A DNA stretch of 64,000 nucleotides from Streptomyces xanthii. GTDB lineage: Bacteria > Actinomycetota > Actinomycetes > Streptomycetales > Streptomycetaceae. This document shows, piece by piece, positions 1 through 64,000 of this stretch. Both the position numbers and the translations under genes were made by a program. The notes below the pieces were generated by a model, which saw only the letters and a list, made by a program, of their open reading frames with translations, searched no databases and had not been told where the DNA came from. The stretch lies in NCBI RefSeq assembly GCF_014621695.1, contig NZ_CP061281.1:2728001-2792000 (forward strand). The letters are read 5' to 3'. Every line of letters begins with the position of its first letter. The first letter of the stretch is position 1.

Positions 1-11
1 GACCTGACGCG

Positions 12-41
12 GAGGGGCGCCCCCGGTCGGGAGCGCCCCTC
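12..41. terminator. Hairpin downstream of argG
   Basis: A 9-bp perfect stem (gaggggcgc at 12-20 with gcgcccctc at 33-41) encloses a 12-nt loop. It lies just beyond the argG stop codon on the minus strand, so it is the likely argG terminator. There is no U-tract, which is usual in Streptomyces. Confidence 0.7.
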
Positions 42-78
42 TGCGTCGGTGCTGCGGCGGATCGGTCCGTGCCGGAGA

Positions 79-1558
<1,480 letters not shown>

Positions 1559-1644
1559 AAGCCGTTCCCGCCCTCAATTTCCGCCCGTGACGCCCAGCAT
1601 CTCCCCGGTCGCGACACCCCGCACCCGGACATAACCTCCGAAAG

Positions 1645-3702
1645 GTGACCTCGCCCCTAGTCGTCCGGACGGCCGCGGCCGCGCTCCTCGCCCTCCCCTG
1701 GCTGCTGCTGCCCGCCACCCCGGCCCACGCCGACGACCCGGTCACCCTCTCCCGCACCGGCCAGGTCACCGACAAGGTGGACGCCCTCGGCGACCGCGAC
1801 GACGTCACGGCGCAGGCACTGACCACGCTCGACGACAGCCGCGGCATCCAGCTCTTCGTCACCTACGTGCGCGACTTCTCCGGCCGCACCGCCCAGGACT
1901 GGGCGAACGCCACCGCCGAGAAGAACGGACTCGGCCTCGACGACGTGCTCCTCGCCGTCGCCACCCACGACCGGCAGTACGCCTTCTCCGTGGACCGCGA
2001 CGCGCGGCTCACCGACGTCCAGCTCCAGGACGTCGCCCGCACCGCCGTCGAACCCGCGCTGCGCCGCGACGACTGGGCGGGCGCCGCGATCGGCGCGGCG
2101 AACGGCATCGGCGCCGTCGTCGCCGGACAGCCCGTACCGACCCCGACCCTCACCCCGGGCGCCGCCGACCCCGGCGGCGCGAGCGACGGCGGGACCCGCA
2201 CCGGCGACCTCGCACTCCCTCTCATCGCCGTCGGCGCGGCGGGCGCTCTCGCCGCGTACACCTACACCCGGCGCAAGAAACGGATGAACACCCGCACCAC
2301 GCCCGGCGGCGGCGCGGTCGCGGGCGGCTGGGGCAAGCCCGCCGCCACCGCACTGCCCGAGCTGGACCGGCAGGCCCGGCACCTCCTCGTCGAGACCGAC
2401 GACGCCATCCGTACCAGCACCGAGGAACTCGGCTTCGCCACCGCCCAGTTCGGCGAGGAGGCCGTCACCGCCTACGCGGAGGCGCTCGCCGCCGCACAGA
2501 GCGAGCTCACCGCCGCGTTCAGGCTCCGTCAGCAGCTCGACGACGCCTTCCCGGAGGACGACGCCACCAAGCGGCGGATGCTCGACGAGATCATCAGCCG
2601 CTGCACGGAGGCGGACCGGCGGCTCGACGCCGAGGCCGAGGCGTTCGACCGGCTGCGCGCCCTGGAGAAGTCCGCGCCCGAGGCGCTGGCCGGCGCCGAA
2701 CGGGCCTTCCGTGCCCTGACCGCCCGCACCGCCGATGCCGAGGAGACCCTGCGCGCCCTCGGCGCCCGGTACGCGCCCGCCGCCCTGCTGCCCGTCGCGG
2801 GCCATGTCGAACAGGCCAAGGACCGGCTGGTGTTCGCCACCGCCCAGCTCGGCGAGGCCCGCCAGTACTTGGAGGGCGGCGACACCGGCAAGGGCGCCGT
2901 CCACCTGCGTGCCGCCGAGGGCGCCGTCGACCAGGCCGGCACCTTCGTCACGGCCGTCGAGCGGCTCGCCCGCGAACTCGCCGAGGCCGACGAGAAGCTG
3001 CCCGCCGCCCTCACCGACGCCGAGGCCGACCTCGCCGACGCCCGCGGCCTCCTCGAAGGCACCGCCCCGGGCGTCCCCACCGCCGACCTGCGCGGCCGCC
3101 TCGCCCGCGTCGAGTCCGTCGTCGCCGACGTCCGCAGGGAACAGGCCGCCGGACCCCACGACCCGATCGGCGCCCTGCGCCGCGTCGAGGAGGCCGACTC
3201 CGCGCTCGACCAGTCCCTCGCCGCCGCCCGTGCCCGCGAGGCCGGCGCCGAACGCGCCCGCAGCCTCCTCGGCCAGGCCCTGCTCACCGCCCGCAGCAGC
3301 ACCGGCGCCGCCGCCGACTTCCTCACCACGCACCGCGGCGCGATCGGCAGCGAGGCCCGCACCCGGCTCGCGGAGGCCGAGCGCCGGCTCGCGAACGCGC
3401 GGGCCGCCGAGTCCACCGATCCCGCCACCGCGCTCGCCGAGGCCCAGCAGGCCGACGCCCTGGCCCGGCAGGCCCGCTCCCTCGCCGAGCGGGACGTGCG
3501 CGCGTACGGGAATCCGTACGGGGGCGGCGGGCGCGGCGGCACCGGCATGGGCGGCGCCGTGCTCGGCGGGATCATCCTCGGCCAGGTCCTGCGGGGCGGC
3601 GGCGGGGGCGGATCCGGCGGCGGCGCCTTCGGCGGGGGCGGGCCCGGCAGCTTCGGGGGCGGCGGCACCCGGGGCCGGCGCGGCACCGGCGGCCGCTTCT
3701 GA
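1645..3702 (+). CDS. TPM-domain membrane protein with long coiled coil and Gly-rich tail
   Basis: A 685-aa exported protein. Residues 1-29 form a signal peptide ending PAHA. A TPM domain follows at about 35-165; this family occurs in thylakoid/membrane-quality and phosphatase-like proteins. One membrane span lies near 189-207 and is followed by a basic RRKKRM stop-transfer. Residues about 240-620 are Ala/Glu/Arg-rich and predicted to be coiled coil, and the last 60 residues are almost all Gly. The GTG start follows a gaaagg box. pspA begins 54 bp downstream on the same strand, so the pair is probably one envelope-stress transcription unit. The biochemical role of the TPM domain here is not known. 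Confidence 0.85.
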   Translation: MTSPLVVRTAAAALLALPWLLLPATPAHADDPVTLSRTGQVTDKVDALGDRDDVTAQALTTLDDSRGIQLFVTYVRDFSGRTAQDWANATAEKNGLGLDDVLLAVATHDRQYAFSVDRDARLTDVQLQDVARTAVEPALRRDDWAGAAIGAANGIGAVVAGQPVPTPTLTPGAADPGGASDGGTRTGDLALPLIAVGAAGALAAYTYTRRKKRMNTRTTPGGGAVAGGWGKPAATALPELDRQARHLLVETDDAIRTSTEELGFATAQFGEEAVTAYAEALAAAQSELTAAFRLRQQLDDAFPEDDATKRRMLDEIISRCTEADRRLDAEAEAFDRLRALEKSAPEALAGAERAFRALTARTADAEETLRALGARYAPAALLPVAGHVEQAKDRLVFATAQLGEARQYLEGGDTGKGAVHLRAAEGAVDQAGTFVTAVERLARELAEADEKLPAALTDAEADLADARGLLEGTAPGVPTADLRGRLARVESVVADVRREQAAGPHDPIGALRRVEEADSALDQSLAAARAREAGAERARSLLGQALLTARSSTGAAADFLTTHRGAIGSEARTRLAEAERRLANARAAESTDPATALAEAQQADALARQARSLAERDVRAYGNPYGGGGRGGTGMGGAVLGGIILGQVLRGGGGGGSGGGAFGGGGPGSFGGGGTRGRRGTGGRF

Positions 3703-3756
3703 CCAGCGCACCACCACTGACGGCTCCGCACCCAGCTCCGTACCAAGGGATCCCAG

Positions 3757-4467
3757 ATGACCAAGCAGACCATCCTCGGCCGGGTCACCCAGCTCGCCAA
3801 GGCCAACATCAACGCGCTCCTCGACGGCGCCGAGGACCCGCAGAAGATGCTCGACCAGCTGATCCGCGACTACACCAACAACATCCGGGAGGCCGAGGAC
3901 GCCGTGTCGGCCACGATCGGCCATCTGCGGCTCACGGAACAGGACCACGCGGAGGACGTGGCCGCGGCCGCCGAGTGGGGCGGCAAGGCGCTGGCCGCCA
4001 GCCGGAAGGCCGACGAGCTGCGGGCCGCCGGAAGCACGGCGGAGGCCGACCGCTTCGACGACCTCGCCAAGGTCGCGCTGGGCCGTCAGCTGCGGTCGGA
4101 GCAGGAGGCCCGGGACGCCGAGCCGGCCATCGCCGCGCAGACCGAGGTCGTCGGCAAGCTGAAGAGCGGCCTCGACCGGATGAAGACCAAGCTGACCGAA
4201 CTGCAGGCCAAGCGCGACGAGCTGGTGGCCCGCGCCAAGACCGCGCAGGCCCAGAACCAGATGCTCGACGCGGCGCGGAACATCGACGTCCTCGACCCGA
4301 CCAGCGAGCTGAGCCGCTTCGAGGACAAGGTGCGCCGCGAGGAGGCGTGGGCACTCGGCAAGCAGGAACTCGCCGCGTCCTCGCTCGACGCCCAGTTCGA
4401 GGAACTCGACGCGCTCGGCGACGCGGCCGAGATCGAGGCCCGGCTGGCCGCCCTCAAGACCACCTGA
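3757..4467 (+). CDS. PspA/IM30 family membrane-stress protein
   Basis: A 236-aa, almost wholly alpha-helical protein of the PspA/Vipp1 family. These proteins bind the inner face of the membrane and form ESCRT-III-like assemblies that protect membrane integrity. The opening MTKQTILGRVTQLAKANINALLD and the later ML..LIRDYTN block are typical of the family. Length matches family norms (220-250 aa). It follows the TPM/coiled-coil gene at 54 bp and is probably co-transcribed with it. Its stop codon forms part of a small hairpin shared with the convergent SpoIIE-phosphatase gene. Confidence 0.9.
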   Translation: MTKQTILGRVTQLAKANINALLDGAEDPQKMLDQLIRDYTNNIREAEDAVSATIGHLRLTEQDHAEDVAAAAEWGGKALAASRKADELRAAGSTAEADRFDDLAKVALGRQLRSEQEARDAEPAIAAQTEVVGKLKSGLDRMKTKLTELQAKRDELVARAKTAQAQNQMLDAARNIDVLDPTSELSRFEDKVRREEAWALGKQELAASSLDAQFEELDALGDAAEIEARLAALKTT

Positions 4468-4482
4468 CGCTCCCCGCGTCAG
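4464..4482. terminator. Small hairpin spanning two convergent stop codons
   Basis: ctgacgc (4464-4470) pairs with gcgtcag (4476-4482) around a 5-nt loop. The arms contain the TGA of pspA and, on the other strand, the TGA of the SpoIIE phosphatase gene. It could act as a weak bidirectional terminator in an 11-bp convergent gap. Confidence 0.4.
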
Positions 4483-7166
4483 AACAGGCTGAGCAGGGCC
4501 TCCGTCGGGTCCACGAGCCCCGAGTCGCCGTCGGGCAGCGCCAGTTCGAACCAGACGGTCTTGCCGCGCGGGGTGCGGCGCGACCCCCAGGCCGCGCTGA
4601 GCAGACCCACGAGCTGCAGTCCGCGCCCGCCCTCGTCCGTGTCCCGGGCGCGGCGCCGGCGCGGCTGCACCAGGCCCGCGTCCCACACCTCGCACACCAG
4701 CGTGTGGTCGAGCAGCAGCCGCAGCCTGATCTCGCCCTCGCCGTACCGCAGCGCGTTGGTGACCAGCTCGCTGACCAGCAGTTCCGTCGTGTCGACGAGT
4801 GCTTCGAGACCCCAGTCGGTCAGCCGTTCCCGGGTGTACTCGCGGGCCCGGCCCACCGATTTCGGCTCGCGCGGCAGCGTCCAGTCGCCCACGTTCTCCT
4901 CGGGCAGGCCCTGGACCCGGGCCATGAGGAGCGCGATGTCGTCCTCGCCGTGGTGCGTGTCGAGGCTGCCGAGGACGTGGTCGCAGATGTCCTCCAGCTC
5001 CTCGGAGTGCGTGCGCGTGGTCCCGGCCCGGGGCGGCGCGTCGAGCGCCGCGCGGAACGAGGACAGGCCCTCGTCCAGCGGATGGTCCCGGGACTCGACG
5101 AGCCCGTCCGTGTAGAGCGCGAGCAGCGAGCCCTCGGGCAGCTCGACCTCCACCTCCTCGAACGGCTCGCCGCCGACGCCGAGCGGCATGCCCGGCGGCA
5201 CGTCCAGCATCAGGGCGCCCTCGCCGGGTTCGACGAGGACCGGCGGCAGATGGCCCGCGTTGGCGAAGGTGCAGCGCCGGGTGACGGAGTCGTAGACCGC
5301 GTAGACGCAGGTGGCGAGGTACACCTCGGAGAGGTCGCCGCGCTCCGGGGCGCCGGTTCTGCGGGCCGCTCTGGTCGCCTGCTGGACGCCGCCGGGGGTG
5401 CCGAGGCCGCGGGCGATCTCGTCCAGGGCGCTGAGCACCTCGGCCGGTTCGAGATCGAGCAGGGCCAACGTGCGCACGGCCGTGCGGAGTTCACCCATGG
5501 CGACGGCGGCGCGCAGGCCGCGGCCCATGACGTCGCCGACGACCAACGCGGTGCGGTGGCCCGGCAGTTCGATGACGTCGAACCAGTCGCCGCCGACCTC
5601 CGTCGCCGCGTTGCCCGGCAGATAGCGGCAGGCGATGTCCAGGCCCGAGGCCTCCGGGTTGTCCGGCGGCAGCAGGGAACGCTGCAGTATCAGGGCGCGC
5701 TCGTGCTCCCGGCGGTACAGGCGGGCGTTGTCGATACAGACCGCGGCGCGCGCGGCCAGCTCGACCGCGACCGCCCGGTCCCGCTCGCCGAAGGGCTCGC
5801 TCCCCTTGGTCCGGGAGAACTGGACGAGGCCGACGACCGTGTCGTGCGCGACCATCGGCACCGCGAGCGTGGAGCGGACGAGGCCGCCCGGCTCGGCGGG
5901 CAACAGCTGGGGGCGCGCGGTGCGCAGGGCGTCGGCGCAGGCCGAGTTGAACGCGAAGCGGTGCACCGCGCCCACGTTCACCGGGGCCTCGCTGCCGAGG
6001 TCGAGGAAGGGGATGTCGGCGACGGCGCTCGCGGCGGCGACCCGGCGCAGCTCGGCGCTGCCGTCGGCGAGCCCGGGCGGCGCCTCGTCGCCCGCGAGCA
6101 GGCCCTGGTACAGGTCGACGGAGGCCAGGTCGCAGAAGCCGGGGACCACGATGTCGAGCAGTTCGCGCGCGGTGGTCTCCAGGTCCAGGGAGTTCCCTAT
6201 GCGGGCGCCCGCCTCGTTCAGGAGCGCCAGGTTGCGGCGGGCGTGGGCGGCCTCGCGGGCGGCGGCGTGCCGGCGCGTGACGTCCGTGACGAGTCCGGCG
6301 ATGCCGATGGGCCGGCCCGAACCGCTGTGCACGCGGTAGAGGTTGACCGACCAGTGGCGGCGCTCGACGGAGTCCGGCGCGGTCCCCACCAGCTGCATGT
6401 CGGTGACGGCCTCGCCGCTCTCCAGGACCCGGCGCAACGCACCCTGCACCCGCTCCGCCTCGTGCCGGGGCAGGTAGTCGTGGACGGTGCGCCCGCGGTG
6501 GTCGTCGACGTGCCCGCCGAAGACGGCGGTGAACGTGCGGTTGGCCCGCTGGACCTTGAGGTCGGTGTCGAACAGCAGGAAGCCGAAGGGAGATTGGCCG
6601 AATATGGCCTGCGAGGCGGCGAGGTCGGTCTCGATGCGCCGCAGGGTCCGTACGTCCACGACGATGCAGACCGCGGCGCGCTCGCCGGACTCGGTGAGCG
6701 TCGGCATGACGTAGACCTCGGCGAGCCCGGTGCGGGCCTCGGCGTCGGCCGCGCTCTCGTCCGCGCCGCCGCCCGGGGCGCGGAAGGGGACGACGCCCGT
6801 CCACTCCCTGCCGTCGAGGATCTCGGCCATCTTGCGGTGGCCGCGTTCGCGCAGGTCGGCGGGGACGAAGGCCTCGATGGGGTCCTTGCCGACGGCGTCC
6901 TCGGTACCGACGCCCAGGATCTGCGCGGCGCGCCGGCTCCACTGGTCGATCAGTCCGTCGGGCCCGATGGAGAAGGAGGCGACCTTTATGTAGTCGTAGA
7001 TCGACCCGGGCGGGCTCGACTGCCAGACATCGGCCTGCGCGGGCTGCCCGGCACCGCCGGACTCCGGCCCGCTGCCGCCGCCGCGCGGGGCCGATCCGGC
7101 ATGCCGCGCCGAGGCCGCGCCCGAGGGACCCTCGGACGCCCCGGCCTTCGCTGGTATCTCGCTCAC
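4479..7166 (-). CDS. PAS/GAF/SpoIIE (PP2C) phosphatase with C-terminal anti-sigma-type ATPase
   Basis: An 895-aa multidomain regulator typical of Streptomyces. In order: a Gly/Ala/Ser-rich head, two PAS domains (about 50-150 and 175-285), a GAF domain (about 315-475), a SpoIIE/PP2C serine phosphatase (about 490-705, with VGGDWFDVI, VVGDVMGRG and LYTDGLVE motifs), and a HATPase_c domain (about 755-885, with ELVTNALRYG and EGGRGLQLV). Such proteins dephosphorylate anti-anti-sigma factors and may also bind or phosphorylate them, linking an unknown signal to a partner-switching sigma factor. I chose the GTG preceded by GGAGGGG; an in-frame ATG at 7208 would add 14 residues. The gene is convergent with pspA. 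The cognate sigma factor is not in the window. Confidence 0.88.
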   Translation of the reverse strand: MSEIPAKAGASEGPSGAASARHAGSAPRGGGSGPESGGAGQPAQADVWQSSPPGSIYDYIKVASFSIGPDGLIDQWSRRAAQILGVGTEDAVGKDPIEAFVPADLRERGHRKMAEILDGREWTGVVPFRAPGGGADESAADAEARTGLAEVYVMPTLTESGERAAVCIVVDVRTLRRIETDLAASQAIFGQSPFGFLLFDTDLKVQRANRTFTAVFGGHVDDHRGRTVHDYLPRHEAERVQGALRRVLESGEAVTDMQLVGTAPDSVERRHWSVNLYRVHSGSGRPIGIAGLVTDVTRRHAAAREAAHARRNLALLNEAGARIGNSLDLETTARELLDIVVPGFCDLASVDLYQGLLAGDEAPPGLADGSAELRRVAAASAVADIPFLDLGSEAPVNVGAVHRFAFNSACADALRTARPQLLPAEPGGLVRSTLAVPMVAHDTVVGLVQFSRTKGSEPFGERDRAVAVELAARAAVCIDNARLYRREHERALILQRSLLPPDNPEASGLDIACRYLPGNAATEVGGDWFDVIELPGHRTALVVGDVMGRGLRAAVAMGELRTAVRTLALLDLEPAEVLSALDEIARGLGTPGGVQQATRAARRTGAPERGDLSEVYLATCVYAVYDSVTRRCTFANAGHLPPVLVEPGEGALMLDVPPGMPLGVGGEPFEEVEVELPEGSLLALYTDGLVESRDHPLDEGLSSFRAALDAPPRAGTTRTHSEELEDICDHVLGSLDTHHGEDDIALLMARVQGLPEENVGDWTLPREPKSVGRAREYTRERLTDWGLEALVDTTELLVSELVTNALRYGEGEIRLRLLLDHTLVCEVWDAGLVQPRRRRARDTDEGGRGLQLVGLLSAAWGSRRTPRGKTVWFELALPDGDSGLVDPTEALLSLF

Positions 7167-7394
7167 GCGAACCGTCCCCTCCAGCTCACCGCGTCCGGCA
7201 TCGGTCACCGGGGCAGCTGCCCGCAGTATCCAGCACTACGGAGCCGCGCAACACGGTGTTCACGATCACACCATGCTCCCGACGCTTTTTGGCCCGTCGG
7301 GACCGACTCTTTCCGTACCCAGGGTCCGGGTGCGCCCACACACGATGCCACGCACCGGTCGCCCGCATCCCTCTCCTGACCGATCAGGAGCGGC

Positions 7395-7853
7395 TCAACC
7401 CGGGAGAGTCAGTTCGAACCAGACCGTCTTTCCGGCGTCCTCGGTGCCGCCGGGCTTGGTGCCCCAGCGCCGGGCCACTCCGGCCACCAGCTGCAGGCCG
7501 CGGCCGCCCTCGTCGTCGGGTGCGGCGGTGCGGGCGCGGGGCGGGTCGGGCAGCGGGTCGGAGATCTCCACGAGCAGGGTCTCGCCGTCACCGGCGGGGC
7601 GGACGAGGCTGACCCCGATGGGGCCGGAGGCGTACCGCAGGGAGTTCGTGACCAGCTCGCTGACCAGCAGCGCCGTGACGTCCCCCAGGTCGTCCAGGCC
7701 CCAGTCCGCGAGCTGGGTACGGACCGCCCAGCGGGCCTTGCGCACGGCCGACGGATCGGCGGGGAAAGCCCACTCGGCACGGTCGCCTTCGGTGTGGAGC
7801 ACGCAGACCACTTCCCTGCCCCGCGACGGATCCCGCCCGACTACAGCGGGCAT
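7395..7853 (-). CDS. HATPase_c anti-sigma-like ATP-binding protein
   Basis: A 152-aa single-domain GHKL ATPase of the RsbW/SpoIIAB-like type abundant in Streptomyces. The N box reads LLVSELVTNSLRYA, the G1 region EISDPLPDPP and the G2 region DDEGGRGLQLVAG. Proteins of this type bind sigma or anti-anti-sigma factors and may phosphorylate them. The frame is open up to 7985, but MPAVVGRD at 7853 is the best start because the upstream peptide is Cys/Pro-rich and not domain-like. The Nudix gene ends 97 bp upstream on the same strand. The C-terminal part resembles the ATPase domain of the phosphatase gene just downstream. Confidence 0.85.
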   Translation of the reverse strand: MPAVVGRDPSRGREVVCVLHTEGDRAEWAFPADPSAVRKARWAVRTQLADWGLDDLGDVTALLVSELVTNSLRYASGPIGVSLVRPAGDGETLLVEISDPLPDPPRARTAAPDDEGGRGLQLVAGVARRWGTKPGGTEDAGKTVWFELTLPG

Positions 7854-7950
7854 ACCCGGACAATCAAAAGAAACCCGAACGACTGGGAACGACTCCGGAT
7901 AACTCAGACAACACGGATATACCCGAACTGTGCCGGATGCTATCGCGCCG

Positions 7951-8388
7951 TCACCGCTCGCGCACCGCGTCCCTCTCGGGGTCACCCGCTCCGGGGGCTT
8001 CCTCCAGGGCCGCCGCCACCGCGGGCACGTCCTGGTCCAGCCAGTCCACCGACCACACCTCGTCCGGCTCCAGCCAGCGCAGGGCGTCGTGGTCCTCCAG
8101 CGGCTCCGGCTCGCCGGACAGCAGCCGCGTGCGCCACACCCGCAGGACGTACCCCGGCTTCAGGGGCCACTCCCCCGGCACCCGCGCGACCGGCTCCGCC
8201 GCCACCCCGAGCTCCTCGCGCAGCTCGCGCACGAGCGCCCGCTCCGGGGGCTCACCCGGCTCGACCTTGCCCCCGGGAAGCTCCCAGCGGCCGGCCAGCT
8301 CGGGGGGCGCACTCCGTCGCGCGGCGAGCAGCCGGCCCGCGGAGTCGTACAGGGCGGCGGCGACCACCACCACGGGAATGTCCGTCAT
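7951..8388 (-). CDS. Nudix (MutT-like) hydrolase
   Basis: A 145-aa pyrophosphohydrolase of the Nudix superfamily, likely acting on oxidised or non-canonical nucleoside triphosphates. The Nudix box (G-x5-E-x7-R-E-x2-E-E-x-G) is intact at about residues 39-61, running from GGKVEPGE to RELREELGV. It is preceded by the family's ELAGRWELPGGK. Size and architecture match (8-oxo-)dGTP diphosphatases, but the substrate cannot be read from sequence. It follows the SPOR gene by 30 bp on the same strand, so the two may be co-transcribed. Confidence 0.9.
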   Translation of the reverse strand: MTDIPVVVVAAALYDSAGRLLAARRSAPPELAGRWELPGGKVEPGEPPERALVRELREELGVAAEPVARVPGEWPLKPGYVLRVWRTRLLSGEPEPLEDHDALRWLEPDEVWSVDWLDQDVPAVAAALEEAPGAGDPERDAVRER

Positions 8389-8418
8389 GGGGTGGAGCCT
8401 ACGGGCGCCGCGCCCCGC

Positions 8419-8619
8419 TCAGTTCACCGTGCCGTTCTGCCCCGGGCCGCCCTGGCCCAGGCGCTCCACCCAGTACAGCTGCTTGTGCCCGCGCTCGTCG
8501 AGGCTGTCGGCGATGCTCTCGGCTTCCGCCCTGGTCGCGTACCGGCCGACGCGGTAGCGGTTGCCGTTGTCGTCCTGGCGGATGACCTGCCACGGCAGCG
8601 TGGTCGTGCCGTCACTCAT
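8419..8619 (-). CDS. Small SPOR-domain-like protein
   Basis: A 66-aa protein beginning MSDGTTTLPWQVIRQDDNG, with no signal peptide or membrane segment. The body (PWQVIRQD..GNRYRVGRYATRAEAESIADSL) reads like a single SPOR-type alpha/beta fold of the kind that binds denuded peptidoglycan glycan in larger proteins. Without an export signal, its role here is unclear. The ATG is preceded by GGAGAGCGGAGGGG, a strong ribosome site. The frame stays open upstream to 8799, but that extension is unlikely to be coding. It is probably co-transcribed with the Nudix gene 30 bp downstream. Confidence 0.75.
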   Translation of the reverse strand: MSDGTTTLPWQVIRQDDNGNRYRVGRYATRAEAESIADSLDERGHKQLYWVERLGQGGPGQNGTVN

Positions 8620-8872
8620 CGCGCCCCTCCGCTCTCCGACTCCGGCTCGCATCGCGCCCCGCCCCCTAAGCATCCCGATGAGCATCCCGAGGAAACCGCA
8701 TTCCGCATATGCCCGAGCGTACGCCTGACCTTCACGGAGCGGATACGGAATGGCACAAAGAGATACGCCGCAAGCCACCGACCGGCCAAGACAGGGCACA
8801 CGAGCAGGGGGCGCATTCGTCAGAACGCGCCCCCTGTCCCTCAGCCGGCCCGCTGCCGGACGGCCGTCCCGC

Positions 8873-10582
8873 TCAGCCCGCGCGCACCGTCGGCACCGGC
8901 AGCAGCACCGGCTCCCCCGTCGGCGCCTTCGTGCACACGTCCCCGCACTCGGCGTCCAGGGAGCAGCACAGCGAGCAGATCGGTCCGGCCTGCACCGGGC
9001 AGTCCGCGATGTCGGGCAGCTCGTACGCCGTCTCGCACACCCCGCACACGTGCGTCGCCGTCACGTCCTCGACCACCGCGTCCGGGCCGTTGACCGGGTT
9101 CGGCCGCGCCAGGTAGTAGCGCCCCTTCGTCGCCCACGCGATGAGCGGGCACAGCACCAGCGCGAGGCCCGCCGCGATGAAGGTGGAGAACGCCTGCGCG
9201 TACTCCCCGAACAGCCCGAAGAACGCCACGATGGACACCGCCGACGCGATCACCATCGACCCGAAGCCGGCCGGATTCACCGCGTACAGGTACGCCCGCT
9301 TGAACTCGATGTACTTGGGGCTCCAGCCCACCCGCTTGTTGACGACGAGGTCCGCCGCGACCGCCGCGATCCACGCGATGCCCACGTTCGAGTAGAAGCC
9401 CAGCAGCTTGTTCAGGGCCGCGAACATGTTCATCTCCATCAGCGTCAGCGCGATGGCGAGGTTCAGGAAGATGTACCAGACCCGTCCCGGGTGCCGGTGC
9501 GTCACCCGGGAGAAGAAGTTCGACCACGACAGCGAGCCGCTGTACGCGTTCGTCACGTTGATCTTGATCTGCGACACGACGACGAACAGCGCCGCGACCG
9601 GCAGCGCGACCGAGCCCAGCCACGGCTTCAGCGCCTCGACCTGCGGCGCGATCGGCTCGAGCGCGTGGGTCTTGCCCACGGCCTCCAGCGCCACGAACGC
9701 GAGCAGCGCGCCACCGAGCTGCTTCGCCGCGCCGATCACCACCCAGCCCGGGCCCGCCGCCAGAACGGCCAGATTCCACCGCTTCCTGTTCGACTCGGTC
9801 TTCGCCGGCATGAAGCGCAGGTAGTCCGCCTGTTCTCCGATCTGCGCGATCAGCGACAGCGCGACGCCGGTGCCGAGCCCGAAGCCCAGCCAGTCGAAGC
9901 CGCTGCCGGCGCCCTCGGTCCCGCCGAAGTGCGTGAACGCCGAGAACGAGCCGGGCGACTCCACCGCGAGCACCACGAACGGCAGCACCAGACCGATCAG
10001 CCACACCGGCTGGGTCCACGCCTGCACCTTCGCCAGCGCTCCCATCCCCCGGAACACGATCGGGATCACGATCAGCGTCGTCAGCAAGTACCCGACCGGC
10101 AAGGGCAGTCCGGTCACCTCGTGCATCGCCTGCGCCATGATCGAGCCCTCGAGCGCGAAGAAGATGAACGTGAACGAGGCGTAGATCAGCGACGTGAGCG
10201 TGGACCCGAAATACCCGAAGCCCGCGCCCCGGGTGATGAGATCCATGTCCAGGCCGTACTTCGCACAGGCCCGGGCGATGGGTATACCGGTCAGGAAGAT
10301 GATCGTCGCCGCGCACAGGATCGACGCCAGTCCGCTCGTGAACCCGTACGTGAACACGATCGACGCGCCGATCGCGAAGTCCGCGAGGTAGGCGATGCCG
10401 CCCAGCGCGGTCGAGGCGACCATCGTCGGTGACCAGCGGCGATACGCGTGCGGGGCGTAGCGCAGCGAGAAGTCCTCGCGGGACTCGTCGGCGGCCAGCC
10501 GTGCGTAGCTCCGTTTCGGGGGGCGGTCGCTGGGCTGCCCGGTCGTCTCCGGGCCTGCGGTGGGCAGAGCGGTCTCGGTCAT
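8873..10582 (-). CDS. Purine/cytosine permease family (NCS1) transporter with Cys-rich C-terminal tail
   Basis: A 569-aa integral membrane protein with about 12 hydrophobic segments between residues 55 and 490, of the NCS1 nucleobase:cation symporter family (CodB-like). Family features include RYAPHAYRRWSP at the N-terminal cytoplasmic side, ITRGAGFGYFGS, and the INVTNAYSGSLSWSNFF block. The predicted role is uptake of a nucleobase or related ring compound; the substrate is not readable. Unusually, residues about 513-550 add eight cysteines with CxxC spacings, which could form a zinc-ribbon or rubredoxin-like module after the last membrane span. No catabolic gene lies beside it. The GntR gene upstream is co-oriented but about 195 bp away. 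Confidence 0.85.
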   Translation of the reverse strand: MTETALPTAGPETTGQPSDRPPKRSYARLAADESREDFSLRYAPHAYRRWSPTMVASTALGGIAYLADFAIGASIVFTYGFTSGLASILCAATIIFLTGIPIARACAKYGLDMDLITRGAGFGYFGSTLTSLIYASFTFIFFALEGSIMAQAMHEVTGLPLPVGYLLTTLIVIPIVFRGMGALAKVQAWTQPVWLIGLVLPFVVLAVESPGSFSAFTHFGGTEGAGSGFDWLGFGLGTGVALSLIAQIGEQADYLRFMPAKTESNRKRWNLAVLAAGPGWVVIGAAKQLGGALLAFVALEAVGKTHALEPIAPQVEALKPWLGSVALPVAALFVVVSQIKINVTNAYSGSLSWSNFFSRVTHRHPGRVWYIFLNLAIALTLMEMNMFAALNKLLGFYSNVGIAWIAAVAADLVVNKRVGWSPKYIEFKRAYLYAVNPAGFGSMVIASAVSIVAFFGLFGEYAQAFSTFIAAGLALVLCPLIAWATKGRYYLARPNPVNGPDAVVEDVTATHVCGVCETAYELPDIADCPVQAGPICSLCCSLDAECGDVCTKAPTGEPVLLPVPTVRAG

Positions 10583-10740
10583 CGGCGGCTTCCCGTTCGT
10601 CCGTCAGTCGGCGGTATACCGGCGCGGCCGGTACGCAGACGGAAGGTAGGAGCCGCGCGTGACGGCTCTGCGCCGTGCGGGATTGCCGGGCGGTTACGGG
10701 AGGGCCGACGGGGTTAACTCCCCGTCACACGGGCCGGACC

Positions 10741-10765
10741 GGGGCGTCCGCCTATCGGGCGCCCC
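10741..10765. terminator. Hairpin after the GntR gene
   Basis: ggggcgtccg (10741-10750) pairs with cgggcgcccc (10756-10765), ten pairs with one G-U and a 5-nt loop. It lies 11 bp beyond the GntR stop codon on the minus strand. Confidence 0.6.
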
Positions 10766-10776
10766 TGACTACTCGG

Positions 10777-11529
10777 CTACTTCACGGGCAGGTGGTACGC
10801 GATCCGATAGCGGTCCGCCGGAACAACCACGTCGGCCGTCTCCACCGGTCTGCCCGACGCGTAGAACGTCCGGCTGATGACCAGCACGACGTGGCCCGGC
10901 ACTCCGCCGAGCGCGCTCAACTCCTCGGCGAGACCTGGACGGGCGGCGACTTCCTCCGTCACGTTGTCCACGATCACGTCGATCGCCGCCATCCGGTCCA
11001 CGACGCCGCAGCCGCCGAGCGGGCCCTCCTCCGGGAGCATCACCGGGGTGCGGCCCGTGACGGTCAGCGGCTCCCACGAGGTGGACAGCATCATCACCTC
11101 GCCCGCGTCCCGGAACACGTACTTGGTGCGCATCACCCGGTCTCCGGGGCGCAGCCCCAGGCGCTCCGCGACCGCGGCGTCGGCCTCGGCCTGCTCACTG
11201 CGGGACTCCCAGGTGCCGCGCGCCGAGGGCTCGGCCTGCTCCTGCCGGAAAGGCGTGGAACCGCTCCCCGAGCGGTAGCCGGAACGCGCGACGCTGCGCG
11301 GCACCGGGCGCTCGCGCACGTAGGTGCCCGAGCCCGAACGGCCCTCGACCAGGCCCTCCGCCATCAGGACCTTCCGTGCCTCCAGCGCCACCGTGTCCGA
11401 GACCCCGTACTCCTCGCGGATCTTGGCCTGCGACGGGAGCCGGGTGTGCGGCGGCAGCGAGCCATTGACGATCTTCTTGCGGAGATCACCCGCGACGCGC
11501 AGGTAGGCCGGCTGCTCACCGAATGTCAC
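10777..11529 (-). CDS. GntR family transcriptional regulator (HutC/UTRA type)
   Basis: A 250-aa regulator. A winged helix-turn-helix lies at about residues 5-70 (PAYLRVAGDLRKKI then LPSQAKIREEYGVSD), with the GSGTYV wing. A UTRA effector-binding domain follows at about 90-245. HutC-type regulators bind a small ligand that releases DNA. I chose the GTG after GGGGGAAAACC; the frame is open to 11613. The gene is divergent from the PLP enzyme, with a 230-bp gap holding a 15-bp palindrome, so autoregulation and control of the neighbour are plausible. The effector is unknown. Confidence 0.88.
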   Translation of the reverse strand: MTFGEQPAYLRVAGDLRKKIVNGSLPPHTRLPSQAKIREEYGVSDTVALEARKVLMAEGLVEGRSGSGTYVRERPVPRSVARSGYRSGSGSTPFRQEQAEPSARGTWESRSEQAEADAAVAERLGLRPGDRVMRTKYVFRDAGEVMMLSTSWEPLTVTGRTPVMLPEEGPLGGCGVVDRMAAIDVIVDNVTEEVAARPGLAEELSALGGVPGHVVLVISRTFYASGRPVETADVVVPADRYRIAYHLPVK

Positions 11530-11616
11530 TGGTTTTCCCCCTCGGATCCCAATCTGATTGACAGACAGCGACAGCCTGGCAACCGTGGGTTGAGCCGTGC
11601 AAGCAAAGGCCAAAGA

Positions 11617-11631
11617 ATCACTCGAAGTGAT
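11617..11631. promoter_or_regulatory. Palindrome, candidate GntR operator
   Basis: ATCACT-CGA-AGTGAT is a perfect palindrome with a 3-nt centre, in the gap between the divergent GntR and PLP-enzyme genes. A second, longer-range inverted repeat (gggttgagc at 11587-11595, gctcaaccc at 11643-11651) brackets it. Assignment to this GntR protein is by position only. Confidence 0.4.
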
Positions 11632-11747
11632 GACTTGAGGGTGCTCAACCCTTCACGCAGCGACTTTCTCCAGGTAGTGCATGTTTCACACATCGAATCC
11701 CGAGTCGCATGCGCGTGCGGGCGCCCGTCCGACGAGGAACCGCCGCC

Positions 11748-11753
11748 TAGTCT
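11748..11753 (+). promoter_or_regulatory. Probable -10 element of a leaderless PLP-enzyme gene
   Basis: TAGTCT ends six bases before the ATG at 11760 and there is no ribosome-binding site between them. The expected transcription start falls on or next to the A of the ATG, the standard picture for leaderless Streptomyces messages. No clear -35 was seen. Confidence 0.45.
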
Positions 11754-11759
11754 CTCCCC

Positions 11760-12869
11760 ATGACCGCGCTGCCTGACCGCTACTGCTCCGCCGACGGGAC
11801 CCGGGTGCCCGCCGCCTCGCTCGACTGGTGCTGTCCCCTGTGCCGAGGGCCGCTGGATCTCGACTACGCCCCCACTCCGGCGCCCCTCAAGTCACTGACA
11901 GGCCGGACGGGTTCGCTCTGGCGCTACGCCGAATGTCTGCCGCTGCCGACTCCGGACTGCACGCTCGGCGAGGGCCGCACTCCGGTCGTTCCGCTCTCGG
12001 ACTCGATCTCGGCCAAGCTGGACTTCCTGATGCCGACGCTGTCGTTCAAGGACCGCGGGGCCGTCATGCTCGCCGCCCTCGCCGCCCGCCTGCGCCCCGA
12101 GCGGGTGATCGCCGACAGCAGCGGCAACGCGGGCACCGCCATCGCCGCGTACTGCGCCCGCGCCCGGCTGCCCTGCAGCGTCTACGTCCCCGAGGGCACG
12201 TCACCGAAGAAGCTGGAGCAGATCGGCGCGCACGGGGCCCGCCTCGAGATCGTCCCCGGGGACCGCGAGGCGACGGCGCGGGCCGCACGCGAGGCCGCGG
12301 ACGAACCCGGCGTCTTCTACGCCAGCCACGTCTACAACCCGTACTTCCTGCACGGCACGAAGACGTACGTCCACGAACTCTGGGAGGACCTCGGCGGCCG
12401 CCTGCCCGACGTGCTCGTCGTCCCGGTGGGCAACGGGACCCTGCTCCTGGGCGCCGCGCTCGCCGTCCGGGAACTGCACGGCGCGGGCCTGATCGACCGC
12501 CGCCCGGCCCTCCACGCCGTACAGGCCGCAGCGGTCTCCCCCCTCGCCGACGCCTGGCGCGCCGGAGCCGACGACCTCCTCTCCATCCCCCCTCAGGCCC
12601 CGACCTTCGCCGAGGGCATCGCCATCCCGAACCCGCCCAGGGCCCGCCAGATCCTCCGGGCCGTACGGGAATCGGGCGGCGCCTTCCACACGGTCACCGA
12701 GGACCAGATCCGCCACGCCCAGCTCGACCTGGCCTCCCAGGGCCTCTACGTGGAGTCCACGGGCGTGGCCTGCTGGGCCGCAGCCCGCGAGACGATCCCC
12801 CTCGAAGGCCGCACAGCGGTGGTCCCCCTGTGCGGCGCCGGCCTGAAGACGGGCCTGGCATCCGCCTAG
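11760..12869 (+). CDS. Threonine-synthase-like PLP-dependent enzyme
   Basis: A 369-aa fold-type II PLP enzyme. The N-terminus carries a short Cys cluster (WCCPLC) like the zinc-binding-looking heads of several threonine synthases. The PLP lysine is in LSFKDRGA (about residue 100), the substrate/phosphate loop is DSSGNAGTAIAAY, and the cofactor phosphate loop is PVGNGTLLLG. This matches threonine synthase or a related beta-elimination/replacement lyase. Absence of thrA/thrB neighbours and the divergent GntR regulator make a specialised role as likely as housekeeping threonine synthesis. The start looks leaderless. Confidence 0.8.
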   Translation: MTALPDRYCSADGTRVPAASLDWCCPLCRGPLDLDYAPTPAPLKSLTGRTGSLWRYAECLPLPTPDCTLGEGRTPVVPLSDSISAKLDFLMPTLSFKDRGAVMLAALAARLRPERVIADSSGNAGTAIAAYCARARLPCSVYVPEGTSPKKLEQIGAHGARLEIVPGDREATARAAREAADEPGVFYASHVYNPYFLHGTKTYVHELWEDLGGRLPDVLVVPVGNGTLLLGAALAVRELHGAGLIDRRPALHAVQAAAVSPLADAWRAGADDLLSIPPQAPTFAEGIAIPNPPRARQILRAVRESGGAFHTVTEDQIRHAQLDLASQGLYVESTGVACWAAARETIPLEGRTAVVPLCGAGLKTGLASA

Positions 12870-12902
12870 ACACATCGGCCCGCAGACACGTACGAGACGG
12901 CA

Positions 12903-13012
12903 GGGACCGCACGGGGCATGTGCGCGCGCAGCACCGAGCTCAGGCTTCCCGCACCGCTACCGGCGGGCGGCGCCTCCGGGATGGCGAGCACGCACATGCC
13001 CCGTGCGGTCCC
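12903..13012. repeat. Perfect 22-bp inverted repeat between convergent genes
   Basis: The 22-bp arm at 12903-12924 (begins gggaccgcacgg) is exactly complementary to 12991-13012 (ends ccgtgcggtccc), with a 66-bp spacer. It lies in the 226-bp gap between the PLP enzyme (+) and a small membrane protein (-). A bidirectional terminator, a structured RNA, or the ends of a tiny mobile-type element are all possible. A 43-codon minus-strand ORF starting MCVLAIPEAPP runs across it. Confidence 0.8.
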
Positions 13013-13095
13013 GAACCCGCCCCGACACCTGTAGGAACGACCGGAAAGCCGCCAAAAGCCCCCAGGCGGCCACCCTCCCTTCAGGCGCCCTCCGG

Positions 13096-13353
13096 TCACA
13101 GCTCCTGCACGTACCGCTTGGCCAGCCGCAGCGAGACACTCGGATGCCCGTCCCGCACGGCTTTGATCGCGGCGACGTCCCCCCGCTCGCGCCGCACCGT
13201 GCGGACGCGCCCCTCGTCGACCTCGCGCCGGAAGCCCTCGTAGGTCCCGTAGGTGTCCCGGAACACCTTCTGCCGCTTGCGCGTGGCGCGCTCGGCCGAG
13301 GCGACGACGGCGCCGGCCACCACGAGGAAGAGCGCCACTTCCATACTCTCCAT
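13096..13353 (-). CDS. Small membrane-anchored protein of unknown function
   Basis: An 85-aa protein. The first 20 residues (MESMEVALFLVVAGAVVASA) form one membrane span. A strongly basic and polar tail follows (RATRKRQKVF, then RTVRRERGDVAAIKAVRDGH), presumably cytoplasmic. I do not recognise a family. The gggggaac stretch about 8 bases upstream is an adequate ribosome site, and an in-frame GTG lies one codon earlier. It is convergent with the PLP-enzyme gene and divergent from the DinB-like gene. Confidence 0.65.
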   Translation of the reverse strand: MESMEVALFLVVAGAVVASAERATRKRQKVFRDTYGTYEGFRREVDEGRVRTVRRERGDVAAIKAVRDGHPSVSLRLAKRYVQEL

Positions 13354-13477
13354 CACGATCGTTCCCCCGTTCCCCCGCCCGAACGAGCGGGCACATGCCG
13401 ATCAACCTACCGCCGCACGCAGGACGTTCGGCCGTAATCCGGTCGCGTCACCCACCAGCACAGGTGACGATGAACGG

Positions 13478-14038
13478 ATGACCGAGGCATCCGAACGATG
13501 GACCCAGGCGACCGTCTACCCCGACATGTGGGTGGACCCGGACGACGACCCGCGCAACAGCGAGGGCCCGTCGCCCGACGGCGAACTGGCGACGCTGGAC
13601 GACTTCCTGACCAACTACCGACTGACCCTCAAGATGAAGTGCGAGGGCCTGACCCCGGAGCAGCTGGCGCGCCGCTCCGTGCCGCCGTCGACGATGTCGC
13701 TGCTCGGCCTGTTGCGTCACCTGGCGGAGTGCGAGCGGGACTGGCAGAACTGGATCACGGACGGCGATCCACAGCCGAGCCTGTACGGCGAGAACGACGG
13801 GGACTTCGAGGGAGCGGTGGCGGACCGGGCAGTGGTGGACGCGGCGTACGCCGACCTGGAACGCGAGCAGGCGGCGATGGACGCGGCGCTGGCCCCGCAC
13901 GCGGATCTGGGCACGCGCCTCGGCAAGCACGCAACGTCCGTACGGGAGTTGATGGTGCACCGGATCGAGGAGTACGCGCGGCACTGCGGCCACGCGGATC
14001 TGCTGCGGGAGTGCGTGGACGGCCGCGTCGGCCAGTAG
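13478..14038 (+). CDS. DinB/DUF664-family protein
   Basis: A 186-aa four-helix-bundle protein of the DinB/MST (DUF664) group. Members often bind a metal through three histidines and include thiol-dependent S-transferases. Histidines seen in suitable places include LLRHLAECERDW (about 90), LMVHRIEEYARHCGHADLLRE (about 155-170). The latter end, HxxxHxxHADLLRE, is the usual signature. The substrate is unknown; mycothiol-dependent enzymes are common in this family in actinobacteria. The ATG was chosen because the longer open frame begins inside the divergent gene's region. Confidence 0.8.
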   Translation: MTEASERWTQATVYPDMWVDPDDDPRNSEGPSPDGELATLDDFLTNYRLTLKMKCEGLTPEQLARRSVPPSTMSLLGLLRHLAECERDWQNWITDGDPQPSLYGENDGDFEGAVADRAVVDAAYADLEREQAAMDAALAPHADLGTRLGKHATSVRELMVHRIEEYARHCGHADLLRECVDGRVGQ

Positions 14039-14115
14039 GGAACCGTGATCAAGACGTTGCGCGAAGTGTGACGCCAGTCACGGCCTTCTGGTCTAGTCCT
14101 TGCTGAGCTGTCCGG

Positions 14116-14811
14116 ATGCGCACACTGCGAAGACTCGTGATCGCGGCCGTCGTCCTCGCGGCCGTGGGGGTGGGAGCCGACCGGCTCGCCGTCCACGTCC
14201 TCGAGGGCAAGGCCGCGGACAAGCTGGCCACCTCGATCGGCCTGTCCGCCACACCGGACGTGTCCATCAAGGGTTTCCCGTTCCTCACCCAGATCGCCAC
14301 GGGCGGCCTGGACGAGATCGACGCGTCGATCGACACGTACGAGGCGACGGTGCCCGGCGGCAGCACGGCCCGCCTGGACGACCTCGAACTCCGGCTGCGG
14401 GACGTGGAGTTCACGAACGGCTTCTCGGCGGCGAAGGCCCGTACGGCGACGGGCACGGCCCTGATCCCGTACGACGAGCTGCTGAAGGCGGCCGCGTCGG
14501 ACCCGGGTTCGGGCGCCCGCGTCACGCGCCTGTCGGACGGTGGCGAGGGCCGGATGAAGGTGGAGGTCACCAGGGACGGCCAGACCTACGCGGTGCTGAG
14601 CCGGGTGGAGGTGACGGGCACGACGCTCCGCGTCCGCGCCGAGAACCCGCCGGAGGCGGAGGGCGTCTCGGAGGAGCAGATCCGCTCGGTGACCGACTTC
14701 GAGCAGTCGATCACCCGCCTCCCGGGCGGCATCGCGCTGCGGGACGCGACGCCGCTCCCGGAGGGCCTCCGGCTGACGGTGGGCGGCACCGACATCCCGG
14801 TGAGCGGCTGA
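14116..14811 (+). CDS. DUF2993 (LmeA-like) lipid-binding exported protein
   Basis: A 231-aa protein with an N-terminal hydrophobic segment (RRLVIAAVVLAAVGVGADRLAV) and a body typical of DUF2993: VSIKGFPFLTQIATGGLDEIDASI followed by a repeating beta-rich region with LDDLELRLRDV. LmeA, the mycobacterial relative, binds phospholipids in the periplasm and supports lipomannan maturation; Streptomyces copies are uncharacterised. It stands 78 bp after the DinB-like gene and ends 15 bp before pcaJ on the opposite strand. Confidence 0.85.
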   Translation: MRTLRRLVIAAVVLAAVGVGADRLAVHVLEGKAADKLATSIGLSATPDVSIKGFPFLTQIATGGLDEIDASIDTYEATVPGGSTARLDDLELRLRDVEFTNGFSAAKARTATGTALIPYDELLKAAASDPGSGARVTRLSDGGEGRMKVEVTRDGQTYAVLSRVEVTGTTLRVRAENPPEAEGVSEEQIRSVTDFEQSITRLPGGIALRDATPLPEGLRLTVGGTDIPVSG

Positions 14812-14825
14812 GGAACCGTCGGGGG

Positions 14826-15488
14826 TCAGCCGCGCAGCAGGGGGAAGCCGAGCCGCTCGCTCAGTTCGCCGACCCCCGCTCCCCAGGTCTCGCGGACGAG
14901 GACGCCGCCGTCGGGCCGGCCCACCTCGAAGACGCCGTGGTCGGTGTAGACGCGGTCGACGCAGCGGACGCCGGTGAGCGGGTAGGTGCAGTCGGGGACG
15001 AGCTTCGGGGTGCCGTCCTTGCCGAAGAGGGCCATCATCACGAAGACCTGCTTGGCGCCGATCGCGAGGTCCATGGCGCCGCCGACGGCGGGGATCGCCC
15101 CGGGCTTCCCGGTGTGCCAGTTGGCCAGGTCGCCGTTGACGGCGACCTGGTAGGCGCCGAGGACGCAGACGTCGAGGTGGCCGCCGCGCATCATGGCGAA
15201 GGAGTCGGCGTGGTGGAAGTAGGAGGCGCCGGGCAGGGCGGTGACCGGGACCTTGCCCGCGTTGGTGAGGTCGGGGTCGATGTCGTCGCCGCGGGCGGCG
15301 GGGCCCATGCCGAGCATGCCGTTCTCGGTGTGCAGGACGATGCCGCGCTCGGGTGGCAGATGGTCGCCGATCTTCGTGGGCTGTCCGATGCCGAGGTTGA
15401 CGAAGGCGCCCTCGGGGATGTCGCGGCCGATGACGGCGGCGAGTTCGGTCATGGACAGCGGACCGCGGTCGGTGTGTTCGGTGGTCAT
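14826..15488 (-). CDS. pcaJ: 3-oxoadipate CoA-transferase subunit B
   Basis: Beta subunit (220 aa) of the succinyl-CoA:3-oxoadipate CoA-transferase, which activates 3-oxoadipate in the beta-ketoadipate pathway. The catalytic glutamate is in HTENGMLGMGP (E55), and NLGIGQPTKIGDHL is the usual oxyanion-side block. Last gene of the nine-gene pca/pobA operon; its ATG overlaps the pcaI stop codon by 4 bp (ATGA), so the two subunits are translationally coupled. No terminator-like hairpin was noted in the 15 bp before the convergent DUF2993 gene. Confidence 0.92.
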   Translation of the reverse strand: MTTEHTDRGPLSMTELAAVIGRDIPEGAFVNLGIGQPTKIGDHLPPERGIVLHTENGMLGMGPAARGDDIDPDLTNAGKVPVTALPGASYFHHADSFAMMRGGHLDVCVLGAYQVAVNGDLANWHTGKPGAIPAVGGAMDLAIGAKQVFVMMALFGKDGTPKLVPDCTYPLTGVRCVDRVYTDHGVFEVGRPDGGVLVRETWGAGVGELSERLGFPLLRG

Positions 15489-16180
15489 CGTGCCCCCTGG
15501 ACGGTGTGGCGCTGCGCTTCGACCTGGACGACCCGGTCGACGTAGATGGAGGGCGTGACGACGGCCTCGGGGTCGAGGACGCCGGTGTCGACGACCTCGT
15601 CGACCTGGACGATCGTGGTGGTGGCCGCGGTGGCCATGATCGGCCCGAAGTTGCGTGCCGTCTTGCTGTAGACGAGGTTGCCGAGCCGGTCGGAGCGGTG
15701 GGCGGCGATGAGCGCGTAGTCGCCCTTGATCGGGTGTTCGAGGAGGTACTCGCGCCCGTCGATGGTGCGGGTCTCCCGGCCCTCGGCGAGGGGCGTGCCG
15801 ACGGCGGTCGGGCAGTAGAAGGCGCCGATGCCGGCTCCGGCCGCGCGCATGCGTTCGGCGAGGTTGCCCTGCGGGACCACTTCGAGTTCGAGCCGGCCGG
15901 AGAGGTAGAGCTCGTCGAAGACGTACGAGTCGACCTGGCGGGGGAAGGAGCAGACGACCTTGCGGACGCGGCCGGCCTTGAGGAGGGCGGCGAGGCCGAC
16001 GTCGCCGTTGCCGGCGTTGTTGGCGACGACGGTGAGGTCGCGGGCCCCCTGCCGGATGAGGGCGTCGATGAGTGCGAACGGCATGCCGGCGAGGCCGAAT
16101 CCGCCGACGAGGACGGTGGATCCGTCCTCGATGCCGGCGACGGCCGCGTCGGTGGTGTCGAGCAGTCGGGTGCGGCTCAT
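15485..16180 (-). CDS. pcaI: 3-oxoadipate CoA-transferase subunit A
   Basis: Alpha subunit (231 aa) of the 3-oxoadipate CoA-transferase. The CoA-binding glycine loop VGGFGLAGMPFALI is at residues 28-41, and the family's NNAGNGDVGLAALL and QGNLAERMRAAGAGI blocks are present. It forms the enzyme with pcaJ, which it overlaps by 4 bp; its own ATG overlaps the pcaF stop codon by 4 bp. The assignment to 3-oxoadipate rather than acetoacetate rests on the surrounding pca genes. Confidence 0.92.
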   Translation of the reverse strand: MSRTRLLDTTDAAVAGIEDGSTVLVGGFGLAGMPFALIDALIRQGARDLTVVANNAGNGDVGLAALLKAGRVRKVVCSFPRQVDSYVFDELYLSGRLELEVVPQGNLAERMRAAGAGIGAFYCPTAVGTPLAEGRETRTIDGREYLLEHPIKGDYALIAAHRSDRLGNLVYSKTARNFGPIMATAATTTIVQVDEVVDTGVLDPEAVVTPSIYVDRVVQVEAQRHTVQGAR

Positions 16181-17364
16181 CGTGCGGCCTCCGGGTTCTC
16201 CAGGACGACGGCGAGGGCCTGGCCCACGCCGATGCAGAGGGCGGCGACGCCCCAGCGTTCGCGGGACTCGCGCAGGACGGCGGCGAGGGTGCCGACGAGG
16301 CGGCCGCCGGAAGCGCCGAGCGGGTGCCCGAGGGCGATGGCGCCGCCGCGCCGGTTGACGATCTCCGGGTCGATCTTCCAGGCGTCGACGCAGGCCAGGG
16401 ACTGGACGGCGAAGGCCTCGTTGAGTTCGACGGCGCCGACGTCGGACCAGCCGATGCCGGCGCGGGCGAGCGCGGCTTCGGCCGCGGCGACGGGCGCGAA
16501 GCCGAAGGACTGCGGTTCGAGGGCGTGGGCGGCGCGTCCGGCGATCCGGGCGAGCGGGGCGGAGCCGAGGGTGTCGGCGGCGGCCTCGGAGCCGAGGAGG
16601 ACGGCGGAGGCGCCGTCGCTGAGCGGGGAGGCGTTGCCGGCGGTGATGGTGCCGTCGTCGCGGAAGACGGGGCGCAGTCCGGCGAGCTGGTCGGGGGTGC
16701 TGCCGGGGCGGATGCCTTCGTCGCGGGTGAGGTCGGTGCCGTCGACGGGGGCGACGAGGTCGTCGTAGAACCCGTCCTCCCATGCCTGGTGGGAGAGTTG
16801 GTGCGACCGGGCCGCGAACGCGTCCTGGCGTGCGCGGGAGATGCCGAAGCGTTCCTGGAGCTGTTCGTTGGCCTCGCCGAGGCTGACGGTCCACTCCTTC
16901 GGCATCCTGGGGTTGACCAGGCGCCAGCCGAGGGTGGTGGACACTGCGGCGGTGTCGCCGGCGGGGAAGGCGCGGTCGGGCTTGGGCAGGACCCAGGGGG
17001 CGCGGGTCATGGACTCGACGCCGCCGGTGAGGACGAGGTCGGCGTCGCCGGTCTCGACGGTGCGGGAGCCGGCCATGACGGCGTCGAGGCTGGAGCCGCA
17101 GAGCCGGTTGACGGTGGTCGCGGGGACGCCGACGGGGAGGCCCGCGAGGAGGGCGGCCATGCGTCCGACGTTGCGGTTGTCCTCGCCGGCCCCGTTGGCG
17201 TTGCCCCAGACGATGTCGCCGAGGGCGGCGGGGTCGAGGCCGGGGGTGCGGGCGAGGAGAGCGGAGATCGCGGCCGCGCCGAGGTCGTCGGGACGGATGC
17301 CGGCGAGGCCGCCGTTGAAGCGGCCGAAGGGGGTGCGGACGGCCGCGTAGACGTAGGAGTTCAT
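16177..17364 (-). CDS. pcaF: Beta-ketoadipyl-CoA thiolase
   Basis: A 395-aa thiolase that cleaves 3-oxoadipyl-CoA with CoA to succinyl-CoA and acetyl-CoA, the last step of the pathway. The nucleophilic cysteine is in NRLCGSSLDA (C89), the His loop in GHPLGASGGR, and the second active cysteine in AALCIGVGQA near the C-terminus. Start chosen at MNSYVYAAVRTPFG, whose ATG overlaps the pobA stop by 4 bp; the frame extends 13 codons further into pobA. Pathway position is inferred from the operon. Confidence 0.92.
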   Translation of the reverse strand: MNSYVYAAVRTPFGRFNGGLAGIRPDDLGAAAISALLARTPGLDPAALGDIVWGNANGAGEDNRNVGRMAALLAGLPVGVPATTVNRLCGSSLDAVMAGSRTVETGDADLVLTGGVESMTRAPWVLPKPDRAFPAGDTAAVSTTLGWRLVNPRMPKEWTVSLGEANEQLQERFGISRARQDAFAARSHQLSHQAWEDGFYDDLVAPVDGTDLTRDEGIRPGSTPDQLAGLRPVFRDDGTITAGNASPLSDGASAVLLGSEAAADTLGSAPLARIAGRAAHALEPQSFGFAPVAAAEAALARAGIGWSDVGAVELNEAFAVQSLACVDAWKIDPEIVNRRGGAIALGHPLGASGGRLVGTLAAVLRESRERWGVAALCIGVGQALAVVLENPEAAR

Positions 17365-18557
17365 CGGGGGTCCCGCTCTCGGGTCGGCCAGCCGGTGTAG
17401 CACTCGGCGAGGTAGGTGGAGCCCGCGTCCGAGCCGGTGACGCAGGAGAGTTCGCCGACCTGGCGGCGGAGGTCGAAGTCACTGGCGCCGGGCAGCCGGT
17501 GGAGCATGGTGGTCATCCAGTACGAGAAGTGCTGGGCCTTCCACACGCGTTGGAGGGCGCGCTCGGCGTACTGGTCGAGGGCGTCCTCGGCGCCGTGGCG
17601 CAGGTGCCGCTCCAGTTGCTCGGCGAGGACGCGGACGTCGGCGAGGGCGAGGTTGAGGCCCTTGGCGCCGGTGGGCGGGACGGTGTGGGCGGCGTCGCCG
17701 GCGAGGACGAGGTTGCCGTGGCGCAGGGGTTCCTGGACGAAGCTGCGGAAGGGCAGGACCACCTTGGAGGTGATCGGGCCTTCCTTGAGCGTGTAGCCGT
17801 TGGGGCCGACGCGCTGCTGGAGCTCCGCCCAGATCCGGTCCTCGGACCAGTCGTCGACGTTCTCGGCGGGGTCGCACTGGAAGTACATCCGCTGGAGCGT
17901 CTCGGTGCGCTGACTGATGAGGGCGAAGCCGCGCTCGGAGTGGTTGTAGATGAGTTCCTCGCTGGAGGGCGGGGCCTCGCAGAGGATGCCGAACCAGGCG
18001 AAGGGGTACTCGCGGAAGTACTGGCGGCGCCCCTCCTCGGGGAACGCGTGGCGGCAGATGCCGCGCGAGCCGTCGGAGCCGACGAGGATCCGCGCGGAGA
18101 TCTCGTGCCGGGCGCCGTCGGCGTCGGTGAACCGCACGAGCGGGCGGTCGCCGGTGATGTCGTCGACGCTGACGTCGCTGACGCCGAACCGGACGTCGCC
18201 GCCGTCGCGTTCGCGGGCGTCGGCGAGGTCGATGAAGACGTCGGTCTGCGGGTAGAGCTGGACGGTGGCGCCGGTCAGCGCCTCGAAGTCGACGCGGTGG
18301 CCGCCGCCGCCGAAGGCGAGGTCGATGCCGGCGTGCCGGGAGCCCTCGCGCAGGACGCGGTCGCCGACGCCCGTGTCGACGAGCATCCGGACGCTGTCCT
18401 GTTCCAGGATGCCCGCGCGGTGGGTCTCCTCGATCTCGCGGCGGCTGCGGATGTCGATCGCGACGGAGTCGATGCCGGCCCGCTGGAGCAGGTGGGCGAG
18501 CATCAGCCCGGCGGGTCCGGCGCCGACGACGGCGACCTCGGTGGTGCTGCGGTTCAT
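17361..18557 (-). CDS. pobA: 4-hydroxybenzoate 3-monooxygenase
   Basis: A 398-aa FAD-dependent aromatic hydroxylase that converts 4-hydroxybenzoate to protocatechuate, feeding the ring-cleavage genes beside it. Seen: the dinucleotide fold VVGAGPAGLMLAHLL near the start, the DG motif VGSDGSRG, and the GDAAHTVPPTGAKGLNLAL flavin motif. YFQC and the C-terminal TYLAECYTG also match PobA. Start is the ATG in TGATG, sharing a base with the pcaC stop; AGGAG lies just upstream. Its location in the middle of the pca operon, between pcaC and pcaF, ties hydroxybenzoate entry to the pathway. Confidence 0.94.
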   Translation of the reverse strand: MNRSTTEVAVVGAGPAGLMLAHLLQRAGIDSVAIDIRSRREIEETHRAGILEQDSVRMLVDTGVGDRVLREGSRHAGIDLAFGGGGHRVDFEALTGATVQLYPQTDVFIDLADARERDGGDVRFGVSDVSVDDITGDRPLVRFTDADGARHEISARILVGSDGSRGICRHAFPEEGRRQYFREYPFAWFGILCEAPPSSEELIYNHSERGFALISQRTETLQRMYFQCDPAENVDDWSEDRIWAELQQRVGPNGYTLKEGPITSKVVLPFRSFVQEPLRHGNLVLAGDAAHTVPPTGAKGLNLALADVRVLAEQLERHLRHGAEDALDQYAERALQRVWKAQHFSYWMTTMLHRLPGASDFDLRRQVGELSCVTGSDAGSTYLAECYTGWPTRERDPR

Positions 18558-18940
18558 CACTGCTCCTGCTGATCGAGGTCGTCGAGGACCTGCTGGGCGA
18601 CGGCGAAGCCGTGGTTGGCGGCGGGGACGCCGCAGTAGATCGCCGACTGGAGGATCACTTCGGCGATCTCGTCGTCGGTCAGGCCGTTGGTGCGGGCGGC
18701 GCGGACGTGCATCGCGAACTCGCCCCAGTGCCCGAGGGCGAGCATCGCGGTGAGCACGGCGACGGATCGGGACCTGCGGTCGAGTCCGGGCCGCGCCCAG
18801 ACGCTGCCCCAGGCGTAGCTGGTGATCAGCTCCTGGAAGGGCTGGGTGAAGGGGGTCTTGGCGGCTTCGGCGCGGTCGACGTGCGGATCGCCGAGGACCT
18901 CCCGGCGGATCTTCATGCCGTCGGCGTACGGGTTGTTCAT
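18557..18940 (-). CDS. pcaC: 4-carboxymuconolactone decarboxylase
   Basis: A 127-aa stand-alone decarboxylase converting 4-carboxymuconolactone to 3-oxoadipate enol-lactone. The CMD-fold core is LGHWGEFAMHVRAARTNGLTDDE then ILQSAIYCGVPAANHGF, with the family's Cys and His residues intact. In S. coelicolor this activity is known as part of a fused PcaL (PcaD-PcaC) protein; here pcaD and pcaC are separate genes overlapping by 4 bp (ATGA). Chosen start MNNPYADGMKIRREVLGD matches family N-termini. Confidence 0.92.
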   Translation of the reverse strand: MNNPYADGMKIRREVLGDPHVDRAEAAKTPFTQPFQELITSYAWGSVWARPGLDRRSRSVAVLTAMLALGHWGEFAMHVRAARTNGLTDDEIAEVILQSAIYCGVPAANHGFAVAQQVLDDLDQQEQ

Positions 18941-19689
18941 CGCTGCTCCCGGGTCGGACGGGTCGTCAGGAGGTGGGCCGTGGCGGCCGGGTCCTCGGCG
19001 GGCGGCAGGTGGGCGACGCCGGCGAGGACGATGTCGACCTGGTCCGGGGTGACGACGGTGTCGTGGGCGCCGCCGGCCACGAGGGGCGGCACCTTCGCGG
19101 AGGTGAGCCGGTCGCGGACGTCGTAGCCGGCGAGTGCCTCGCACGCGAGGGCGTACGAGGTGTCGTCGACGTGCTGGAGCGCGTGCAGCAGTCCGCTTCC
19201 GGTGGCGGGGTCGCGGGCGAGGAAGCCGGGGGCGAACCAGCGGGTGGCGGAGCCCTCCACCAGGGCGGCGGTGCCGGCGCGGCGGACGAGCGCGGCGCGC
19301 TCCCGCCAGCCTTCGGGCGTGCCGATCCTCGGTGCGGAGGCGAGGGTGACGATCGTGTCGAAGGGGCCGGGGTCGAGGGCGAGGGTGAAGCCGACGGCGC
19401 CGCCGAGGGAGACTCCGGCGTAGGCGGCGCGGCGTCCGGCGGCGAGTTCGGCGCTGCGGGTGCGGACGGCTGTGGCGAGGTCGTCGACGGTGAAGGCGTG
19501 GGTGGCGGCGGGGCTCGCGCCGTGGCCGGGGAGGTCCCAGCCGACGACCTGCCAGTTCGGCGGCAGGAGCGCGGCGCAGTCGGACCAGAGGCCGGCGACG
19601 CCGGTGCCGAGCGAGGGCCCCACGACCAACAGGTGTGCGGCGTCGTCGTCGCCGGCGAGCTGGGTGAGGACGAGGGTCGGTTCAGTCAC
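18937..19689 (-). CDS. pcaD: 3-oxoadipate enol-lactonase
   Basis: A 250-aa alpha/beta-hydrolase that opens 3-oxoadipate enol-lactone to 3-oxoadipate. The nucleophile elbow is AGVSLGGAVG, the oxyanion region LVVGPSLGTG, and the catalytic histidine is in VVAGGAHDTVV or the late VAHLPP. GTG start at VTEPTLVLTQ overlaps pcaB's end by 8 bp. The frame is open a further 98 codons into the pcaB repeat tract, but that peptide is Pro/Arg/Thr-rich and is not a PcaD N-terminus. Separate from pcaC, unlike the PcaL fusion found in other Streptomyces. Confidence 0.9.
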   Translation of the reverse strand: MTEPTLVLTQLAGDDDAAHLLVVGPSLGTGVAGLWSDCAALLPPNWQVVGWDLPGHGASPAATHAFTVDDLATAVRTRSAELAAGRRAAYAGVSLGGAVGFTLALDPGPFDTIVTLASAPRIGTPEGWRERAALVRRAGTAALVEGSATRWFAPGFLARDPATGSGLLHALQHVDDTSYALACEALAGYDVRDRLTSAKVPPLVAGGAHDTVVTPDQVDIVLAGVAHLPPAEDPAATAHLLTTRPTREQR

Positions 19690-21088
19690 GCTGTGCCTCC
19701 CAGGCCGCGACGGCGGCGTCCACGAGGGCGCCGGCCTCTCCGAGGTAGCCGCGCACGCCGGGCGCGGTGGGGCGGTATTGGTCGGCGGGGCCGTCCGGTT
19801 CGGCGGGACCGCCCAGTTCACGGGAGGCGCCACCCTCGGCAGGGCCGTCCTGCTCGGCGGGGCCGTCTTGCTCGGCAGGTCCGCTCGGTTCGCGGGAGAC
19901 ACCGCGCTCGGCAGCGCCGTCCTGCTCCGAGGGACCACCCGGCTCACGGGAACCGCCACGTTCGGCAAGGCCACCTGGCTCACGGGAGACGCCGCGTTCG
20001 GCGAGCAGGTCGGGCGCGGCGTGTTCGGCGCGGCGGGCCATGGCGCCGGTGTCGACGCGTAGTCCCGCGACGAGTTCGGCGGCCTGTCCGCCCGCGGTGA
20101 CGGCGAGTTCGAGGAGCCGGGCGAGGGCCGGCCACTCGGCGTGCCAGGCTCCGTCGGGGCGTTCGTCGACGGCGCCGGCGGCGCAGTGGTGGAGCTGGGC
20201 GGCGAGGCCGGGCGCCTGCTGGGCGGCGGCGTGGACGAGCACGGACAGGACGGGGTTCCGCTTGTGCGGCATCGTCGAGGAGCCGCCGCGTCCGGGGGCG
20301 CCCGTCTCGCGGACCTCGGCGGTCTCGGGCCGTCCGAGCAGGAGTACGTCGGCGGCGAGGACGCCGAGCGCGTCGGTGGCGGTGGCCAGCGCGTCGCCGA
20401 TCGCGGTGACCGGGGTGCGCCGGGTGTGCCAGGGCAGGCCGGCGGGGGCGAGGCCGAGCGCGCCGGCGAACGCGGCGGGCGCGGCGGCGGCTCCCGGCCC
20501 GGCGAGGTGGGTGAGCAGGGCGCGGGTGCCCGCGGCGCCGCCGTACTGGACGGGGAACCGGAGCGCGTCGAGGCGGGTGACGGCCTCGGCGACCCCGGCG
20601 AGCCACTGGGCCGCGCGCAGCCCGAAGGTGGTCGGGACGGCCCATTGGGTGAGGGTCCGGGCGACGGCGACGTCGTCGCGGTGCGTGCGGGCGAGCGCGG
20701 CGATCCGGTCGCCGGTGGCGACGAGGTCGGCGCGGAGCCGGGCGACCGCGTCGCGGGCCAGCAGCATCAGGGCGGTGTCGAGGACGTCCTGGCTGGTGAG
20801 GCCGCGGTGGACGGCGCCCGAGGCGTCGCCCGCGGCGGCCCGGAGCCGCTTGACGAGGGGGACGACGGGGTTGCCGGCGGCCTCGGCGTCGGCGGCCAGG
20901 GCGCCGGGGTCGGGTTCGAGGGCGGCCGCGGCCTGCGCGACGCGCTCGGCCTCGCGGTCCGTGGCGGTCCCGGCGGCGACGAGTGCCCGGGCCCAGGCCG
21001 CCTCGACGCGCAGCAGCGCGGCGACCACGGCCGCGTCGTCGGCGACGCCCGCCGCGCGGTGCGCCCCGGGGCGGAGCAGGGCGCTCAT
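19682..21088 (-). CDS. pcaB: 3-carboxy-cis,cis-muconate cycloisomerase with repeat insertion
   Basis: A 468-aa member of the fumarase/aspartase superfamily that lactonises 3-carboxymuconate to 4-carboxymuconolactone. The superfamily signature is GSSTMPHKRNP (residues about 269-279), and QDVLDTALML and TLTQWAVPTTFG also fit. Residues about 363-445 are an insertion of degenerate units like AERGxSREPGGP and AEQDGP, placed between the helical core (DLLAERG) and the normal C-terminus (RGYLGEAGALVDAAV). The insert probably makes a disordered surface loop and raises length above the usual ~370-450. Overlaps pcaG by 4 bp and pcaD by 8 bp. Confidence 0.9.
   Translation of the reverse strand: MSALLRPGAHRAAGVADDAAVVAALLRVEAAWARALVAAGTATDREAERVAQAAAALEPDPGALAADAEAAGNPVVPLVKRLRAAAGDASGAVHRGLTSQDVLDTALMLLARDAVARLRADLVATGDRIAALARTHRDDVAVARTLTQWAVPTTFGLRAAQWLAGVAEAVTRLDALRFPVQYGGAAGTRALLTHLAGPGAAAAPAAFAGALGLAPAGLPWHTRRTPVTAIGDALATATDALGVLAADVLLLGRPETAEVRETGAPGRGGSSTMPHKRNPVLSVLVHAAAQQAPGLAAQLHHCAAGAVDERPDGAWHAEWPALARLLELAVTAGGQAAELVAGLRVDTGAMARRAEHAAPDLLAERGVSREPGGLAERGGSREPGGPSEQDGAAERGVSREPSGPAEQDGPAEQDGPAEGGASRELGGPAEPDGPADQYRPTAPGVRGYLGEAGALVDAAVAAWEAQRD
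19754..20002. repeat. Degenerate tandem repeats inside pcaB
   Basis: About 250 bp of imperfect short repeats (recurring ctcggc, gggagac, gccgtcctgctc). On the pcaB strand they encode Glu/Pro/Gly-rich units; the opposite strand is also open and reads as hydrophobic GGAVLLG/AxFxG-like repeats. Several frames stay open across it, consistent with expansion of a 3n-length unit. Confidence 0.75.
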
Positions 21089-21633
21089 GCCGCGTGCCGC
21101 GGGTAGTGCAGGAAGACCGTCTCGTGGGCGCCCTGCAGGTGGATGTCGAAGCGGAGGTGGCCGTCCTCGTCGCGTACGGCCCGGAGGGTCGACCGGTCGG
21201 CCTCGGGGAGGCCCGCGAGGAACGTGTCGCTCTCGCCGGGCAGGTAGGCGCGGGTGAAGAGGCGGTCGAGGAGGCCGCGCGCGAAGACGGTGACGGCGAA
21301 GAAGACGGCGCCTCCGTCGGTCCGCGTGGGTTCGACGGTGGTGAACGCGTAGCGGCCGCCGGGGTCGGTGGCCGCGCGGCCCCAGCCGGTGAAGCGGCCG
21401 TCGCGGTGCAGGGAGCCCTCGACGCGGGGCGTGCGGCCCTGGGGGTCGGCCTGCCGGATCTCGATCAGCGCGTCGGGGACGGGGGTGCCGTCGCCGTCGT
21501 ACACGGTGCCGTACAGCCGGATCGCGCCGGCCGAGCCCGGCGGGACGAGCGTGCTGCCGCCCTCGTACGGAAGGGCGTAGTGGAAGAAGGGCCCGACGGT
21601 CTGGCCGGGGGTGGGAGCGAGGGCCTCACTCAT
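21085..21633 (-). CDS. pcaG: Protocatechuate 3,4-dioxygenase alpha subunit
   Basis: A 182-aa subunit of the non-haem Fe(III) intradiol dioxygenase that cleaves protocatechuate to 3-carboxy-cis,cis-muconate. TPGQTVGPFFHYALPY is the typical N-terminus, and LYGTVYDGDGTPVPDALIEIRQAD the beta-sandwich core. The alpha chain lacks the iron ligands, which are supplied by PcaH. Start MSEALAPTPGQ overlaps the pcaH stop by 8 bp and its own end overlaps pcaB by 4 bp. Confidence 0.94.
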   Translation of the reverse strand: MSEALAPTPGQTVGPFFHYALPYEGGSTLVPPGSAGAIRLYGTVYDGDGTPVPDALIEIRQADPQGRTPRVEGSLHRDGRFTGWGRAATDPGGRYAFTTVEPTRTDGGAVFFAVTVFARGLLDRLFTRAYLPGESDTFLAGLPEADRSTLRAVRDEDGHLRFDIHLQGAHETVFLHYPRHAA

Positions 21634-22411
21634 GGTCGTCACGCTCCAGGAGGGTCGCGTGGGTGCCGGTCAGCACGATGTCCCAGCGGTAACCGGTGGC
21701 CCACTCGTGGGTGGTCAGGTCGTGGTCGTAGGCCGCGACCATCCGGTCGCGCGCGGCCGGGTCGGTGACGGACTGGTAGATCGGGTCGAGCGCGAACAGC
21801 GGGTCGCCCGGGAAGTACATCTGGGTGACGAGCCGCTGGGTGAACTCCGTGCCGAACAGCGAGAAGTGGATGTGGGCGGGGCGCCAGGCGTTGTGGTGGT
21901 TGCGCCACGGGTACGGGCCCGGCTTGATCGTGGTGAAGCGGTAGTTCCCGTCGTCGTCGGTGAGGCAGCGGCCGACGCCCGTGAAGTTCGGGTCGATCGG
22001 CGCGGGGTGCTGGTCGCGCTTGTGGATGTAGCGCCCGGCGGCGTTGGCCTGCCAGATCTCGACGAGCTGGCGGCGCACGGGGCGTCCGTCGCCGTCGAGG
22101 ACCCGGCCGGTGAGCAGCATGCGTTCGCCGATCGGTTCGCCGCCGTGCTGGATGGTGAGGTCGGCCTCGACGGCGTTGACGTCGGAGTGCCCGAAGACCG
22201 GGGCCACGAGCTCGATGCCCTCGGGGTCGACGTGGCGCGGGTCCTTGGTGGGATGGCGCAGCAGCGAGCTGCGGTAGGGCGCGAAGTCGAGCCGCGGCTG
22301 GGCGGATCCGGGGCCGGTCGCGGCGTGGGACGCGGCGATCTCCGCCGTGATCCGCTCCTGCGGAACCGGCTCGGGAGCTGCGGTGCTGGTGGTCGTCGTC
22401 ACAGCGCTCAC
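21626..22411 (-). CDS. pcaH: Protocatechuate 3,4-dioxygenase beta subunit
   Basis: A ~261-aa catalytic subunit. The four Fe(III) ligands are visible with exact family spacing: Y128 in GRYIHKRD, Y167 in PGPYPW, and H180/H182 in RPAHIHF (39, 13 and 2 residues apart, as in the Pseudomonas enzyme). First gene of the nine-gene operon. The start is uncertain among three in-frame GTG codons at 22420, 22411 and 22402; none has a clear ribosome site and a TAGCGT box overlaps them. The IclR gene is divergent, and a palindrome lies about 35 bp upstream. Confidence 0.92.
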   Translation of the reverse strand: MSAVTTTTSTAAPEPVPQERITAEIAASHAATGPGSAQPRLDFAPYRSSLLRHPTKDPRHVDPEGIELVAPVFGHSDVNAVEADLTIQHGGEPIGERMLLTGRVLDGDGRPVRRQLVEIWQANAAGRYIHKRDQHPAPIDPNFTGVGRCLTDDDGNYRFTTIKPGPYPWRNHHNAWRPAHIHFSLFGTEFTQRLVTQMYFPGDPLFALDPIYQSVTDPAARDRMVAAYDHDLTTHEWATGYRWDIVLTGTHATLLERDDHE

Positions 22412-22445
22412 GCTAGGCACGGGGCGGTTCGGCCGCGACGATGCC

Positions 22446-22462
22446 TTTTCACTGAGTGAAAA
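22446..22462. promoter_or_regulatory. Perfect palindrome, candidate IclR operator for the pca genes
   Basis: TTTTCACTGAGTGAAAA is a 17-bp perfect palindrome, very AT-rich for this genome. It is centred between the pcaH start and the divergent IclR gene. Position and symmetry suit a dimeric regulator controlling both directions. Confidence 0.6.
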
Positions 22463-22475
22463 CGAGAGATGATGA

Positions 22476-22546
22476 GAGGCAGGACGGGCCGAGGCAGGAC
22501 GGGCAGGGGCCGAGGCAGGACGGGGCGAGGCGAGGCAGGTCGAGGC
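22476..22546 (+). repeat. Short tandem repeats before the IclR start
   Basis: Units of the form gaggcaggacgggc(c) recur at 22476, 22491, 22512 and 22532 (shortened), running up to the ATG at 22547. If translation began at the upstream starts at 22469/22472, they would encode an RGRTG-repeat N-terminus. Purine-rich repeats also create several possible ribosome sites. Confidence 0.65.
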
Positions 22547-23290
22547 ATGGCAGGGAACAGCCGGCAGCCGGGCGCCAGCGTGACGGGCCGCGCGCTGTCG
22601 ATCCTGGGCGCGTTCGACGAGAAGCACCGGTCGTTGTCGCTGAGCGATCTCGCGGCCCGCGCGGACCTGCCGCTGGCCACGACGCACCGGCTGGTGGCCG
22701 AGCTGGTCCAGTGGGGCGCGCTGGAGCGCCGGTCCTCAGGCGAGTACGTCATCGGCCGGCGCATGTGGGACCTCGGCCATCTGTCGTCGGCGGAGACGGG
22801 GCTGCGCCAGGTCGCCGAGCCGTTCCTGCACGACCTGTACGGGGCGACCCTGGCGACGGTGCATCTGGCGGTCCGCGAGGGCATGGACGTGGTCTACCTC
22901 GACCGGCTGCGCGGGAACCGCTCGGTGCCGGTCGTGAGCAAGGTCGGCTCCCATCTGCCGCTGTACGCCACGGGGGTGGGCAAGGTCCTCCTCGCGTACG
23001 CGCCGCCCGAGATCCAGCGCACGGTACTGAGGGAACTCGCCCCGATCACCCGCCACACGATCGTCCAGCCGGGGGTGCTGCGCCGTCAGCTGCGCCAGGT
23101 CCTCGACCGGGGCTACGCCGTCACGAACGAGGAGATGAGCCTCGGGGCGTGCTCCATTGCGGTGCCGATCCGGCACGACGAGGAGGTGGTCGCGGCGCTC
23201 GGGGTGGTGGTCGCTTCGCTCAAGGGGAGCGAGCAACGGCTGTACGGGGCGCTCAGGGTGGCCGCGCAGTCGATCGGCCGGCGCCTCTGA
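22547..23290 (+). CDS. IclR family transcriptional regulator of the pca genes
   Basis: A 247-aa regulator: N-terminal winged helix-turn-helix (about 10-75, GRALSILGAFDEKHRSLSL then LPLATTHRLVAELVQWG) and C-terminal IclR effector domain (about 85-245, with SHLPLYATGVGKVLLAY and CSIAVPIRHDEEVVAALGVV). PcaR/PcaU/PobR of proteobacteria are IclR proteins for the same pathway, whereas S. coelicolor uses the MarR protein PcaV; the assignment here rests on the divergent location. Start MAGNSRQPGASV was preferred over upstream starts that would translate the tandem repeats. The effector is probably protocatechuate or 3-oxoadipate (inference). Confidence 0.85.
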   Translation: MAGNSRQPGASVTGRALSILGAFDEKHRSLSLSDLAARADLPLATTHRLVAELVQWGALERRSSGEYVIGRRMWDLGHLSSAETGLRQVAEPFLHDLYGATLATVHLAVREGMDVVYLDRLRGNRSVPVVSKVGSHLPLYATGVGKVLLAYAPPEIQRTVLRELAPITRHTIVQPGVLRRQLRQVLDRGYAVTNEEMSLGACSIAVPIRHDEEVVAALGVVVASLKGSEQRLYGALRVAAQSIGRRL

Positions 23291-23435
23291 CCGGCCCCTC
23301 GGAAGAAAGTCGGTGCAGCCTTCCGCTGGACGGAAGCTGTGGTGCCGGTCACAGGAGACCCGGGTCTTCAATCGCTCCATACCCACGTCCCCTCCCCCGT
23401 TCGTTCCACAGTCCGCTCAACTGTTGGAGTCCCCT

Positions 23436-24698
23436 GTGCCCACTCCCCTGACCTCGTCATCCCCGTCGTCATCGCCGGCCTCATCGTCAACCGTCCCCGC
23501 GACCGACCACCCCAGGAGCCTGTGGCCGGTGGTGCTCTGCTGGCTGGCCGTCGCTCTGGAGGGCTACGACCTCGTCGTGCTCGGCGCGGTCATCCCGACC
23601 CTGGTCCGCACCCACGCGCTCGGGTTCACCGAGGCGTCGGCGACCTCGGCCGCCACGATCGGACTGGTCGGGGTCGGTATCGGCGCGGTGGCCATAGGCC
23701 CGCTGGCCGACCGCTTCGGCCGCCGTACGACGCTGATCGGCAGCATCGCCCTGTTCTCCGTGCTGACTCTGGCGATGGCGGCCGCGCCGAACTCCACGCT
23801 CTTCATCGCCCTGCGCTTCCTCGCGGGCCTCGGCCTGGGCGCCTGCCTGCCGACGGCACTGGCCTTCATGAGCGAGCACGCCCGCGCGGGCCGCTCGGGC
23901 ACCGCGATGACGCGGATGATGACGGGCTATCACGCGGGCGCCGTGCTCACCGCGCTGCTGGCCCTCTATCTGATACCGCATCTGGGCTGGCGCTCGATGT
24001 TCGTGATCGGCGGCATCGCCGGGCTGCTGACGGTGCCGGTGATGTGGGCGAAGCTGCCGGAGTCCCGGACGTACACGGAGACCGTGGCGACGGAGCGGGT
24101 CCGCCCCTCGGAGGTCGTCCGCGGCCGTCTGCTCCGGGTCAGCCTGGGCCTGTGGGCGGCATCGTTCTGCGGCCTGCTCCTCGTCTACGGCCTGAACACG
24201 TGGCTGCCGACCATCATGGGCGCGGCCGGCTACTCCCTCGACGCCGGACTCGGCCTGCTCCTCACCCTGAACGTGGGCGCGGTGCTCGGGCTCGTCCTCG
24301 CGGGCCGCATCTCCGACGCCCGGGGCACGAAGCCGACGGTCCTCGCCTGGTTCGGCGTCGCCGCGGTGATGCTGGCCCTCCTGTCCATCCGGATGGAGAA
24401 CACGCTGCTGGTATACGGCGCGGTCCTGGCCGCCGGAATCTTCGTGTTCAGCGCGCAGGTCCTGGTCTACGCGTTCGTGAGCCAGCTCTACCCGGCCCGC
24501 ATCCGCGGCACGGCGCTCGGCATGTCCGCCGGCGTGGGCCGCTTCGGCGCGATCGCGGGCCCCTTCCTGGGCGGCGCCCTCCTCACCGCGGGCATCGCCT
24601 ACCCCTGGGGCTTCTACGCCTTCGCCGCGGCGGCCCTGATCGCCCTCCTGGCCCTCCTGACAGTCCCGTCGAAACCGCAACCGGCACCTGAGGCGTAG
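23436..24698 (+). CDS. pcaK: MFS aromatic acid:H+ symporter, PcaK-like
   Basis: A 420-aa, 12-span transporter of the AAHS group (PcaK/BenK). Seen: ALEGYDLVVLGAVIPTL in span 1, the MFS loop motif GPLADRFGRRTTLIG, and LAGLGLGACLPTALAFMSE with the DRE-like motif in span 4. Predicted to import 4-hydroxybenzoate or protocatechuate. The GTG start is preceded by gttggagt. A long in-frame extension overlaps the IclR gene and is rejected. It follows the IclR gene by 145 bp; an imperfect inverted repeat (ttccg at 23321, cggaa at 23331) lies between them. Confidence 0.88.
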   Translation: MPTPLTSSSPSSSPASSSTVPATDHPRSLWPVVLCWLAVALEGYDLVVLGAVIPTLVRTHALGFTEASATSAATIGLVGVGIGAVAIGPLADRFGRRTTLIGSIALFSVLTLAMAAAPNSTLFIALRFLAGLGLGACLPTALAFMSEHARAGRSGTAMTRMMTGYHAGAVLTALLALYLIPHLGWRSMFVIGGIAGLLTVPVMWAKLPESRTYTETVATERVRPSEVVRGRLLRVSLGLWAASFCGLLLVYGLNTWLPTIMGAAGYSLDAGLGLLLTLNVGAVLGLVLAGRISDARGTKPTVLAWFGVAAVMLALLSIRMENTLLVYGAVLAAGIFVFSAQVLVYAFVSQLYPARIRGTALGMSAGVGRFGAIAGPFLGGALLTAGIAYPWGFYAFAAAALIALLALLTVPSKPQPAPEA

Positions 24699-24789
24699 CC
24701 CACGAAATGCGTGGCACCGGGGGCGGCGGATCGACAAGACTGCGCGGGTGAGCCGCCGCCCCTGCCCCTCGCCCCCGGAGACGTGACCC

Positions 24790-25425
24790 ATGCCCGCTCA
24801 GCACCCTCGCGAGATCGGCTTCGGGCACGTCATCGAGCGGTATGTGACGCCGAAGGACACGGGGCGGGCCAGGTACTTCGATCTGAACAGCGGGCGGATC
24901 CTGCGGCCCGGGTGGCCGCACGCCGAGGTGTTCGCGCGGCGGATGGCCGAGGACGCCGCCGTGGTGACCGACGCCGAGCTGTCGGCGCTGCTCGGATACG
25001 AGTGGCGCTCACGGGTCACCGGGGCGAACCTGATCGGGGTCGGCCGCCGCACGTCGTTCCGCGAGCAGCTGCGCGAGCTCCTGCTGGCCAGCGACTTCTG
25101 CTTCGCCGGCAGCGCCTACTGCTTCGCCCTGGCCCGCTTCGGCACCGCCGCCGACGCCGAGATCCTCACCGCGTACCTGGACCGCTACCTCCCCCGCACC
25201 GACCTCCGCTACGACCAGCCGGCGGCCCTCGGCGCCCTGGTCCACCTCGACACCCTCCTCGGCACGGACCACGCGACCCGCTTCACCGAACCGGACGGCG
25301 GCCTGTGGAAGCAGTGGGTCGACGCCCTGGTGCACCTGCGCGACCATCCCGCGTACACCCCGGAGGAGCAGGGGCGTTACATGGGCCTGCGCTGCGCGTT
25401 CTACGACGGCGCGACCGCGCCGTGA
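24790..25425 (+). CDS. DUF6000-like protein of unknown function
   Basis: A 211-aa soluble helical protein. The opening (MPAQHPREIGFGHVIERYVTP, KDTGRARYFDLNSG) and middle (YEWRSRVTGANLIGVGRRTSFREQL, then SDFCFAGSAYCFALARFG) look like the Streptomyces family called DUF6000. That family often sits near Imm/DNA-associated genes but has no known function. The ATG follows a cccggagacgtgaccc region with GGAG 9 bases upstream. It precedes the ProC-like gene by 28 bp and may be co-transcribed. Confidence 0.65.
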   Translation: MPAQHPREIGFGHVIERYVTPKDTGRARYFDLNSGRILRPGWPHAEVFARRMAEDAAVVTDAELSALLGYEWRSRVTGANLIGVGRRTSFREQLRELLLASDFCFAGSAYCFALARFGTAADAEILTAYLDRYLPRTDLRYDQPAALGALVHLDTLLGTDHATRFTEPDGGLWKQWVDALVHLRDHPAYTPEEQGRYMGLRCAFYDGATAP

Positions 25426-25453
25426 AGACTCCGGAGAGGACAGGGAAAGCACT

Positions 25454-26287
25454 GTGACGGTTCGAACCATCGGCATCATCGGAGTGGGCGAGATCGGCCG
25501 GGCCCTCGTGGAGGGGCTGTGCGGCGCGGAGGGACCGGCGTCGGCGCTGTTCCTCTCACCGCGGGGTGCCCGCACCGCCGCCGCGCTCGCCGACCGGTTC
25601 GAGGACGTCCACGTCTGCGCGGACAACCAACAGGTCGTGGACAGCGCCGAGTTGGTGATGATCGCCGTACGCCGCCAGGACCGGCACGAGGCGCTGGCGG
25701 GCCTGCGGGTGGACGGCACGAAGGTGGTCGTCAACGTGATGGCCGGGGTCCCGAACGACGAGCTGCGCGCCCTGCTCGCCACCGACGCTCCGCTGGTGCG
25801 CGCCATCCCGCTGCCGGCCGTACGGGAGCGCCGCGCCGTCACCGTGACCTACCCCGCGCATCCGGCCGTCGACGCCCTCTTCGAGCAGCTCGGCGGCGCG
25901 CTTCCGGTCGCGGACGAGGCGGCCTTCGACGTCTTCTCCGCACTGACGGGGACGCTGACCGCCCACTACGCGTACCTCACGGCGATCGCCTCCTGGGCCG
26001 CCGGCCACGGCATCCCCGCCGCCGACGCGGAGCGCTACGTGCGGGGCCTCTTCGAGAACGTGGGCCGCACCCTGGGTGACGGCACCCGTTCCCTGCGGGA
26101 CCTCGCCGCCGACCACGAAACTCCGAAGGGCAACAACGAACGCATCCGCACCACGTGGTTCGACCAGGCGAACACCACCGCCCTGACCGGCGCACTGGAC
26201 GGCCTCCTCGCCGTGCTGCGCCAGGGCCCGGCCACGTCCCGGGAACGCACCGGGCCCGGCTCCGTGGAGGAGCCGGGCCCGGTGTGA
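25454..26287 (+). CDS. Pyrroline-5-carboxylate reductase-like NAD(P)-dependent reductase
   Basis: A 277-aa protein of the ProC fold. The dinucleotide motif GIIGVGEIGRAL opens the protein, with VVVNVMAGVPNDELRALL and VRAIPLPAVRERRAV matching ProC. The C-terminal dimer domain is present but atypical (ETPKGNNERIRTTWFD). Probably reduces a cyclic imine or related keto-acid derivative; whether it is the proline enzyme is not certain. GTG start with gagaggacaggg upstream. Its last codons form one arm of a 16-bp hairpin. This is the last chromosomal gene before the defence island. Confidence 0.78.
   Translation: MTVRTIGIIGVGEIGRALVEGLCGAEGPASALFLSPRGARTAAALADRFEDVHVCADNQQVVDSAELVMIAVRRQDRHEALAGLRVDGTKVVVNVMAGVPNDELRALLATDAPLVRAIPLPAVRERRAVTVTYPAHPAVDALFEQLGGALPVADEAAFDVFSALTGTLTAHYAYLTAIASWAAGHGIPAADAERYVRGLFENVGRTLGDGTRSLRDLAADHETPKGNNERIRTTWFDQANTTALTGALDGLLAVLRQGPATSRERTGPGSVEEPGPV
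26248..26284. terminator. Strong hairpin overlapping the end of the ProC-like gene
   Basis: A perfect 16-bp stem (26248-26263 with 26269-26284, arms containing cgggcccggctcc) with a 5-nt loop gtgga. It finishes directly before the TGA at 26285, so the terminator lies inside the coding sequence and encodes the TGPGSVEEPGPV tail. Confidence 0.7.
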
Positions 26288-26314
26288 GTGCGTACGGTGA
26301 CGACCGCTGATCAG

Positions 26315-26328
26315 ACGTTGAAGCGGAA
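26315..26328. other. attL-like core: displaced copy of the ychF 3' end
   Basis: acgttgaagcggaa is identical to 52936-52949, the codons for the last residues of ychF. Read on the minus strand, the left copy gives FRFNV followed by TGA. The intact ychF lies 26.6 kb away on the far side of the BREX island. This is the footprint expected when an element integrates at the 3' end of ychF and supplies a replacement C-terminus. Confidence 0.75.
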
Positions 26329-26376
26329 TCCGTAGTGCAGAGCTCCCACCTGCGGAAATGCGGGTTCTACAGGGGG

Positions 26377-26417
26377 CATCCCAGCACCATCCCAGCACGG
26401 GTGTTCCATCCCAGCAC
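26377..26417. repeat. Left-end 11-bp repeats of the island
   Basis: Three copies of CATCCCAGCAC at 26377, 26388 and 26407. The first two are tandem, and with three further bases they make a 25-bp stretch (26377-26401) repeated exactly at 52827-52851. Clustered short direct repeats near an attachment core resemble arm-type integrase or directionality-factor sites (inference). The rest of the 26288-26425 gap holds nothing else recognised. Confidence 0.8.
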
Positions 26418-26425
26418 TCTGCAGT

Positions 26426-28570
26426 TCAGATACCCACTCCCGTGAAGCGCACCGACTCGTCCAGCACAGCGGCCGCAGATTCGAGGTCGGCGAGTCTGGT
26501 CGACAGCGTGGCCTCAGCCAGTCGCGGCGGGAGAGCATCGCCGAATTTGAGACCCTTCACGGCCTTCTCGTCGATGTCGGGCAGAGCCAGACGATCCGTA
26601 ACGGCCTTTCTCGCCAGCCTCCAATCCGCCGGAGTGAGATCGTCGCGTAGACGCACCCAGTGATCGTTGAGACGCTGCCCTGGCACCGCGACGCCATCGA
26701 AGGTGGCTGCCAGAGCGGCATTCGCCCGATGACCGGCCCACGTCCACCATCGCAGTTGGCCTGACCTGTCGCGTTCTCGCACGATCAGAGTGCCTCCTGG
26801 GTGCACTCGCTTCATGAAGTACTCCCGGGCTTCGCCCAGGCACCCCTGTGCTCTCCGGGTCAGATTCACCGGCGGGTCGGCGCCGAGGAGCACTTCACGC
26901 ACCGCGCGGACAAGCCGAAAGGACGCACCCTGGCCGAATCCGGCACCGCTCCACTTGGCTTTGCCACCTTCTTCGACCGGTTCGACGAAGCACCGCTTCC
27001 GGTTCCAGTCGATGTAGGTGACCTGCCAGTTCCGGCCGGCGAGCAGAAGTCGGCGGGGACCGGTGATGTGCTCGGTCAGCAGACTGGGGTCTGTACGGCC
27101 GATCTCGGTCCGGCCCTGCAGGACGGTGAACTGCGGCGGTGCGGTGAAGACCGCGGTGAGATTCATAAAGTGCCGGTGGCCGAATCGACGTTCGGCTTCC
27201 GGACCGATGAAGAGCAACCCTTCGTCCTGATCGAGGTATCCCTCTGTCACCAGGTGTTTGACGATCGGCTGCGCGGACGAGCCGAACGGCCCGAGGCCGT
27301 TCCACCCTTCATGCCACAGATTGCTTCCGACGCCACCCTCCTGAAGGCAGAGGGCGAGCACCTGTTGAGCCACGATGTGCCGCGGCTCGGGAGGTGCGAC
27401 CACCGGCTCGACCCAGCCTCTCGACCACTGGAGCAGGAGCCCTACCGCACTCAACAGACCCGCACGGTCGAGAGCGAGGAAGAGACAGTTCCGTGAGGTC
27501 CCGGGGCGGCGTCCGGTACGGCCGATCCGCTGGAGGAAGGACGCGACCGATGCCGGTGCATCGATCTGGACAACTCGGTCCAAGTCGCCGACGTCGATGC
27601 CGAGTTCGAGCGTGCTGGTCGACACGATCACACAGTCTCGCGCTTCAGCGAAAGCCGCCTCCGCTCGCCTGCGCTCGTCGAGCGAGAGCGACGCGTGAGA
27701 GAGGAACGTGTTGACCCCACGGGCCCGTAGCGCTGATCCCAGCTCTTCGACCAGTCGCCGTGACTCGCAGAAGACCAGGCGTTTCTCACCGCGGTGCAAG
27801 GTGCTGATGACAGTTGCCGCGTTTTCGAGCGATCCCACGTAGTCGAGCTGAATGTCCCCAGGCGGTACCGAGGCAGAGAGCGCACCACTCACTGCATCCC
27901 GCGTCGCGTCCAAGTGAGGGGCGACGACTTGTGCAGGACGTGAGCCCGCTCCCGATCCCTGGAGCCACGTGAGAAGTTCGTCAGGGTTACCGACCGTCGC
28001 CGAAAGTCCGACACGTTGAAGTGGACGACCCACCACCCGTTGCAGTCGCTCCAGTACAGCCAGCAGATGCCAACCCCGGTCGTCGCCTGCGAAGGCATGC
28101 ACCTCGTCGACGACCACCGCCCTGAGCCCTGAGAAGAACGACGCATGATCGACGTTGACGCTCACCAGCATCGCTTCCAGCGACTCGGGGGTGGTGAGCA
28201 GGACGTCCGGCCGGTCCGCCAGGATGCGCTTGCGGGTACCGGAGGCGGTGTCACCGTGCCAGAGTGCGGCGCTGCGTCCGAGCCAGGAGGCGTACGTCCC
28301 GACTCTGGGCAGCAGGTTGTTCAGCAGCGCCTTGAGGGGGCAGAGGTACAGCACCGAGGTGCCGGACCACCGAGCACGATGCATGCGCGACAGGAGTGGA
28401 AAGCACGCTGCTTCCGTTTTCCCGCCGGCGGTCGGGGCGAGGAGGAGGGCGTCCTTGCCTCCGGACAGCGGCACGACCGCCGCTTCCTGGAGGGGCCGCA
28501 GTCCCTTCCAGCCAAGGGTGTTCACGATGTGGTGGACGAGCGCGGGTTCCAGCTCGTCGACCGCGCTCAT
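26426..28570 (-). CDS. brxHI: BREX type 2 Lhr-like DEAD/DEAH helicase
   Basis: A 714-aa superfamily 2 helicase. Walker A APTAGGKTEA (residues 45-54), Walker B/DEVH box VVVDEVHAF (152-160), motif III LSATVGN, and motif VI QRIGRTGRRPG are intact, and LTTPESLEAML is the Lhr-type motif Ib. BrxHI is one of the six standard components of BREX type 2 (Pgl) systems. Last gene of the pglY-pglZ-brxD-brxHI operon; its ATG overlaps the brxD stop by 4 bp. Its role in phage exclusion is not established. It ends immediately beside the left-end repeats of the island. Confidence 0.88.
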   Translation of the reverse strand: MSAVDELEPALVHHIVNTLGWKGLRPLQEAAVVPLSGGKDALLLAPTAGGKTEAACFPLLSRMHRARWSGTSVLYLCPLKALLNNLLPRVGTYASWLGRSAALWHGDTASGTRKRILADRPDVLLTTPESLEAMLVSVNVDHASFFSGLRAVVVDEVHAFAGDDRGWHLLAVLERLQRVVGRPLQRVGLSATVGNPDELLTWLQGSGAGSRPAQVVAPHLDATRDAVSGALSASVPPGDIQLDYVGSLENAATVISTLHRGEKRLVFCESRRLVEELGSALRARGVNTFLSHASLSLDERRRAEAAFAEARDCVIVSTSTLELGIDVGDLDRVVQIDAPASVASFLQRIGRTGRRPGTSRNCLFLALDRAGLLSAVGLLLQWSRGWVEPVVAPPEPRHIVAQQVLALCLQEGGVGSNLWHEGWNGLGPFGSSAQPIVKHLVTEGYLDQDEGLLFIGPEAERRFGHRHFMNLTAVFTAPPQFTVLQGRTEIGRTDPSLLTEHITGPRRLLLAGRNWQVTYIDWNRKRCFVEPVEEGGKAKWSGAGFGQGASFRLVRAVREVLLGADPPVNLTRRAQGCLGEAREYFMKRVHPGGTLIVRERDRSGQLRWWTWAGHRANAALAATFDGVAVPGQRLNDHWVRLRDDLTPADWRLARKAVTDRLALPDIDEKAVKGLKFGDALPPRLAEATLSTRLADLESAAAVLDESVRFTGVGI

Positions 28571-29898
28571 GGCAATTCCAGCGCGATGTCGTCGGCATCT
28601 CCTGACGCGGCATTTCTCTCGATTACGGTCAGTTCGGTCTCCGCGATCGTGAGTGCATAGTGCTCGCGCGGGTCGAAGTCCTCGAACTCGTCGACCCTGT
28701 CGAGGACATCGGCAACAAGCTTGCGAAGAAAGACGCGTGGTGCGACGCCGACTTTCCCGCCGAGTCCACCGGTGACAGCGGTAGCCAGCTCGTCAACGTA
28801 ACGGTCGTCGACGCGTGCGGCCACGCGGCCCGGATGAGCGGCCGCTCCTTGATAGAGGTCGCGGACGTTCCGGCCGAGTTCTCCGAGCCGGGCAAGATCA
28901 AAGCCCGGCAACCGGAGTTGCACTGCGCGCGGCGAGTCGAAACGCGGATCGGTGGTGAAGTCAGTGGCCAGGCGCTGGGCCAGTGGAGGCAGCCGTTGCG
29001 CGCCCTGCTGCCCGTCGTAGAAGGCTGGGGTACCCGTGATGACGAGGAAGAGCCCGGGAAACCTGCCCGCGTCGATCTCGTCGAGGAGTTGCCGTAGTGC
29101 GTTGAGACCCTTCTCCCGGACATCGCCACGAACCCGCTGCAGTGTCTCGATCTCGTCGAGTACGAGGAGAAGGCCGGGATGGCCGCAGTCCCGCAACACG
29201 GTGAGCAGGCCCTGGAGAAAGCCCAGGGCCGCGAAATGGTCGAGGTCTCCGCGCACTCCCGCCGAACGGCGGGCCGACGCCGCGACGGACTTCTGTCCGC
29301 CGAGCCATGCGATCAGCGCTTCCGCAGTGGCCGCGTCCCCCTCCGCGACCGCCGCACGGTAGCCGCGCAGGGCCGCGGCGAAAGCAGGAGTGGTGCGTGC
29401 GACATCGGCGAGCCGTCGCTCCATCAGCGCCGTCACGGCCTCGGAGAGCGCCGCCTCGTCCTCCTCGTCGAGGTCCCCGCCGTCGAGGACTTCCTCCTCC
29501 AGCGTGTAGAACCAGGAATCAATCACCGCTCGGAGTGCACTGGGTTGGTGCGTGGCCGTCGCCAGGCGCTCGGTGAGCCTTCGGTAGACGGTCTCCAGGC
29601 GGTGCAGGGGCGTTTCCGTTTCGGAGATCTGTACTTCCGCGGTGGCCAGGCCGGCGCGCTTGGCGCGCTCGGTCAGCCAGCGTGCGAAGAACGTCTTGCC
29701 TGACCCGTAGTCGCCACGGATCGCGTGGAAGGCAGCACCACCGCGGGTCACCGCGGCCAGGTCCTCGTCGAGGGCACTTTCGAACCGGCCGAGTCCCACG
29801 GCGAAAAGGTCGAGGCCGGCCTGCGGTACGGTGCCGCGTCGTAGCGCGTCGATGACCTCGCGCCGTCTGGCCACGCTCACCAGGGCGGACTGCGACAT
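28567..29898 (-). CDS. brxD: BREX type 2 ATP-binding protein BrxD
   Basis: A 443-aa P-loop ATPase. Walker A is RGDYGSGKTFF (residues about 61-71), Walker B LLLVLDEIETLQ, and a sensor-like FLVITGTPAFYDG follows. It belongs to the DUF2791/BrxD group that partners BrxHI in BREX types 2 and 3-like loci. Start MSQSALVSVARRREVIDALRRG chosen from AGGAGTAACGAG upstream; an open extension of 20 codons overlaps pglZ. pglZ ends 4 bp upstream and brxHI overlaps by 4 bp, so translation is coupled. Confidence 0.88.
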   Translation of the reverse strand: MSQSALVSVARRREVIDALRRGTVPQAGLDLFAVGLGRFESALDEDLAAVTRGGAAFHAIRGDYGSGKTFFARWLTERAKRAGLATAEVQISETETPLHRLETVYRRLTERLATATHQPSALRAVIDSWFYTLEEEVLDGGDLDEEDEAALSEAVTALMERRLADVARTTPAFAAALRGYRAAVAEGDAATAEALIAWLGGQKSVAASARRSAGVRGDLDHFAALGFLQGLLTVLRDCGHPGLLLVLDEIETLQRVRGDVREKGLNALRQLLDEIDAGRFPGLFLVITGTPAFYDGQQGAQRLPPLAQRLATDFTTDPRFDSPRAVQLRLPGFDLARLGELGRNVRDLYQGAAAHPGRVAARVDDRYVDELATAVTGGLGGKVGVAPRVFLRKLVADVLDRVDEFEDFDPREHYALTIAETELTVIERNAASGDADDIALELP

Positions 29899-29902
29899 CT
29901 CG

Positions 29903-32683
29903 TTACTCCTTCTTCGGCTTCGGTTGCGGCAGGAACTGCTCGCGAAGCAGCGGGACATCGAGTTTCACCGCATGCCCAGCGTCGACGAACCCGAGGACGG
30001 GATAGCCCTCGACATTCAGCAGTCGCTGGACCGTCGCGACGAATCCCTCGATGTTGCGCCGGACGCGTCCGGTCGCCGAGACGGCCGCGGCGAGTGCTGC
30101 CGGGGACATGGTGCCGCCCGCGGCGACGAGAGCGTCGATGACCGCGGCGACGACCTTCGCTTCCGGCGCTTTGCGGACGTACTCCTTCTGCGCCGCATAG
30201 ACCTCGCTCGCCACCACCTCGCTGCCCAGACCGACGGGGGCTCGGGGCGGCACGGAAGAACTCTTGCGGGCCTCGGTGCCTGCTGTGTCCTGGCGCGGCG
30301 CCGACTGCGTTGCGGCTCCCGCGCTCCCGGCAGCGGACATTGCTGCCCTTGTGGACTCGTCAGCCGGCAGGGGCTCGGTCCACCACGAGGGGGTCGACTG
30401 CTCCCGCGGGAGCCCGACCCAGCCCTTGGGCGTCTGTTCGGCCACTGCGATCAGAGTGAGTACCGGCACCGTCACCTCCGCGAGAGACGCGCCTCCGTGG
30501 TAGCCGGCCTTACGTGCGGTGTACCGGATGTCCTCACGCCACGGCGCGACGATGCTCCCGCCGCCTTCGAGGATCCGTTCTCCCCGGATCTCGATCTCGC
30601 CCTCGCCGGCCGGCCCGCCGGTGCGCCAGCGGGGCGAGGCTGCTGCGGCCGTGTCCGCCTCCGCGCTCCGACTGCGGCTGCCGCGTTCCAGGACGTGTCC
30701 GTGGTCGGCGACCAGCACGACCGGTCGTCCGTAGCTCCTGGCTGCCGAGAGCAGGTCCCGCAGATGGGTGATGTCGTCGAGGCCCCAGGTCGTGCCGCGC
30801 CCCTGTTGTCCCTTTTCGAGCGCGTCGTCGATGGTGTTCAGGACGACGCCGACAACTGCCTCGGAGGCGAGTGCACCCATGAGCTCGTGGGAAAGGGCAT
30901 GGCCCGTCTCGCCACCGATATCCGCTTTGTGGAAAAGAGCGGCTTCCTTGCGGTGGCGTTTCCAGAAGGCGCTGAAGCCTGCGGTCTCCACGGACTGTCC
31001 GCCGCGGACTGGTTTCGCGGCGAGCAGCGAAGCACGGCTCGTTCGGGTGACGGAGGGCAGCATGGACACCGCGGCCGTGCGGACTGCAGGCTGTCCGTCG
31101 ACCGGTCCCGGCACCACTTCCCGCCAGCCTTCGCGTTCGGCCTCCTCACCGAGCTGTATGGCGACCGCGCAGCTCATCCCGTCGAGTACGACGACCAGGG
31201 GAGCTCCCGCACCGGCCAGTGGACGTACAGCCGTCTCCAGTACGTTCTCGATCACAAGGGCGTCGTTCGGCTGGTGTGCGTCGGCGTGTGCGGACCAGGC
31301 CGCGAGACGGCGGGCGAACTGCTCGTCGAGGACTTCTCTGCGCGCTCGGCCTCTCTCGTAAAGGCCCTGCAGTTCGCGGCCCGTGGTCAGGTCACCGCCC
31401 GGGTCCCCCGCCCACAGGAGGGTGAGCGCGCGGTCGGCCCACCCCCAGTCGGTGATCTGCGAGCGGATGCCGCTCGCCACCGTGGGCACGGCCGGTTCGG
31501 GCTGTTCGAGCCAGCGGGCGATGCGCACTGCCATCTCGGCGACCTGCACCCGGTCCGGGTAGAGGGCTGCGAGGCCGTGTCCTGCCAGGTCCGCGAGCGC
31601 GGCGTCTCCTGCCGTGGAGGAACGGCGTGCTTCGGCGACCGTCCGGCCGAGTTGCGCGGCGAATCCTGTGGGGAGGAACCGGCTCTTGGTGAGGGGCTCG
31701 GCGAGACCTGCTGTTTCGGCCAGCTCGTCGGCACGGTCCAGCACGGCGAAGACCTGGCGCCGGGCACGCGGGCTGGTTCTGGCTTGGGCAATCCAGCGGG
31801 TCAGGGCCCCTTCCACCGCGTCGGTGAAGGCGCTGAGGGCGGCCCGGCGGGGCATGACCTGGCCGAAGAGGCCGCCGATCGTGAGGGCGGTGTCGGGAGC
31901 CACCGCCGGGTCCCTCAGGACCGCTGCGAGGACGCCGAGTGACATGGCGTCATGGCCGAGTCCGGCTTCCGCGAGGGAGAGAAGTACCGGTGCCGCGGGG
32001 CCCGCGGTGTCTCCGAGCCACTTCTTCAGTTCGGTGCGTTCCGCGAGGGACAGTTCGGCGAAGCGGAGTGGGCCCGCCGGTGTACGCGACCAGGCCAGAA
32101 GGGTGTCGGTGTCGAGCGTGGGCGGTCCTGCCTGGGACCCGGTCGCGGAGCCGCCCTCACCGGAGCCGAGGCCGAGCCGCTGCACGGCCAAGGCCCGCAG
32201 CGCGGTGTCGAGGGTGAGCAGTCCTGCGACACGCGGCCAGCCGGCGTCGGACGGTTCGGCTTCCAAGAGGGCTTCCAGGAGCCACTCCATGTCGTACATG
32301 CGCACATCGAGGCCGGTGGCGCCGAATCGCTGGGTGACGATCTCCGCGTTCTCGACGGTGAGCGTACGGCGGAGAATGGCCTGCCCGCGCAGGTCCCAAC
32401 CGAGCTGTTCGTCGTCGACCCCGGTGGTGACCACGAGGATGTCGCCCGGAGCAGCCGTGTTCCGGTGGTCGTGCCAGGCGGCCGTCACGCCGAGGACGGA
32501 GGATTCGTCGCGGACCTGCACGCGGCGGGGTTCGTTGTCGACGGCAGTGGTGAACCGGGCGGGCGCTCCTGGGAGGTAGCGGCCGTGGACCAGGACCAGG
32601 CTGCGTTCACGGAGGCTGTCCTGGTGGGCGGTCAGGAGCGCTTCGACGGTGCGGCGTCCGACCCGGGGCGCGGGAGGGGCCAT
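29903..32683 (-). CDS. pglZ: BREX type 2 PglZ, alkaline phosphatase superfamily
   Basis: A 926-aa PglZ protein, the component shared by all BREX types. The metallophosphatase core starts near residue 490 with PLVVVLDGMSCAVA (a metal-ligand Asp) and continues to VVLVADHGHVLERGS near 655 (metal-binding Asp/His). The N-terminal ~450 residues are helical and family-specific. In S. coelicolor PglZ counteracts toxicity of PglX. The ATG shares one base with the pglY stop (TGATG). The last ~90 residues look like a winged-helix-type segment (AAAVSATGRVRRNIEGFV). Confidence 0.92.
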   Translation of the reverse strand: MAPPAPRVGRRTVEALLTAHQDSLRERSLVLVHGRYLPGAPARFTTAVDNEPRRVQVRDESSVLGVTAAWHDHRNTAAPGDILVVTTGVDDEQLGWDLRGQAILRRTLTVENAEIVTQRFGATGLDVRMYDMEWLLEALLEAEPSDAGWPRVAGLLTLDTALRALAVQRLGLGSGEGGSATGSQAGPPTLDTDTLLAWSRTPAGPLRFAELSLAERTELKKWLGDTAGPAAPVLLSLAEAGLGHDAMSLGVLAAVLRDPAVAPDTALTIGGLFGQVMPRRAALSAFTDAVEGALTRWIAQARTSPRARRQVFAVLDRADELAETAGLAEPLTKSRFLPTGFAAQLGRTVAEARRSSTAGDAALADLAGHGLAALYPDRVQVAEMAVRIARWLEQPEPAVPTVASGIRSQITDWGWADRALTLLWAGDPGGDLTTGRELQGLYERGRARREVLDEQFARRLAAWSAHADAHQPNDALVIENVLETAVRPLAGAGAPLVVVLDGMSCAVAIQLGEEAEREGWREVVPGPVDGQPAVRTAAVSMLPSVTRTSRASLLAAKPVRGGQSVETAGFSAFWKRHRKEAALFHKADIGGETGHALSHELMGALASEAVVGVVLNTIDDALEKGQQGRGTTWGLDDITHLRDLLSAARSYGRPVVLVADHGHVLERGSRSRSAEADTAAAASPRWRTGGPAGEGEIEIRGERILEGGGSIVAPWREDIRYTARKAGYHGGASLAEVTVPVLTLIAVAEQTPKGWVGLPREQSTPSWWTEPLPADESTRAAMSAAGSAGAATQSAPRQDTAGTEARKSSSVPPRAPVGLGSEVVASEVYAAQKEYVRKAPEAKVVAAVIDALVAAGGTMSPAALAAAVSATGRVRRNIEGFVATVQRLLNVEGYPVLGFVDAGHAVKLDVPLLREQFLPQPKPKKE

Positions 32684-35600
32684 CAGTCTCCGGTCCCTTC
32701 ACTGTCGCCGCCCTCGGCTGCGACCGGCTTCCAGATGACCTGGACCCTGCGGTCGGGATGCGCGGCCAGGAACGTACGGATCTCGTCCTCGATGCGCGTG
32801 ACCGTGGCGGCCAGAGTCGCTTCCAGCTGTGTGGGTTCGACCACGTGCACGGCGCGGGGAGCCTCGGTGCGGCCCGAGGGCGCGGTCCCGGGGCCTGTGC
32901 TGTCGGTGGGAGGTGCCGTGGCGGGAGGAGTGGGGACACGCGGGTTCCCGTGCTCGGTGAGGCTGACGTCCTGGGCGGTGGGCTCCGAAGTCACGGCCGG
33001 ACCCACGGGCGTGACGGGCCCGGCTGCCTGCGCGATCCGGGCCACCTCGCGCATCAGCGCCTTCGTGCTGTCACGCAGTCCGTCCAGTACAGGAACGAGC
33101 GAGAACTCCTCCTCGTGCTCGTTGGCGGTCCGGGCGACCTGGTCGAGGAGCCGCCTTGCGCGTTCCCCGAGGCTGTCGCCCCGACCGGTGAGGGAGCAGA
33201 CCGTGTCGAGGTCGTCCGTCCAGTCGGGCGAGCGCAGCGCGGCGAGTACCTCGGGGGCCTGTACGAGCGCCGCCCCGATCTCTCCGTCCGTGACGTCGTA
33301 CGCAGCCGCCGCCAGCTCCCTCACCAGGGCGGCGGGGGTATCGGTGCGCAACAGTCGCGCGACGAGATCGGCCGCCGCCTTCATGGACCTGATACGCGGC
33401 GCGTCCGCACCCCCCGGTCCTGCCAGGCCGAGACGTGCCGCGTTGTCCTGCAGGAGGGAGCGGGCATCGCCGAGCGCTCGCTGGTTGTCCTCGGCGACCT
33501 TGCGGACCTTCTCCGCGAGACTCGCGACGTTCCGGGCGAACAACACCCGCGAGACGGTCTCGCCGAAGATCTTCCCCGCGCGGCCAAGGGCCGTGCTGAA
33601 CTCCTCTTCGGTGGGGAGTTCCACCGCCCGGAGTCCGTACCCTTGCCCGATTCGTTCGAGGTCGGGAGCCTCGGTCAGTGGCGAGGTCTGGTAGACCCAG
33701 GTGCGGTCGTCGAGCAGGGCATAGGTCGCGATGATCAGGTTGCTGACGTTGCGGTCCAGGCCGGTGTAGCCCAGCTCCTCGATCCAGGTGCGAATGTCCT
33801 CCACCGACAGGTCGGGACCGACGTCCGGATGGTCCGCGGCCTTCTTGTTGATCCGCAGCCGCCAGTCGTTCGTAACGTTCAGCGGCCCGTCGTGTACCTC
33901 GCCGAGCCCGAGGGCGTGGACGATTTTCCGTACGGTGGCCAGCTGATGCCCGTCGACGACGACACGGCGACTGCCGTCGGCCATGGCCCGGTTGATCCAC
34001 GTCAGCGTGGTCTTCAGCTCGGCTTTGGTGATGGCCTTGCGGGTGAGGCGGGGGTCGAAGTCCGGGTGCTTGGGGTGCCGCGCCGCGAGGATGTCGTCCG
34101 CGATGAAGTACAGGTTCTCCTCGAAGCCGACCGCTGCCTCGGGGTTGGTTCGGGTGAAACCGGGCTGGAGGGTGAGCAGGTGCTTCCCCTCGGGCACCTC
34201 GGCGCCGGTGGTGCCCGGCTCGGCCCGGGCGATGCCGTACACCTGCTGGAGCGCCTCGATGAGCTGGCCGGTGAGGTTGTCACTGGACGCCTTGAGCTGG
34301 TTACGGATCTGAGCGCGCTCCTCGGCGGGACGCGTGGCGGTGTGCTCTTCGAGCCGGTCCCGCTCGAGCAGATAATTGATCTTCAGCAGACGTCCGAGGT
34401 TGCGGCTCTTCTGCTCGGAGAGGAAGTCGGACAGCCAGACGACGGTGGGGTGGGTCTTCCCGGCGCGCTTCATCCGGTCGACCCGCTGTACGTCGTCCAT
34501 CGGCGAGTGGTCGCCGTCGTCGAAGGGGTAGTCGATGACAATTCTCAGGTCGCTGCCCAGCTGCGGCCTGAACTGCTCGTCAGGCAGATGGGGATCGCGG
34601 ACGTTACCGAAGACGAACTCGACGGTGCGCTTCGTCCCGCGCCACACGACCTCCCGTACACAGACGAACGCCTGGGTGTCGGGGATCTTGAGGGCGGCCC
34701 ACAGCTGGTCCTTGATCCACTGTCGCCGGTAGCCGGTCTGGTCGGCGACGCCCTGCACCTCTTCGAGGAGCGGCTCGACGTCCAGGTCGGACAGGTGCAG
34801 ATGAAACACCGGGTCGGTGCTGTCGCCCTCGCTGCGCAGTTCCCCGTCGAACCCCTCGGACTGCAGTTCCTGCAGCCGTTTGACCGCTACCGAGCCCGCA
34901 TCGCCGACCCGGGTTCGGATCGTGCCGTGATTCAGGGCCGCGAGCTTCCCACCGGTGAGCCGGGACAGCGCGGGCACGTGCGGGGCGAGGGCAGCGAGCA
35001 GCAGTGTCTTGACGAGCCGGTCGTCGGTCTGGAACCGCTTGTCGTCGGCCGAGCCGTACTTCGTCAGAAGGTGCTCGCGCACCCGCTCGTGGAAGCGCCG
35101 GGCGGTCTCCGCCTCCGCCTTCAGCTTGGCCGTGAACGCCTCACCAGTGCGCTGCGCGATGACGTCCCACAGATCCCCTATCGGGATGAGCTCGCCGAGC
35201 TTGAGGTCGTCGAGGCGACGCCCGAGGAGTTCCTGTACGAGCTTGAGGCCGGTCCGCTCGCGCTGCAGCGCCCCCGACAGGTCGACCAGGACGTTGAGCA
35301 GAGCGGGAGACAAGGGATAGAGCGTACGGAAGTCGTCCCAGTTCGCCTCGGTGCGGCCCTGCGCGTCGAGCAGGACCTGCCGCACCTCGTCCCTGGAGGA
35401 CTCGACGAGCCGGAACGCATCGTCGCGCGCCTGCTCCATACCGGGCCGCGGAGCGAGGACCCGGTGCTTGATGATCTCGACGAGGTTGCTGTCCTCCAGC
35501 TCGACGACGTCGATCCGCCCCGCGAGATAGTCGATCTGCTGCTCGAGGTTCTGCACCTCGGCGCCCGCGACATCCGCACCGATCAGCTGCGACAGGTCTC

Positions 35601-36603
35601 GCTGGCGGGAGATGAACGACACGATCGGCACCGGCCGGTCCCCGTCGCCGGACTCGATCAGCTTGACCAGCCGCTGCACCTGGTCCCGGACGAAGTCCTG
35701 CTCACCCATGTGCGCCTGGAGCCAGAGGATCAGCTCGTCGAGGAACAACACGACGCCGTCGTAGCCGCGGTCCTTGGCGTGCCGGGAGATGACCTTCAGG
35801 CCATTCTCCAGCGGAATGAAGGAGTCCTTGTCACCGCGGGCTGCCTGGGCGTACGCCGCCATGGGGCCGCTGACCAGCGCGGACACCAGTCGGTCACGTT
35901 CCGGGTCGCCGGCCTTCGCCGCGAATGCTTCGTCCAGTTCGGCGGTGGTCCACTCAAGCGGTCCGGCGACGTCGCCCGTACCCGCGTCGAGGACGGGCAC
36001 ATCGTCATCGTCGTCGTCCGTCGCGGCAGCCCGGGCAGTCGGCGCTCCGGCTCCGAGCCACTGCCGGAACTTGTCGTCGTCAGCGAGGAAGTCACGCTGC
36101 CGCTGCGCATCGGCGAGCAGTGCGTCGGCCCGGTAGACGGCGGGGGTCGGTGCTTCGGGGTGGAGCTGCCGCACAGTGTGCACGTATCCGCCGAGCAGCG
36201 CGGAGTCCAGGTCCGCGGAGCCGACCAGGTGGTAGGGCACCATCAGGAAGCGGCTGTTCGGCAGCCAGTCCTGGTGCTCGGCCATCACCTCGGCGAGGCC
36301 CCGCTTGTCCCGGGCCGCCGGATGGTTGTTGAGCGCCGCGTGCAGCACGGTCAGGAAGTGGCTCTTACCGGCACCGAACGAGCCGTGCAGATAGGCAGCG
36401 TGCGAGTCGCCCGTGCGCACGGCGTCGGCGACCAGACCGAGTGCCTTGCGGAACTGCTTCTGCAGCTGTTCGGTGACGACGTACTCGGCCACCCGTTCGT
36501 CGGTCTCATTGAAGCCTTGCGAGAGATCGACCTTGAAATTTCCGGCGTGAACGTCTTCCTTGATGGCAATGACGTCACGCAGGACGAGCTCTCTGGTCGA
36601 CAT
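32683..36603 (-). CDS. pglY: BREX type 2 P-loop ATPase PglY (BrxC-like)
   Basis: A 1306-aa large ATPase, first gene of the operon. Walker A LHGSFGAGKSHF lies at residues 72-83 and Walker B GVVLFLDELILWLQ near 285. The opening MSTRELVLRDVIAIKEDVHAGNFKVDL is characteristic of PglY. Length is close to the S. coelicolor protein. It is required for Pgl phage resistance, presumably as a large nucleotide-driven assembly with PglX/PglZ. The gene is divergent from the QatB-like gene across a 301-bp gap and is 1 bp overlapped with pglZ. Confidence 0.92.
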   Translation of the reverse strand: MSTRELVLRDVIAIKEDVHAGNFKVDLSQGFNETDERVAEYVVTEQLQKQFRKALGLVADAVRTGDSHAAYLHGSFGAGKSHFLTVLHAALNNHPAARDKRGLAEVMAEHQDWLPNSRFLMVPYHLVGSADLDSALLGGYVHTVRQLHPEAPTPAVYRADALLADAQRQRDFLADDDKFRQWLGAGAPTARAAATDDDDDDVPVLDAGTGDVAGPLEWTTAELDEAFAAKAGDPERDRLVSALVSGPMAAYAQAARGDKDSFIPLENGLKVISRHAKDRGYDGVVLFLDELILWLQAHMGEQDFVRDQVQRLVKLIESGDGDRPVPIVSFISRQRDLSQLIGADVAGAEVQNLEQQIDYLAGRIDVVELEDSNLVEIIKHRVLAPRPGMEQARDDAFRLVESSRDEVRQVLLDAQGRTEANWDDFRTLYPLSPALLNVLVDLSGALQRERTGLKLVQELLGRRLDDLKLGELIPIGDLWDVIAQRTGEAFTAKLKAEAETARRFHERVREHLLTKYGSADDKRFQTDDRLVKTLLLAALAPHVPALSRLTGGKLAALNHGTIRTRVGDAGSVAVKRLQELQSEGFDGELRSEGDSTDPVFHLHLSDLDVEPLLEEVQGVADQTGYRRQWIKDQLWAALKIPDTQAFVCVREVVWRGTKRTVEFVFGNVRDPHLPDEQFRPQLGSDLRIVIDYPFDDGDHSPMDDVQRVDRMKRAGKTHPTVVWLSDFLSEQKSRNLGRLLKINYLLERDRLEEHTATRPAEERAQIRNQLKASSDNLTGQLIEALQQVYGIARAEPGTTGAEVPEGKHLLTLQPGFTRTNPEAAVGFEENLYFIADDILAARHPKHPDFDPRLTRKAITKAELKTTLTWINRAMADGSRRVVVDGHQLATVRKIVHALGLGEVHDGPLNVTNDWRLRINKKAADHPDVGPDLSVEDIRTWIEELGYTGLDRNVSNLIIATYALLDDRTWVYQTSPLTEAPDLERIGQGYGLRAVELPTEEEFSTALGRAGKIFGETVSRVLFARNVASLAEKVRKVAEDNQRALGDARSLLQDNAARLGLAGPGGADAPRIRSMKAAADLVARLLRTDTPAALVRELAAAAYDVTDGEIGAALVQAPEVLAALRSPDWTDDLDTVCSLTGRGDSLGERARRLLDQVARTANEHEEEFSLVPVLDGLRDSTKALMREVARIAQAAGPVTPVGPAVTSEPTAQDVSLTEHGNPRVPTPPATAPPTDSTGPGTAPSGRTEAPRAVHVVEPTQLEATLAATVTRIEDEIRTFLAAHPDRRVQVIWKPVAAEGGDSEGTGD

Positions 36604-36904
36604 CAGGCGATCATTCCCTCACTCGGCTGGACCCTGGCGGCACCGGTGACGCGCTGCGGCTGCGCGCCCCTTGCCAATCTTGCCAGGCCATACGTGTGCG
36701 GAACCGGCCCTTCGCACCCTTCGCACACCGGCCGATCACTTTGCGCAACCTCTCGCGCCCCGCCGGCCTCTCCACCTCACTCAGCGTGGCGCCCGATGAC
36801 CGGGCAGGCACACCGGCCATGGCCGAGTCACGCCCTACCTCGCAGTCCAGGTTGCTGCTCCCCTGGAGAGAGGGCTGTCGGCGCCCTACGGGGGGGGAGG
36901 ACGG
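36604..36904. promoter_or_regulatory. Divergent promoter region pglY / QatB-like
   Basis: No gene is seen in this 301-bp gap. It contains direct repeats: CTTGCCA at 36670 and 36679, and tandem CCCTTCGCA at 36708 and 36717. The right end holds a run of eight G (36890-36897) that merges into the ribosome-binding site of the QatB-like gene. Both directions must be promoted from here, so the repeats are candidate operator or activator sites. Confidence 0.5.
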
Positions 36905-37747
36905 ATGGGCACGTCATCACGGTGGCCGGGGCCGAGAGGAAATCCCGGTACTCCGGCCGGCGAGTGGAGCCGTATCGGCAGGCGTCTGTCCTCGTGGCGC
37001 TCCGGCCGTCCGGAGGACCTGGACGAGATCGCCGGGGATTGCCTGGGGGTCCTGCATCGGACGATGCGAGCCGACCCTGCCGCATTCGGCCTACGAGACG
37101 CCGCCCGCGCGGGAGGTGAACGGCTGACGGCGGTCATGGACGATCTCGCGGCGGGTCAGGGCACGACAGCGAACGCACTTCCTGATCCGGGCGGACAAGA
37201 CGCCCGTACGGATTTCGTGGCCCGGCTCGTCCGGGCCGTGGGCGGCGAGGGCGGCACGGTCGCCGACGCGGCCGTACGGCGGGCGGCAGCGGCGACCGCC
37301 GACCGGATGGCCACACAGCATCCGGAGGTGCTCGCCGCGAACGGCAAGGGCTGGTCCGGCGACCTGCTCTGCCTGATCTACCAGTGGTTCTTCGCGGACG
37401 TCGTGGCCGAGTTCCTGCGCGGCGTCATCGCCGAGAAGATCAAACTCGTGGTCCCAGTCCTGCCGGTGGCCGATCCTGAGGACCACGTCGCGGACTGGGT
37501 CGCCGAACAGGTGCTGCATCTGGTGCCGAACCCGTGCGAGGAGGCCGAACATCTCAAGGACGCGGTGGAGCAGGCCGAGGACGCGGTCACCGCTTTCGAG
37601 GATCCAACAGTCGGCACACTCGCGCAGGTCGCGCGAGGTCTGGTCCCGAGGGCGGTCGGCACGGTGCTCGGACTGCTCACCCCGCCCGAATCCACTGCAG
37701 AGCACGAGTCGGGCGCCGAACCGAGCGAGGGGAGCCCCGCCGCATGA
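36905..37747 (+). CDS. QatB-like protein
   Basis: A 280-aa mostly helical protein with no enzyme motif that I recognise. Its opening MGTSSRWPGPRGNPGTP resembles the MGTS-x-GP start that I recall for QatB of the Qat anti-phage system, and it precedes a QatC-like gene with a 4-bp overlap, as in qat loci. Residues about 155-190 (LLCLIYQWFFADVVAEFL, then KLVVPVLPV) are strongly hydrophobic and may associate with membrane or with a partner. The ATG is preceded by GGGGGGGGAGGACGG. QatA (KAP ATPase) and QatD (TatD nuclease) are not seen nearby. The family call is by N-terminal pattern and context only. Confidence 0.55.
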   Translation: MGTSSRWPGPRGNPGTPAGEWSRIGRRLSSWRSGRPEDLDEIAGDCLGVLHRTMRADPAAFGLRDAARAGGERLTAVMDDLAAGQGTTANALPDPGGQDARTDFVARLVRAVGGEGGTVADAAVRRAAAATADRMATQHPEVLAANGKGWSGDLLCLIYQWFFADVVAEFLRGVIAEKIKLVVPVLPVADPEDHVADWVAEQVLHLVPNPCEEAEHLKDAVEQAEDAVTAFEDPTVGTLAQVARGLVPRAVGTVLGLLTPPESTAEHESGAEPSEGSPAA

Positions 37748-39072
37748 CGGGCACACCGGCCTTCCACTTCTGGCTCTCCCATCCTGGCGCCCAAGCACCA
37801 GGCAGTGGCTGGCAGCCGCTGAGCGACGCCCTGTACTGGGAGTCCCCCACCCGCGCGCCCGACCGCCGCCAGCTCCTCGCAGCCGCCCCGGACTGGGCGG
37901 ACGACCTCCAGCGGGTGGCCCGTGCCGTCTTCGCCGCGGACCGCTGCACCTCGCGGGAGCAGACCTTCGACCGCTGGACCCGGCACATCCGCCTCTCCGT
38001 CCCGGTCACCGCGCCGGACGCGTGGACTCGCGCCCTCCCGCACCTCATCGCACTGCTCGCGACAGTGACGGGCGACCGCTGGGAGGTCGAGTTCCGCCCG
38101 TACGACGCTGACGCACGGCCCCGGTCCCGCCCACTGCCCTTCGCCCCTGACGAGTACGCGCGCGAGGTGGCTCTGTTCTCCGGCGGCCTCGACTCCCTCG
38201 GCTGGGCGGCCCAACGCGCCACGGTGCGCAGCCCGCACGCGCTGCTTCTGGTCATGTTCGAGGAGCGGAACTTCGAGTCTGTCCAGGACACCGTGTACGA
38301 AGCGGTGCTCCGGCGCAGCGAGCGCGACCTGCGACGCCTGGAGCAGAGTCAGACGATCCGCAGGCCAAGGGATGCCACCTTCACGCTTGAACGCTCCACA
38401 CGGTCCCGCGGCCTGTTGTACGCCGCCACGGCCGTACACGCGGCCGCGGCCGAGCGCGTCCCTGTCGTACACATCCCGGAGAACGGCCAACTCGCTCTCA
38501 ACCCGCCCCACTCAGCGGCCCGTTGGGGCGCGTGCTCCACCCGCTCGGTGCATCCGTGGACGCTGCACCACCTCAACCGGGTCATCGAGCTGATCACGGA
38601 CCGGCCGGAGCAGGGGGTCCGGGTCGTCAATCCGTTCGCGGCGCTCACCGAAGGTGAGGTGTGCGAAGCTGCCCGGGACGCCGGGATGCCCCGGGAGATC
38701 CTGGAGGCCACGCTGAGCTGCGGCACGTCTCCCATGCGGCAGCTCGGGCGGTCGCGGTTGCCGCGCCTGCCGCACTGCGGCCTCTGCTTCCCCTGCCTGG
38801 TCCGCCGCTCGGGCCTGCTGCACGCATACGGCGAGGACCGCACTCCCTACGCGGCCGACCCCTGGGGCCCGTCCTTGGACGCGGACCTCGCCCAGCACTG
38901 GCGGGCACTCACGCGCTGGCTGGACACACAGTGCACAGTGCTCGACCTGGTCGCCGATGTCCCGCTGCCCCCCGAGGCCCGCACCCCGGACCTCCTGGAC
39001 GTCGTGGAGCGCGGCCGGGAGGAACTGCGGGCACTGGTCGCGCAGGCGCCTGCGGTACGGCGATCCGCGTGA
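37744..39072 (+). CDS. QatC-like / QueC-like PP-loop ATPase
   Basis: A 442-aa protein. A ~140-residue N-terminal region precedes a PP-loop ATP-pyrophosphatase core with VALFSGGLDSLGWA (SGGLDS, residues 146-151). The zinc site of QueC is conserved: C326 (LSCGTSPM) with C345, C348 and C351 (HCGLCFPC). The central IPENGQLALNPP and STRSVHP blocks match QueC-like defence proteins (QatC) rather than housekeeping QueC, which is about 225 aa. QueC makes preQ0 from carboxydeazaguanine; defence relatives are thought to modify a protein or nucleic acid partner. ATG overlaps the QatB-like stop by 4 bp. No other queuosine-pathway genes are nearby. Confidence 0.75.
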   Translation: MTGTPAFHFWLSHPGAQAPGSGWQPLSDALYWESPTRAPDRRQLLAAAPDWADDLQRVARAVFAADRCTSREQTFDRWTRHIRLSVPVTAPDAWTRALPHLIALLATVTGDRWEVEFRPYDADARPRSRPLPFAPDEYAREVALFSGGLDSLGWAAQRATVRSPHALLLVMFEERNFESVQDTVYEAVLRRSERDLRRLEQSQTIRRPRDATFTLERSTRSRGLLYAATAVHAAAAERVPVVHIPENGQLALNPPHSAARWGACSTRSVHPWTLHHLNRVIELITDRPEQGVRVVNPFAALTEGEVCEAARDAGMPREILEATLSCGTSPMRQLGRSRLPRLPHCGLCFPCLVRRSGLLHAYGEDRTPYAADPWGPSLDADLAQHWRALTRWLDTQCTVLDLVADVPLPPEARTPDLLDVVERGREELRALVAQAPAVRRSA

Positions 39073-39085
39073 AGGACCTCGCGGA

Positions 39086-39532
39086 TCACGACACGACGGG
39101 CTCGGTCTGGGCCCACACGGTCTTGCCGGGACCGGTGCGGTCGTCGACGCCCCAGCGGTGCGCGACAGCCTCGACGAGGGCGAGCCCCCGTCCACCGTCG
39201 GCTTCCGGGTCGGCCATGCCGACGCTCGACGGGTCAGGCCGACGCGGGTGAGTGTCGGACACCTCGATCCGCACGACGGTGGTCTTGTGCTCGTACAGCA
39301 GGCGCAGTTCGAAGTTCCGCCCCGGTACGCGTCCGTGGCGGGCGGCGTTGGCCGCGAGCTCGGCGACAATCAGGGCGACCGTGTCGTGGAGCGGGGCGCC
39401 GGGCGAGATGCCCCAGCCGCCGAGCTGCCTCGAAGCGAACCGGCGCGCGAGGCTGGCTCCGAGCCGAGTCGCGGGAAACGTATGGGTGAAGACACTGACG
39501 GTTACGGTCGGTTGGGCCTGCTGCGATGTCAT
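39086..39532 (-). CDS. HATPase_c anti-sigma-like ATP-binding protein
   Basis: A 148-aa GHKL ATPase of the RsbW-like Streptomyces type. N box LIVAELAANAARHG, G1 IEVSDTHPRRPDPS, G2 DGGRGLALVEAVAHRWG. The ATG follows GGAAGG. It is divergent from the XRE-DUF5753 gene (143 bp apart) and convergent with the QatC-like gene. A cluster of such an ATPase with XRE-DUF5753 and DUF397 genes is common in Streptomyces and linked to development (whiJ-like loci); here it sits inside the BREX island and may regulate it (inference). Confidence 0.82.
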   Translation of the reverse strand: MTSQQAQPTVTVSVFTHTFPATRLGASLARRFASRQLGGWGISPGAPLHDTVALIVAELAANAARHGRVPGRNFELRLLYEHKTTVVRIEVSDTHPRRPDPSSVGMADPEADGGRGLALVEAVAHRWGVDDRTGPGKTVWAQTEPVVS

Positions 39533-39674
39533 GGCGCCAGCCTTCCGGCGCCGCACCGCAGGTGACAGGAACGCCACCGGTACAGATCCATCTGTATGGG
39601 TTCACGCACTGGACTGGGCGGGTAACTCCCCGTAACTCTTGATGAGTTGATCGACGCGCGGGAGGCGGGCTGCG

Positions 39675-40526
39675 ATGACGGCGGACCACGACGGTGACAC
39701 GGCGGCGGGCGGCGAACCCGAACTGTCCGACAGCCTGAGGACGTTCGGGGCAGTCCTGAAGGCCCTCCGGGAGGCGGACGGCCTCACCCAGGAGGAGTTC
39801 GCACTGCGTGTTCGCTACTCGGCGGCGTACGTCGCGAAGATCGAACAGGGCAAGCGGTTCCCACCGGAGAACCTGCCGGACCGCGCGGCGGAGGTCCTGG
39901 GGTCGGTTGCAGGGAAAGTGCTCGCGGCAGCGGCGAAGAGCCTACGGAGGAAGGCCGGTCTGGCGTCCTGGTTCCTGCAGTGGGCGGGGATCGAGGAGGA
40001 AGCGATCACGCTGTACGCGTATGAGTGCCGAGGGGTTCCGGGGTTGTTGCAGCCGGAGGGGTATATCCGGGCGGTATTCGAGCGCCAGCTTCCGCCGCTC
40101 ACAGAGGAGCAGATCGGACGCCAGGTGGCAGCTCGGCTCGAACGGCAGCGGGTGCTGTCCGAGCGCCCTAACACCGCCTTCAGCTTCATCATCGAACAGT
40201 GCATTTTGGAACGGCACGTGGGCGGATCCGACGTGACGAAGGTCGCCGTCGACCACCTATTGGACCTCGGCCGCCGCACCAACGTCGAAATCCAGATCAT
40301 GCCACTCAGGCAGGAGGACCACGCCGGCACCGACGGCCAGATGTACCTGGCCGAGAGCGCAGGCAACCAATGGTTCGGCTACGTCGAGGGCCATCGTTCG
40401 AGCGCTCTGATCACCGCTTCAAGCGAAGTCAGCATCCTCCTTCAGCGCTATGGCAAGCTGCGTTCCCAGGCCCTGGATTGCCGGGCTACGGTGAGCTTGC
40501 TGGAACAGATGCGAGGAGCGCTATGA
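39675..40526 (+). CDS. XRE-family helix-turn-helix protein with DUF5753
   Basis: A 283-aa regulator. Helix-turn-helix at about residues 24-80 (FGAVLKALREADGLTQEEFALRVRYSAAYVAKIEQG). DUF5753 domain at about 105-280 (YECRGVPGLLQPEGYIRAV, then IEQCILERHVGG). This is the WhiJ-like family, normally paired with a small DUF397 protein that modulates DNA binding; the partner follows with a 4-bp overlap. GGGAGGCGGG lies upstream of the ATG. Confidence 0.9.
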   Translation: MTADHDGDTAAGGEPELSDSLRTFGAVLKALREADGLTQEEFALRVRYSAAYVAKIEQGKRFPPENLPDRAAEVLGSVAGKVLAAAAKSLRRKAGLASWFLQWAGIEEEAITLYAYECRGVPGLLQPEGYIRAVFERQLPPLTEEQIGRQVAARLERQRVLSERPNTAFSFIIEQCILERHVGGSDVTKVAVDHLLDLGRRTNVEIQIMPLRQEDHAGTDGQMYLAESAGNQWFGYVEGHRSSALITASSEVSILLQRYGKLRSQALDCRATVSLLEQMRGAL

Positions 40527-40711
40527 GCACCACTGATGACCTGAGCTGGTTCAAGAGCAGCTACAGCGGCGGGGACGGCGACAACTGCATCGAGATCGCC
40601 GTCCGCCCGGACGCGGTCCATGTCCGCGACTCCAAGGACACCGGCCTCCGCCCCTTCACCGTGACGCCTGACGCATGGACGGCCTTCACCACGTACGCGT
40701 CCGGATCCTGA
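40523..40711 (+). CDS. DUF397 domain small protein
   Basis: A 62-aa protein with the complete DUF397 pattern: LSWFKSSYSGGDGDNCIEIA, then VHVRDSKDTGLRPFTVTPDAW. DUF397 proteins act with WhiJ-type XRE-DUF5753 regulators, apparently relieving or tuning their repression. The ATG overlaps the XRE gene's stop (ATGA), and GAGGAG sits upstream, so the two are translationally coupled. Confidence 0.92.
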   Translation: MSTTDDLSWFKSSYSGGDGDNCIEIAVRPDAVHVRDSKDTGLRPFTVTPDAWTAFTTYASGS

Positions 40712-40716
40712 CGCCC

Positions 40717-40761
40717 GAGGTGGGTGAGGCGGCAGCGCACCGCCGCCGCCTCACCCACCTC
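40717..40761. terminator. Bidirectional terminator between DUF397 gene and pglX
   Basis: A perfect 17-bp stem (40717-40733 with 40745-40761; arm contains gaggtgggtgaggcggc) and an 11-nt loop in the 58-bp gap between convergent genes. Confidence 0.75.
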
Positions 40762-40769
40762 CCGTTCCC

Positions 40770-43700
40770 CTACTCCCCGCCCAACTCGACCTGCTCGACA
40801 GGCTTCTTCTTCGGCACGGCAGCCTTCCGCCCGCGCGGCTTCTTCACCGGCCGCCACGCCGCCAACTGCGCCTCGCCGACACCGTGCCTGCGCAGCAACG
40901 CTTCGTAGTCCGCCTCAAGCACCTCGGCCGGCACCTCGTCGTCCCACTCCGCGTCCGGCTCGCCATGCCACTGCTTCACCCACGGCATGACCTCGCGAAG
41001 CCCCGCGAGCAGCGGAACGATCCGCTCGGTGCTCCAGCCGTCCCGCTTGGTCCGCGCGTCGATCAACTGCGACAGCACCTGCGCCTGATCCTTGTGATCC
41101 CACCCGGCCCAGCCAAGCATCAGCGTTGGGTCCCCGTCCGGACTCGCACCGGGGTACGAGATGAACCGCTCCTTAGGCACGTCGAGCTTGCCGCGGTTCG
41201 CCCAGTACGAGAACTGGAGGAAGTCGGACGTCTTGTACTTGTTCGGCGGATCGATGTCCCTGCGCACGCCGTCCTTGTCCTCCTCCCGCTGCTCCGCCCA
41301 TACCTGCTCCCACTGTGCACGGATGCGCAACCCTGAGTCCTTATACCGCAGGGCTGCGAGATACGGCACATGCTCATCGGCAATGACTTCGGAGAGCACC
41401 TGCGCCAGTGGGAGATCCGGCATGCCGAGATGGTCAGAGGCGTACAGAGCCGCAACCGAGACGAAGTCCGAATCCGAACTCACCCGGTCAGCAAGGTAAT
41501 TGACCGTCATCGACCGCGGCTGCTTCATCCCGTCCCGCAGCTCGTACCAGAGCCCGCTGCTCTCACACCGGTCGAGCAACCAGGTCCGCAGCGCGGCTCG
41601 CTCCTTCTTCTCCCACGACTCGGCAGCCCACCGCCGCTTGCACTCAGGCCGCTCGATCAGACCAATGTCCTTGGTGCGCGAGGCGATGACGTCAAGCCGC
41701 GCCTGCACCACAGCCCTGTATTCGTCCGTCCAATGCACGGGGATGTCCACAATCGGGGTCGCGCCGTGACGGTCGAACCAGACGGTTGTCGTCTCTCGCT
41801 CGGCTACACGCCGAGCGAGCGCAATCTCAAAGGCCCGCTCGCCCAGGCCGACTTCGGGAACCTCGCAGGAGGCGGGTAGAGTCACCCGCTTCACTTCAGC
41901 CGGAGTCAGCAATCCGTAGAGGCCGTAGACGGTCCAATCGAGCTCTTCCTGAAGTGCGATCATCCGCCCCTTGGCGGCTTCGCTGTCCCGACGCGCCTGA
42001 TCAAGGTTGGCGCGACGTGGAGTCTCGCGCCCAGCGACAGCATCCGGCTCGCTGTCCGCCAGCTCCCTCGCCGCAAGGTCGAGCGAACGTCCCAGTTCAA
42101 GCGGGAGAGTTCCCGGAAGAGGAAACCCTTGCAACTTGGTCCCGGTGAACTCGTAGAACCGCTCCCATTCGTCATGCATGAACCCGCCAGTCCCTGACTG
42201 GCTCCCCTTGTCATGGCTGACCTGCTTCAACCAGAAGCACGCCGTCGACGAATTGAGCACCCCCAACAACTCCAGGTGCGCATCCTCATCCGCACCCTGT
42301 GGCAGCTTGATGACTGGCGCAGACCTGTTGAACACCTTCCCTCCCCGGTCCAGCACAAAGTGATTGTGCGTCGACACAAACGCAAAGGCGATCGATAGCG
42401 GCGTGGCGTACGCAGACGCGGTGTACTGCATGTAGTCCCACCATTCGAGACCCGCATCTGCCATGTCACCTTGGAATGTTCTACGCGCTGCGAGCGTCGC
42501 CCGCCAAGGCCACAATTCTTCACCAAGGCGCCCCTCATTCACCGCCTTGGCATCTGGCCTCCAAATAGCTACGTCTGGCTCGGCACGCCAGTCCCGAACC
42601 ACATCTCCAAGAAGCAGTGGCCGCAGTGCTCGCTTGTCCGCTCGGGGCTTGTACGTCTTCCGCAACGGCCGCATGTACGCCTCATCGGCACCCGCACGAA
42701 TAGCGCGACCGATCGGCTTCGAAATCTTCTCCTCCAGCGGCATCGTGCCAACGGCCAGCCGGTCCAGCAGCGGACCGGCCCCTCCCCCACTCACCGACCA
42801 CGGGTGACTCACGAAGCTCGCCGCAACCGCGTTCTCAACGGACACCCAGTCCGACTCACTCCCCGGTCGCCCCACCTGCTCCACAATCGCCCGCCACACG
42901 GCGCCTTCCGCCGCGATCGGTGGCTGCGCAGGCTCCCCTCGAACCCCCAACACCGCCCGAACCGTCCGCTCCGGGCTAGGAATCCGGTTCCGCCCCACCA
43001 GAATCACCGTAGGCGTGCCATGCCCCGGAATGTACGCCCCCGACGTATCGATCACATGCGACAATTCAGCCCGATTCCGGAAGAAGACCTCGATGAGCTT
43101 CTTGCCGAACTCACGCTTCATGAAGGAATTCGCCGTGATCTGCCCGACAAACCCACCCCCACCGAGCCGCCCGCCCGGCCCCCTGACCGCCAGCTCAAAC
43201 AGCCGCGCCGCGAACGGCACGGACAGCGCATAGGTCCCCGCGCACACGTCCTTGTACGCCGCCCGGTAGTTCTCGTTCTCCTGCTTGTCCTTCACCGTGA
43301 TGTACGGCGGATTCCCCACCACTACGTGATATGAGCCCCGCCCAAGCAGATCCGCCCGCTTCGCGTACTCCCACACGTCCTCGGTCGAGTACGCGTACGT
43401 CTCCCCGTCCTCACTCCCCACGGGCGCGTCCGAGAACAGCGTGTCCAACTCGATCTCGGTCTGAATGCCGGCCGCCCCCCGCCCGTGTAGCAGCGAGTCA
43501 CCGACCGCCACATTGATCGGGAAGGGTCGCATCCGGTCGAGCCTGCTCACCCCCGCGGCCTTCATCGCGGCGACGAGCAGTCGGAAGCGCGCGATGCTCG
43601 CCGCGAACGGGTTCTTGTCGCAACCGTGGACGGATTCCAGCGAGCGCCGGATCAACGTCCAGTCGTCCGTACCCGGCTCCGCGATACGCCACTTGTCAAG

Positions 43701-44531
43701 GAGCCGGTGGAAGATGCCGAGCAGGAAGTGCCCCGACCCGCACGCCGGGTCGATGGTCCGCAGCCCGCGCAGCGGCTCACCCGTCGGGTCCAGAGGATCT
43801 TCCCGTGCCGCGTTGAGACCGAACTCCTCGATCGCCGGTTCCAGGGTCAGATCGAGGATGAACTCCTCGACGAACTCAGGGGTTTGGAGTAGTGCATACG
43901 TCTTACGGGCATGCTCGCTCAGGTCCTGGTACAGGTCGCCGAGGAAGCGAGTGTTCCACTCCGGGTCAAAGAAGTTGTAACGGATCTCGCCCGCCGCACC
44001 CCACCTGCGCCAGAAGGCGAGCAGCTTCGTCGCCGCGTCGTAGCTGGGGGTAATGCTCCACAACGGATTGTGGTTCTCGTCGAAGAGTCCGGCGGCGGCG
44101 GCGTTCGTCTTCGCAAGGTGACGGAAGGACTCGATCAGCCAGTCACGGTCGTTGAGATGCGGGTTCTCACGGAAGAAGTTGTCGTGGCGAGCCTCAGCCT
44201 CGGCGAGGCGCTCACCGGGGCCGGCGATGTAGGGCTCCTCGATCAGGCCGTTGTCCTCGCAGAAGCGGACGAAGACGCAGGCGAGGACCCAGGCGGCCGC
44301 GGCTTGCGTGACCCGCTCGTCACGCCAGGCAGCGTAGGGGGCCGCGATCCGCTTCGCCTCCTTGGCCTGCCGGTACTCCTCCTCAAGAGGTGCGCGGAAA
44401 TCCTCGACCGTCTCGCTACGGACACGCAGGTCGTCCTCCAGGTCGAGGACCAGCCGCTTGAGGTCCTTGACCAGGGCCTCCTTGTCCAGCCTCGCCGTAC
44501 CCGCCGTCTCCACCGTCACGTCCGCTTCCAT
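40770..44531 (-). CDS. pglX: BREX type 2 adenine-specific DNA methyltransferase PglX
   Basis: A 1253-aa class I N6-adenine methyltransferase. The SAM motif DPACGSGHFLLGIF is near residue 262 and the catalytic NPPY (VVGNPPYITVKD) near 407. Long C-terminal specificity and coiled regions end in a Lys/Arg-rich tail. In Pgl/BREX-2 the enzyme marks DNA so that phage infection is restricted. In S. coelicolor pglX switches on and off through a G-tract; here the reading frame is complete, with a G6 run (43475-43480 on the complement) near codon 350. Start taken as the ATG with AGGA upstream; a GTG five codons earlier is also possible. Confidence 0.92.
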   Translation of the reverse strand: MEADVTVETAGTARLDKEALVKDLKRLVLDLEDDLRVRSETVEDFRAPLEEEYRQAKEAKRIAAPYAAWRDERVTQAAAAWVLACVFVRFCEDNGLIEEPYIAGPGERLAEAEARHDNFFRENPHLNDRDWLIESFRHLAKTNAAAAGLFDENHNPLWSITPSYDAATKLLAFWRRWGAAGEIRYNFFDPEWNTRFLGDLYQDLSEHARKTYALLQTPEFVEEFILDLTLEPAIEEFGLNAAREDPLDPTGEPLRGLRTIDPACGSGHFLLGIFHRLLDKWRIAEPGTDDWTLIRRSLESVHGCDKNPFAASIARFRLLVAAMKAAGVSRLDRMRPFPINVAVGDSLLHGRGAAGIQTEIELDTLFSDAPVGSEDGETYAYSTEDVWEYAKRADLLGRGSYHVVVGNPPYITVKDKQENENYRAAYKDVCAGTYALSVPFAARLFELAVRGPGGRLGGGGFVGQITANSFMKREFGKKLIEVFFRNRAELSHVIDTSGAYIPGHGTPTVILVGRNRIPSPERTVRAVLGVRGEPAQPPIAAEGAVWRAIVEQVGRPGSESDWVSVENAVAASFVSHPWSVSGGGAGPLLDRLAVGTMPLEEKISKPIGRAIRAGADEAYMRPLRKTYKPRADKRALRPLLLGDVVRDWRAEPDVAIWRPDAKAVNEGRLGEELWPWRATLAARRTFQGDMADAGLEWWDYMQYTASAYATPLSIAFAFVSTHNHFVLDRGGKVFNRSAPVIKLPQGADEDAHLELLGVLNSSTACFWLKQVSHDKGSQSGTGGFMHDEWERFYEFTGTKLQGFPLPGTLPLELGRSLDLAARELADSEPDAVAGRETPRRANLDQARRDSEAAKGRMIALQEELDWTVYGLYGLLTPAEVKRVTLPASCEVPEVGLGERAFEIALARRVAERETTTVWFDRHGATPIVDIPVHWTDEYRAVVQARLDVIASRTKDIGLIERPECKRRWAAESWEKKERAALRTWLLDRCESSGLWYELRDGMKQPRSMTVNYLADRVSSDSDFVSVAALYASDHLGMPDLPLAQVLSEVIADEHVPYLAALRYKDSGLRIRAQWEQVWAEQREEDKDGVRRDIDPPNKYKTSDFLQFSYWANRGKLDVPKERFISYPGASPDGDPTLMLGWAGWDHKDQAQVLSQLIDARTKRDGWSTERIVPLLAGLREVMPWVKQWHGEPDAEWDDEVPAEVLEADYEALLRRHGVGEAQLAAWRPVKKPRGRKAAVPKKKPVEQVELGGE

Positions 44532-44679
44532 CTCGTTCCTACTCACCGCAGCGCATCCTCTCCCGCCGCGCATCGGGCGGCCAGGCCCCTCAATCCTGCC
44601 AGCCTCGCTATCGAAGCTGCGGTTCCCGTGTGCGGAAAGCCCTCCCGCGCCCTCTACCCCCACCACTAAAGTGATCGTC

Positions 44680-45186
44680 GTGACGGCCACGCCCCCAACC
44701 TCGCCCCCGCCCGACTTCGCCAGAGCGAGCGTGCACCATTTCCGGTCGGCCGTCCTCGCGACCGGCGCGCGGTGGCAGATATCGGCGGATCACCTGGCCG
44801 GCCTTGCCGCAGAATGTGCCATCAAGGCCATCCTGATCAGTTTCCTGGGCTCCGAGCTCAAGCCGAACGGCATGCCGCACCACCCTGAGATGAAGTTCCC
44901 ACACCCCACCCGGAGGCAGCGAAACTGGGACGGCCAGCACGGCCACCTTCCCGCGCTCTGGGAGCAGCTCACCGCCGTGGCCCACCGCCGCAACGACACC
45001 GCCGCAGGTCTCCTGTTCTCCCAGCTCCTCTGGGAGAACCCGTTCGCGGACTGGGACGTGGGCGACCGGTACTGCGACGGCACCATGCTCACCAAGGAGC
45101 ACGTCGACCGGCACCTCAAGGCAGCCTACGACCTCATCGCCGCCCACGAGCAGGCCCGCATCCTAGGAACCGGCACCCTCGTATGA
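44680..45186 (+). CDS. HEPN-like protein, first gene of a three-gene ATPase cassette
   Basis: A 168-aa helical protein. SADHLAGLAAECAIKAILISF is the kind of motif seen in HEPN domains of abortive-infection and toxin proteins, and GQHGHLPALWEQL plus KEHVDRHLKAAYDLIAAHEQAR complete a helix-rich fold. A possible RxxxxxH (RNWDGQH) is present, but I cannot tell whether it is the HEPN ribonuclease motif. GTG start; another GTG at 44671 is possible. Divergent from pglX (148 bp). Its stop overlaps the next gene's ATG by 4 bp, so it is likely expressed in fixed ratio with the two ATPases. Confidence 0.65.
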   Translation: MTATPPTSPPPDFARASVHHFRSAVLATGARWQISADHLAGLAAECAIKAILISFLGSELKPNGMPHHPEMKFPHPTRRQRNWDGQHGHLPALWEQLTAVAHRRNDTAAGLLFSQLLWENPFADWDVGDRYCDGTMLTKEHVDRHLKAAYDLIAAHEQARILGTGTLV

Positions 45187-46562
45187 CCACTCCTCCCCCG
45201 CCGTCCGTACGGTTCGACGCGGCCTGGAAGCAAGCGCTCGCCCATGCCGGTCAGGCAGCCCAGCGGTTCGGCATGAACGTCGTCGTCACCCGTGACCTTC
45301 TGGGGCGTGCATCGCTCCTCGTCGACGATCGGGCGAACCCGCTGGCGGCGGACGCCCCGGACGTAGTGTCCGCGAGGGACGGGTTTGCAGCCGCGACCCA
45401 CCCCTTCACCGGCCTCGAACCCCTCGTGCTCGGCAGTCTCCTTTTCGCCCCCGATCTCTTCTTCGCCAGTGGAGACCGTACGGAGGTCAGCGCTTCCCAC
45501 GGCAATGTCGGCAGCGTGCACGCCCTGGAACGCACCGTAATAGGGGCCGACTGGACAAGTGCGCCCCTCCCTGCCCGTACGCCGTTCGACGGCGACTGGG
45601 ACCGCCGGGACCGCCGCGTCGCCATGTACGGGTTCAAGGGGGGTGTGGGCCGCTCGACGGCCACCGCGATGCTCGCCCGGTATCTGGCCGACCGAGGACG
45701 GTGCGTACTGGTGGTCGACCTCGACCTGGAGTCGCCCGGGGTGTCAAATCTCCTGGAGAGTCCGAGCGGCATCCCTCGTCACGGCATCGTGGACCACCTG
45801 GTCGAAGCGGCCGTCGGACATGCCGACGGGCTCGAACTGGTCGCTCGCGGCACTGCTCTGCCCGTCCGGGGCGAAAGCAACGGCGAGGTGTGGTTCGCCC
45901 CTGCCGGAGGCACACCCCGTGCAGGCGAACGCAGCGACTACCTCGCCAAACTGAACCGCATCTACAGCGACCTTGCCCCACTCACTCCCGGCGACGGTCC
46001 GCGTCCCTTCGCCACCCGGCTCGAACAGGCCATCAGCGCCTGCGAGGACCAGGTGGCAGAGCTCTCCCGGCGCCCCGACGTCGTCCTGCTCGACTGCCGG
46101 GCCGGCATGCACGACATCGCCGCCGTCACCCTGACCCACCTGAGCGGCCTGGCGCTGTTGTTCACCGTGGACAACCCTTCCACCTGGGAGGGGTACCGCA
46201 TGCTGTTCGAGCAGTGGCGGCAACGGCAGGACCACGTCGGTGATCTGGTGGAACGCCTCAGAGTGGTCGCTGCCATGTTCAACTCCGCCGGAGACGTCAA
46301 CCGTCTGCTCGCCCTGCAGGAGCGGGCGTACAACCTCTTCGCCGACACCCTCTACGAGCCGGACAGCACGTATATCTCGGCACCGGACGCGGAAGACGCA
46401 CCGCACACCCCCATCCCGATCCTGTTCGGCAACGACCTGATCGGGCTCGACCCGCTGCGCAGCAGCGCCTGGCCCGAGCTGCCGATGGTCGAGGCCGTCT
46501 ACCAGACCTTCACGACTACGGTGGAGCGACTGCTGCCCCCGCCGCACCCGGAGCCCTCATGA
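45183..46562 (+). CDS. KGGVGR-motif (ParA/MinD-like) ATPase
   Basis: A 459-aa protein. Residues 1-145 form an unassigned N-terminal domain (VRFDAAWKQALAHAGQAAQRFGMNVVVTRD). Then comes a deviant Walker A, YGFKGGVGRSTATAML (residues 149-164), with R in place of the usual K after KGGVG. Switch-like VVDLDLESPG (177-186) and VVLLDCRAGMHD (300-311) follow. This is the ATPase type named for its KGGVGR motif. Such ATPases dimerise on ATP and often sense or recruit partners. Coupled by ATGA to both the HEPN-like and the downstream P-loop gene; the three act together (inference). Confidence 0.8.
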   Translation: MTTPPPPSVRFDAAWKQALAHAGQAAQRFGMNVVVTRDLLGRASLLVDDRANPLAADAPDVVSARDGFAAATHPFTGLEPLVLGSLLFAPDLFFASGDRTEVSASHGNVGSVHALERTVIGADWTSAPLPARTPFDGDWDRRDRRVAMYGFKGGVGRSTATAMLARYLADRGRCVLVVDLDLESPGVSNLLESPSGIPRHGIVDHLVEAAVGHADGLELVARGTALPVRGESNGEVWFAPAGGTPRAGERSDYLAKLNRIYSDLAPLTPGDGPRPFATRLEQAISACEDQVAELSRRPDVVLLDCRAGMHDIAAVTLTHLSGLALLFTVDNPSTWEGYRMLFEQWRQRQDHVGDLVERLRVVAAMFNSAGDVNRLLALQERAYNLFADTLYEPDSTYISAPDAEDAPHTPIPILFGNDLIGLDPLRSSAWPELPMVEAVYQTFTTTVERLLPPPHPEPS

Positions 46563-48031
46563 CCCCCCTGACCGCCGACGAGTACCGCACCCTGATTGTC
46601 CGGGCCCTGGAAGACGCGGTCGACGCGAACACCACGGAACCGGACCTGCGGCGGTTGTTCACCCCGTCGAGCCATCGGCTCGCTCTCGCTCCCGACGTCA
46701 CCGTGGTGAAGGGCGCACGCGGTACCGGCAAGACGTACTGGGCCAAGGCGCTGACCGATCCCCGGCTGCGGGAGATCGCCGCGGCTTCGTACCTGATGCC
46801 CAGATTGCGCCGGGTCAAGATCGCTACGGGATTCGCTGCGGACCGCAAGGCCGACGCCGCCTACCCGACCAAGCGAGTTATCGCCCGGTTGATGCGCGAT
46901 GACGAGTTCGATGCGGTCGACTTCTGGTTCATGGTCGTTCTGATGGCGCTCAAGGTGCCCGAGATCGCAGCCATCAACGACTGGCCCGGCAGGATGAGCT
47001 GGGTACGGGAGAATCCCGAGGCGCTCGACGACGCTCTTCAGGAAGCGGACAGCGCGGCTCACAGCGACGGCGTGACGCAGGTCCTGCTCTTCGACGCCCT
47101 GGACCATCTGCACAAGGACAGGATGCAGGCGGACAAGCTCGTGTCGGGTCTGCTCGAGGTCGCGCTCGAACTGCGCCTCACTACATCTGCCCTGCGCGCG
47201 AAGGTCTTCATCCGCCCGGACATGTACGACAGCGCACCCAAGAAGTTCGCGGACGCGTCGAAACTCACCGCGAACACCGCCGAGCTCACCTGGCTCCGGG
47301 AGAACCTCTACGGGCTTTTCTTCCACCAGTTGGGGAACTACGACGGCCCCGGAGCCGCGGAGTTCCGGGCTGCCACCGGCGGCTGGCGCGATGAAGGCGA
47401 CGGCCGGTTCATCGCGCCGACTGATGTCATCGCCGACCAGACACGGCAGGAAGCCGTGTTCGTCGACATCGCCGGACCATACATGGGCACCGACCGACGA
47501 AAGGGCCTCACCTACACCTGGGTGCCCAATCATCTCCAGGACGGTAATGAGGAGGTCAGCCCCCGTACGTGGTTGTACAGCCTGCGGGAAGCCGCTGTCG
47601 TCTCCGCCGAGCGATACGCGGGTTACGAGTACGCGCTCCATTACGACGCCATCAGAGCAAGCCTGCACGGGGCGGCCCGTATCCGCGTGGAGGAACTCAC
47701 AGAGGACATCGCCTGGGCGGTTGCCGCAGTCGAGAAACTCGAGGGGGGCGAAGTACCGATGGAACCCTCGGTCGTCATCGCCCACTGGAATCAGGGCGGG
47801 CTCAGCGCCGCGCTGCAGGAACTGGCCCAGGAAAGCGGCCAGGACCCTCAGGAGGACGACGGCGGCAGCGGCCCACGCAAACCGGATGATCCCTTCGCTG
47901 TCCTCGAAGAACTCATCGACATCGGCGTCCTGACCCGGCGACTCACCACCGGGGCCATCGACCTGCCCGATGTGTACCGGCTGTACTTCAACATCGGGCG
48001 CAGGGGCGGGGTTTCCCGCAAGAAGTCCTGA
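46559..48031 (+). CDS. P-loop ATPase of the HEPN/KGGVGR cassette
   Basis: A 490-aa protein. Walker A is VVKGARGTGKTYWAKAL (residues 49-65) and the Walker B candidate VLLFDALDHL (175-184). N-terminal ~45 residues and the C-terminal half (from FHQLGNYDGPGAAEFRAATGGW) are not assigned to a known domain. The last residues VYRLYFNIGRRGG.. are basic. Of the STAND/AAA-like type often found as the second ATPase in multi-gene defence cassettes, but I do not recognise a named family. ATGA overlap with the preceding gene; convergent with pglW across 32 bp. Confidence 0.75.
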   Translation: MTPLTADEYRTLIVRALEDAVDANTTEPDLRRLFTPSSHRLALAPDVTVVKGARGTGKTYWAKALTDPRLREIAAASYLMPRLRRVKIATGFAADRKADAAYPTKRVIARLMRDDEFDAVDFWFMVVLMALKVPEIAAINDWPGRMSWVRENPEALDDALQEADSAAHSDGVTQVLLFDALDHLHKDRMQADKLVSGLLEVALELRLTTSALRAKVFIRPDMYDSAPKKFADASKLTANTAELTWLRENLYGLFFHQLGNYDGPGAAEFRAATGGWRDEGDGRFIAPTDVIADQTRQEAVFVDIAGPYMGTDRRKGLTYTWVPNHLQDGNEEVSPRTWLYSLREAAVVSAERYAGYEYALHYDAIRASLHGAARIRVEELTEDIAWAVAAVEKLEGGEVPMEPSVVIAHWNQGGLSAALQELAQESGQDPQEDDGGSGPRKPDDPFAVLEELIDIGVLTRRLTTGAIDLPDVYRLYFNIGRRGGVSRKKS

Positions 48032-48063
48032 CCCCTCCCGTCCGTCCACTCCGCGGAAGGTGC

Positions 48064-51000
48064 TCAGTCCCCAAGCGCCTTCACGAATCCCGCGTCCAGG
48101 TGCTCCCGCTCCCCGTCGCCGCCGATCACCTCGACCGTCCGCCCGTCGAGGCGTGGCTGCTGCGACCGCGTCTCGACCGGGCACAGCAGCCACAGGCCGT
48201 GGGGGACGCTCCCAGGTCGGCGAGCCGCATTCTGGAGACGGGTCAGGAAGCCGTGGCCGCCCTCGTCCCAGTAGCGTGCGACCAGGCCGGCGTCGTAGAG
48301 GAACAGGACCGTCCGGGGTGCGGTGGCCCGCTCGAGGAGGGCGTCCTCCATGCGTTGCCAGACCACGCGGGCGAAGGAGGCGAGGCCGGGCTTGATGCGG
48401 CCTGGGGCGGAACCGCTGTCGGCACGCAGGAACTTCTGCCAGTCCTGTCCCTTTTCGTCCGCCAGCTCCCGCAGCGTGCGCAGGAACATCCCCGCGACAT
48501 CGACCGCGACGACGCCTTCGGACTTGAATCCCGCCGCCACCCGCTCCGCCGTCCCCACCAGCACGTCGCGTTTCACCGTCAGGGCGAGGAAGCCACCGCG
48601 GGCGGCACGCTCGGTCAGCCGGGCACGCAACGCCCCGTGTGGATCCTCGCGGTCCGCGTGGGAGACCGGACGCGGAGGAAGGTAGCTGGTGTGGACGCCG
48701 GTCGAGGTGCGGGCGGCGGGCGGTGCGGATCTGCGCGGGAAGAACGTCAGGGTCTTGAGGTCGTAACGCAGGTCGAAGCGGGCCGCCTCCAATGCCTCCT
48801 CGAGTTCCACGTGAGTCGGCTCCCGGCCCCCCGCGAGGAGATCCAGGTCGGGGAAGCGTGCCCGCAGCCGAGCGACCAGGCCAGAAACCACAATGCCCCG
48901 GTCGTGCCGGACCCCGGCTCCCGCCTGGGAGATACGCAGGGCCCGCTCCAGGCTCAGATCCTGCGGGTACAACTCAAGGCGCGGCGTCACCGCGGTCCGG
49001 GCTGCGACCGCGGCAGCCAGCGCCACGAGGCGTGTGTCCGCGAGCGGTGCGAAGCCGTCGGGGACCGGTACGGCACGCAGGTCGCGCACGACCTCAGCGC
49101 GGCTGGGCAGCGGGTCACGCCGCGCAAGTTGATGTGCGCAAGATCCAAGCAACGCACTGTAGTCGGCCAGTTCACGAGGGCTGGGGTCTTCAGTCCCGGG
49201 CAAGGACTCAGCCGCAATGAGGACCGCTTCGCCACGCCGGTGCACTGCGAGGCGGGGCTCATGCGGTACACCGCCCTCGGTCCCCGCACTGTCCACCTCT
49301 CCCACCGCATCCGAGGTCTCGGCCTCGACCGCGGCCCGGACGACGGCCAGAGACCTGGCCAGGATCCGCTCGCTGGTGTCACTGCCCGCTCCGTGGCGGG
49401 CACGCAGTTCAGCCGCGGCCTCCACAGCGGTCATGACCCGCCCAGCGGCGGTGACGATGTCGACCAGCTCAGCGCGTACCGGTGAGAGCCAGGCCGCCTC
49501 CGCCCACTGTTTGATCTCGATCCGGTGGTGCCGGGAGACCGGCGGTTGCTTGATACCCAGGTGCTCGGCGATGCGTGCCTGAACCGGCCAGGCACCCAGC
49601 GGGGAGAGCCCGCCCTCTTCCGGTGGAAGCCCGAGAGTGAGCCGTACCACGGCCGCACGGTGTGAGCCCTTGCGGCCGGGCTCGGGGGTGAGCAAGGCCG
49701 CCATCTCGTCTATCGACAGAATGCGTTCCGGGGCCGAGCCGTCCACCGTCGCGACGTCCACCACCGGGCGGTCGACGGGTGGTGTCTGCGGGGAACGACC
49801 GTCGGAGGCCGGAAGGAGTGCTGCTGCCCATTGCTTGCGCCGCCGGTTCAACTCCTTGCGCACCAGCGCACCGGCTCCGCGCGCCCGGGAGATGACGTAC
49901 GGCTGAAGGTTCAGCAGATCGCCGACCCGGTAGGCGTGCAGGTCGTTCGCGACGGACACCGCTCGGGGGGTCAGCCCTGCGGCCTCCAGTAGTGTCGTGA
50001 CGTCGGCGGCTTCCGCAGCCCTGTCCCGGTCGCTTTCCGGGTCCTCGGAGGCTGCACCGACGAGGTTCTGCGTGATGGTGGGGCCGGTCGAGTCCGCGGT
50101 ACGGAACACCTGCCTCCACTCGTCACGCATCTGGGTGAGGGTCTCGAAGCGGTGCTCGACGTCGCGATGCAGGGCTCGCCGGAAGAAGCGTGCGAGCCCG
50201 TCGCTCAATGCGGGTTCGAAGAGCTCGACCGCGATACGAAGGACTGCCGACTCATTGGTGAGCGGATCGTTCCGTCCGTCACCCCACACCGGCCTCTCAC
50301 CGCTGGCCATCTCGTGCAGTGTGACGGCCGCCGCATACCGCTCGGCGTGATCGTCGTAGTGGGCACGACGCATGGACCCGAGGAACGGGTCGAGATAATT
50401 GCGGGTGCCAGCCTTGATGTCCCGGTCGGAAGCATCGGTGAGGGAGAAATCGAAGAGCTTGAGCTGCCAGGTGCGGTCCTTGCGCCGCTGGACACCGAAA
50501 TTGTCCGGCTTGATGTCACGGTGGCGCACTCCATGACCGGCGAGCTGGTCAAGAGCGTGGAACAGGTCGTCCGAGAAACGTTCCAACTCGTGAAAGGTGA
50601 GCCTGCCCTGGCCCCTGAGCCGCTCACCGAGCGACTGCTCGCCCGCATACTCCAGTTCCAGAACCGTGCGCCCGCCGATCTCTCGCAGCCCCTCCCCTCG
50701 CAGCTGGACGATCGCTCCACCACCGACCGTCCCGAGCACTCGCTCCTCGGCCCGCAGCCTGCCGGCCCGCTCCTCGTCGAGAGCGACTTTGAAGACATGC
50801 TCGTCGATGTGGACGTGGCCGTCCTCGTCCTCCGTCGCACGCTCCACAAGGAGGGCACGGGCCGTGGCTCCGGTGCCGAGAACCCGCCGCACCGACCATT
50901 CGGTGTCAAGCGACTGGCCGGGCAGCGCTTCCAGCGGATCGACATCGGTCGAGGCCGGGGAATCGGGCAGAACGCTGGCGCGCTCGGCCTCGTCGAGGAG

Positions 51001-52515
51001 ATCGAGGAACTCCTCCACCGAACCCAGGCGGTCATTGACATCGGTCCGGGTCGCCTGGAAGACGAGATCGTCCAGAGCGTCGGGCAGCCCATCCGCCACC
51101 GCGAAGAGCCGCAGGCCCGAGTCCGTGCGCAAACGATCACTCAGCGCACTGCGCTGCGCGGCCGGCGGCAGCCCGGTAAGGATCAGATGCGCGACTGCTC
51201 CCAGACCGAAGACGTCCAGATCACCTGGGTCGGCGAAGGGCTGATCCGTCTCCGGGGCCAGGTACACGCGAGCCGCGTCCTCGATGAGCGCCGCGTCGAG
51301 CGCGGACCCACCGATGGAACGGAAGAAGGTGGCATTGGAATCGAAATCCCTGGCCGCGGTCTGCCAGTCGGTGATCCGCAGTTCGGGATGGGCCCCACCC
51401 TCTTTGAACGAGACATATACCGAACGGGCCGCCAGAGCGCGGTGATACAGCGACCGGTTGTGTGCATAGCGGACGGCCTCCGCAAGCTGCCGAACCAGGT
51501 CGAGGCGTGTCTCAGGAGTCAGCTTCCCACCGTAGACATCCAGATACTGGTCGAGTCGCAGGTCCGTGTGGCGATGGCGAAAGAGGATCGCCGGACCGCC
51601 TTGATGCTCACGGAATTCGACTGCGTCGACGATCCCACGGTGGTTAATACCCTGGAGCACTTGATATTCGCGACGCGCGGCTCGCTCAGTGGCCTTGCGG
51701 GCTGCTTCGGTAGCCATCTGGCTGACCAGATAGATACGGACCCTGCCCTCCTCCTGGACCATCCCGTCATCGCGAGACGCGAGACGGTCCTCCCAGGAGG
51801 GCCCGGCATCCAACGGATGGGGCTCCATCTTCCACGCATCGCCGAATCGCAGATGAGCGGCGGACTGACGAATGCCAATAGCCTTCAGAAGCTGAGGGAG
51901 GGTATGGCGGGAGAATTCCGGAGTAATGCGTCGCTCAGGGCGGTCCGGCGGCAGCCCCAGGAAATCCTGCCAGATGCGCTTGAGTCCACTCGCGCCGTCA
52001 TCACGGCCGTAGACCTTGATCTGCTGCACCTCGTCCAGATGACTGTCCAGATCCGGGGCGGAGAGAAAAACGGCAGGCTCGATACGTGGCACGACGCGAT
52101 CACTGATGCCTAGCTTGCGGGCTGCCCACTGAAGCTGGCTCTTCAGCTCTTTGGACTTCAGGTCATTGAAGTGCAACGGATTGGTGATCGTCCGCATGCG
52201 GTCCTGGCCACGGAAATTCCAGGTAGAACCGCTGTTGCGGAGTTCACCGGGATGACTCTTGATCTCAACAAGAAATAGCCCGGACGGAACCGCGATCAGT
52301 AGATCGCATTCGTTGACGCGTCCGGATTGCGCAGTGAAAGAGAAGGTTGCCCAGGCCCGATAAGGCTCGGCGTGCGGCATGAGCTGCCGCACATGATCCA
52401 GCGCCTCCTGCTCCCAGGGGTATGGAGAGACCCTTTCCTGCGACCACTGTCGGGGCGGCCTCACGGGGCCAGGCTTCGGCACCCCGGACGCCGGGGCTCC
52501 TCCCACTGCGGTCAC
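48064..52515 (-). CDS. pglW: BREX type 2 serine/threonine kinase PglW with NERD domain
   Basis: A 1483-aa protein. An N-terminal NERD-type nuclease-related domain (CDLLIAVPSGLFLVEIKSHPGEL) is followed by a degenerate kinase-like domain (YHRALAARSVYV near 358) and a full kinase domain (HRDIKPDNFGV near 668, FDFSLTD). The C-terminal ~600 residues are family-specific. PglW is the protein kinase of Pgl and autophosphorylates in S. coelicolor. I chose the GTG with GGGAGGACGGGACA upstream, which leads into PYPWEQEALDHVRQLMP as in PglW; the frame is open a further 89 codons to a TTG at 52782, so a longer form cannot be excluded. Confidence 0.88.
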   Translation of the reverse strand: MTAVGGAPASGVPKPGPVRPPRQWSQERVSPYPWEQEALDHVRQLMPHAEPYRAWATFSFTAQSGRVNECDLLIAVPSGLFLVEIKSHPGELRNSGSTWNFRGQDRMRTITNPLHFNDLKSKELKSQLQWAARKLGISDRVVPRIEPAVFLSAPDLDSHLDEVQQIKVYGRDDGASGLKRIWQDFLGLPPDRPERRITPEFSRHTLPQLLKAIGIRQSAAHLRFGDAWKMEPHPLDAGPSWEDRLASRDDGMVQEEGRVRIYLVSQMATEAARKATERAARREYQVLQGINHRGIVDAVEFREHQGGPAILFRHRHTDLRLDQYLDVYGGKLTPETRLDLVRQLAEAVRYAHNRSLYHRALAARSVYVSFKEGGAHPELRITDWQTAARDFDSNATFFRSIGGSALDAALIEDAARVYLAPETDQPFADPGDLDVFGLGAVAHLILTGLPPAAQRSALSDRLRTDSGLRLFAVADGLPDALDDLVFQATRTDVNDRLGSVEEFLDLLDEAERASVLPDSPASTDVDPLEALPGQSLDTEWSVRRVLGTGATARALLVERATEDEDGHVHIDEHVFKVALDEERAGRLRAEERVLGTVGGGAIVQLRGEGLREIGGRTVLELEYAGEQSLGERLRGQGRLTFHELERFSDDLFHALDQLAGHGVRHRDIKPDNFGVQRRKDRTWQLKLFDFSLTDASDRDIKAGTRNYLDPFLGSMRRAHYDDHAERYAAAVTLHEMASGERPVWGDGRNDPLTNESAVLRIAVELFEPALSDGLARFFRRALHRDVEHRFETLTQMRDEWRQVFRTADSTGPTITQNLVGAASEDPESDRDRAAEAADVTTLLEAAGLTPRAVSVANDLHAYRVGDLLNLQPYVISRARGAGALVRKELNRRRKQWAAALLPASDGRSPQTPPVDRPVVDVATVDGSAPERILSIDEMAALLTPEPGRKGSHRAAVVRLTLGLPPEEGGLSPLGAWPVQARIAEHLGIKQPPVSRHHRIEIKQWAEAAWLSPVRAELVDIVTAAGRVMTAVEAAAELRARHGAGSDTSERILARSLAVVRAAVEAETSDAVGEVDSAGTEGGVPHEPRLAVHRRGEAVLIAAESLPGTEDPSPRELADYSALLGSCAHQLARRDPLPSRAEVVRDLRAVPVPDGFAPLADTRLVALAAAVAARTAVTPRLELYPQDLSLERALRISQAGAGVRHDRGIVVSGLVARLRARFPDLDLLAGGREPTHVELEEALEAARFDLRYDLKTLTFFPRRSAPPAARTSTGVHTSYLPPRPVSHADREDPHGALRARLTERAARGGFLALTVKRDVLVGTAERVAAGFKSEGVVAVDVAGMFLRTLRELADEKGQDWQKFLRADSGSAPGRIKPGLASFARVVWQRMEDALLERATAPRTVLFLYDAGLVARYWDEGGHGFLTRLQNAARRPGSVPHGLWLLCPVETRSQQPRLDGRTVEVIGGDGEREHLDAGFVKALGD

Positions 52516-52826
52516 TGTCCCGTCCTCCCGCGTCGCCCATGCCAGCAGGGCCGCATCATGCCTGGTCGAGCCTACCGCGCCGGCCACATGAAGGATCCGG
52601 CGTTCGCTGATCCGGAACGAGAGCGCCTCGATCCAGCGCCGTTCACCGGAAAGGTGCCTGAACCATGCAGGGGGCCGCAGCGTCGCAGGCGCCGCCGTTG
52701 CAGGTGTCCGCGGCACAGCGTCCGCCGCCAGCCACTGTGAACGCGTACGCACTGCGAATCCGCTCCAAGGAAGCGACGCCAAAGCAACTCAAATGTGCGA
52801 TGACAACGCGTCAGATTCTTCAGTGT

Positions 52827-52851
52827 CATCCCAGCACCATCCCAGCACGGG
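52827..52851. repeat. Right-end copy of the island 25-bp direct repeat
   Basis: Two tandem CATCCCAGCAC units plus ggg, identical to 26377-26401. The pair brackets the island just inside the ychF-derived direct repeats. Confidence 0.85.
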
Positions 52852-52859
52852 AACAGGAC

Positions 52860-52890
52860 AGAGGGCCGACTCGAAAGAGTCAGACCCTCT
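52860..52890. terminator. Hairpin downstream of ychF
   Basis: agaggg/ccctct outer stem and gactc/gagtc inner stem with a GAAA tetraloop and a small internal loop. It lies about 40 bp beyond the ychF stop on the minus strand and inside the island, so the element seems to bring a terminator for ychF. Confidence 0.55.
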
Positions 52891-52931
52891 TGACCTGCGC
52901 TTTTAACAATGGCGACGTGGTGGAAATGCGG

Positions 52932-54020
52932 CTACACGTTGAAGCGGAACTCCACCACGTCGCCGTCCTGCATCACATACTCCTTGCCCTCCATGCGGGC
53001 CTTGCCGGCCGCGCGGGCGTCGGCCACCGAGCCCGTTTCGAGGAGGTCGGCGAAGGAGATGACCTCGGCCTTGATGAAGCCCTTCTGGAAGTCCGTGTGG
53101 ATGACTCCGGCCGCCTCGGGGGCCGTGGCGCCCTTCTTGATGGTCCAGGCGCGGGATTCCTTGGGGCCGGCCGTCAGGTAGGTCTGGAGGCCGAGGGTGT
53201 CGAAGCCGACGCGGGCGAGGGTGGCGAGGCCGGGCTCCTCGGCGCCGACGGACTGGAGGAGCTCCATGGCGTCCTCCTCGTCGAGCTCGGCGAGGTCCGC
53301 CTCCAGCTTGGCGTTGAGGAAGATCGCCTCGGCCGGGGCGACCAGCGCGCGCTGCTCGTCCTTGAACGCGTCGTCGGTCAGCTCGTCCTCGTCGACGTTG
53401 AAGACGTAGAGGAAGGGCTTGGTGGTGAGGAGGTGGAGGTCGTGCAGGAGCTCCTCGTTGCCCGAGCCCTGGACGATGCCCGCGGAGAAGAGGGTGTCGC
53501 CCTTCTCCAGGATCTCCTTGGCCGCCTCGACGGCCGCGACCTTCGGGACGACGTCCTTCTTGATGCGCGACTCCTTCTGGAGGCGCGGGAGGACCTTCTC
53601 GATCGTCTGGAGGTCCGCGAGGATCAGCTCCGTGTTGATCGTCTCGATGTCGTCCTTGGGCGAGACCTTGCCGTCGACGTGCACGACGTTCTCGTCCTTG
53701 AAGGCGCGGATGACCTGGCAGATGGCGTCCGACTCGCGGATGTTCGCCAGGAACTTGTTGCCCAGGCCCTCGCCCTCGGAGGCGCCGCGCACGATGCCGG
53801 CGATGTCGACGAAGTCGACCGTGGCCGGGAGGATCTTCTGCGAGCCGAAGATCTCCGCGAGCTGGGTCAGGCGGGCGTCCGGGACGCCGACCACGCCGAC
53901 GTTCGGCTCGATCGTGGCGAACGGGTAGTTGGCCGCGAGCACGTCGTTCTTGGTCAGGGCGTTGAACAGGGTCGACTTGCCGACATTCGGCAGACCGACG
54001 ATTCCGATCGTGAGCGACAC
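52932..54020 (-). CDS. ychF: Ribosome-associated ATPase YchF
   Basis: A 362-aa Obg-family P-loop protein that binds ribosomes and prefers ATP over GTP. G1 GLPNVGKST is at residues 9-17; FVDIAGIVRGASEGEGLGNKFL is the G3 region; FNVDED replaces the NKxD guanine motif, as in YchF. The TGS domain ends with VIHTDFQKGFIKAEVISF and VMQDGDVVEFRFNV. The final codons (attR-like core at 52936-52949) match the remnant at 26315-26328, so the last few codons and the TAG stop appear to have been provided by the integrated island without changing the protein end. Confidence 0.95.
   Translation of the reverse strand: MSLTIGIVGLPNVGKSTLFNALTKNDVLAANYPFATIEPNVGVVGVPDARLTQLAEIFGSQKILPATVDFVDIAGIVRGASEGEGLGNKFLANIRESDAICQVIRAFKDENVVHVDGKVSPKDDIETINTELILADLQTIEKVLPRLQKESRIKKDVVPKVAAVEAAKEILEKGDTLFSAGIVQGSGNEELLHDLHLLTTKPFLYVFNVDEDELTDDAFKDEQRALVAPAEAIFLNAKLEADLAELDEEDAMELLQSVGAEEPGLATLARVGFDTLGLQTYLTAGPKESRAWTIKKGATAPEAAGVIHTDFQKGFIKAEVISFADLLETGSVADARAAGKARMEGKEYVMQDGDVVEFRFNV
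52936..52949. other. attR-like core within the ychF 3' end
   Basis: acgttgaagcggaa, identical to 26315-26328. It encodes FRFNV, the C-terminus of YchF, on the minus strand. Together the two copies delimit the island. Confidence 0.75.
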
Positions 54021-54206
54021 GTTGCGACTTCCCGTACGTGGTGGGCGCTGATGGCCTTGGATGTTTTGGCTGGGCGATCCACCAGTCTACGGCCTGGCGG
54101 CGCACCGCCCGGTGATGCGTCGAACAGGCGACCAGTGACGGTCAAGGTCGGCCAAAGCGCGTGTCCTATGGCGTATTCCGCACATAAGCCGACCTATGTT
54201 GGGCCT

Positions 54207-54884
54207 GTGGAGCAACCCAGGACGCGTACCCCGCAATCCCGGCCCCGCCGGACGACCCCGCTGCCGCCGCAGGCGCGGGCCGGACGCGGTGGCGCGCGGC
54301 CCGCGGGCCCCGGCCGCCAGGCGGGTCCGGCCGGTCCGGCTCCGGAGTCGGCCACCGTCTACCGGGCGGGGGCGGGCCGTGCGAGGCCGGTGCCGCCGGT
54401 CCTGACGGCCCTGCGCCGGTTCCCGAACCCGCGGCTCACCGGCCTGGGCAGCGGTCTGTTCTGCGTGGGCACGATGCTGGTGCTCGGGTTGCTGGACTCG
54501 CTGCTGTTCGGCAGCTCGAAGGCCTTCTATGGCGTGACGTTCCTGCTGGTCAGCGGGCTCACCGCGGGGTGGGTGCGGAAGGCCGATCTGGTGGCGGGCC
54601 CCATCGCCGTACCGATCGCGTTCGCCGTCGGGGTCGTGCCGATCGCGCAGGGCGGGAACGGGTTCGGGGCGCAGGTGATGGGCGTCGTGACGACGCTCGC
54701 GCTGAACGCCGGGTGGCTCTACGCGGGCACGCTCGTCGCCGGCGTCGTCGTGCTGGTGCGCCGGGCGCGGCTGAACGCGCACCGGGAGGCGCAGCGCCGG
54801 GCGGCCGCCGCGGCGGGGCGGCGCCCCTCGCAGCCGGGCCAGGCGAAGGCGCAGGCGCCCAAGCCCCGGCGCCGCACCGCCTGA
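54207..54884 (+). CDS. DUF6542-like membrane protein
   Basis: A 225-aa protein. A disordered Arg/Pro/Gly-rich head (residues 1-75, QPRTRTPQSRPRRTTPLPPQ) precedes a membrane part with about four spans (LTGLGSGLFCVGTMLVLGLL, FYGVTFLLVSGLTAGW, GPIAVPIAFAVGVVP, LALNAGWLYAGTLVAGVVVLV). A basic tail follows. I relate it to the Streptomyces family DUF6542; no function is known. The GTG at 54207 is preferred; an ATG at 54168 is in frame. The TATGTT at about 54195 could be a -10 box for a near-leaderless message. It is divergent from ychF and convergent with ppgK. Confidence 0.72.
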   Translation: MEQPRTRTPQSRPRRTTPLPPQARAGRGGARPAGPGRQAGPAGPAPESATVYRAGAGRARPVPPVLTALRRFPNPRLTGLGSGLFCVGTMLVLGLLDSLLFGSSKAFYGVTFLLVSGLTAGWVRKADLVAGPIAVPIAFAVGVVPIAQGGNGFGAQVMGVVTTLALNAGWLYAGTLVAGVVVLVRRARLNAHREAQRRAAAAAGRRPSQPGQAKAQAPKPRRRTA

Positions 54885-54892
54885 GTCCGGCC

Positions 54893-55642
54893 TCAGGCCG
54901 CCCGGGACGCGGTCATGGCCGCGCCCACGATCCCCGCGTTGTTCTGCAGTTCCGCCGGGACGATCTCGGCCTTGATGTGCTTGATGAGCGGCAGGAACTT
55001 GTGGGCCTTGCGGCTGACGCCGCCGCCGATGATGAACAGCTCGGGCGAGAACAGCATCTCGACGTGCGCGAGGTACTTCTGGACGCGCCTGGCCCAGTGC
55101 TCCCAGCTCAGGTCGTGATCCTCCTTGGCCTTGGTGGAGGCGTGCTTCTCGGCGTCGTGGCCGTTCAGCTCCAGGTGGCCGAGCTCGGTGTTCGGGACGA
55201 GGGTGCCGTCGACGAAGAGGGCGCTGCCGATGCCGGTGCCGAAGGTGAGCAGGAGGACGGTGCCCTTGCGGCCGCGGCCCGCGCCGAACTGCATCTCGGC
55301 GACGCCCGCCGCGTCCGCGTCGTTCAGGATCGTGACGGGGAGGCCGCCGAGCTTCTCGCTGAGCAGGGCGCGGGCGTCGACGTCGATCCAGCTCTTGTCG
55401 ACGTTGGCCGCGGTGCGGACGGTGGCGCCGCCGGTGACGACGCCCGGGAAGGTGATGCCGACCCGGTCGCAGGGGCCGTCGAAGTGCTCGACGACCTGCC
55501 GGACCCCGTCGGCCACGCCGTCGGGCGTGGCCGGGTGCGGGGTCAGCACCTTGAACCGTTCCGTCGCGAGTTCGCCCTGCTCCAGGTCGACCGGTGCGCC
55601 TTTGATGCCCGATCCGCCGATGTCCACGCCGAAGATCTGCAT
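54893..55642 (-). CDS. ppgK: Polyphosphate glucokinase
   Basis: A 249-aa ROK-family kinase that phosphorylates glucose from polyphosphate or ATP, the usual actinobacterial glucokinase partner. N-terminal [17 protein letters not shown] is the phosphate-binding loop, [15 protein letters not shown] carries the sugar-binding Asp, and [16 protein letters not shown] the second phosphate loop. Compact length fits PpgK rather than GlkA (~315 aa). Start [10 protein letters not shown]; an ATG three codons upstream is possible. Convergent with the DUF6542 gene. Confidence 0.9.
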
Positions 55643-55680
55643 GGGATGCATGGGACCACGCTACGACGCGGCGCGCGAGG

Positions 55681-56679
55681 TCACTTCTCGGCGGAGGCGC
55701 CTTCCACGAGGGCGGCGGCCTCGGCCCGCAGGTCGCGGCGGAGCTCCTTGGGCAGCGAGAAGGTGATGGACTCCTCGGCCGCCTTGACGATCTCCACGTC
55801 CGCGTAGCCCCGCTGGGAGAGCCACTCCAGGACCTCTTCGACGAGGACGTCGGGCACGGAGGCGCCGGAGGTGACGCCGACCGTGGTGACGCCCTCCAGC
55901 CAGGCCTCCTCGATCTCGCTCGCGAAGTCGACCAGGTACGCGTCCTGCGCGCCGGCCAGCTTGGCGACCTCGACGAGCCGCTTCGAGTTCGAGGAGTTGC
56001 GCGAGCCGACGACGATGACCAGCTCGGAGTCGGCGCCCATCTGCTTCACGGCGAGCTGGCGGTTCTGCGTGGCGTAGCAGATGTCGTCGCTCGGCGGGGA
56101 GACGAGGCCCGGGAACTTGGTCTTCAGGGCGTCGACGGTCTCCATCGTCTCGTCGACGGAGAGCGTGGTCTGGGAGAGCCACACGACCTTGTCCGGGTCG
56201 CGGACCTCGACCTTCTCGACGTCGGCGGGGCCGTCGACGAGGGTGATGTGGTCGGGGGCCTCGCCGGAGGTGCCGATGACCTCCTCGTGGCCCTCGTGGC
56301 CGATGAGGAGGATGTCGAAGTCCTCGTTGGCGTAGCGGATCGCTTCCTTGTGGACCTTGGTGACGAGCGGGCAGGTCGCGTCGATGGTGGCGAGCTTGCC
56401 GCGGGCGGCCTCTTCGTGGACGGTCGGGGCGACGCCGTGCGCGGAGAACATGACGATGGCGCCCTCGGGGACCTCGTCCGTCTGCTCGACGAAGATGGCG
56501 CCCTTCCGCTCCAGCGTCTGCACCACGTACTTGTTGTGCACGATCTCGTGGCGGACGTAGATCGGGGCCCCGTACTGCTCCAGGGCCTTCTCGACGGCGA
56601 TCACGGCACGGTCCACACCGGCGCAGTAGCCCCGGGGGGCGGCGAGCAGGACGCGGCGGGGGCCAGTCGTAGCAGTCAT
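55681..56679 (-). CDS. ispH: 4-hydroxy-3-methylbut-2-enyl diphosphate reductase
   Basis: A 332-aa [4Fe-4S] enzyme of the MEP pathway, making IPP and DMAPP from HMBPP. The three cluster cysteines are visible in [10 protein letters not shown] (C19), DATCPLVTK and [11 protein letters not shown]. The substrate loops SAHGVAP and [11 protein letters not shown] are also conserved. Start [10 protein letters not shown], with a GGGGGG ribosome site; an ATG three codons upstream is in frame. Ends 38 bp before the ppgK start on the same strand; the two may be co-transcribed. Confidence 0.95.
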
Positions 56680-56815
56680 GCCCCCCATCGTAAGGCCGAG
56701 CACAGCAGGCCAAAGATCGCCCGTCTGGGGAAGACTGATGTCGGCGCGATGCGCGTTCGGCGTGCTTCGTCCCGGTTTCGTCGGCGTTCGATCCCGTTCG
56801 TTCCACGGAGGCACG

Positions 56816-58204
56816 ATGTCCGCATCAGCAGGGCCCGGCGTCCCCGAGGCCCCCGACGTGCCGGACGGCAGGCTGCGCCGCGATCTCGGCTTCCGGGATC
56901 TCGTCGTGTACGGGCTGCTGTTCATCGCCCCGATGGCGCCCGTCGGCGTCTTCGGCACCCTGGACGCGAAGTCGCACGGCGCGGTGGCGCTGGTGTACGT
57001 GGTGGCGACGGTCGCGATGGCGTTCACGGCGTTCAGCTACGCGCAGATGGTGCGGGTGGTCCCGCAGGCGGGCTCGGTGTTCGCCTACGCGCGCGTGGGG
57101 CTCGGGCGCGGGCCCGGGTTCATCGCGGGGTGGATGGCGATGCTCGACTACGTGCTGATCCCGGCGGTGGCGTACCTGTTCTCGGGGATCGCGATGAACG
57201 CGCTGGTGCCGTCGGTGTCGCGGTGGGTGTGGACGGCGCTCGCGGTGGTGATCACGACGCTGCTGAACCTGTGGGGGGTGCGGGCGGCGGCGCGGGTCGG
57301 GTTCCTGGTGCTGGCCATGGAGATCGTGGTGCTGCTGGTGTTCGTGGTGTCGGCGATCGTGGTGCTGGCGCGGGACGGGACGCAGCGGGACTGGCTGTCG
57401 CCGCTGACGGGTGACGGGTCGCAGGGGGCGTTCGCGCTGTCGGCGGTGATCGGGGCGGTGTCGGTGGCGGTCCTGTCGTATCTGGGCTTCGACGCGATCG
57501 CGACGTTCGCGGAGGAGGTGACGGGGGGCTCGGCGAAGGTGGCGCGGGCGGTGCTGTTCTGTCTGGCGTTCACGGGTGTGCTGTTCGTGGCGCAGACGTA
57601 CCTGGTGGCGCTCCTCGAACCGACGACCTCGGCGCAGCTGGCGGCGGAGCCGGCGAAGCAGGGGTCGGCGTTCTACGACGCGGTCGACGCGTCCGTCGGG
57701 GGCTGGCTGCACGATCTGGTGGCGGTGAGCAAGGCGATCGGGGCGGCGTTCGCGGCGCTGGCGGGGCAGGCGGCGGCGGGGCGGCTGCTGTTCGCGATGG
57801 CGCGGGACCGGCGGCTGCCGCGGTTCCTCTCGCGGACGGAGTCGGGGGTGCCGCGGTTCGCGATCCTGGTGGCGGCGGTGATCACGCTGGCGGCGGCGGG
57901 GTGGGCGGCGCGGCGCGACGACGGCCTCGACCACCTGGTCTCGGTGGTCGACATCGGCGCCCTGACCGCTTTCACGCTGCTGCACGCGAGCGTGGTGGGG
58001 TACTTCGTCGTACGGCACCGGGGGGACGGGGTGAGCTGGTGGCGGCATCTGCTGATCCCGGTGATCGGGGCGGGGATCACGGTGGCGGTCATCGTGGAGG
58101 CGTCGGGGACGGCGCAGGTGGTCGGAGCGGTCTGGTTGGCGGTGGGCCTTGTCGTACTCGGCGTCCAGTCCCGCCGCGGCATCATGGAGCCGGACCAAAA
58201 CTGA
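56816..58204 (+). CDS. APC superfamily amino acid permease
   Basis: A 462-aa transporter with about 12 hydrophobic spans. [28 protein letters not shown] at the N-terminus is the APC substrate/ion-binding helix 1, and [25 protein letters not shown] the conserved loop after span 2. [15 protein letters not shown] in span 6 is typical. Substrate is probably an amino acid or polyamine; not identifiable. ATG with GGAGG at 5 bp. Divergent from ispH across 136 bp. No partner genes. Confidence 0.85.
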
Positions 58205-58291
58205 GGCCGCCCTCCGCGCCCCCTGCACCTGAGGCACCCCCGGGGCTCCGCCCCCGGCCCCCGCTCCTCAATCGCCGGAGGGGCTTGATTG

Positions 58292-58443
58292 GGGAAGGCT
58301 GCGCGCAGCGCACGCCTTCAGGGGCGCGGGACTGTACCCATGTGCGGCTCCGCCGCGTGGGCACGACCAGCCACGACCACCGCGCCGCGGCAAGGAGCCG
58401 GGAAGGCTGCGCGCAGCGCACGCCTTCAGGGGCGCAGGGAACT
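58292..58443. repeat. Direct repeat A (about 40 bp, two copies)
   Basis: A block beginning gggaaggctgcgcgcagcg and running to the caggggcgc region occurs at 58292-58332 and 58400-58443. The block contains inverted symmetry (gctgcgcgcagc). It is a GC-rich intergenic repeat of a type frequent in Streptomyces genomes. Confidence 0.8.
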
Positions 58444-58609
58444 GCGCGACCAGCCACAACGCACGCGTCACCCCGCGACGAAGAAGCGGAGCTACGGCGC
58501 AGAAGCGGGCCCGAACCCACACGTACCCGTGGGCGCGACCAGCCACAGCGCACGCGTCACCCCGCGACGAAGAGGCGGAGCTACGGCGCAGAAGCGGGCC
58601 CGGGCCCAC
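58444..58609. repeat. Direct repeat B (77 bp, two copies)
   Basis: Two 77-bp copies, 58444-58520 and 58533-58609, begin gcgcgaccagccac and end gcgggccc..cccac, differing at four positions. With repeat A they fill most of the 445-bp gap between the permease and xseA; no gene is supported there. Confidence 0.85.
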
Positions 58610-58649
58610 GCGTGCCCCCGTTGTCAGCGGAGGCGATTACGCTCGGCGC

Positions 58650-59906
58650 ATGGCTGCCCACACCACCCCCGACGCCCCGCTCCCCGTGGGCCAGGTCTCC
58701 CGGCTCATCGGCGGGTGGATCGACCGGCTCGGCGCGATCTGGGTGGAGGGCCAGATCACCCAGCTGTCCCGCAGACCCGGCGCCGGCGTCGTGTTCCTGA
58801 CGCTGCGCGATCCGTCGCACGACATCTCCGTGTCCGTCACCTGCTACCGCCAGGTGTTCGACGCGGTGGCGGACGTGGTCCGGGAGGGCTCGCGGGTCGT
58901 CCTGCACGCGAAGCCGGAGTGGTACGCGCCGCGCGGCCAGCTGTCGCTGCGGGCGGCGGAGATCCGCCCGGTCGGCGTGGGCGAGCTGCTGGCCCGCCTG
59001 GAGCAGCTGAAGAAGTCGCTGGCCGCGGAGGGCCTGTTCGCGGCGGACCGCAAGAAGCCGCTGCCGTTCCTGCCGCAGCTGATCGGCCTGGTCTGCGGCC
59101 GCGCCTCGGCGGCGGAGCGCGACGTGCTGGAGAACGCGCGGCACCGCTGGCCCGCCGTCCGCTTCGAGGTGCGCAACGTGCCGGTGCAGGGCGTGCACGC
59201 GGTGCCGCAGGTGGTGCAGGCGGTCAAGGAGCTGGACGCCATGGACGCCGTGGACGTGATCGTCGTGGCGCGCGGCGGCGGCAGCGTGGAAGACCTGCTG
59301 CCGTTCTCGGACGAGCAGCTGGTGCGGGCGGTGGCGGACTGCCGTACGCCGGTGGTGTCGGCGATCGGTCACGAACCGGACAGCCCGCTGCTCGACCTGG
59401 TGGCGGACCTGCGGGCCTCGACGCCGACGGACGCGGCGAAGAAGGTCGTGCCGGACGTCGGCGAGGAGTACGAGCGGGTGCGCTGGCTGCGGGACCGGGC
59501 GCGGCGCTGCGTGGAGGCGTATCTGGACCGGGAGGAGCGGGGGCTGGCGTCCGCGCTGGGCCGCCCGGTCATGGAGGATCCGCACCGGATGGTCGACGAG
59601 CGGGAGGAGCAGGTCTCGGCGCTGACCGAGCGGGCCCGCCGTACGCTCGGCCATCTGCTGGACCGGGCGGAGTCGGAGCTGACGCACACGCACGCGCGCG
59701 TGGTCGCGCTGTCCCCGGCGGCGACGCTGAAGCGCGGGTACGCGGTGCTGCAGCGGCCGGACGGGCACGTGGTACGGGCTCCGGCGGAGGCGGCGCCCGG
59801 CGACGAGCTGCGGGCCCGGGTCGCCGAGGGCGAGTTCACCGTGCGCGTCACCGAGCACGCCGGGCCGGTCCCCGGCAACGACGACCCCATCGAGAACGAA
59901 GCGTGA
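58650..59906 (+). CDS. xseA: Exodeoxyribonuclease VII large subunit
   Basis: A 418-aa catalytic subunit of the ssDNA exonuclease. N-terminal OB fold ([39 protein letters not shown]) at about 10-110, catalytic domain at about 120-300 with [21 protein letters not shown] and [20 protein letters not shown], and a coiled C-terminus with LKRGYAVLQ. Cleavage yields acid-soluble oligonucleotides in repair and recombination. xseB follows. Confidence 0.94.
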
Positions 59907-59920
59907 GGACGGACATCAGC

Positions 59921-60163
59921 ATGACGACGAAGGCGGCCGACGAGGCGCTCGGCTACGAGCAGGCGCGGGACGAACTGATCGACGTCGTACGGCGTCTGGA
60001 GGCGGGCGGCACGTCCCTGGAGGAGTCGCTCGCGCTGTGGGAGCGGGGCGAGGAGCTGGCGAAGGTGTGCCGGCGCTGGCTGGACGGGGCGCGGGCCCGG
60101 CTCGACGCGGCGCTCGCCGAGGAGGAGGCGGCCGAGGAGGGGGCGGACCGGTCCGGGGAGTGA
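59921..60163 (+). CDS. xseB: Exodeoxyribonuclease VII small subunit
   Basis: An 80-aa helical hairpin protein that binds the coiled-coil part of Xse[41 protein letters not shown] is the complete family signature, and the C-terminal acidic tail is usual. I chose the ATG 14 bp after xseA; a GTG at 59903 overlapping the xseA stop would add six residues (RTDIS..). Confidence 0.93.
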
Positions 60164-60352
60164 CCGGAGAGACGGACCGAGAAGTGACCGGCGGCAGGTC
60201 CAGGGGATGCCCGTGACCTGCGGCGCAGGGGTGTGAACAGCGCCACACCCAGTTTTGTTGAAAGTTGAACCTCATCGCCGTACTGTGGTGTGCATCGGGT
60301 GATCCGGAACCGGGATCGCCGCAACCACCCTCGTCGCACCAGAAGGTTGATC

Positions 60353-60943
60353 ATGTCTCTCGTTCTTGACGCCGCCGCCCAGGACCTCCTCTTCCGCGAG
60401 GCCCGCACCGCGAACACGTTCACCGACGAGCCGGTGACCGACGAGCAGGTCCAGGCGATCTACGACCTCGTCAAGTACGGTCCGACCGCGTTCAACCAGT
60501 CGCCGCTGCGCGTCACGCTGGTCCGCTCCCCCGAGGCCCGCGAGCGCCTGGTGCAGCACATGGCCGAGGGCAACCAGCCGAAGACCGCCGCCGCCCCGCT
60601 GGTCGCGATCCTCTCCGCGGACAACGAGTTCCACGAGGAGCTCCCGCAGCTCTTCCCGCACTTCCCGGCCGCCAAGGACGCCTTCTTCTCGGAGCGCCCG
60701 GTCCGTGAGGGTTCCGCCGCGCTGAACGCCGCGCTGCAGGCCGCGTACTTCATCATCGGCGTGCGTGCCGCCGGTCTGGCCGCGGGCCCGATGACCGGCC
60801 TGGACTTCGCCGGCGTCCAGAAGGAGTTCCTGGACGACGACCACACCCCGCTGATGGTGATCAACATCGGCAAGCCGGGCGAGGACGCCTGGTTCCCGCG
60901 CTCCCCGCGCCTCGAGTTCGACCAGGTCATCACCACGGTCTGA
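60353..60943 (+). CDS. Nitroreductase-family protein (RutE/HadB-like)
   Basis: A 196-aa flavin-binding fold of the nitroreductase family, closest in look to the malonic semialdehyde reductase RutE/HadB group: LFREARTANTFTDEPVTDEQ, YDLVKYGPTAFNQSPLRV (FMN phosphate region), and PLMVINIGKPGEDAWFPR. Likely an NAD(P)H-dependent oxidoreductase with FMN; substrate uncertain and no rut operon is nearby. Start MSLVLDAAAQ with AAGG at 8 bp. Confidence 0.85.
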   Translation: MSLVLDAAAQDLLFREARTANTFTDEPVTDEQVQAIYDLVKYGPTAFNQSPLRVTLVRSPEARERLVQHMAEGNQPKTAAAPLVAILSADNEFHEELPQLFPHFPAAKDAFFSERPVREGSAALNAALQAAYFIIGVRAAGLAAGPMTGLDFAGVQKEFLDDDHTPLMVINIGKPGEDAWFPRSPRLEFDQVITTV

Positions 60944-60961
60944 GCCCGACCCGCACCACGT

Positions 60962-60997
60962 GAAAGGCGCCCCCGGAACACTCCGGGGGCGCCTTTC
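60962..60997. terminator. Terminator after the nitroreductase-family gene
   Basis: A perfect 16-bp stem (60962-60977 with 60982-60997) with loop acac, 19 bp beyond the stop codon. The arm starts gaaaggcgccc; the end carries a short ttt. Confidence 0.9.
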
Positions 60998-61051
60998 GCG
61001 CGTTCGGGCAGCGCACGAGCCGCCCATGAACAGCTCACGAGCAGCAGAGGG

Positions 61052-61597
61052 TCAGGCGCTCTTGTCCTGCTTCATCTCGAGCGATTCGGCCATCTTCGTC
61101 AGCTGCCCGAAGCCGGCGGTGCCGGTGACGACCGTGGTCGAGCCCTTGCTCTTCAGAACCAGGGCGTCGTACTTCGCGCCCTTGTAGTGCTGCCAGGTCT
61201 CGTCGCCGATCCGCTGGGTGCGCGAGGTCTCCTCGGCGCCCTGGCTGGCGTCGTCGATGAACCGGGACGGCTTGTCGGTCGACTGCTCGACGGCCACGTA
61301 CTGGCCCTTCGGGTCGAGGAAGCCGAGATGCCAGGCCTCGTTGGCCGCGCCGTCGTAGCGCACCGAGGTGGCCTTCCACTCCTTGGTGAGGCCGGTGGGC
61401 GCGGCGACCGGGTACGAGGCCGCGCGGCGGGCCGTCAGCAGCTCCACCTGGTAGTCCACGCGCTTGACCGGCGGCTCCTTGGAGTCGTCGTGCGGGATGA
61501 ACACATAGGCGGTGCCGGCCGCGACGACGCAGACGCCGAGCGAGAGGACCAGGCTGCCGACCGTCTTCTTGCCATTTCTTCCTGCCACGTGCCCCAT
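61052..61597 (-). CDS. DUF4245 membrane-anchored protein
   Basis: A 181-aa protein with one N-terminal span (LVLSLGVCVVAAGTAYVFI), then an extracytoplasmic domain: VDYQVELLTARRAASYPVAAP and TEWKATSVRYDGAANEAWHLGFLDPKGQYVAVEQST. This is the DUF4245 pattern found in many actinobacteria next to glpX/fumarase loci; function unknown. The ATG was chosen at MGHVAGRNGKK; a GTG four codons later is possible. Divergent from glpX. Confidence 0.85.
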   Translation of the reverse strand: MGHVAGRNGKKTVGSLVLSLGVCVVAAGTAYVFIPHDDSKEPPVKRVDYQVELLTARRAASYPVAAPTGLTKEWKATSVRYDGAANEAWHLGFLDPKGQYVAVEQSTDKPSRFIDDASQGAEETSRTQRIGDETWQHYKGAKYDALVLKSKGSTTVVTGTAGFGQLTKMAESLEMKQDKSA

Positions 61598-61801
61598 CGT
61601 CGCAGGTCGCCGAACGATCTCTGTCAGGAGGTCCGGCGGGAGTACGGAACGGCGCATTCTGACATGAACGGATCCGCTCATCCGTGGGGCGGTCTGCTCA
61701 GATTGTCGGACTGGCGATAGAGTCAGGCCCATCAACCCTCATCCGGCCGTCGTCGTATCCCGGTGAACGCCAAAAACGCCGGAACAGAAAGGTGCGTCTC
61801 G

Positions 61802-62836
61802 ATGACCGAGCATCACCAGCTTCCGTCCGAACTCGAGGTCCCCTCCGAGGCCCCCGACCGCAACCTCGCCCTGGAGCTCGTCCGGGTCACCGAGGCCGCG
61901 GCCATGGCCGCGGGCCGCTGGGTGGGCCGTGGTGACAAGAACGGGGCGGACGGCGCGGCCGTGCGCGCCATGCGGACCCTCGTCTCGACCGTGTCGATGA
62001 ACGGCGTCGTCGTCATCGGTGAGGGCGAGAAGGACGAGGCCCCGATGCTGTTCAACGGCGAGCGGGTCGGTGACGGCACCGGCGCCGAGTGCGACATCGC
62101 CGTGGACCCGATCGACGGTACGACGCTCTGCGCGAAGGGCATGCCGAACGCGATCGCCGTGCTGGCCGCCGCCGACCGCGGCACCATGTTCGACCCGTCG
62201 GCCGTGTTCTACATGGACAAGCTGGTGACCGGCCCCGAGGCCGCCGACTACGTGGACATCAACGCCCCGGCGTCGGTGAACATCCGCCGGGTCGCCAAGG
62301 CGAAGAACAAGGCCCCCGAGGACGTCACGGTGGTCATCCTCGACCGGCCGCGCCACGAGGGCATCATCAAGGAGATCCGGGAGACCGGCGCCCGTATCAA
62401 GCTCATCTCGGACGGCGACGTCGCCGGCTCGATCCTCGCCGTCCGCGAGGACACCGGCGTGGACATGCTGCTCGGCATCGGCGGCACCCCCGAGGGCATC
62501 ATCTCGGCGTGCGCGATCAAGTGCCTGGGCGGTGTCATCCAGGGCAAGCTGTGGCCCAAGGACGACGCGGAGCGGCAGAAGGCGCTGGACGCCGGGCACG
62601 ACCTGGACCGCGTCCTGTCGACGAACGACCTGGTCTCGGGCGAGAACGTGTTCTTCGTCGCGACCGGCATCACCGACGGCGAGCTGCTGCGCGGCGTGCG
62701 CTACGGCTCGGAGACGGCCACGACCTCCTCGCTCGTGATGCGTTCGAAGTCGGGCACGATCCGCCAGATCGACTCCACGCACCGGCTGCGCAAGCTGCGC
62801 GCGTACAGCGCGATCGACTTCGACCGCGCCAAGTAG
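61802..62836 (+). CDS. glpX: Class II fructose-1,6-bisphosphatase
   Basis: A 344-aa gluconeogenic phosphatase of the GlpX family, the main FBPase of actinobacteria. [28 protein letters not shown] (metal-binding Glu/Asp), and [12 protein letters not shown] (the Li-sensitive phosphatase motif) are all present. Length matches the family. Start [12 protein letters not shown] with AAAGG 10 bases upstream. A 22-bp perfect hairpin follows. Confidence 0.95.
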
Positions 62837-62867
62837 GCGGAGCGGGCCGAGCAGACAGCAGGCTGAA

Positions 62868-62916
62868 CAGACGCCGGAGGGCGCCCCGTGCCGTACGGGG
62901 CGCCCTCCGGCGTCTG
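62868..62916. terminator. Bidirectional terminator between glpX and the WhiB-like gene
   Basis: A perfect 22-bp stem (62868-62889 with 62895-62916) and loop gccgt. It lies between two convergent genes, 31 bp after glpX and 22 bp before the WhiB-like stop. Confidence 0.92.
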
Positions 62917-62938
62917 TGCGTGTGCGAGGCCCGGCCGC

Positions 62939-63307
62939 CTAGCCGGCGGCCGCCACGGCCCGTGACGCGTTCTTCAGCTCCACCTCGCGGCGCCTGCGCC
63001 GGGCGAGCACGACCCGGCGCTCCGCCGCGGTGAGGCCGCCCCACACCCCGTACGGTTCCGGCTGGAGCAGGGCGTGCTCGCGGCACTCGACCATCACGGG
63101 GCAGCGGGCGCAGACCCGCTTGGCGGCGTCCTCGCGGGACAGACGGGCCGCGGTGGGTTCCTTGGAGGGTGCGAAGAACAGGCCCGCCTCGTCCCGCCGG
63201 CACACCGCCTCGGTGTGCCACGGCTCGTCCTGGTCGCGGTCCCTGACTGGCACCCGCTGGCGCGGAACGGCGGCTACCTGCAGGGACTGGCGCGGCGGAT
63301 GCAGCAC
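62939..63307 (-). CDS. WhiB-family [4Fe-4S] transcriptional regulator
   Basis: A 122-aa WhiB-like protein. The four cluster cysteines are C36, C66, C69 and C75 (C-x29-C-x2-C-x5-C), followed by GVWGGLTAAERR and a basic tail RRRRRE for DNA contact. Wbl proteins act with principal sigma factors and sense redox or NO. GTG start with AGGAG at 6 bp. It resembles the Streptomyces wbl gene located beside glpX, but I do not assign a letter. Convergent with glpX. Confidence 0.92.
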   Translation of the reverse strand: MLHPPRQSLQVAAVPRQRVPVRDRDQDEPWHTEAVCRRDEAGLFFAPSKEPTAARLSREDAAKRVCARCPVMVECREHALLQPEPYGVWGGLTAAERRVVLARRRRREVELKNASRAVAAAG

Positions 63308-63469
63308 GGTCTACTCCTGACGACGGCTTACGACGGCTTGCGCGAGCGGGAGACGATGCAGCAAGCTCTACCCGCTGTGTCGGCGCCTATGCACTGAGTT
63401 GCACCGAGTTCCGCCGCGCGGAAGTTCCCGCGCGCGCAAGGGAGTTAGGGCCGTCGCCCTTCCTGGGCG

Positions 63470-64000
63470 TCAGTCGAGGTGCTTGCGCAGCTGCTTGGCG
63501 ACGCTGCGGCCGACGTACTTGTGCAGATCCTTGATGATCTTGCCACGCTTGGGCTTCGCCTCGATGTTGCCGAGGACCGCGACGCCGTCGACGTGCACGA
63601 CCGGCGCGTCCGGGTCCGTCGCGTCCAGCGTGTCCACCTCGAAGTTGCCGAGGACACCGCCGCCGCTGCCGTGGAGGGTCACGTTCTCGGGGACGCGGAT
63701 CTCCACGTTGCCGAAGACGGAGACCGCCTTGATGTAGATCCGGCGGTGCTCGAAGATCGCCTCGCTGAGGTCGATCTCGATGTTCCCGAACACCGCGTAC
63801 GCGTGCGTGCGCTGCCCCACGCGCCAGCGGCCCTTGCGGCCGGCCGCGCTGAACACCGCCACCAGGTTGTCGCTCGGCACGGCCGGGGCCACGCCGGGCG
63901 GCATCGCGCCGGGCGCCGGGCGGGTCGCTCCGGGGCGGGGCGTGTGGTCGCCGGGCAGGTCGCGTACGAGCGGCTCCAGGTCGCCGACCGTCTTGGCCCG
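63470..64000 (-). CDS. DUF1707/LiaF-like protein, 3' part (cut by window end)
   Basis: An incomplete gene whose start lies beyond the window. The visible N-terminal side (AKTVGDLEPLVRDLPGDH) is the end of a DUF1707 (SHOCT-like) domain. After a Pro/Gly linker comes the cell-wall-active antibiotic response domain of LiaF type: YAVFGNIEIDL, VSVFGNVEIRVP, GVLGNFEVDT and VAVLGNIEAKP, four repeating beta turns of the 'FGN(I/V)E' kind. These proteins are often membrane-linked envelope-stress components. The C-terminus is basic (RSVAKQLRKHLD). Confidence 0.82.
   Translation of the reverse strand, partial: RAKTVGDLEPLVRDLPGDHTPRPGATRPAPGAMPPGVAPAVPSDNLVAVFSAAGRKGRWRVGQRTHAYAVFGNIEIDLSEAIFEHRRIYIKAVSVFGNVEIRVPENVTLHGSGGGVLGNFEVDTLDATDPDAPVVHVDGVAVLGNIEAKPKRGKIIKDLHKYVGRSVAKQLRKHLD

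Follow-up and report, generated by a model that had tools for sequence, protein, structure and literature searches.

A PDC-M28 candidate defence triad of a HEPN-fold protein and two ATPases between pglX and pglW in Streptomyces xanthii

Three coupled genes between pglX and pglW of Streptomyces xanthii are, by their profile matches, a copy of PDC-M28, a system catalogued by PADLOC in which PDC denotes a phage defence candidate; the anti-phage role is that of a candidate only. The genes (A, B and C) lie in a window of 64,000 nucleotides, the whole stretch of DNA analysed (contig NZ_CP061281.1, positions 2,728,001 to 2,792,000). Gene A matches PDC-M28A (PDLC04558; E 3e-27, residues 8-159 of 164, model 4-136 of 138), gene B matches PDC-M28B (PDLC04559; E 6.3e-107, model 3-432 of 438), and gene C matches PDC-M28C (PDLC04561; E 2.3e-145, model 1-479 of 480). 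The three genes are also adjacent and in the order A-B-C. The window's copy shares with the catalogue entry all three genes, their order, their lengths and near full-length profile matches, and nothing at the family level sets it apart. A preliminary description made from the sequence had recognised no named system, and this catalogue match corrects it. Passages in PMC12988326 and PMC13356809 trace the PDC systems to a “guilt-by-embedding” approach, for which they credit Payne et al. (2024, bioRxiv). No paper bearing the name PDC-M28 was found in the literature searched, nor any description of an anti-phage operon of a HEPN and a ParA-like protein, and a search for KGGVGR there returned nothing related. 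The HEPN-T/AbiV-type residues of A, the STAND/ORC assignment of C, a fused two-gene form, recombinase-linked solo copies and repeated switches between BREX-2 and solo states are new here.

The triad is read from open frames on the plus strand, opposite to the neighbouring pglX and pglW (both minus), and the sequence reads ATGA at both the A/B and the B/C junction, in agreement with the 4-bp overlaps described at the outset. Gene A (44680..45186, +) encodes a 168-aa protein and starts at GTG 44680 or, as in some relatives (MIVVTA...), at GTG 44671, three codons earlier. Gene B (45183..46562, +) encodes a 459-aa KGGVGR-variant ParA/MinD-like ATPase whose N-terminal domain (about residues 1-130) falls outside any assigned family. 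Gene C (46559..48031, +) encodes a 490-aa AAA+ ATPase of the STAND/ORC-Cdc6 type. The flanking genes are the BREX-2 methyltransferase gene pglX (40770..44531, -), with a likely start at about 44531, and the BREX kinase gene pglW (48064..52782, -), a mechanical open reading frame whose true start is probably inside it. A divergent intergenic region of 148 bp (44532..44679) between pglX and gene A is the presumed promoter region. Both PglX and PglW exceed their NCBIfam BREX cut-offs.

Gene A has the four-helix HEPN fold by structure comparison. These comparisons covered A and C, and families absent from the rows are not thereby excluded, as VIA-align re-ranks Foldseek matches only. The initial reading of A as HEPN-like stands on this fold and on a Calothrix relative from the same operon that passes the Pfam HEPN gathering score (PF05168). 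A HEPN profile search thus succeeded for the Calothrix protein but left the window's own A undetected by the PF05168 and AbiV Pfam models; among 32 relatives, 3 match PF05168 and 10 match AbiV (E <= 10). The RxxxxxH motif first put forward as a candidate was dropped as the active site: some Rx4-6H string is present in 29/32 aligned members, yet the strings do not share a conserved register, and the commonest one, at the start of helix 2, is found in 11 (18 when a one-column shift of the H is allowed). Five other residues, E45, K49, H89, R130 and Y131, are kept in all 31 proteins of an alignment (A5) that leaves out L126, a HEPN-like frame without the H/RY half. When L126 is included, in another alignment, E45 and K49 are each kept in 46/46 proteins, H89 in 45/46, and R130 and Y131 each in 44/46. 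The profile of A found nothing significant by sequence among solved chains; 1ufb, only weakly matched by profile (E 2.8), aligns the same H and RY. In one BREX-embedded triad (L074, G122:C1:6644879-6645358), gene A holds an in-frame TAG.

Excerpts of Anantharaman et al. (2013; PMC3710099) describe HEPN proteins of the HEPN-T type of AF0298 and AbiV in which the basic residue is present and the motif H typically absent, with another conserved H, farther upstream, that might make up an alternative active site. Gene A has a conserved R without the motif H and a conserved H N-terminal to that R, and so, by the rule taken from these excerpts, it fits the HEPN-T/AbiV-type proteins, with RNA cutting as a putative activity. 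It shares with them the fold and this arrangement of residues. In contrast to HEPN-T (PF05168) and AbiV proteins, the window's A is below Pfam model detection, and its partners are two ATPases rather than an MNT nucleotidyltransferase or, as for a solo Abi protein, none. The same excerpts propose a dyad of a MAE_18760-family HEPN and a ParA/Soj-like ATPase as a toxin-antitoxin pair. The likeness is a HEPN gene adjoining a ParA/Soj-like ATPase gene; the dyad differs in its HEPN family, for which Rx4-6H is listed as present, and in that no C-type ATPase is mentioned in those excerpts. The MAE_18760-family model is absent among the profile matches of the window's A and its relatives.

The two ATPases are distinct, as the preliminary description had claimed. 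Gene B scores 184.4 bits against the NCBIfam model of KGGVGR-motif variant AAA ATPases (NF047398, cut-off 90), confirming its KGGVGR loop, and is the single match over the cut-off in the source genome. The P-loop arginine R157 is invariant in 79/79 alignment rows. NF047398 differs from the triad in being a domain family rather than a system, and the N-terminal domain of B falls outside the model. Within residues 1-130 (45183-45572), R37-D38, G41 and W124 are invariant in 79/79 rows.

Gene C has the fold and the Walker A and B motifs of STAND/ORC-Cdc6 AAA+ ATPases. With members of this group (e.g., the BrxC N-terminus, archaeal PABY2304 and CED-4) it shares the fold over most of its length, Walker A, D179 and D/E182, and an invariant R219; it differs in having no significant sequence match to any solved chain, by profile search, and no fused effector or sensor repeats were found in it. 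In the structure comparison, the scores of the STAND proteins PABY2304, CED-4 and NRC4 reach those of ORC. Against the Sll1717 ATPase model (NF047389, cut-off 75), the window's C scores 56.9 bits and the Calothrix C 95.9 bits; by this cut-off, the window's protein is a distant relative of the Sll1717 family and not a member. C-like ATPases without A or B were also seen, five of them in one clade with uninformative neighbours (L076-L080) and four on plasmids, with no A or B annotated beside them (L084-L086 and L088, absent from the C tree). Shorter Sll1717-like ATPases (L089, L090, L092 and L095) had no A or B match within 12 kb and were set aside. Phage records searched with the Enterobacter C gave no match, and 18 stretches of viral contigs fitted the pattern of a C alignment, none of them a relative; absence from either search is not proof.

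The three genes keep together well beyond the window. The alignments took in 52 of 62 listed matches (A1), 87 of 120 listed matches among 208 found (A2), and 70 of 120 listed matches among 746 found together with 8 plasmid loci (A3). In a family sample of 297 genomes (Streptomycetaceae by inference), PDC-M28C matches at E <= 0.001 in 41, with at least 300 bits in 21. Among these 21, A and B stand beside C in 16, the window included, and C is alone in 5. That PDC-M28A was found in exactly the 16 genomes with adjacent B and C shows that this arrangement is no accident; one of these 16 A frames is that of G122 with its in-frame TAG. In this sample, HEPN genes upstream of B-C fusions scored under the threshold of the PDC-M28A search. 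Five of 396 genomes in a phylum sample have a match, of which two, in the window and in another genome of its genus, are full length. The 13 closest contig relatives found are all Streptomyces, with C identity of up to 94%. The trio's recurrence, one of the checks suggested for it, is seen in these 16 genomes and also outside BREX and across phyla.

In 11 of the family genomes, weak C matches lie in frames of at least 870 codons, and all are B-C fusions. Both the B profile (42-73 bits) and the C profile (26-51 bits) match all 11; in the three for which positions are given, the B match lies in the N-terminal half and the C match in the C-terminal half. A HEPN-motif gene lies just upstream of or overlaps every fusion (10 by motif scan, L128 by profile). 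The A profile finds 8 of these 11 genes at 6-15 bits (E up to 0.29) and none for L119, L120 and L123; PADLOC assigned PDC-M28A to all three of those on which it was run (E 4.7e-5 to 1.2e-3). To the single fusion tested, PADLOC assigned both PDC-M28B and PDC-M28C by partial matches, in which it differs from the window's copy. The window's BREX proteins had no match in the 16-18 kb searched near each of the 11 fusions, and no description of a fused B-C form was found in the literature consulted. In general, proteins that occur both separate and fused usually act together. The natural fusions are the best evidence in this analysis that B and C may act as one complex.

In the window, the triad sits in a minus-strand BREX-2 locus (26426-52782) of helicase, BrxD, PglZ, PglY, PglX and PglW. 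PglY scores 882.7 bits, below its model cut-off of 1700, and the helicase (26426-28570), which we take to occupy the place of BrxHI, has no match to the BrxHI model. Third-position GC in the locus is 0.75-0.87, lower than in most genes outside it. The pglY-pglX interval contains a small gene for an RsbA-like ATPase and a divergent gene that resembles a regulator (39086-39577 and 39675-40526); their matches, which include Sco1979 and hipB-type models, are all below cut-off, and the two are a possible island control pair. Among the 16 family triads, 11 have PglX or PglW at a distance of about 10 kb or less, and the remaining 5 are in genomes without a BREX-2 PglX over the cut-off; of these five, one lies on a contig of 4.3 kb and another close to the end of its contig. 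The triad is present in 11 of 62 genomes with BREX-2 PglX vs 5 of 235 others (Fisher p 2.8e-5, among genomes that are related). As the other 51 of the 62 have no triad in the locus, it is not part of a core found in most BREX-2 loci.

A-B-C adjoins PglW in 13/13 Streptomyces contig relatives, three of which have about 1.5 kb in between, and PglX is on the other side in 11, the other two having no PglX match before the contig end. Among 20 of the 51 triad-less BREX-2 genomes, which were fetched, pglW and pglX overlap or are at most 52 nt apart in 15, and are separated by 1.6-5.2 kb of other DNA in 5; the triad therefore splits a mostly coupled pair. A gene of about 1600 codons fills the pglX-pglW gap in two of the five (L110, 11241-16160; L115, 12247-17064), and three others have smaller inserts. 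A quick C tree with 45 proteins, several rows of which are long and unsure, requires five changes between BREX-embedded and solo states, and its starred branches force at least three changes (BREX-2 label) or four (solo label).

Copies apart from BREX are found on plasmids. C matched 20 of 72,556 plasmid records, of which 16 were examined (two Burkholderia glumae, NBC_00445 and Kitasatospora purpeofusca were left out). A and B accompany C in 12 of the 16, by annotation or profile, and C is alone in 4; the Gemmobacter C seems to run over the start of its record. Three of the 12 plasmid triads adjoin BREX-2 genes (Thiodictyon, Sphaerotilus and Streptomyces NBC_01334) and nine do not, which answers the question, raised at the start, of presence outside BREX. 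In five of these nine (Paraburkholderia, two Enterobacter, Agrobacterium and Gemmobacter), a tyrosine-type/site-specific recombinase gene lies 0.2-0.5 kb before A. The Calothrix solo triad has a recombinase about 5 kb away, and the B. glumae, Skermanella and Tistrella triads have no annotated one within the 5-6 kb viewed on their flanks. Triads thus extend over Actinomycetota, Pseudomonadota and Cyanobacteriota. In Enterobacter asburiae, a TIR-domain gene (L056 8543-9346) directly follows the solo triad. A gene that we take to encode a YchF-like GTPase (52932-54020) flanks the window's BREX-2 locus, and a gene of the same presumed kind (L063 6197-7270) stands beside the triad of genome G015, which has no BREX beside it and also adjoins a presumed polyphosphate-glucokinase-like gene. 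The YchF-like flank looks as if it were an insertion hotspot.

The layout of sensor, switch and effector proposed at the outset is a reasonable reading, to which the natural B-C fusions add weight. At about even probability, the triad would be a self-contained, ATP-gated abortive-infection module with A as its effector and B-C as its switch. A complete, independently mobile copy of PDC-M28 would have inserted between pglX and pglW. B and C would work as one ATP-dependent unit. In it, C, as a STAND/ORC-type AAA+ protein, would act as the nucleotide switch and probably sense the trigger; B, ParA-like and with its invariant P-loop arginine, would serve as a nucleotide-bound clamp or relay. In the resting state B-C would hold the HEPN-T/AbiV-type A inactive, and upon infection or BREX failure C would change its nucleotide state and A would be released. 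Released A may then cut or sequester RNA via a putative pocket of H89, R130, E45, K49 and Y131, so that translation would stop and the infection abort.

Three other explanations bear on the same evidence. Gene A could be a HEPN toxin with B (ParA/Soj-like) and C as its antitoxin, an addiction unit that stabilises plasmids or islands and protects against phage as a by-product. The small first gene, the tight operon, the association with plasmids and recombinases, and the earlier proposal, in those excerpts of PMC3710099, of a HEPN and ParA/Soj-like toxin-antitoxin dyad all speak for addiction; yet two large ATPases would be unusual for a plain antitoxin, and the repeated association with BREX-2 points to defence instead, leaving addiction rather unlikely. 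It is also unlikely that A serves, without catalysis, as a HEPN adaptor that binds nucleotide or RNA for an ORC/TnsC/ParA-like B-C machine that loads on DNA and blocks the replication of invading phage or plasmid DNA, since STAND proteins match C with scores as high as those of ORC, and A proteins of both three-gene and fused forms retain the same H and R, which better suits catalysis than a mere adaptor. That the triad is instead a set of BREX-2 subunits needed for or tuning Pgl function is very improbable: its place between pglX and pglW in 11 of the 13 loci of close relatives, with pglW without pglX before the contig end in the other two, is what such a role would predict, but most BREX-2 PglX genomes lack the triad at that locus, its insertion point and its orientation differ among loci, and triads live without adjoining BREX in three phyla, solo copies that disfavour a BREX subunit.

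Back-up effectors within BREX have been argued for before. Passages of a 2026 BREX survey (PMC12839542) argue that BREX loci carry back-up HEPN effectors, which are typically stand-alone; the terms MinD, KGGVGR, Soj and SIMIBI are absent from its main text. The DefensePredictor study (PMC13092281) reports four validated systems with HEPN domains, and the word ParA does not occur in its main text. More tentatively, PDC-M28 may represent a separate mechanistic class: a HEPN effector with an active site of H and R and without the usual motif, locked by a dual-ATPase switch of ParA-like and STAND/ORC proteins (sometimes in one chain), and carried in a recombinase-linked cassette that BREX-2 has repeatedly captured as a back-up that would fire when BREX is defeated.

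With named effector residues, a fusion that predicts a complex and copies free of BREX, an anonymous catalogue entry becomes a testable machine. If the reading is true, a ParA-type ATPase would join the proteins that gate suicidal RNases, and large defence loci would be seen to acquire back-up modules that also travel alone.
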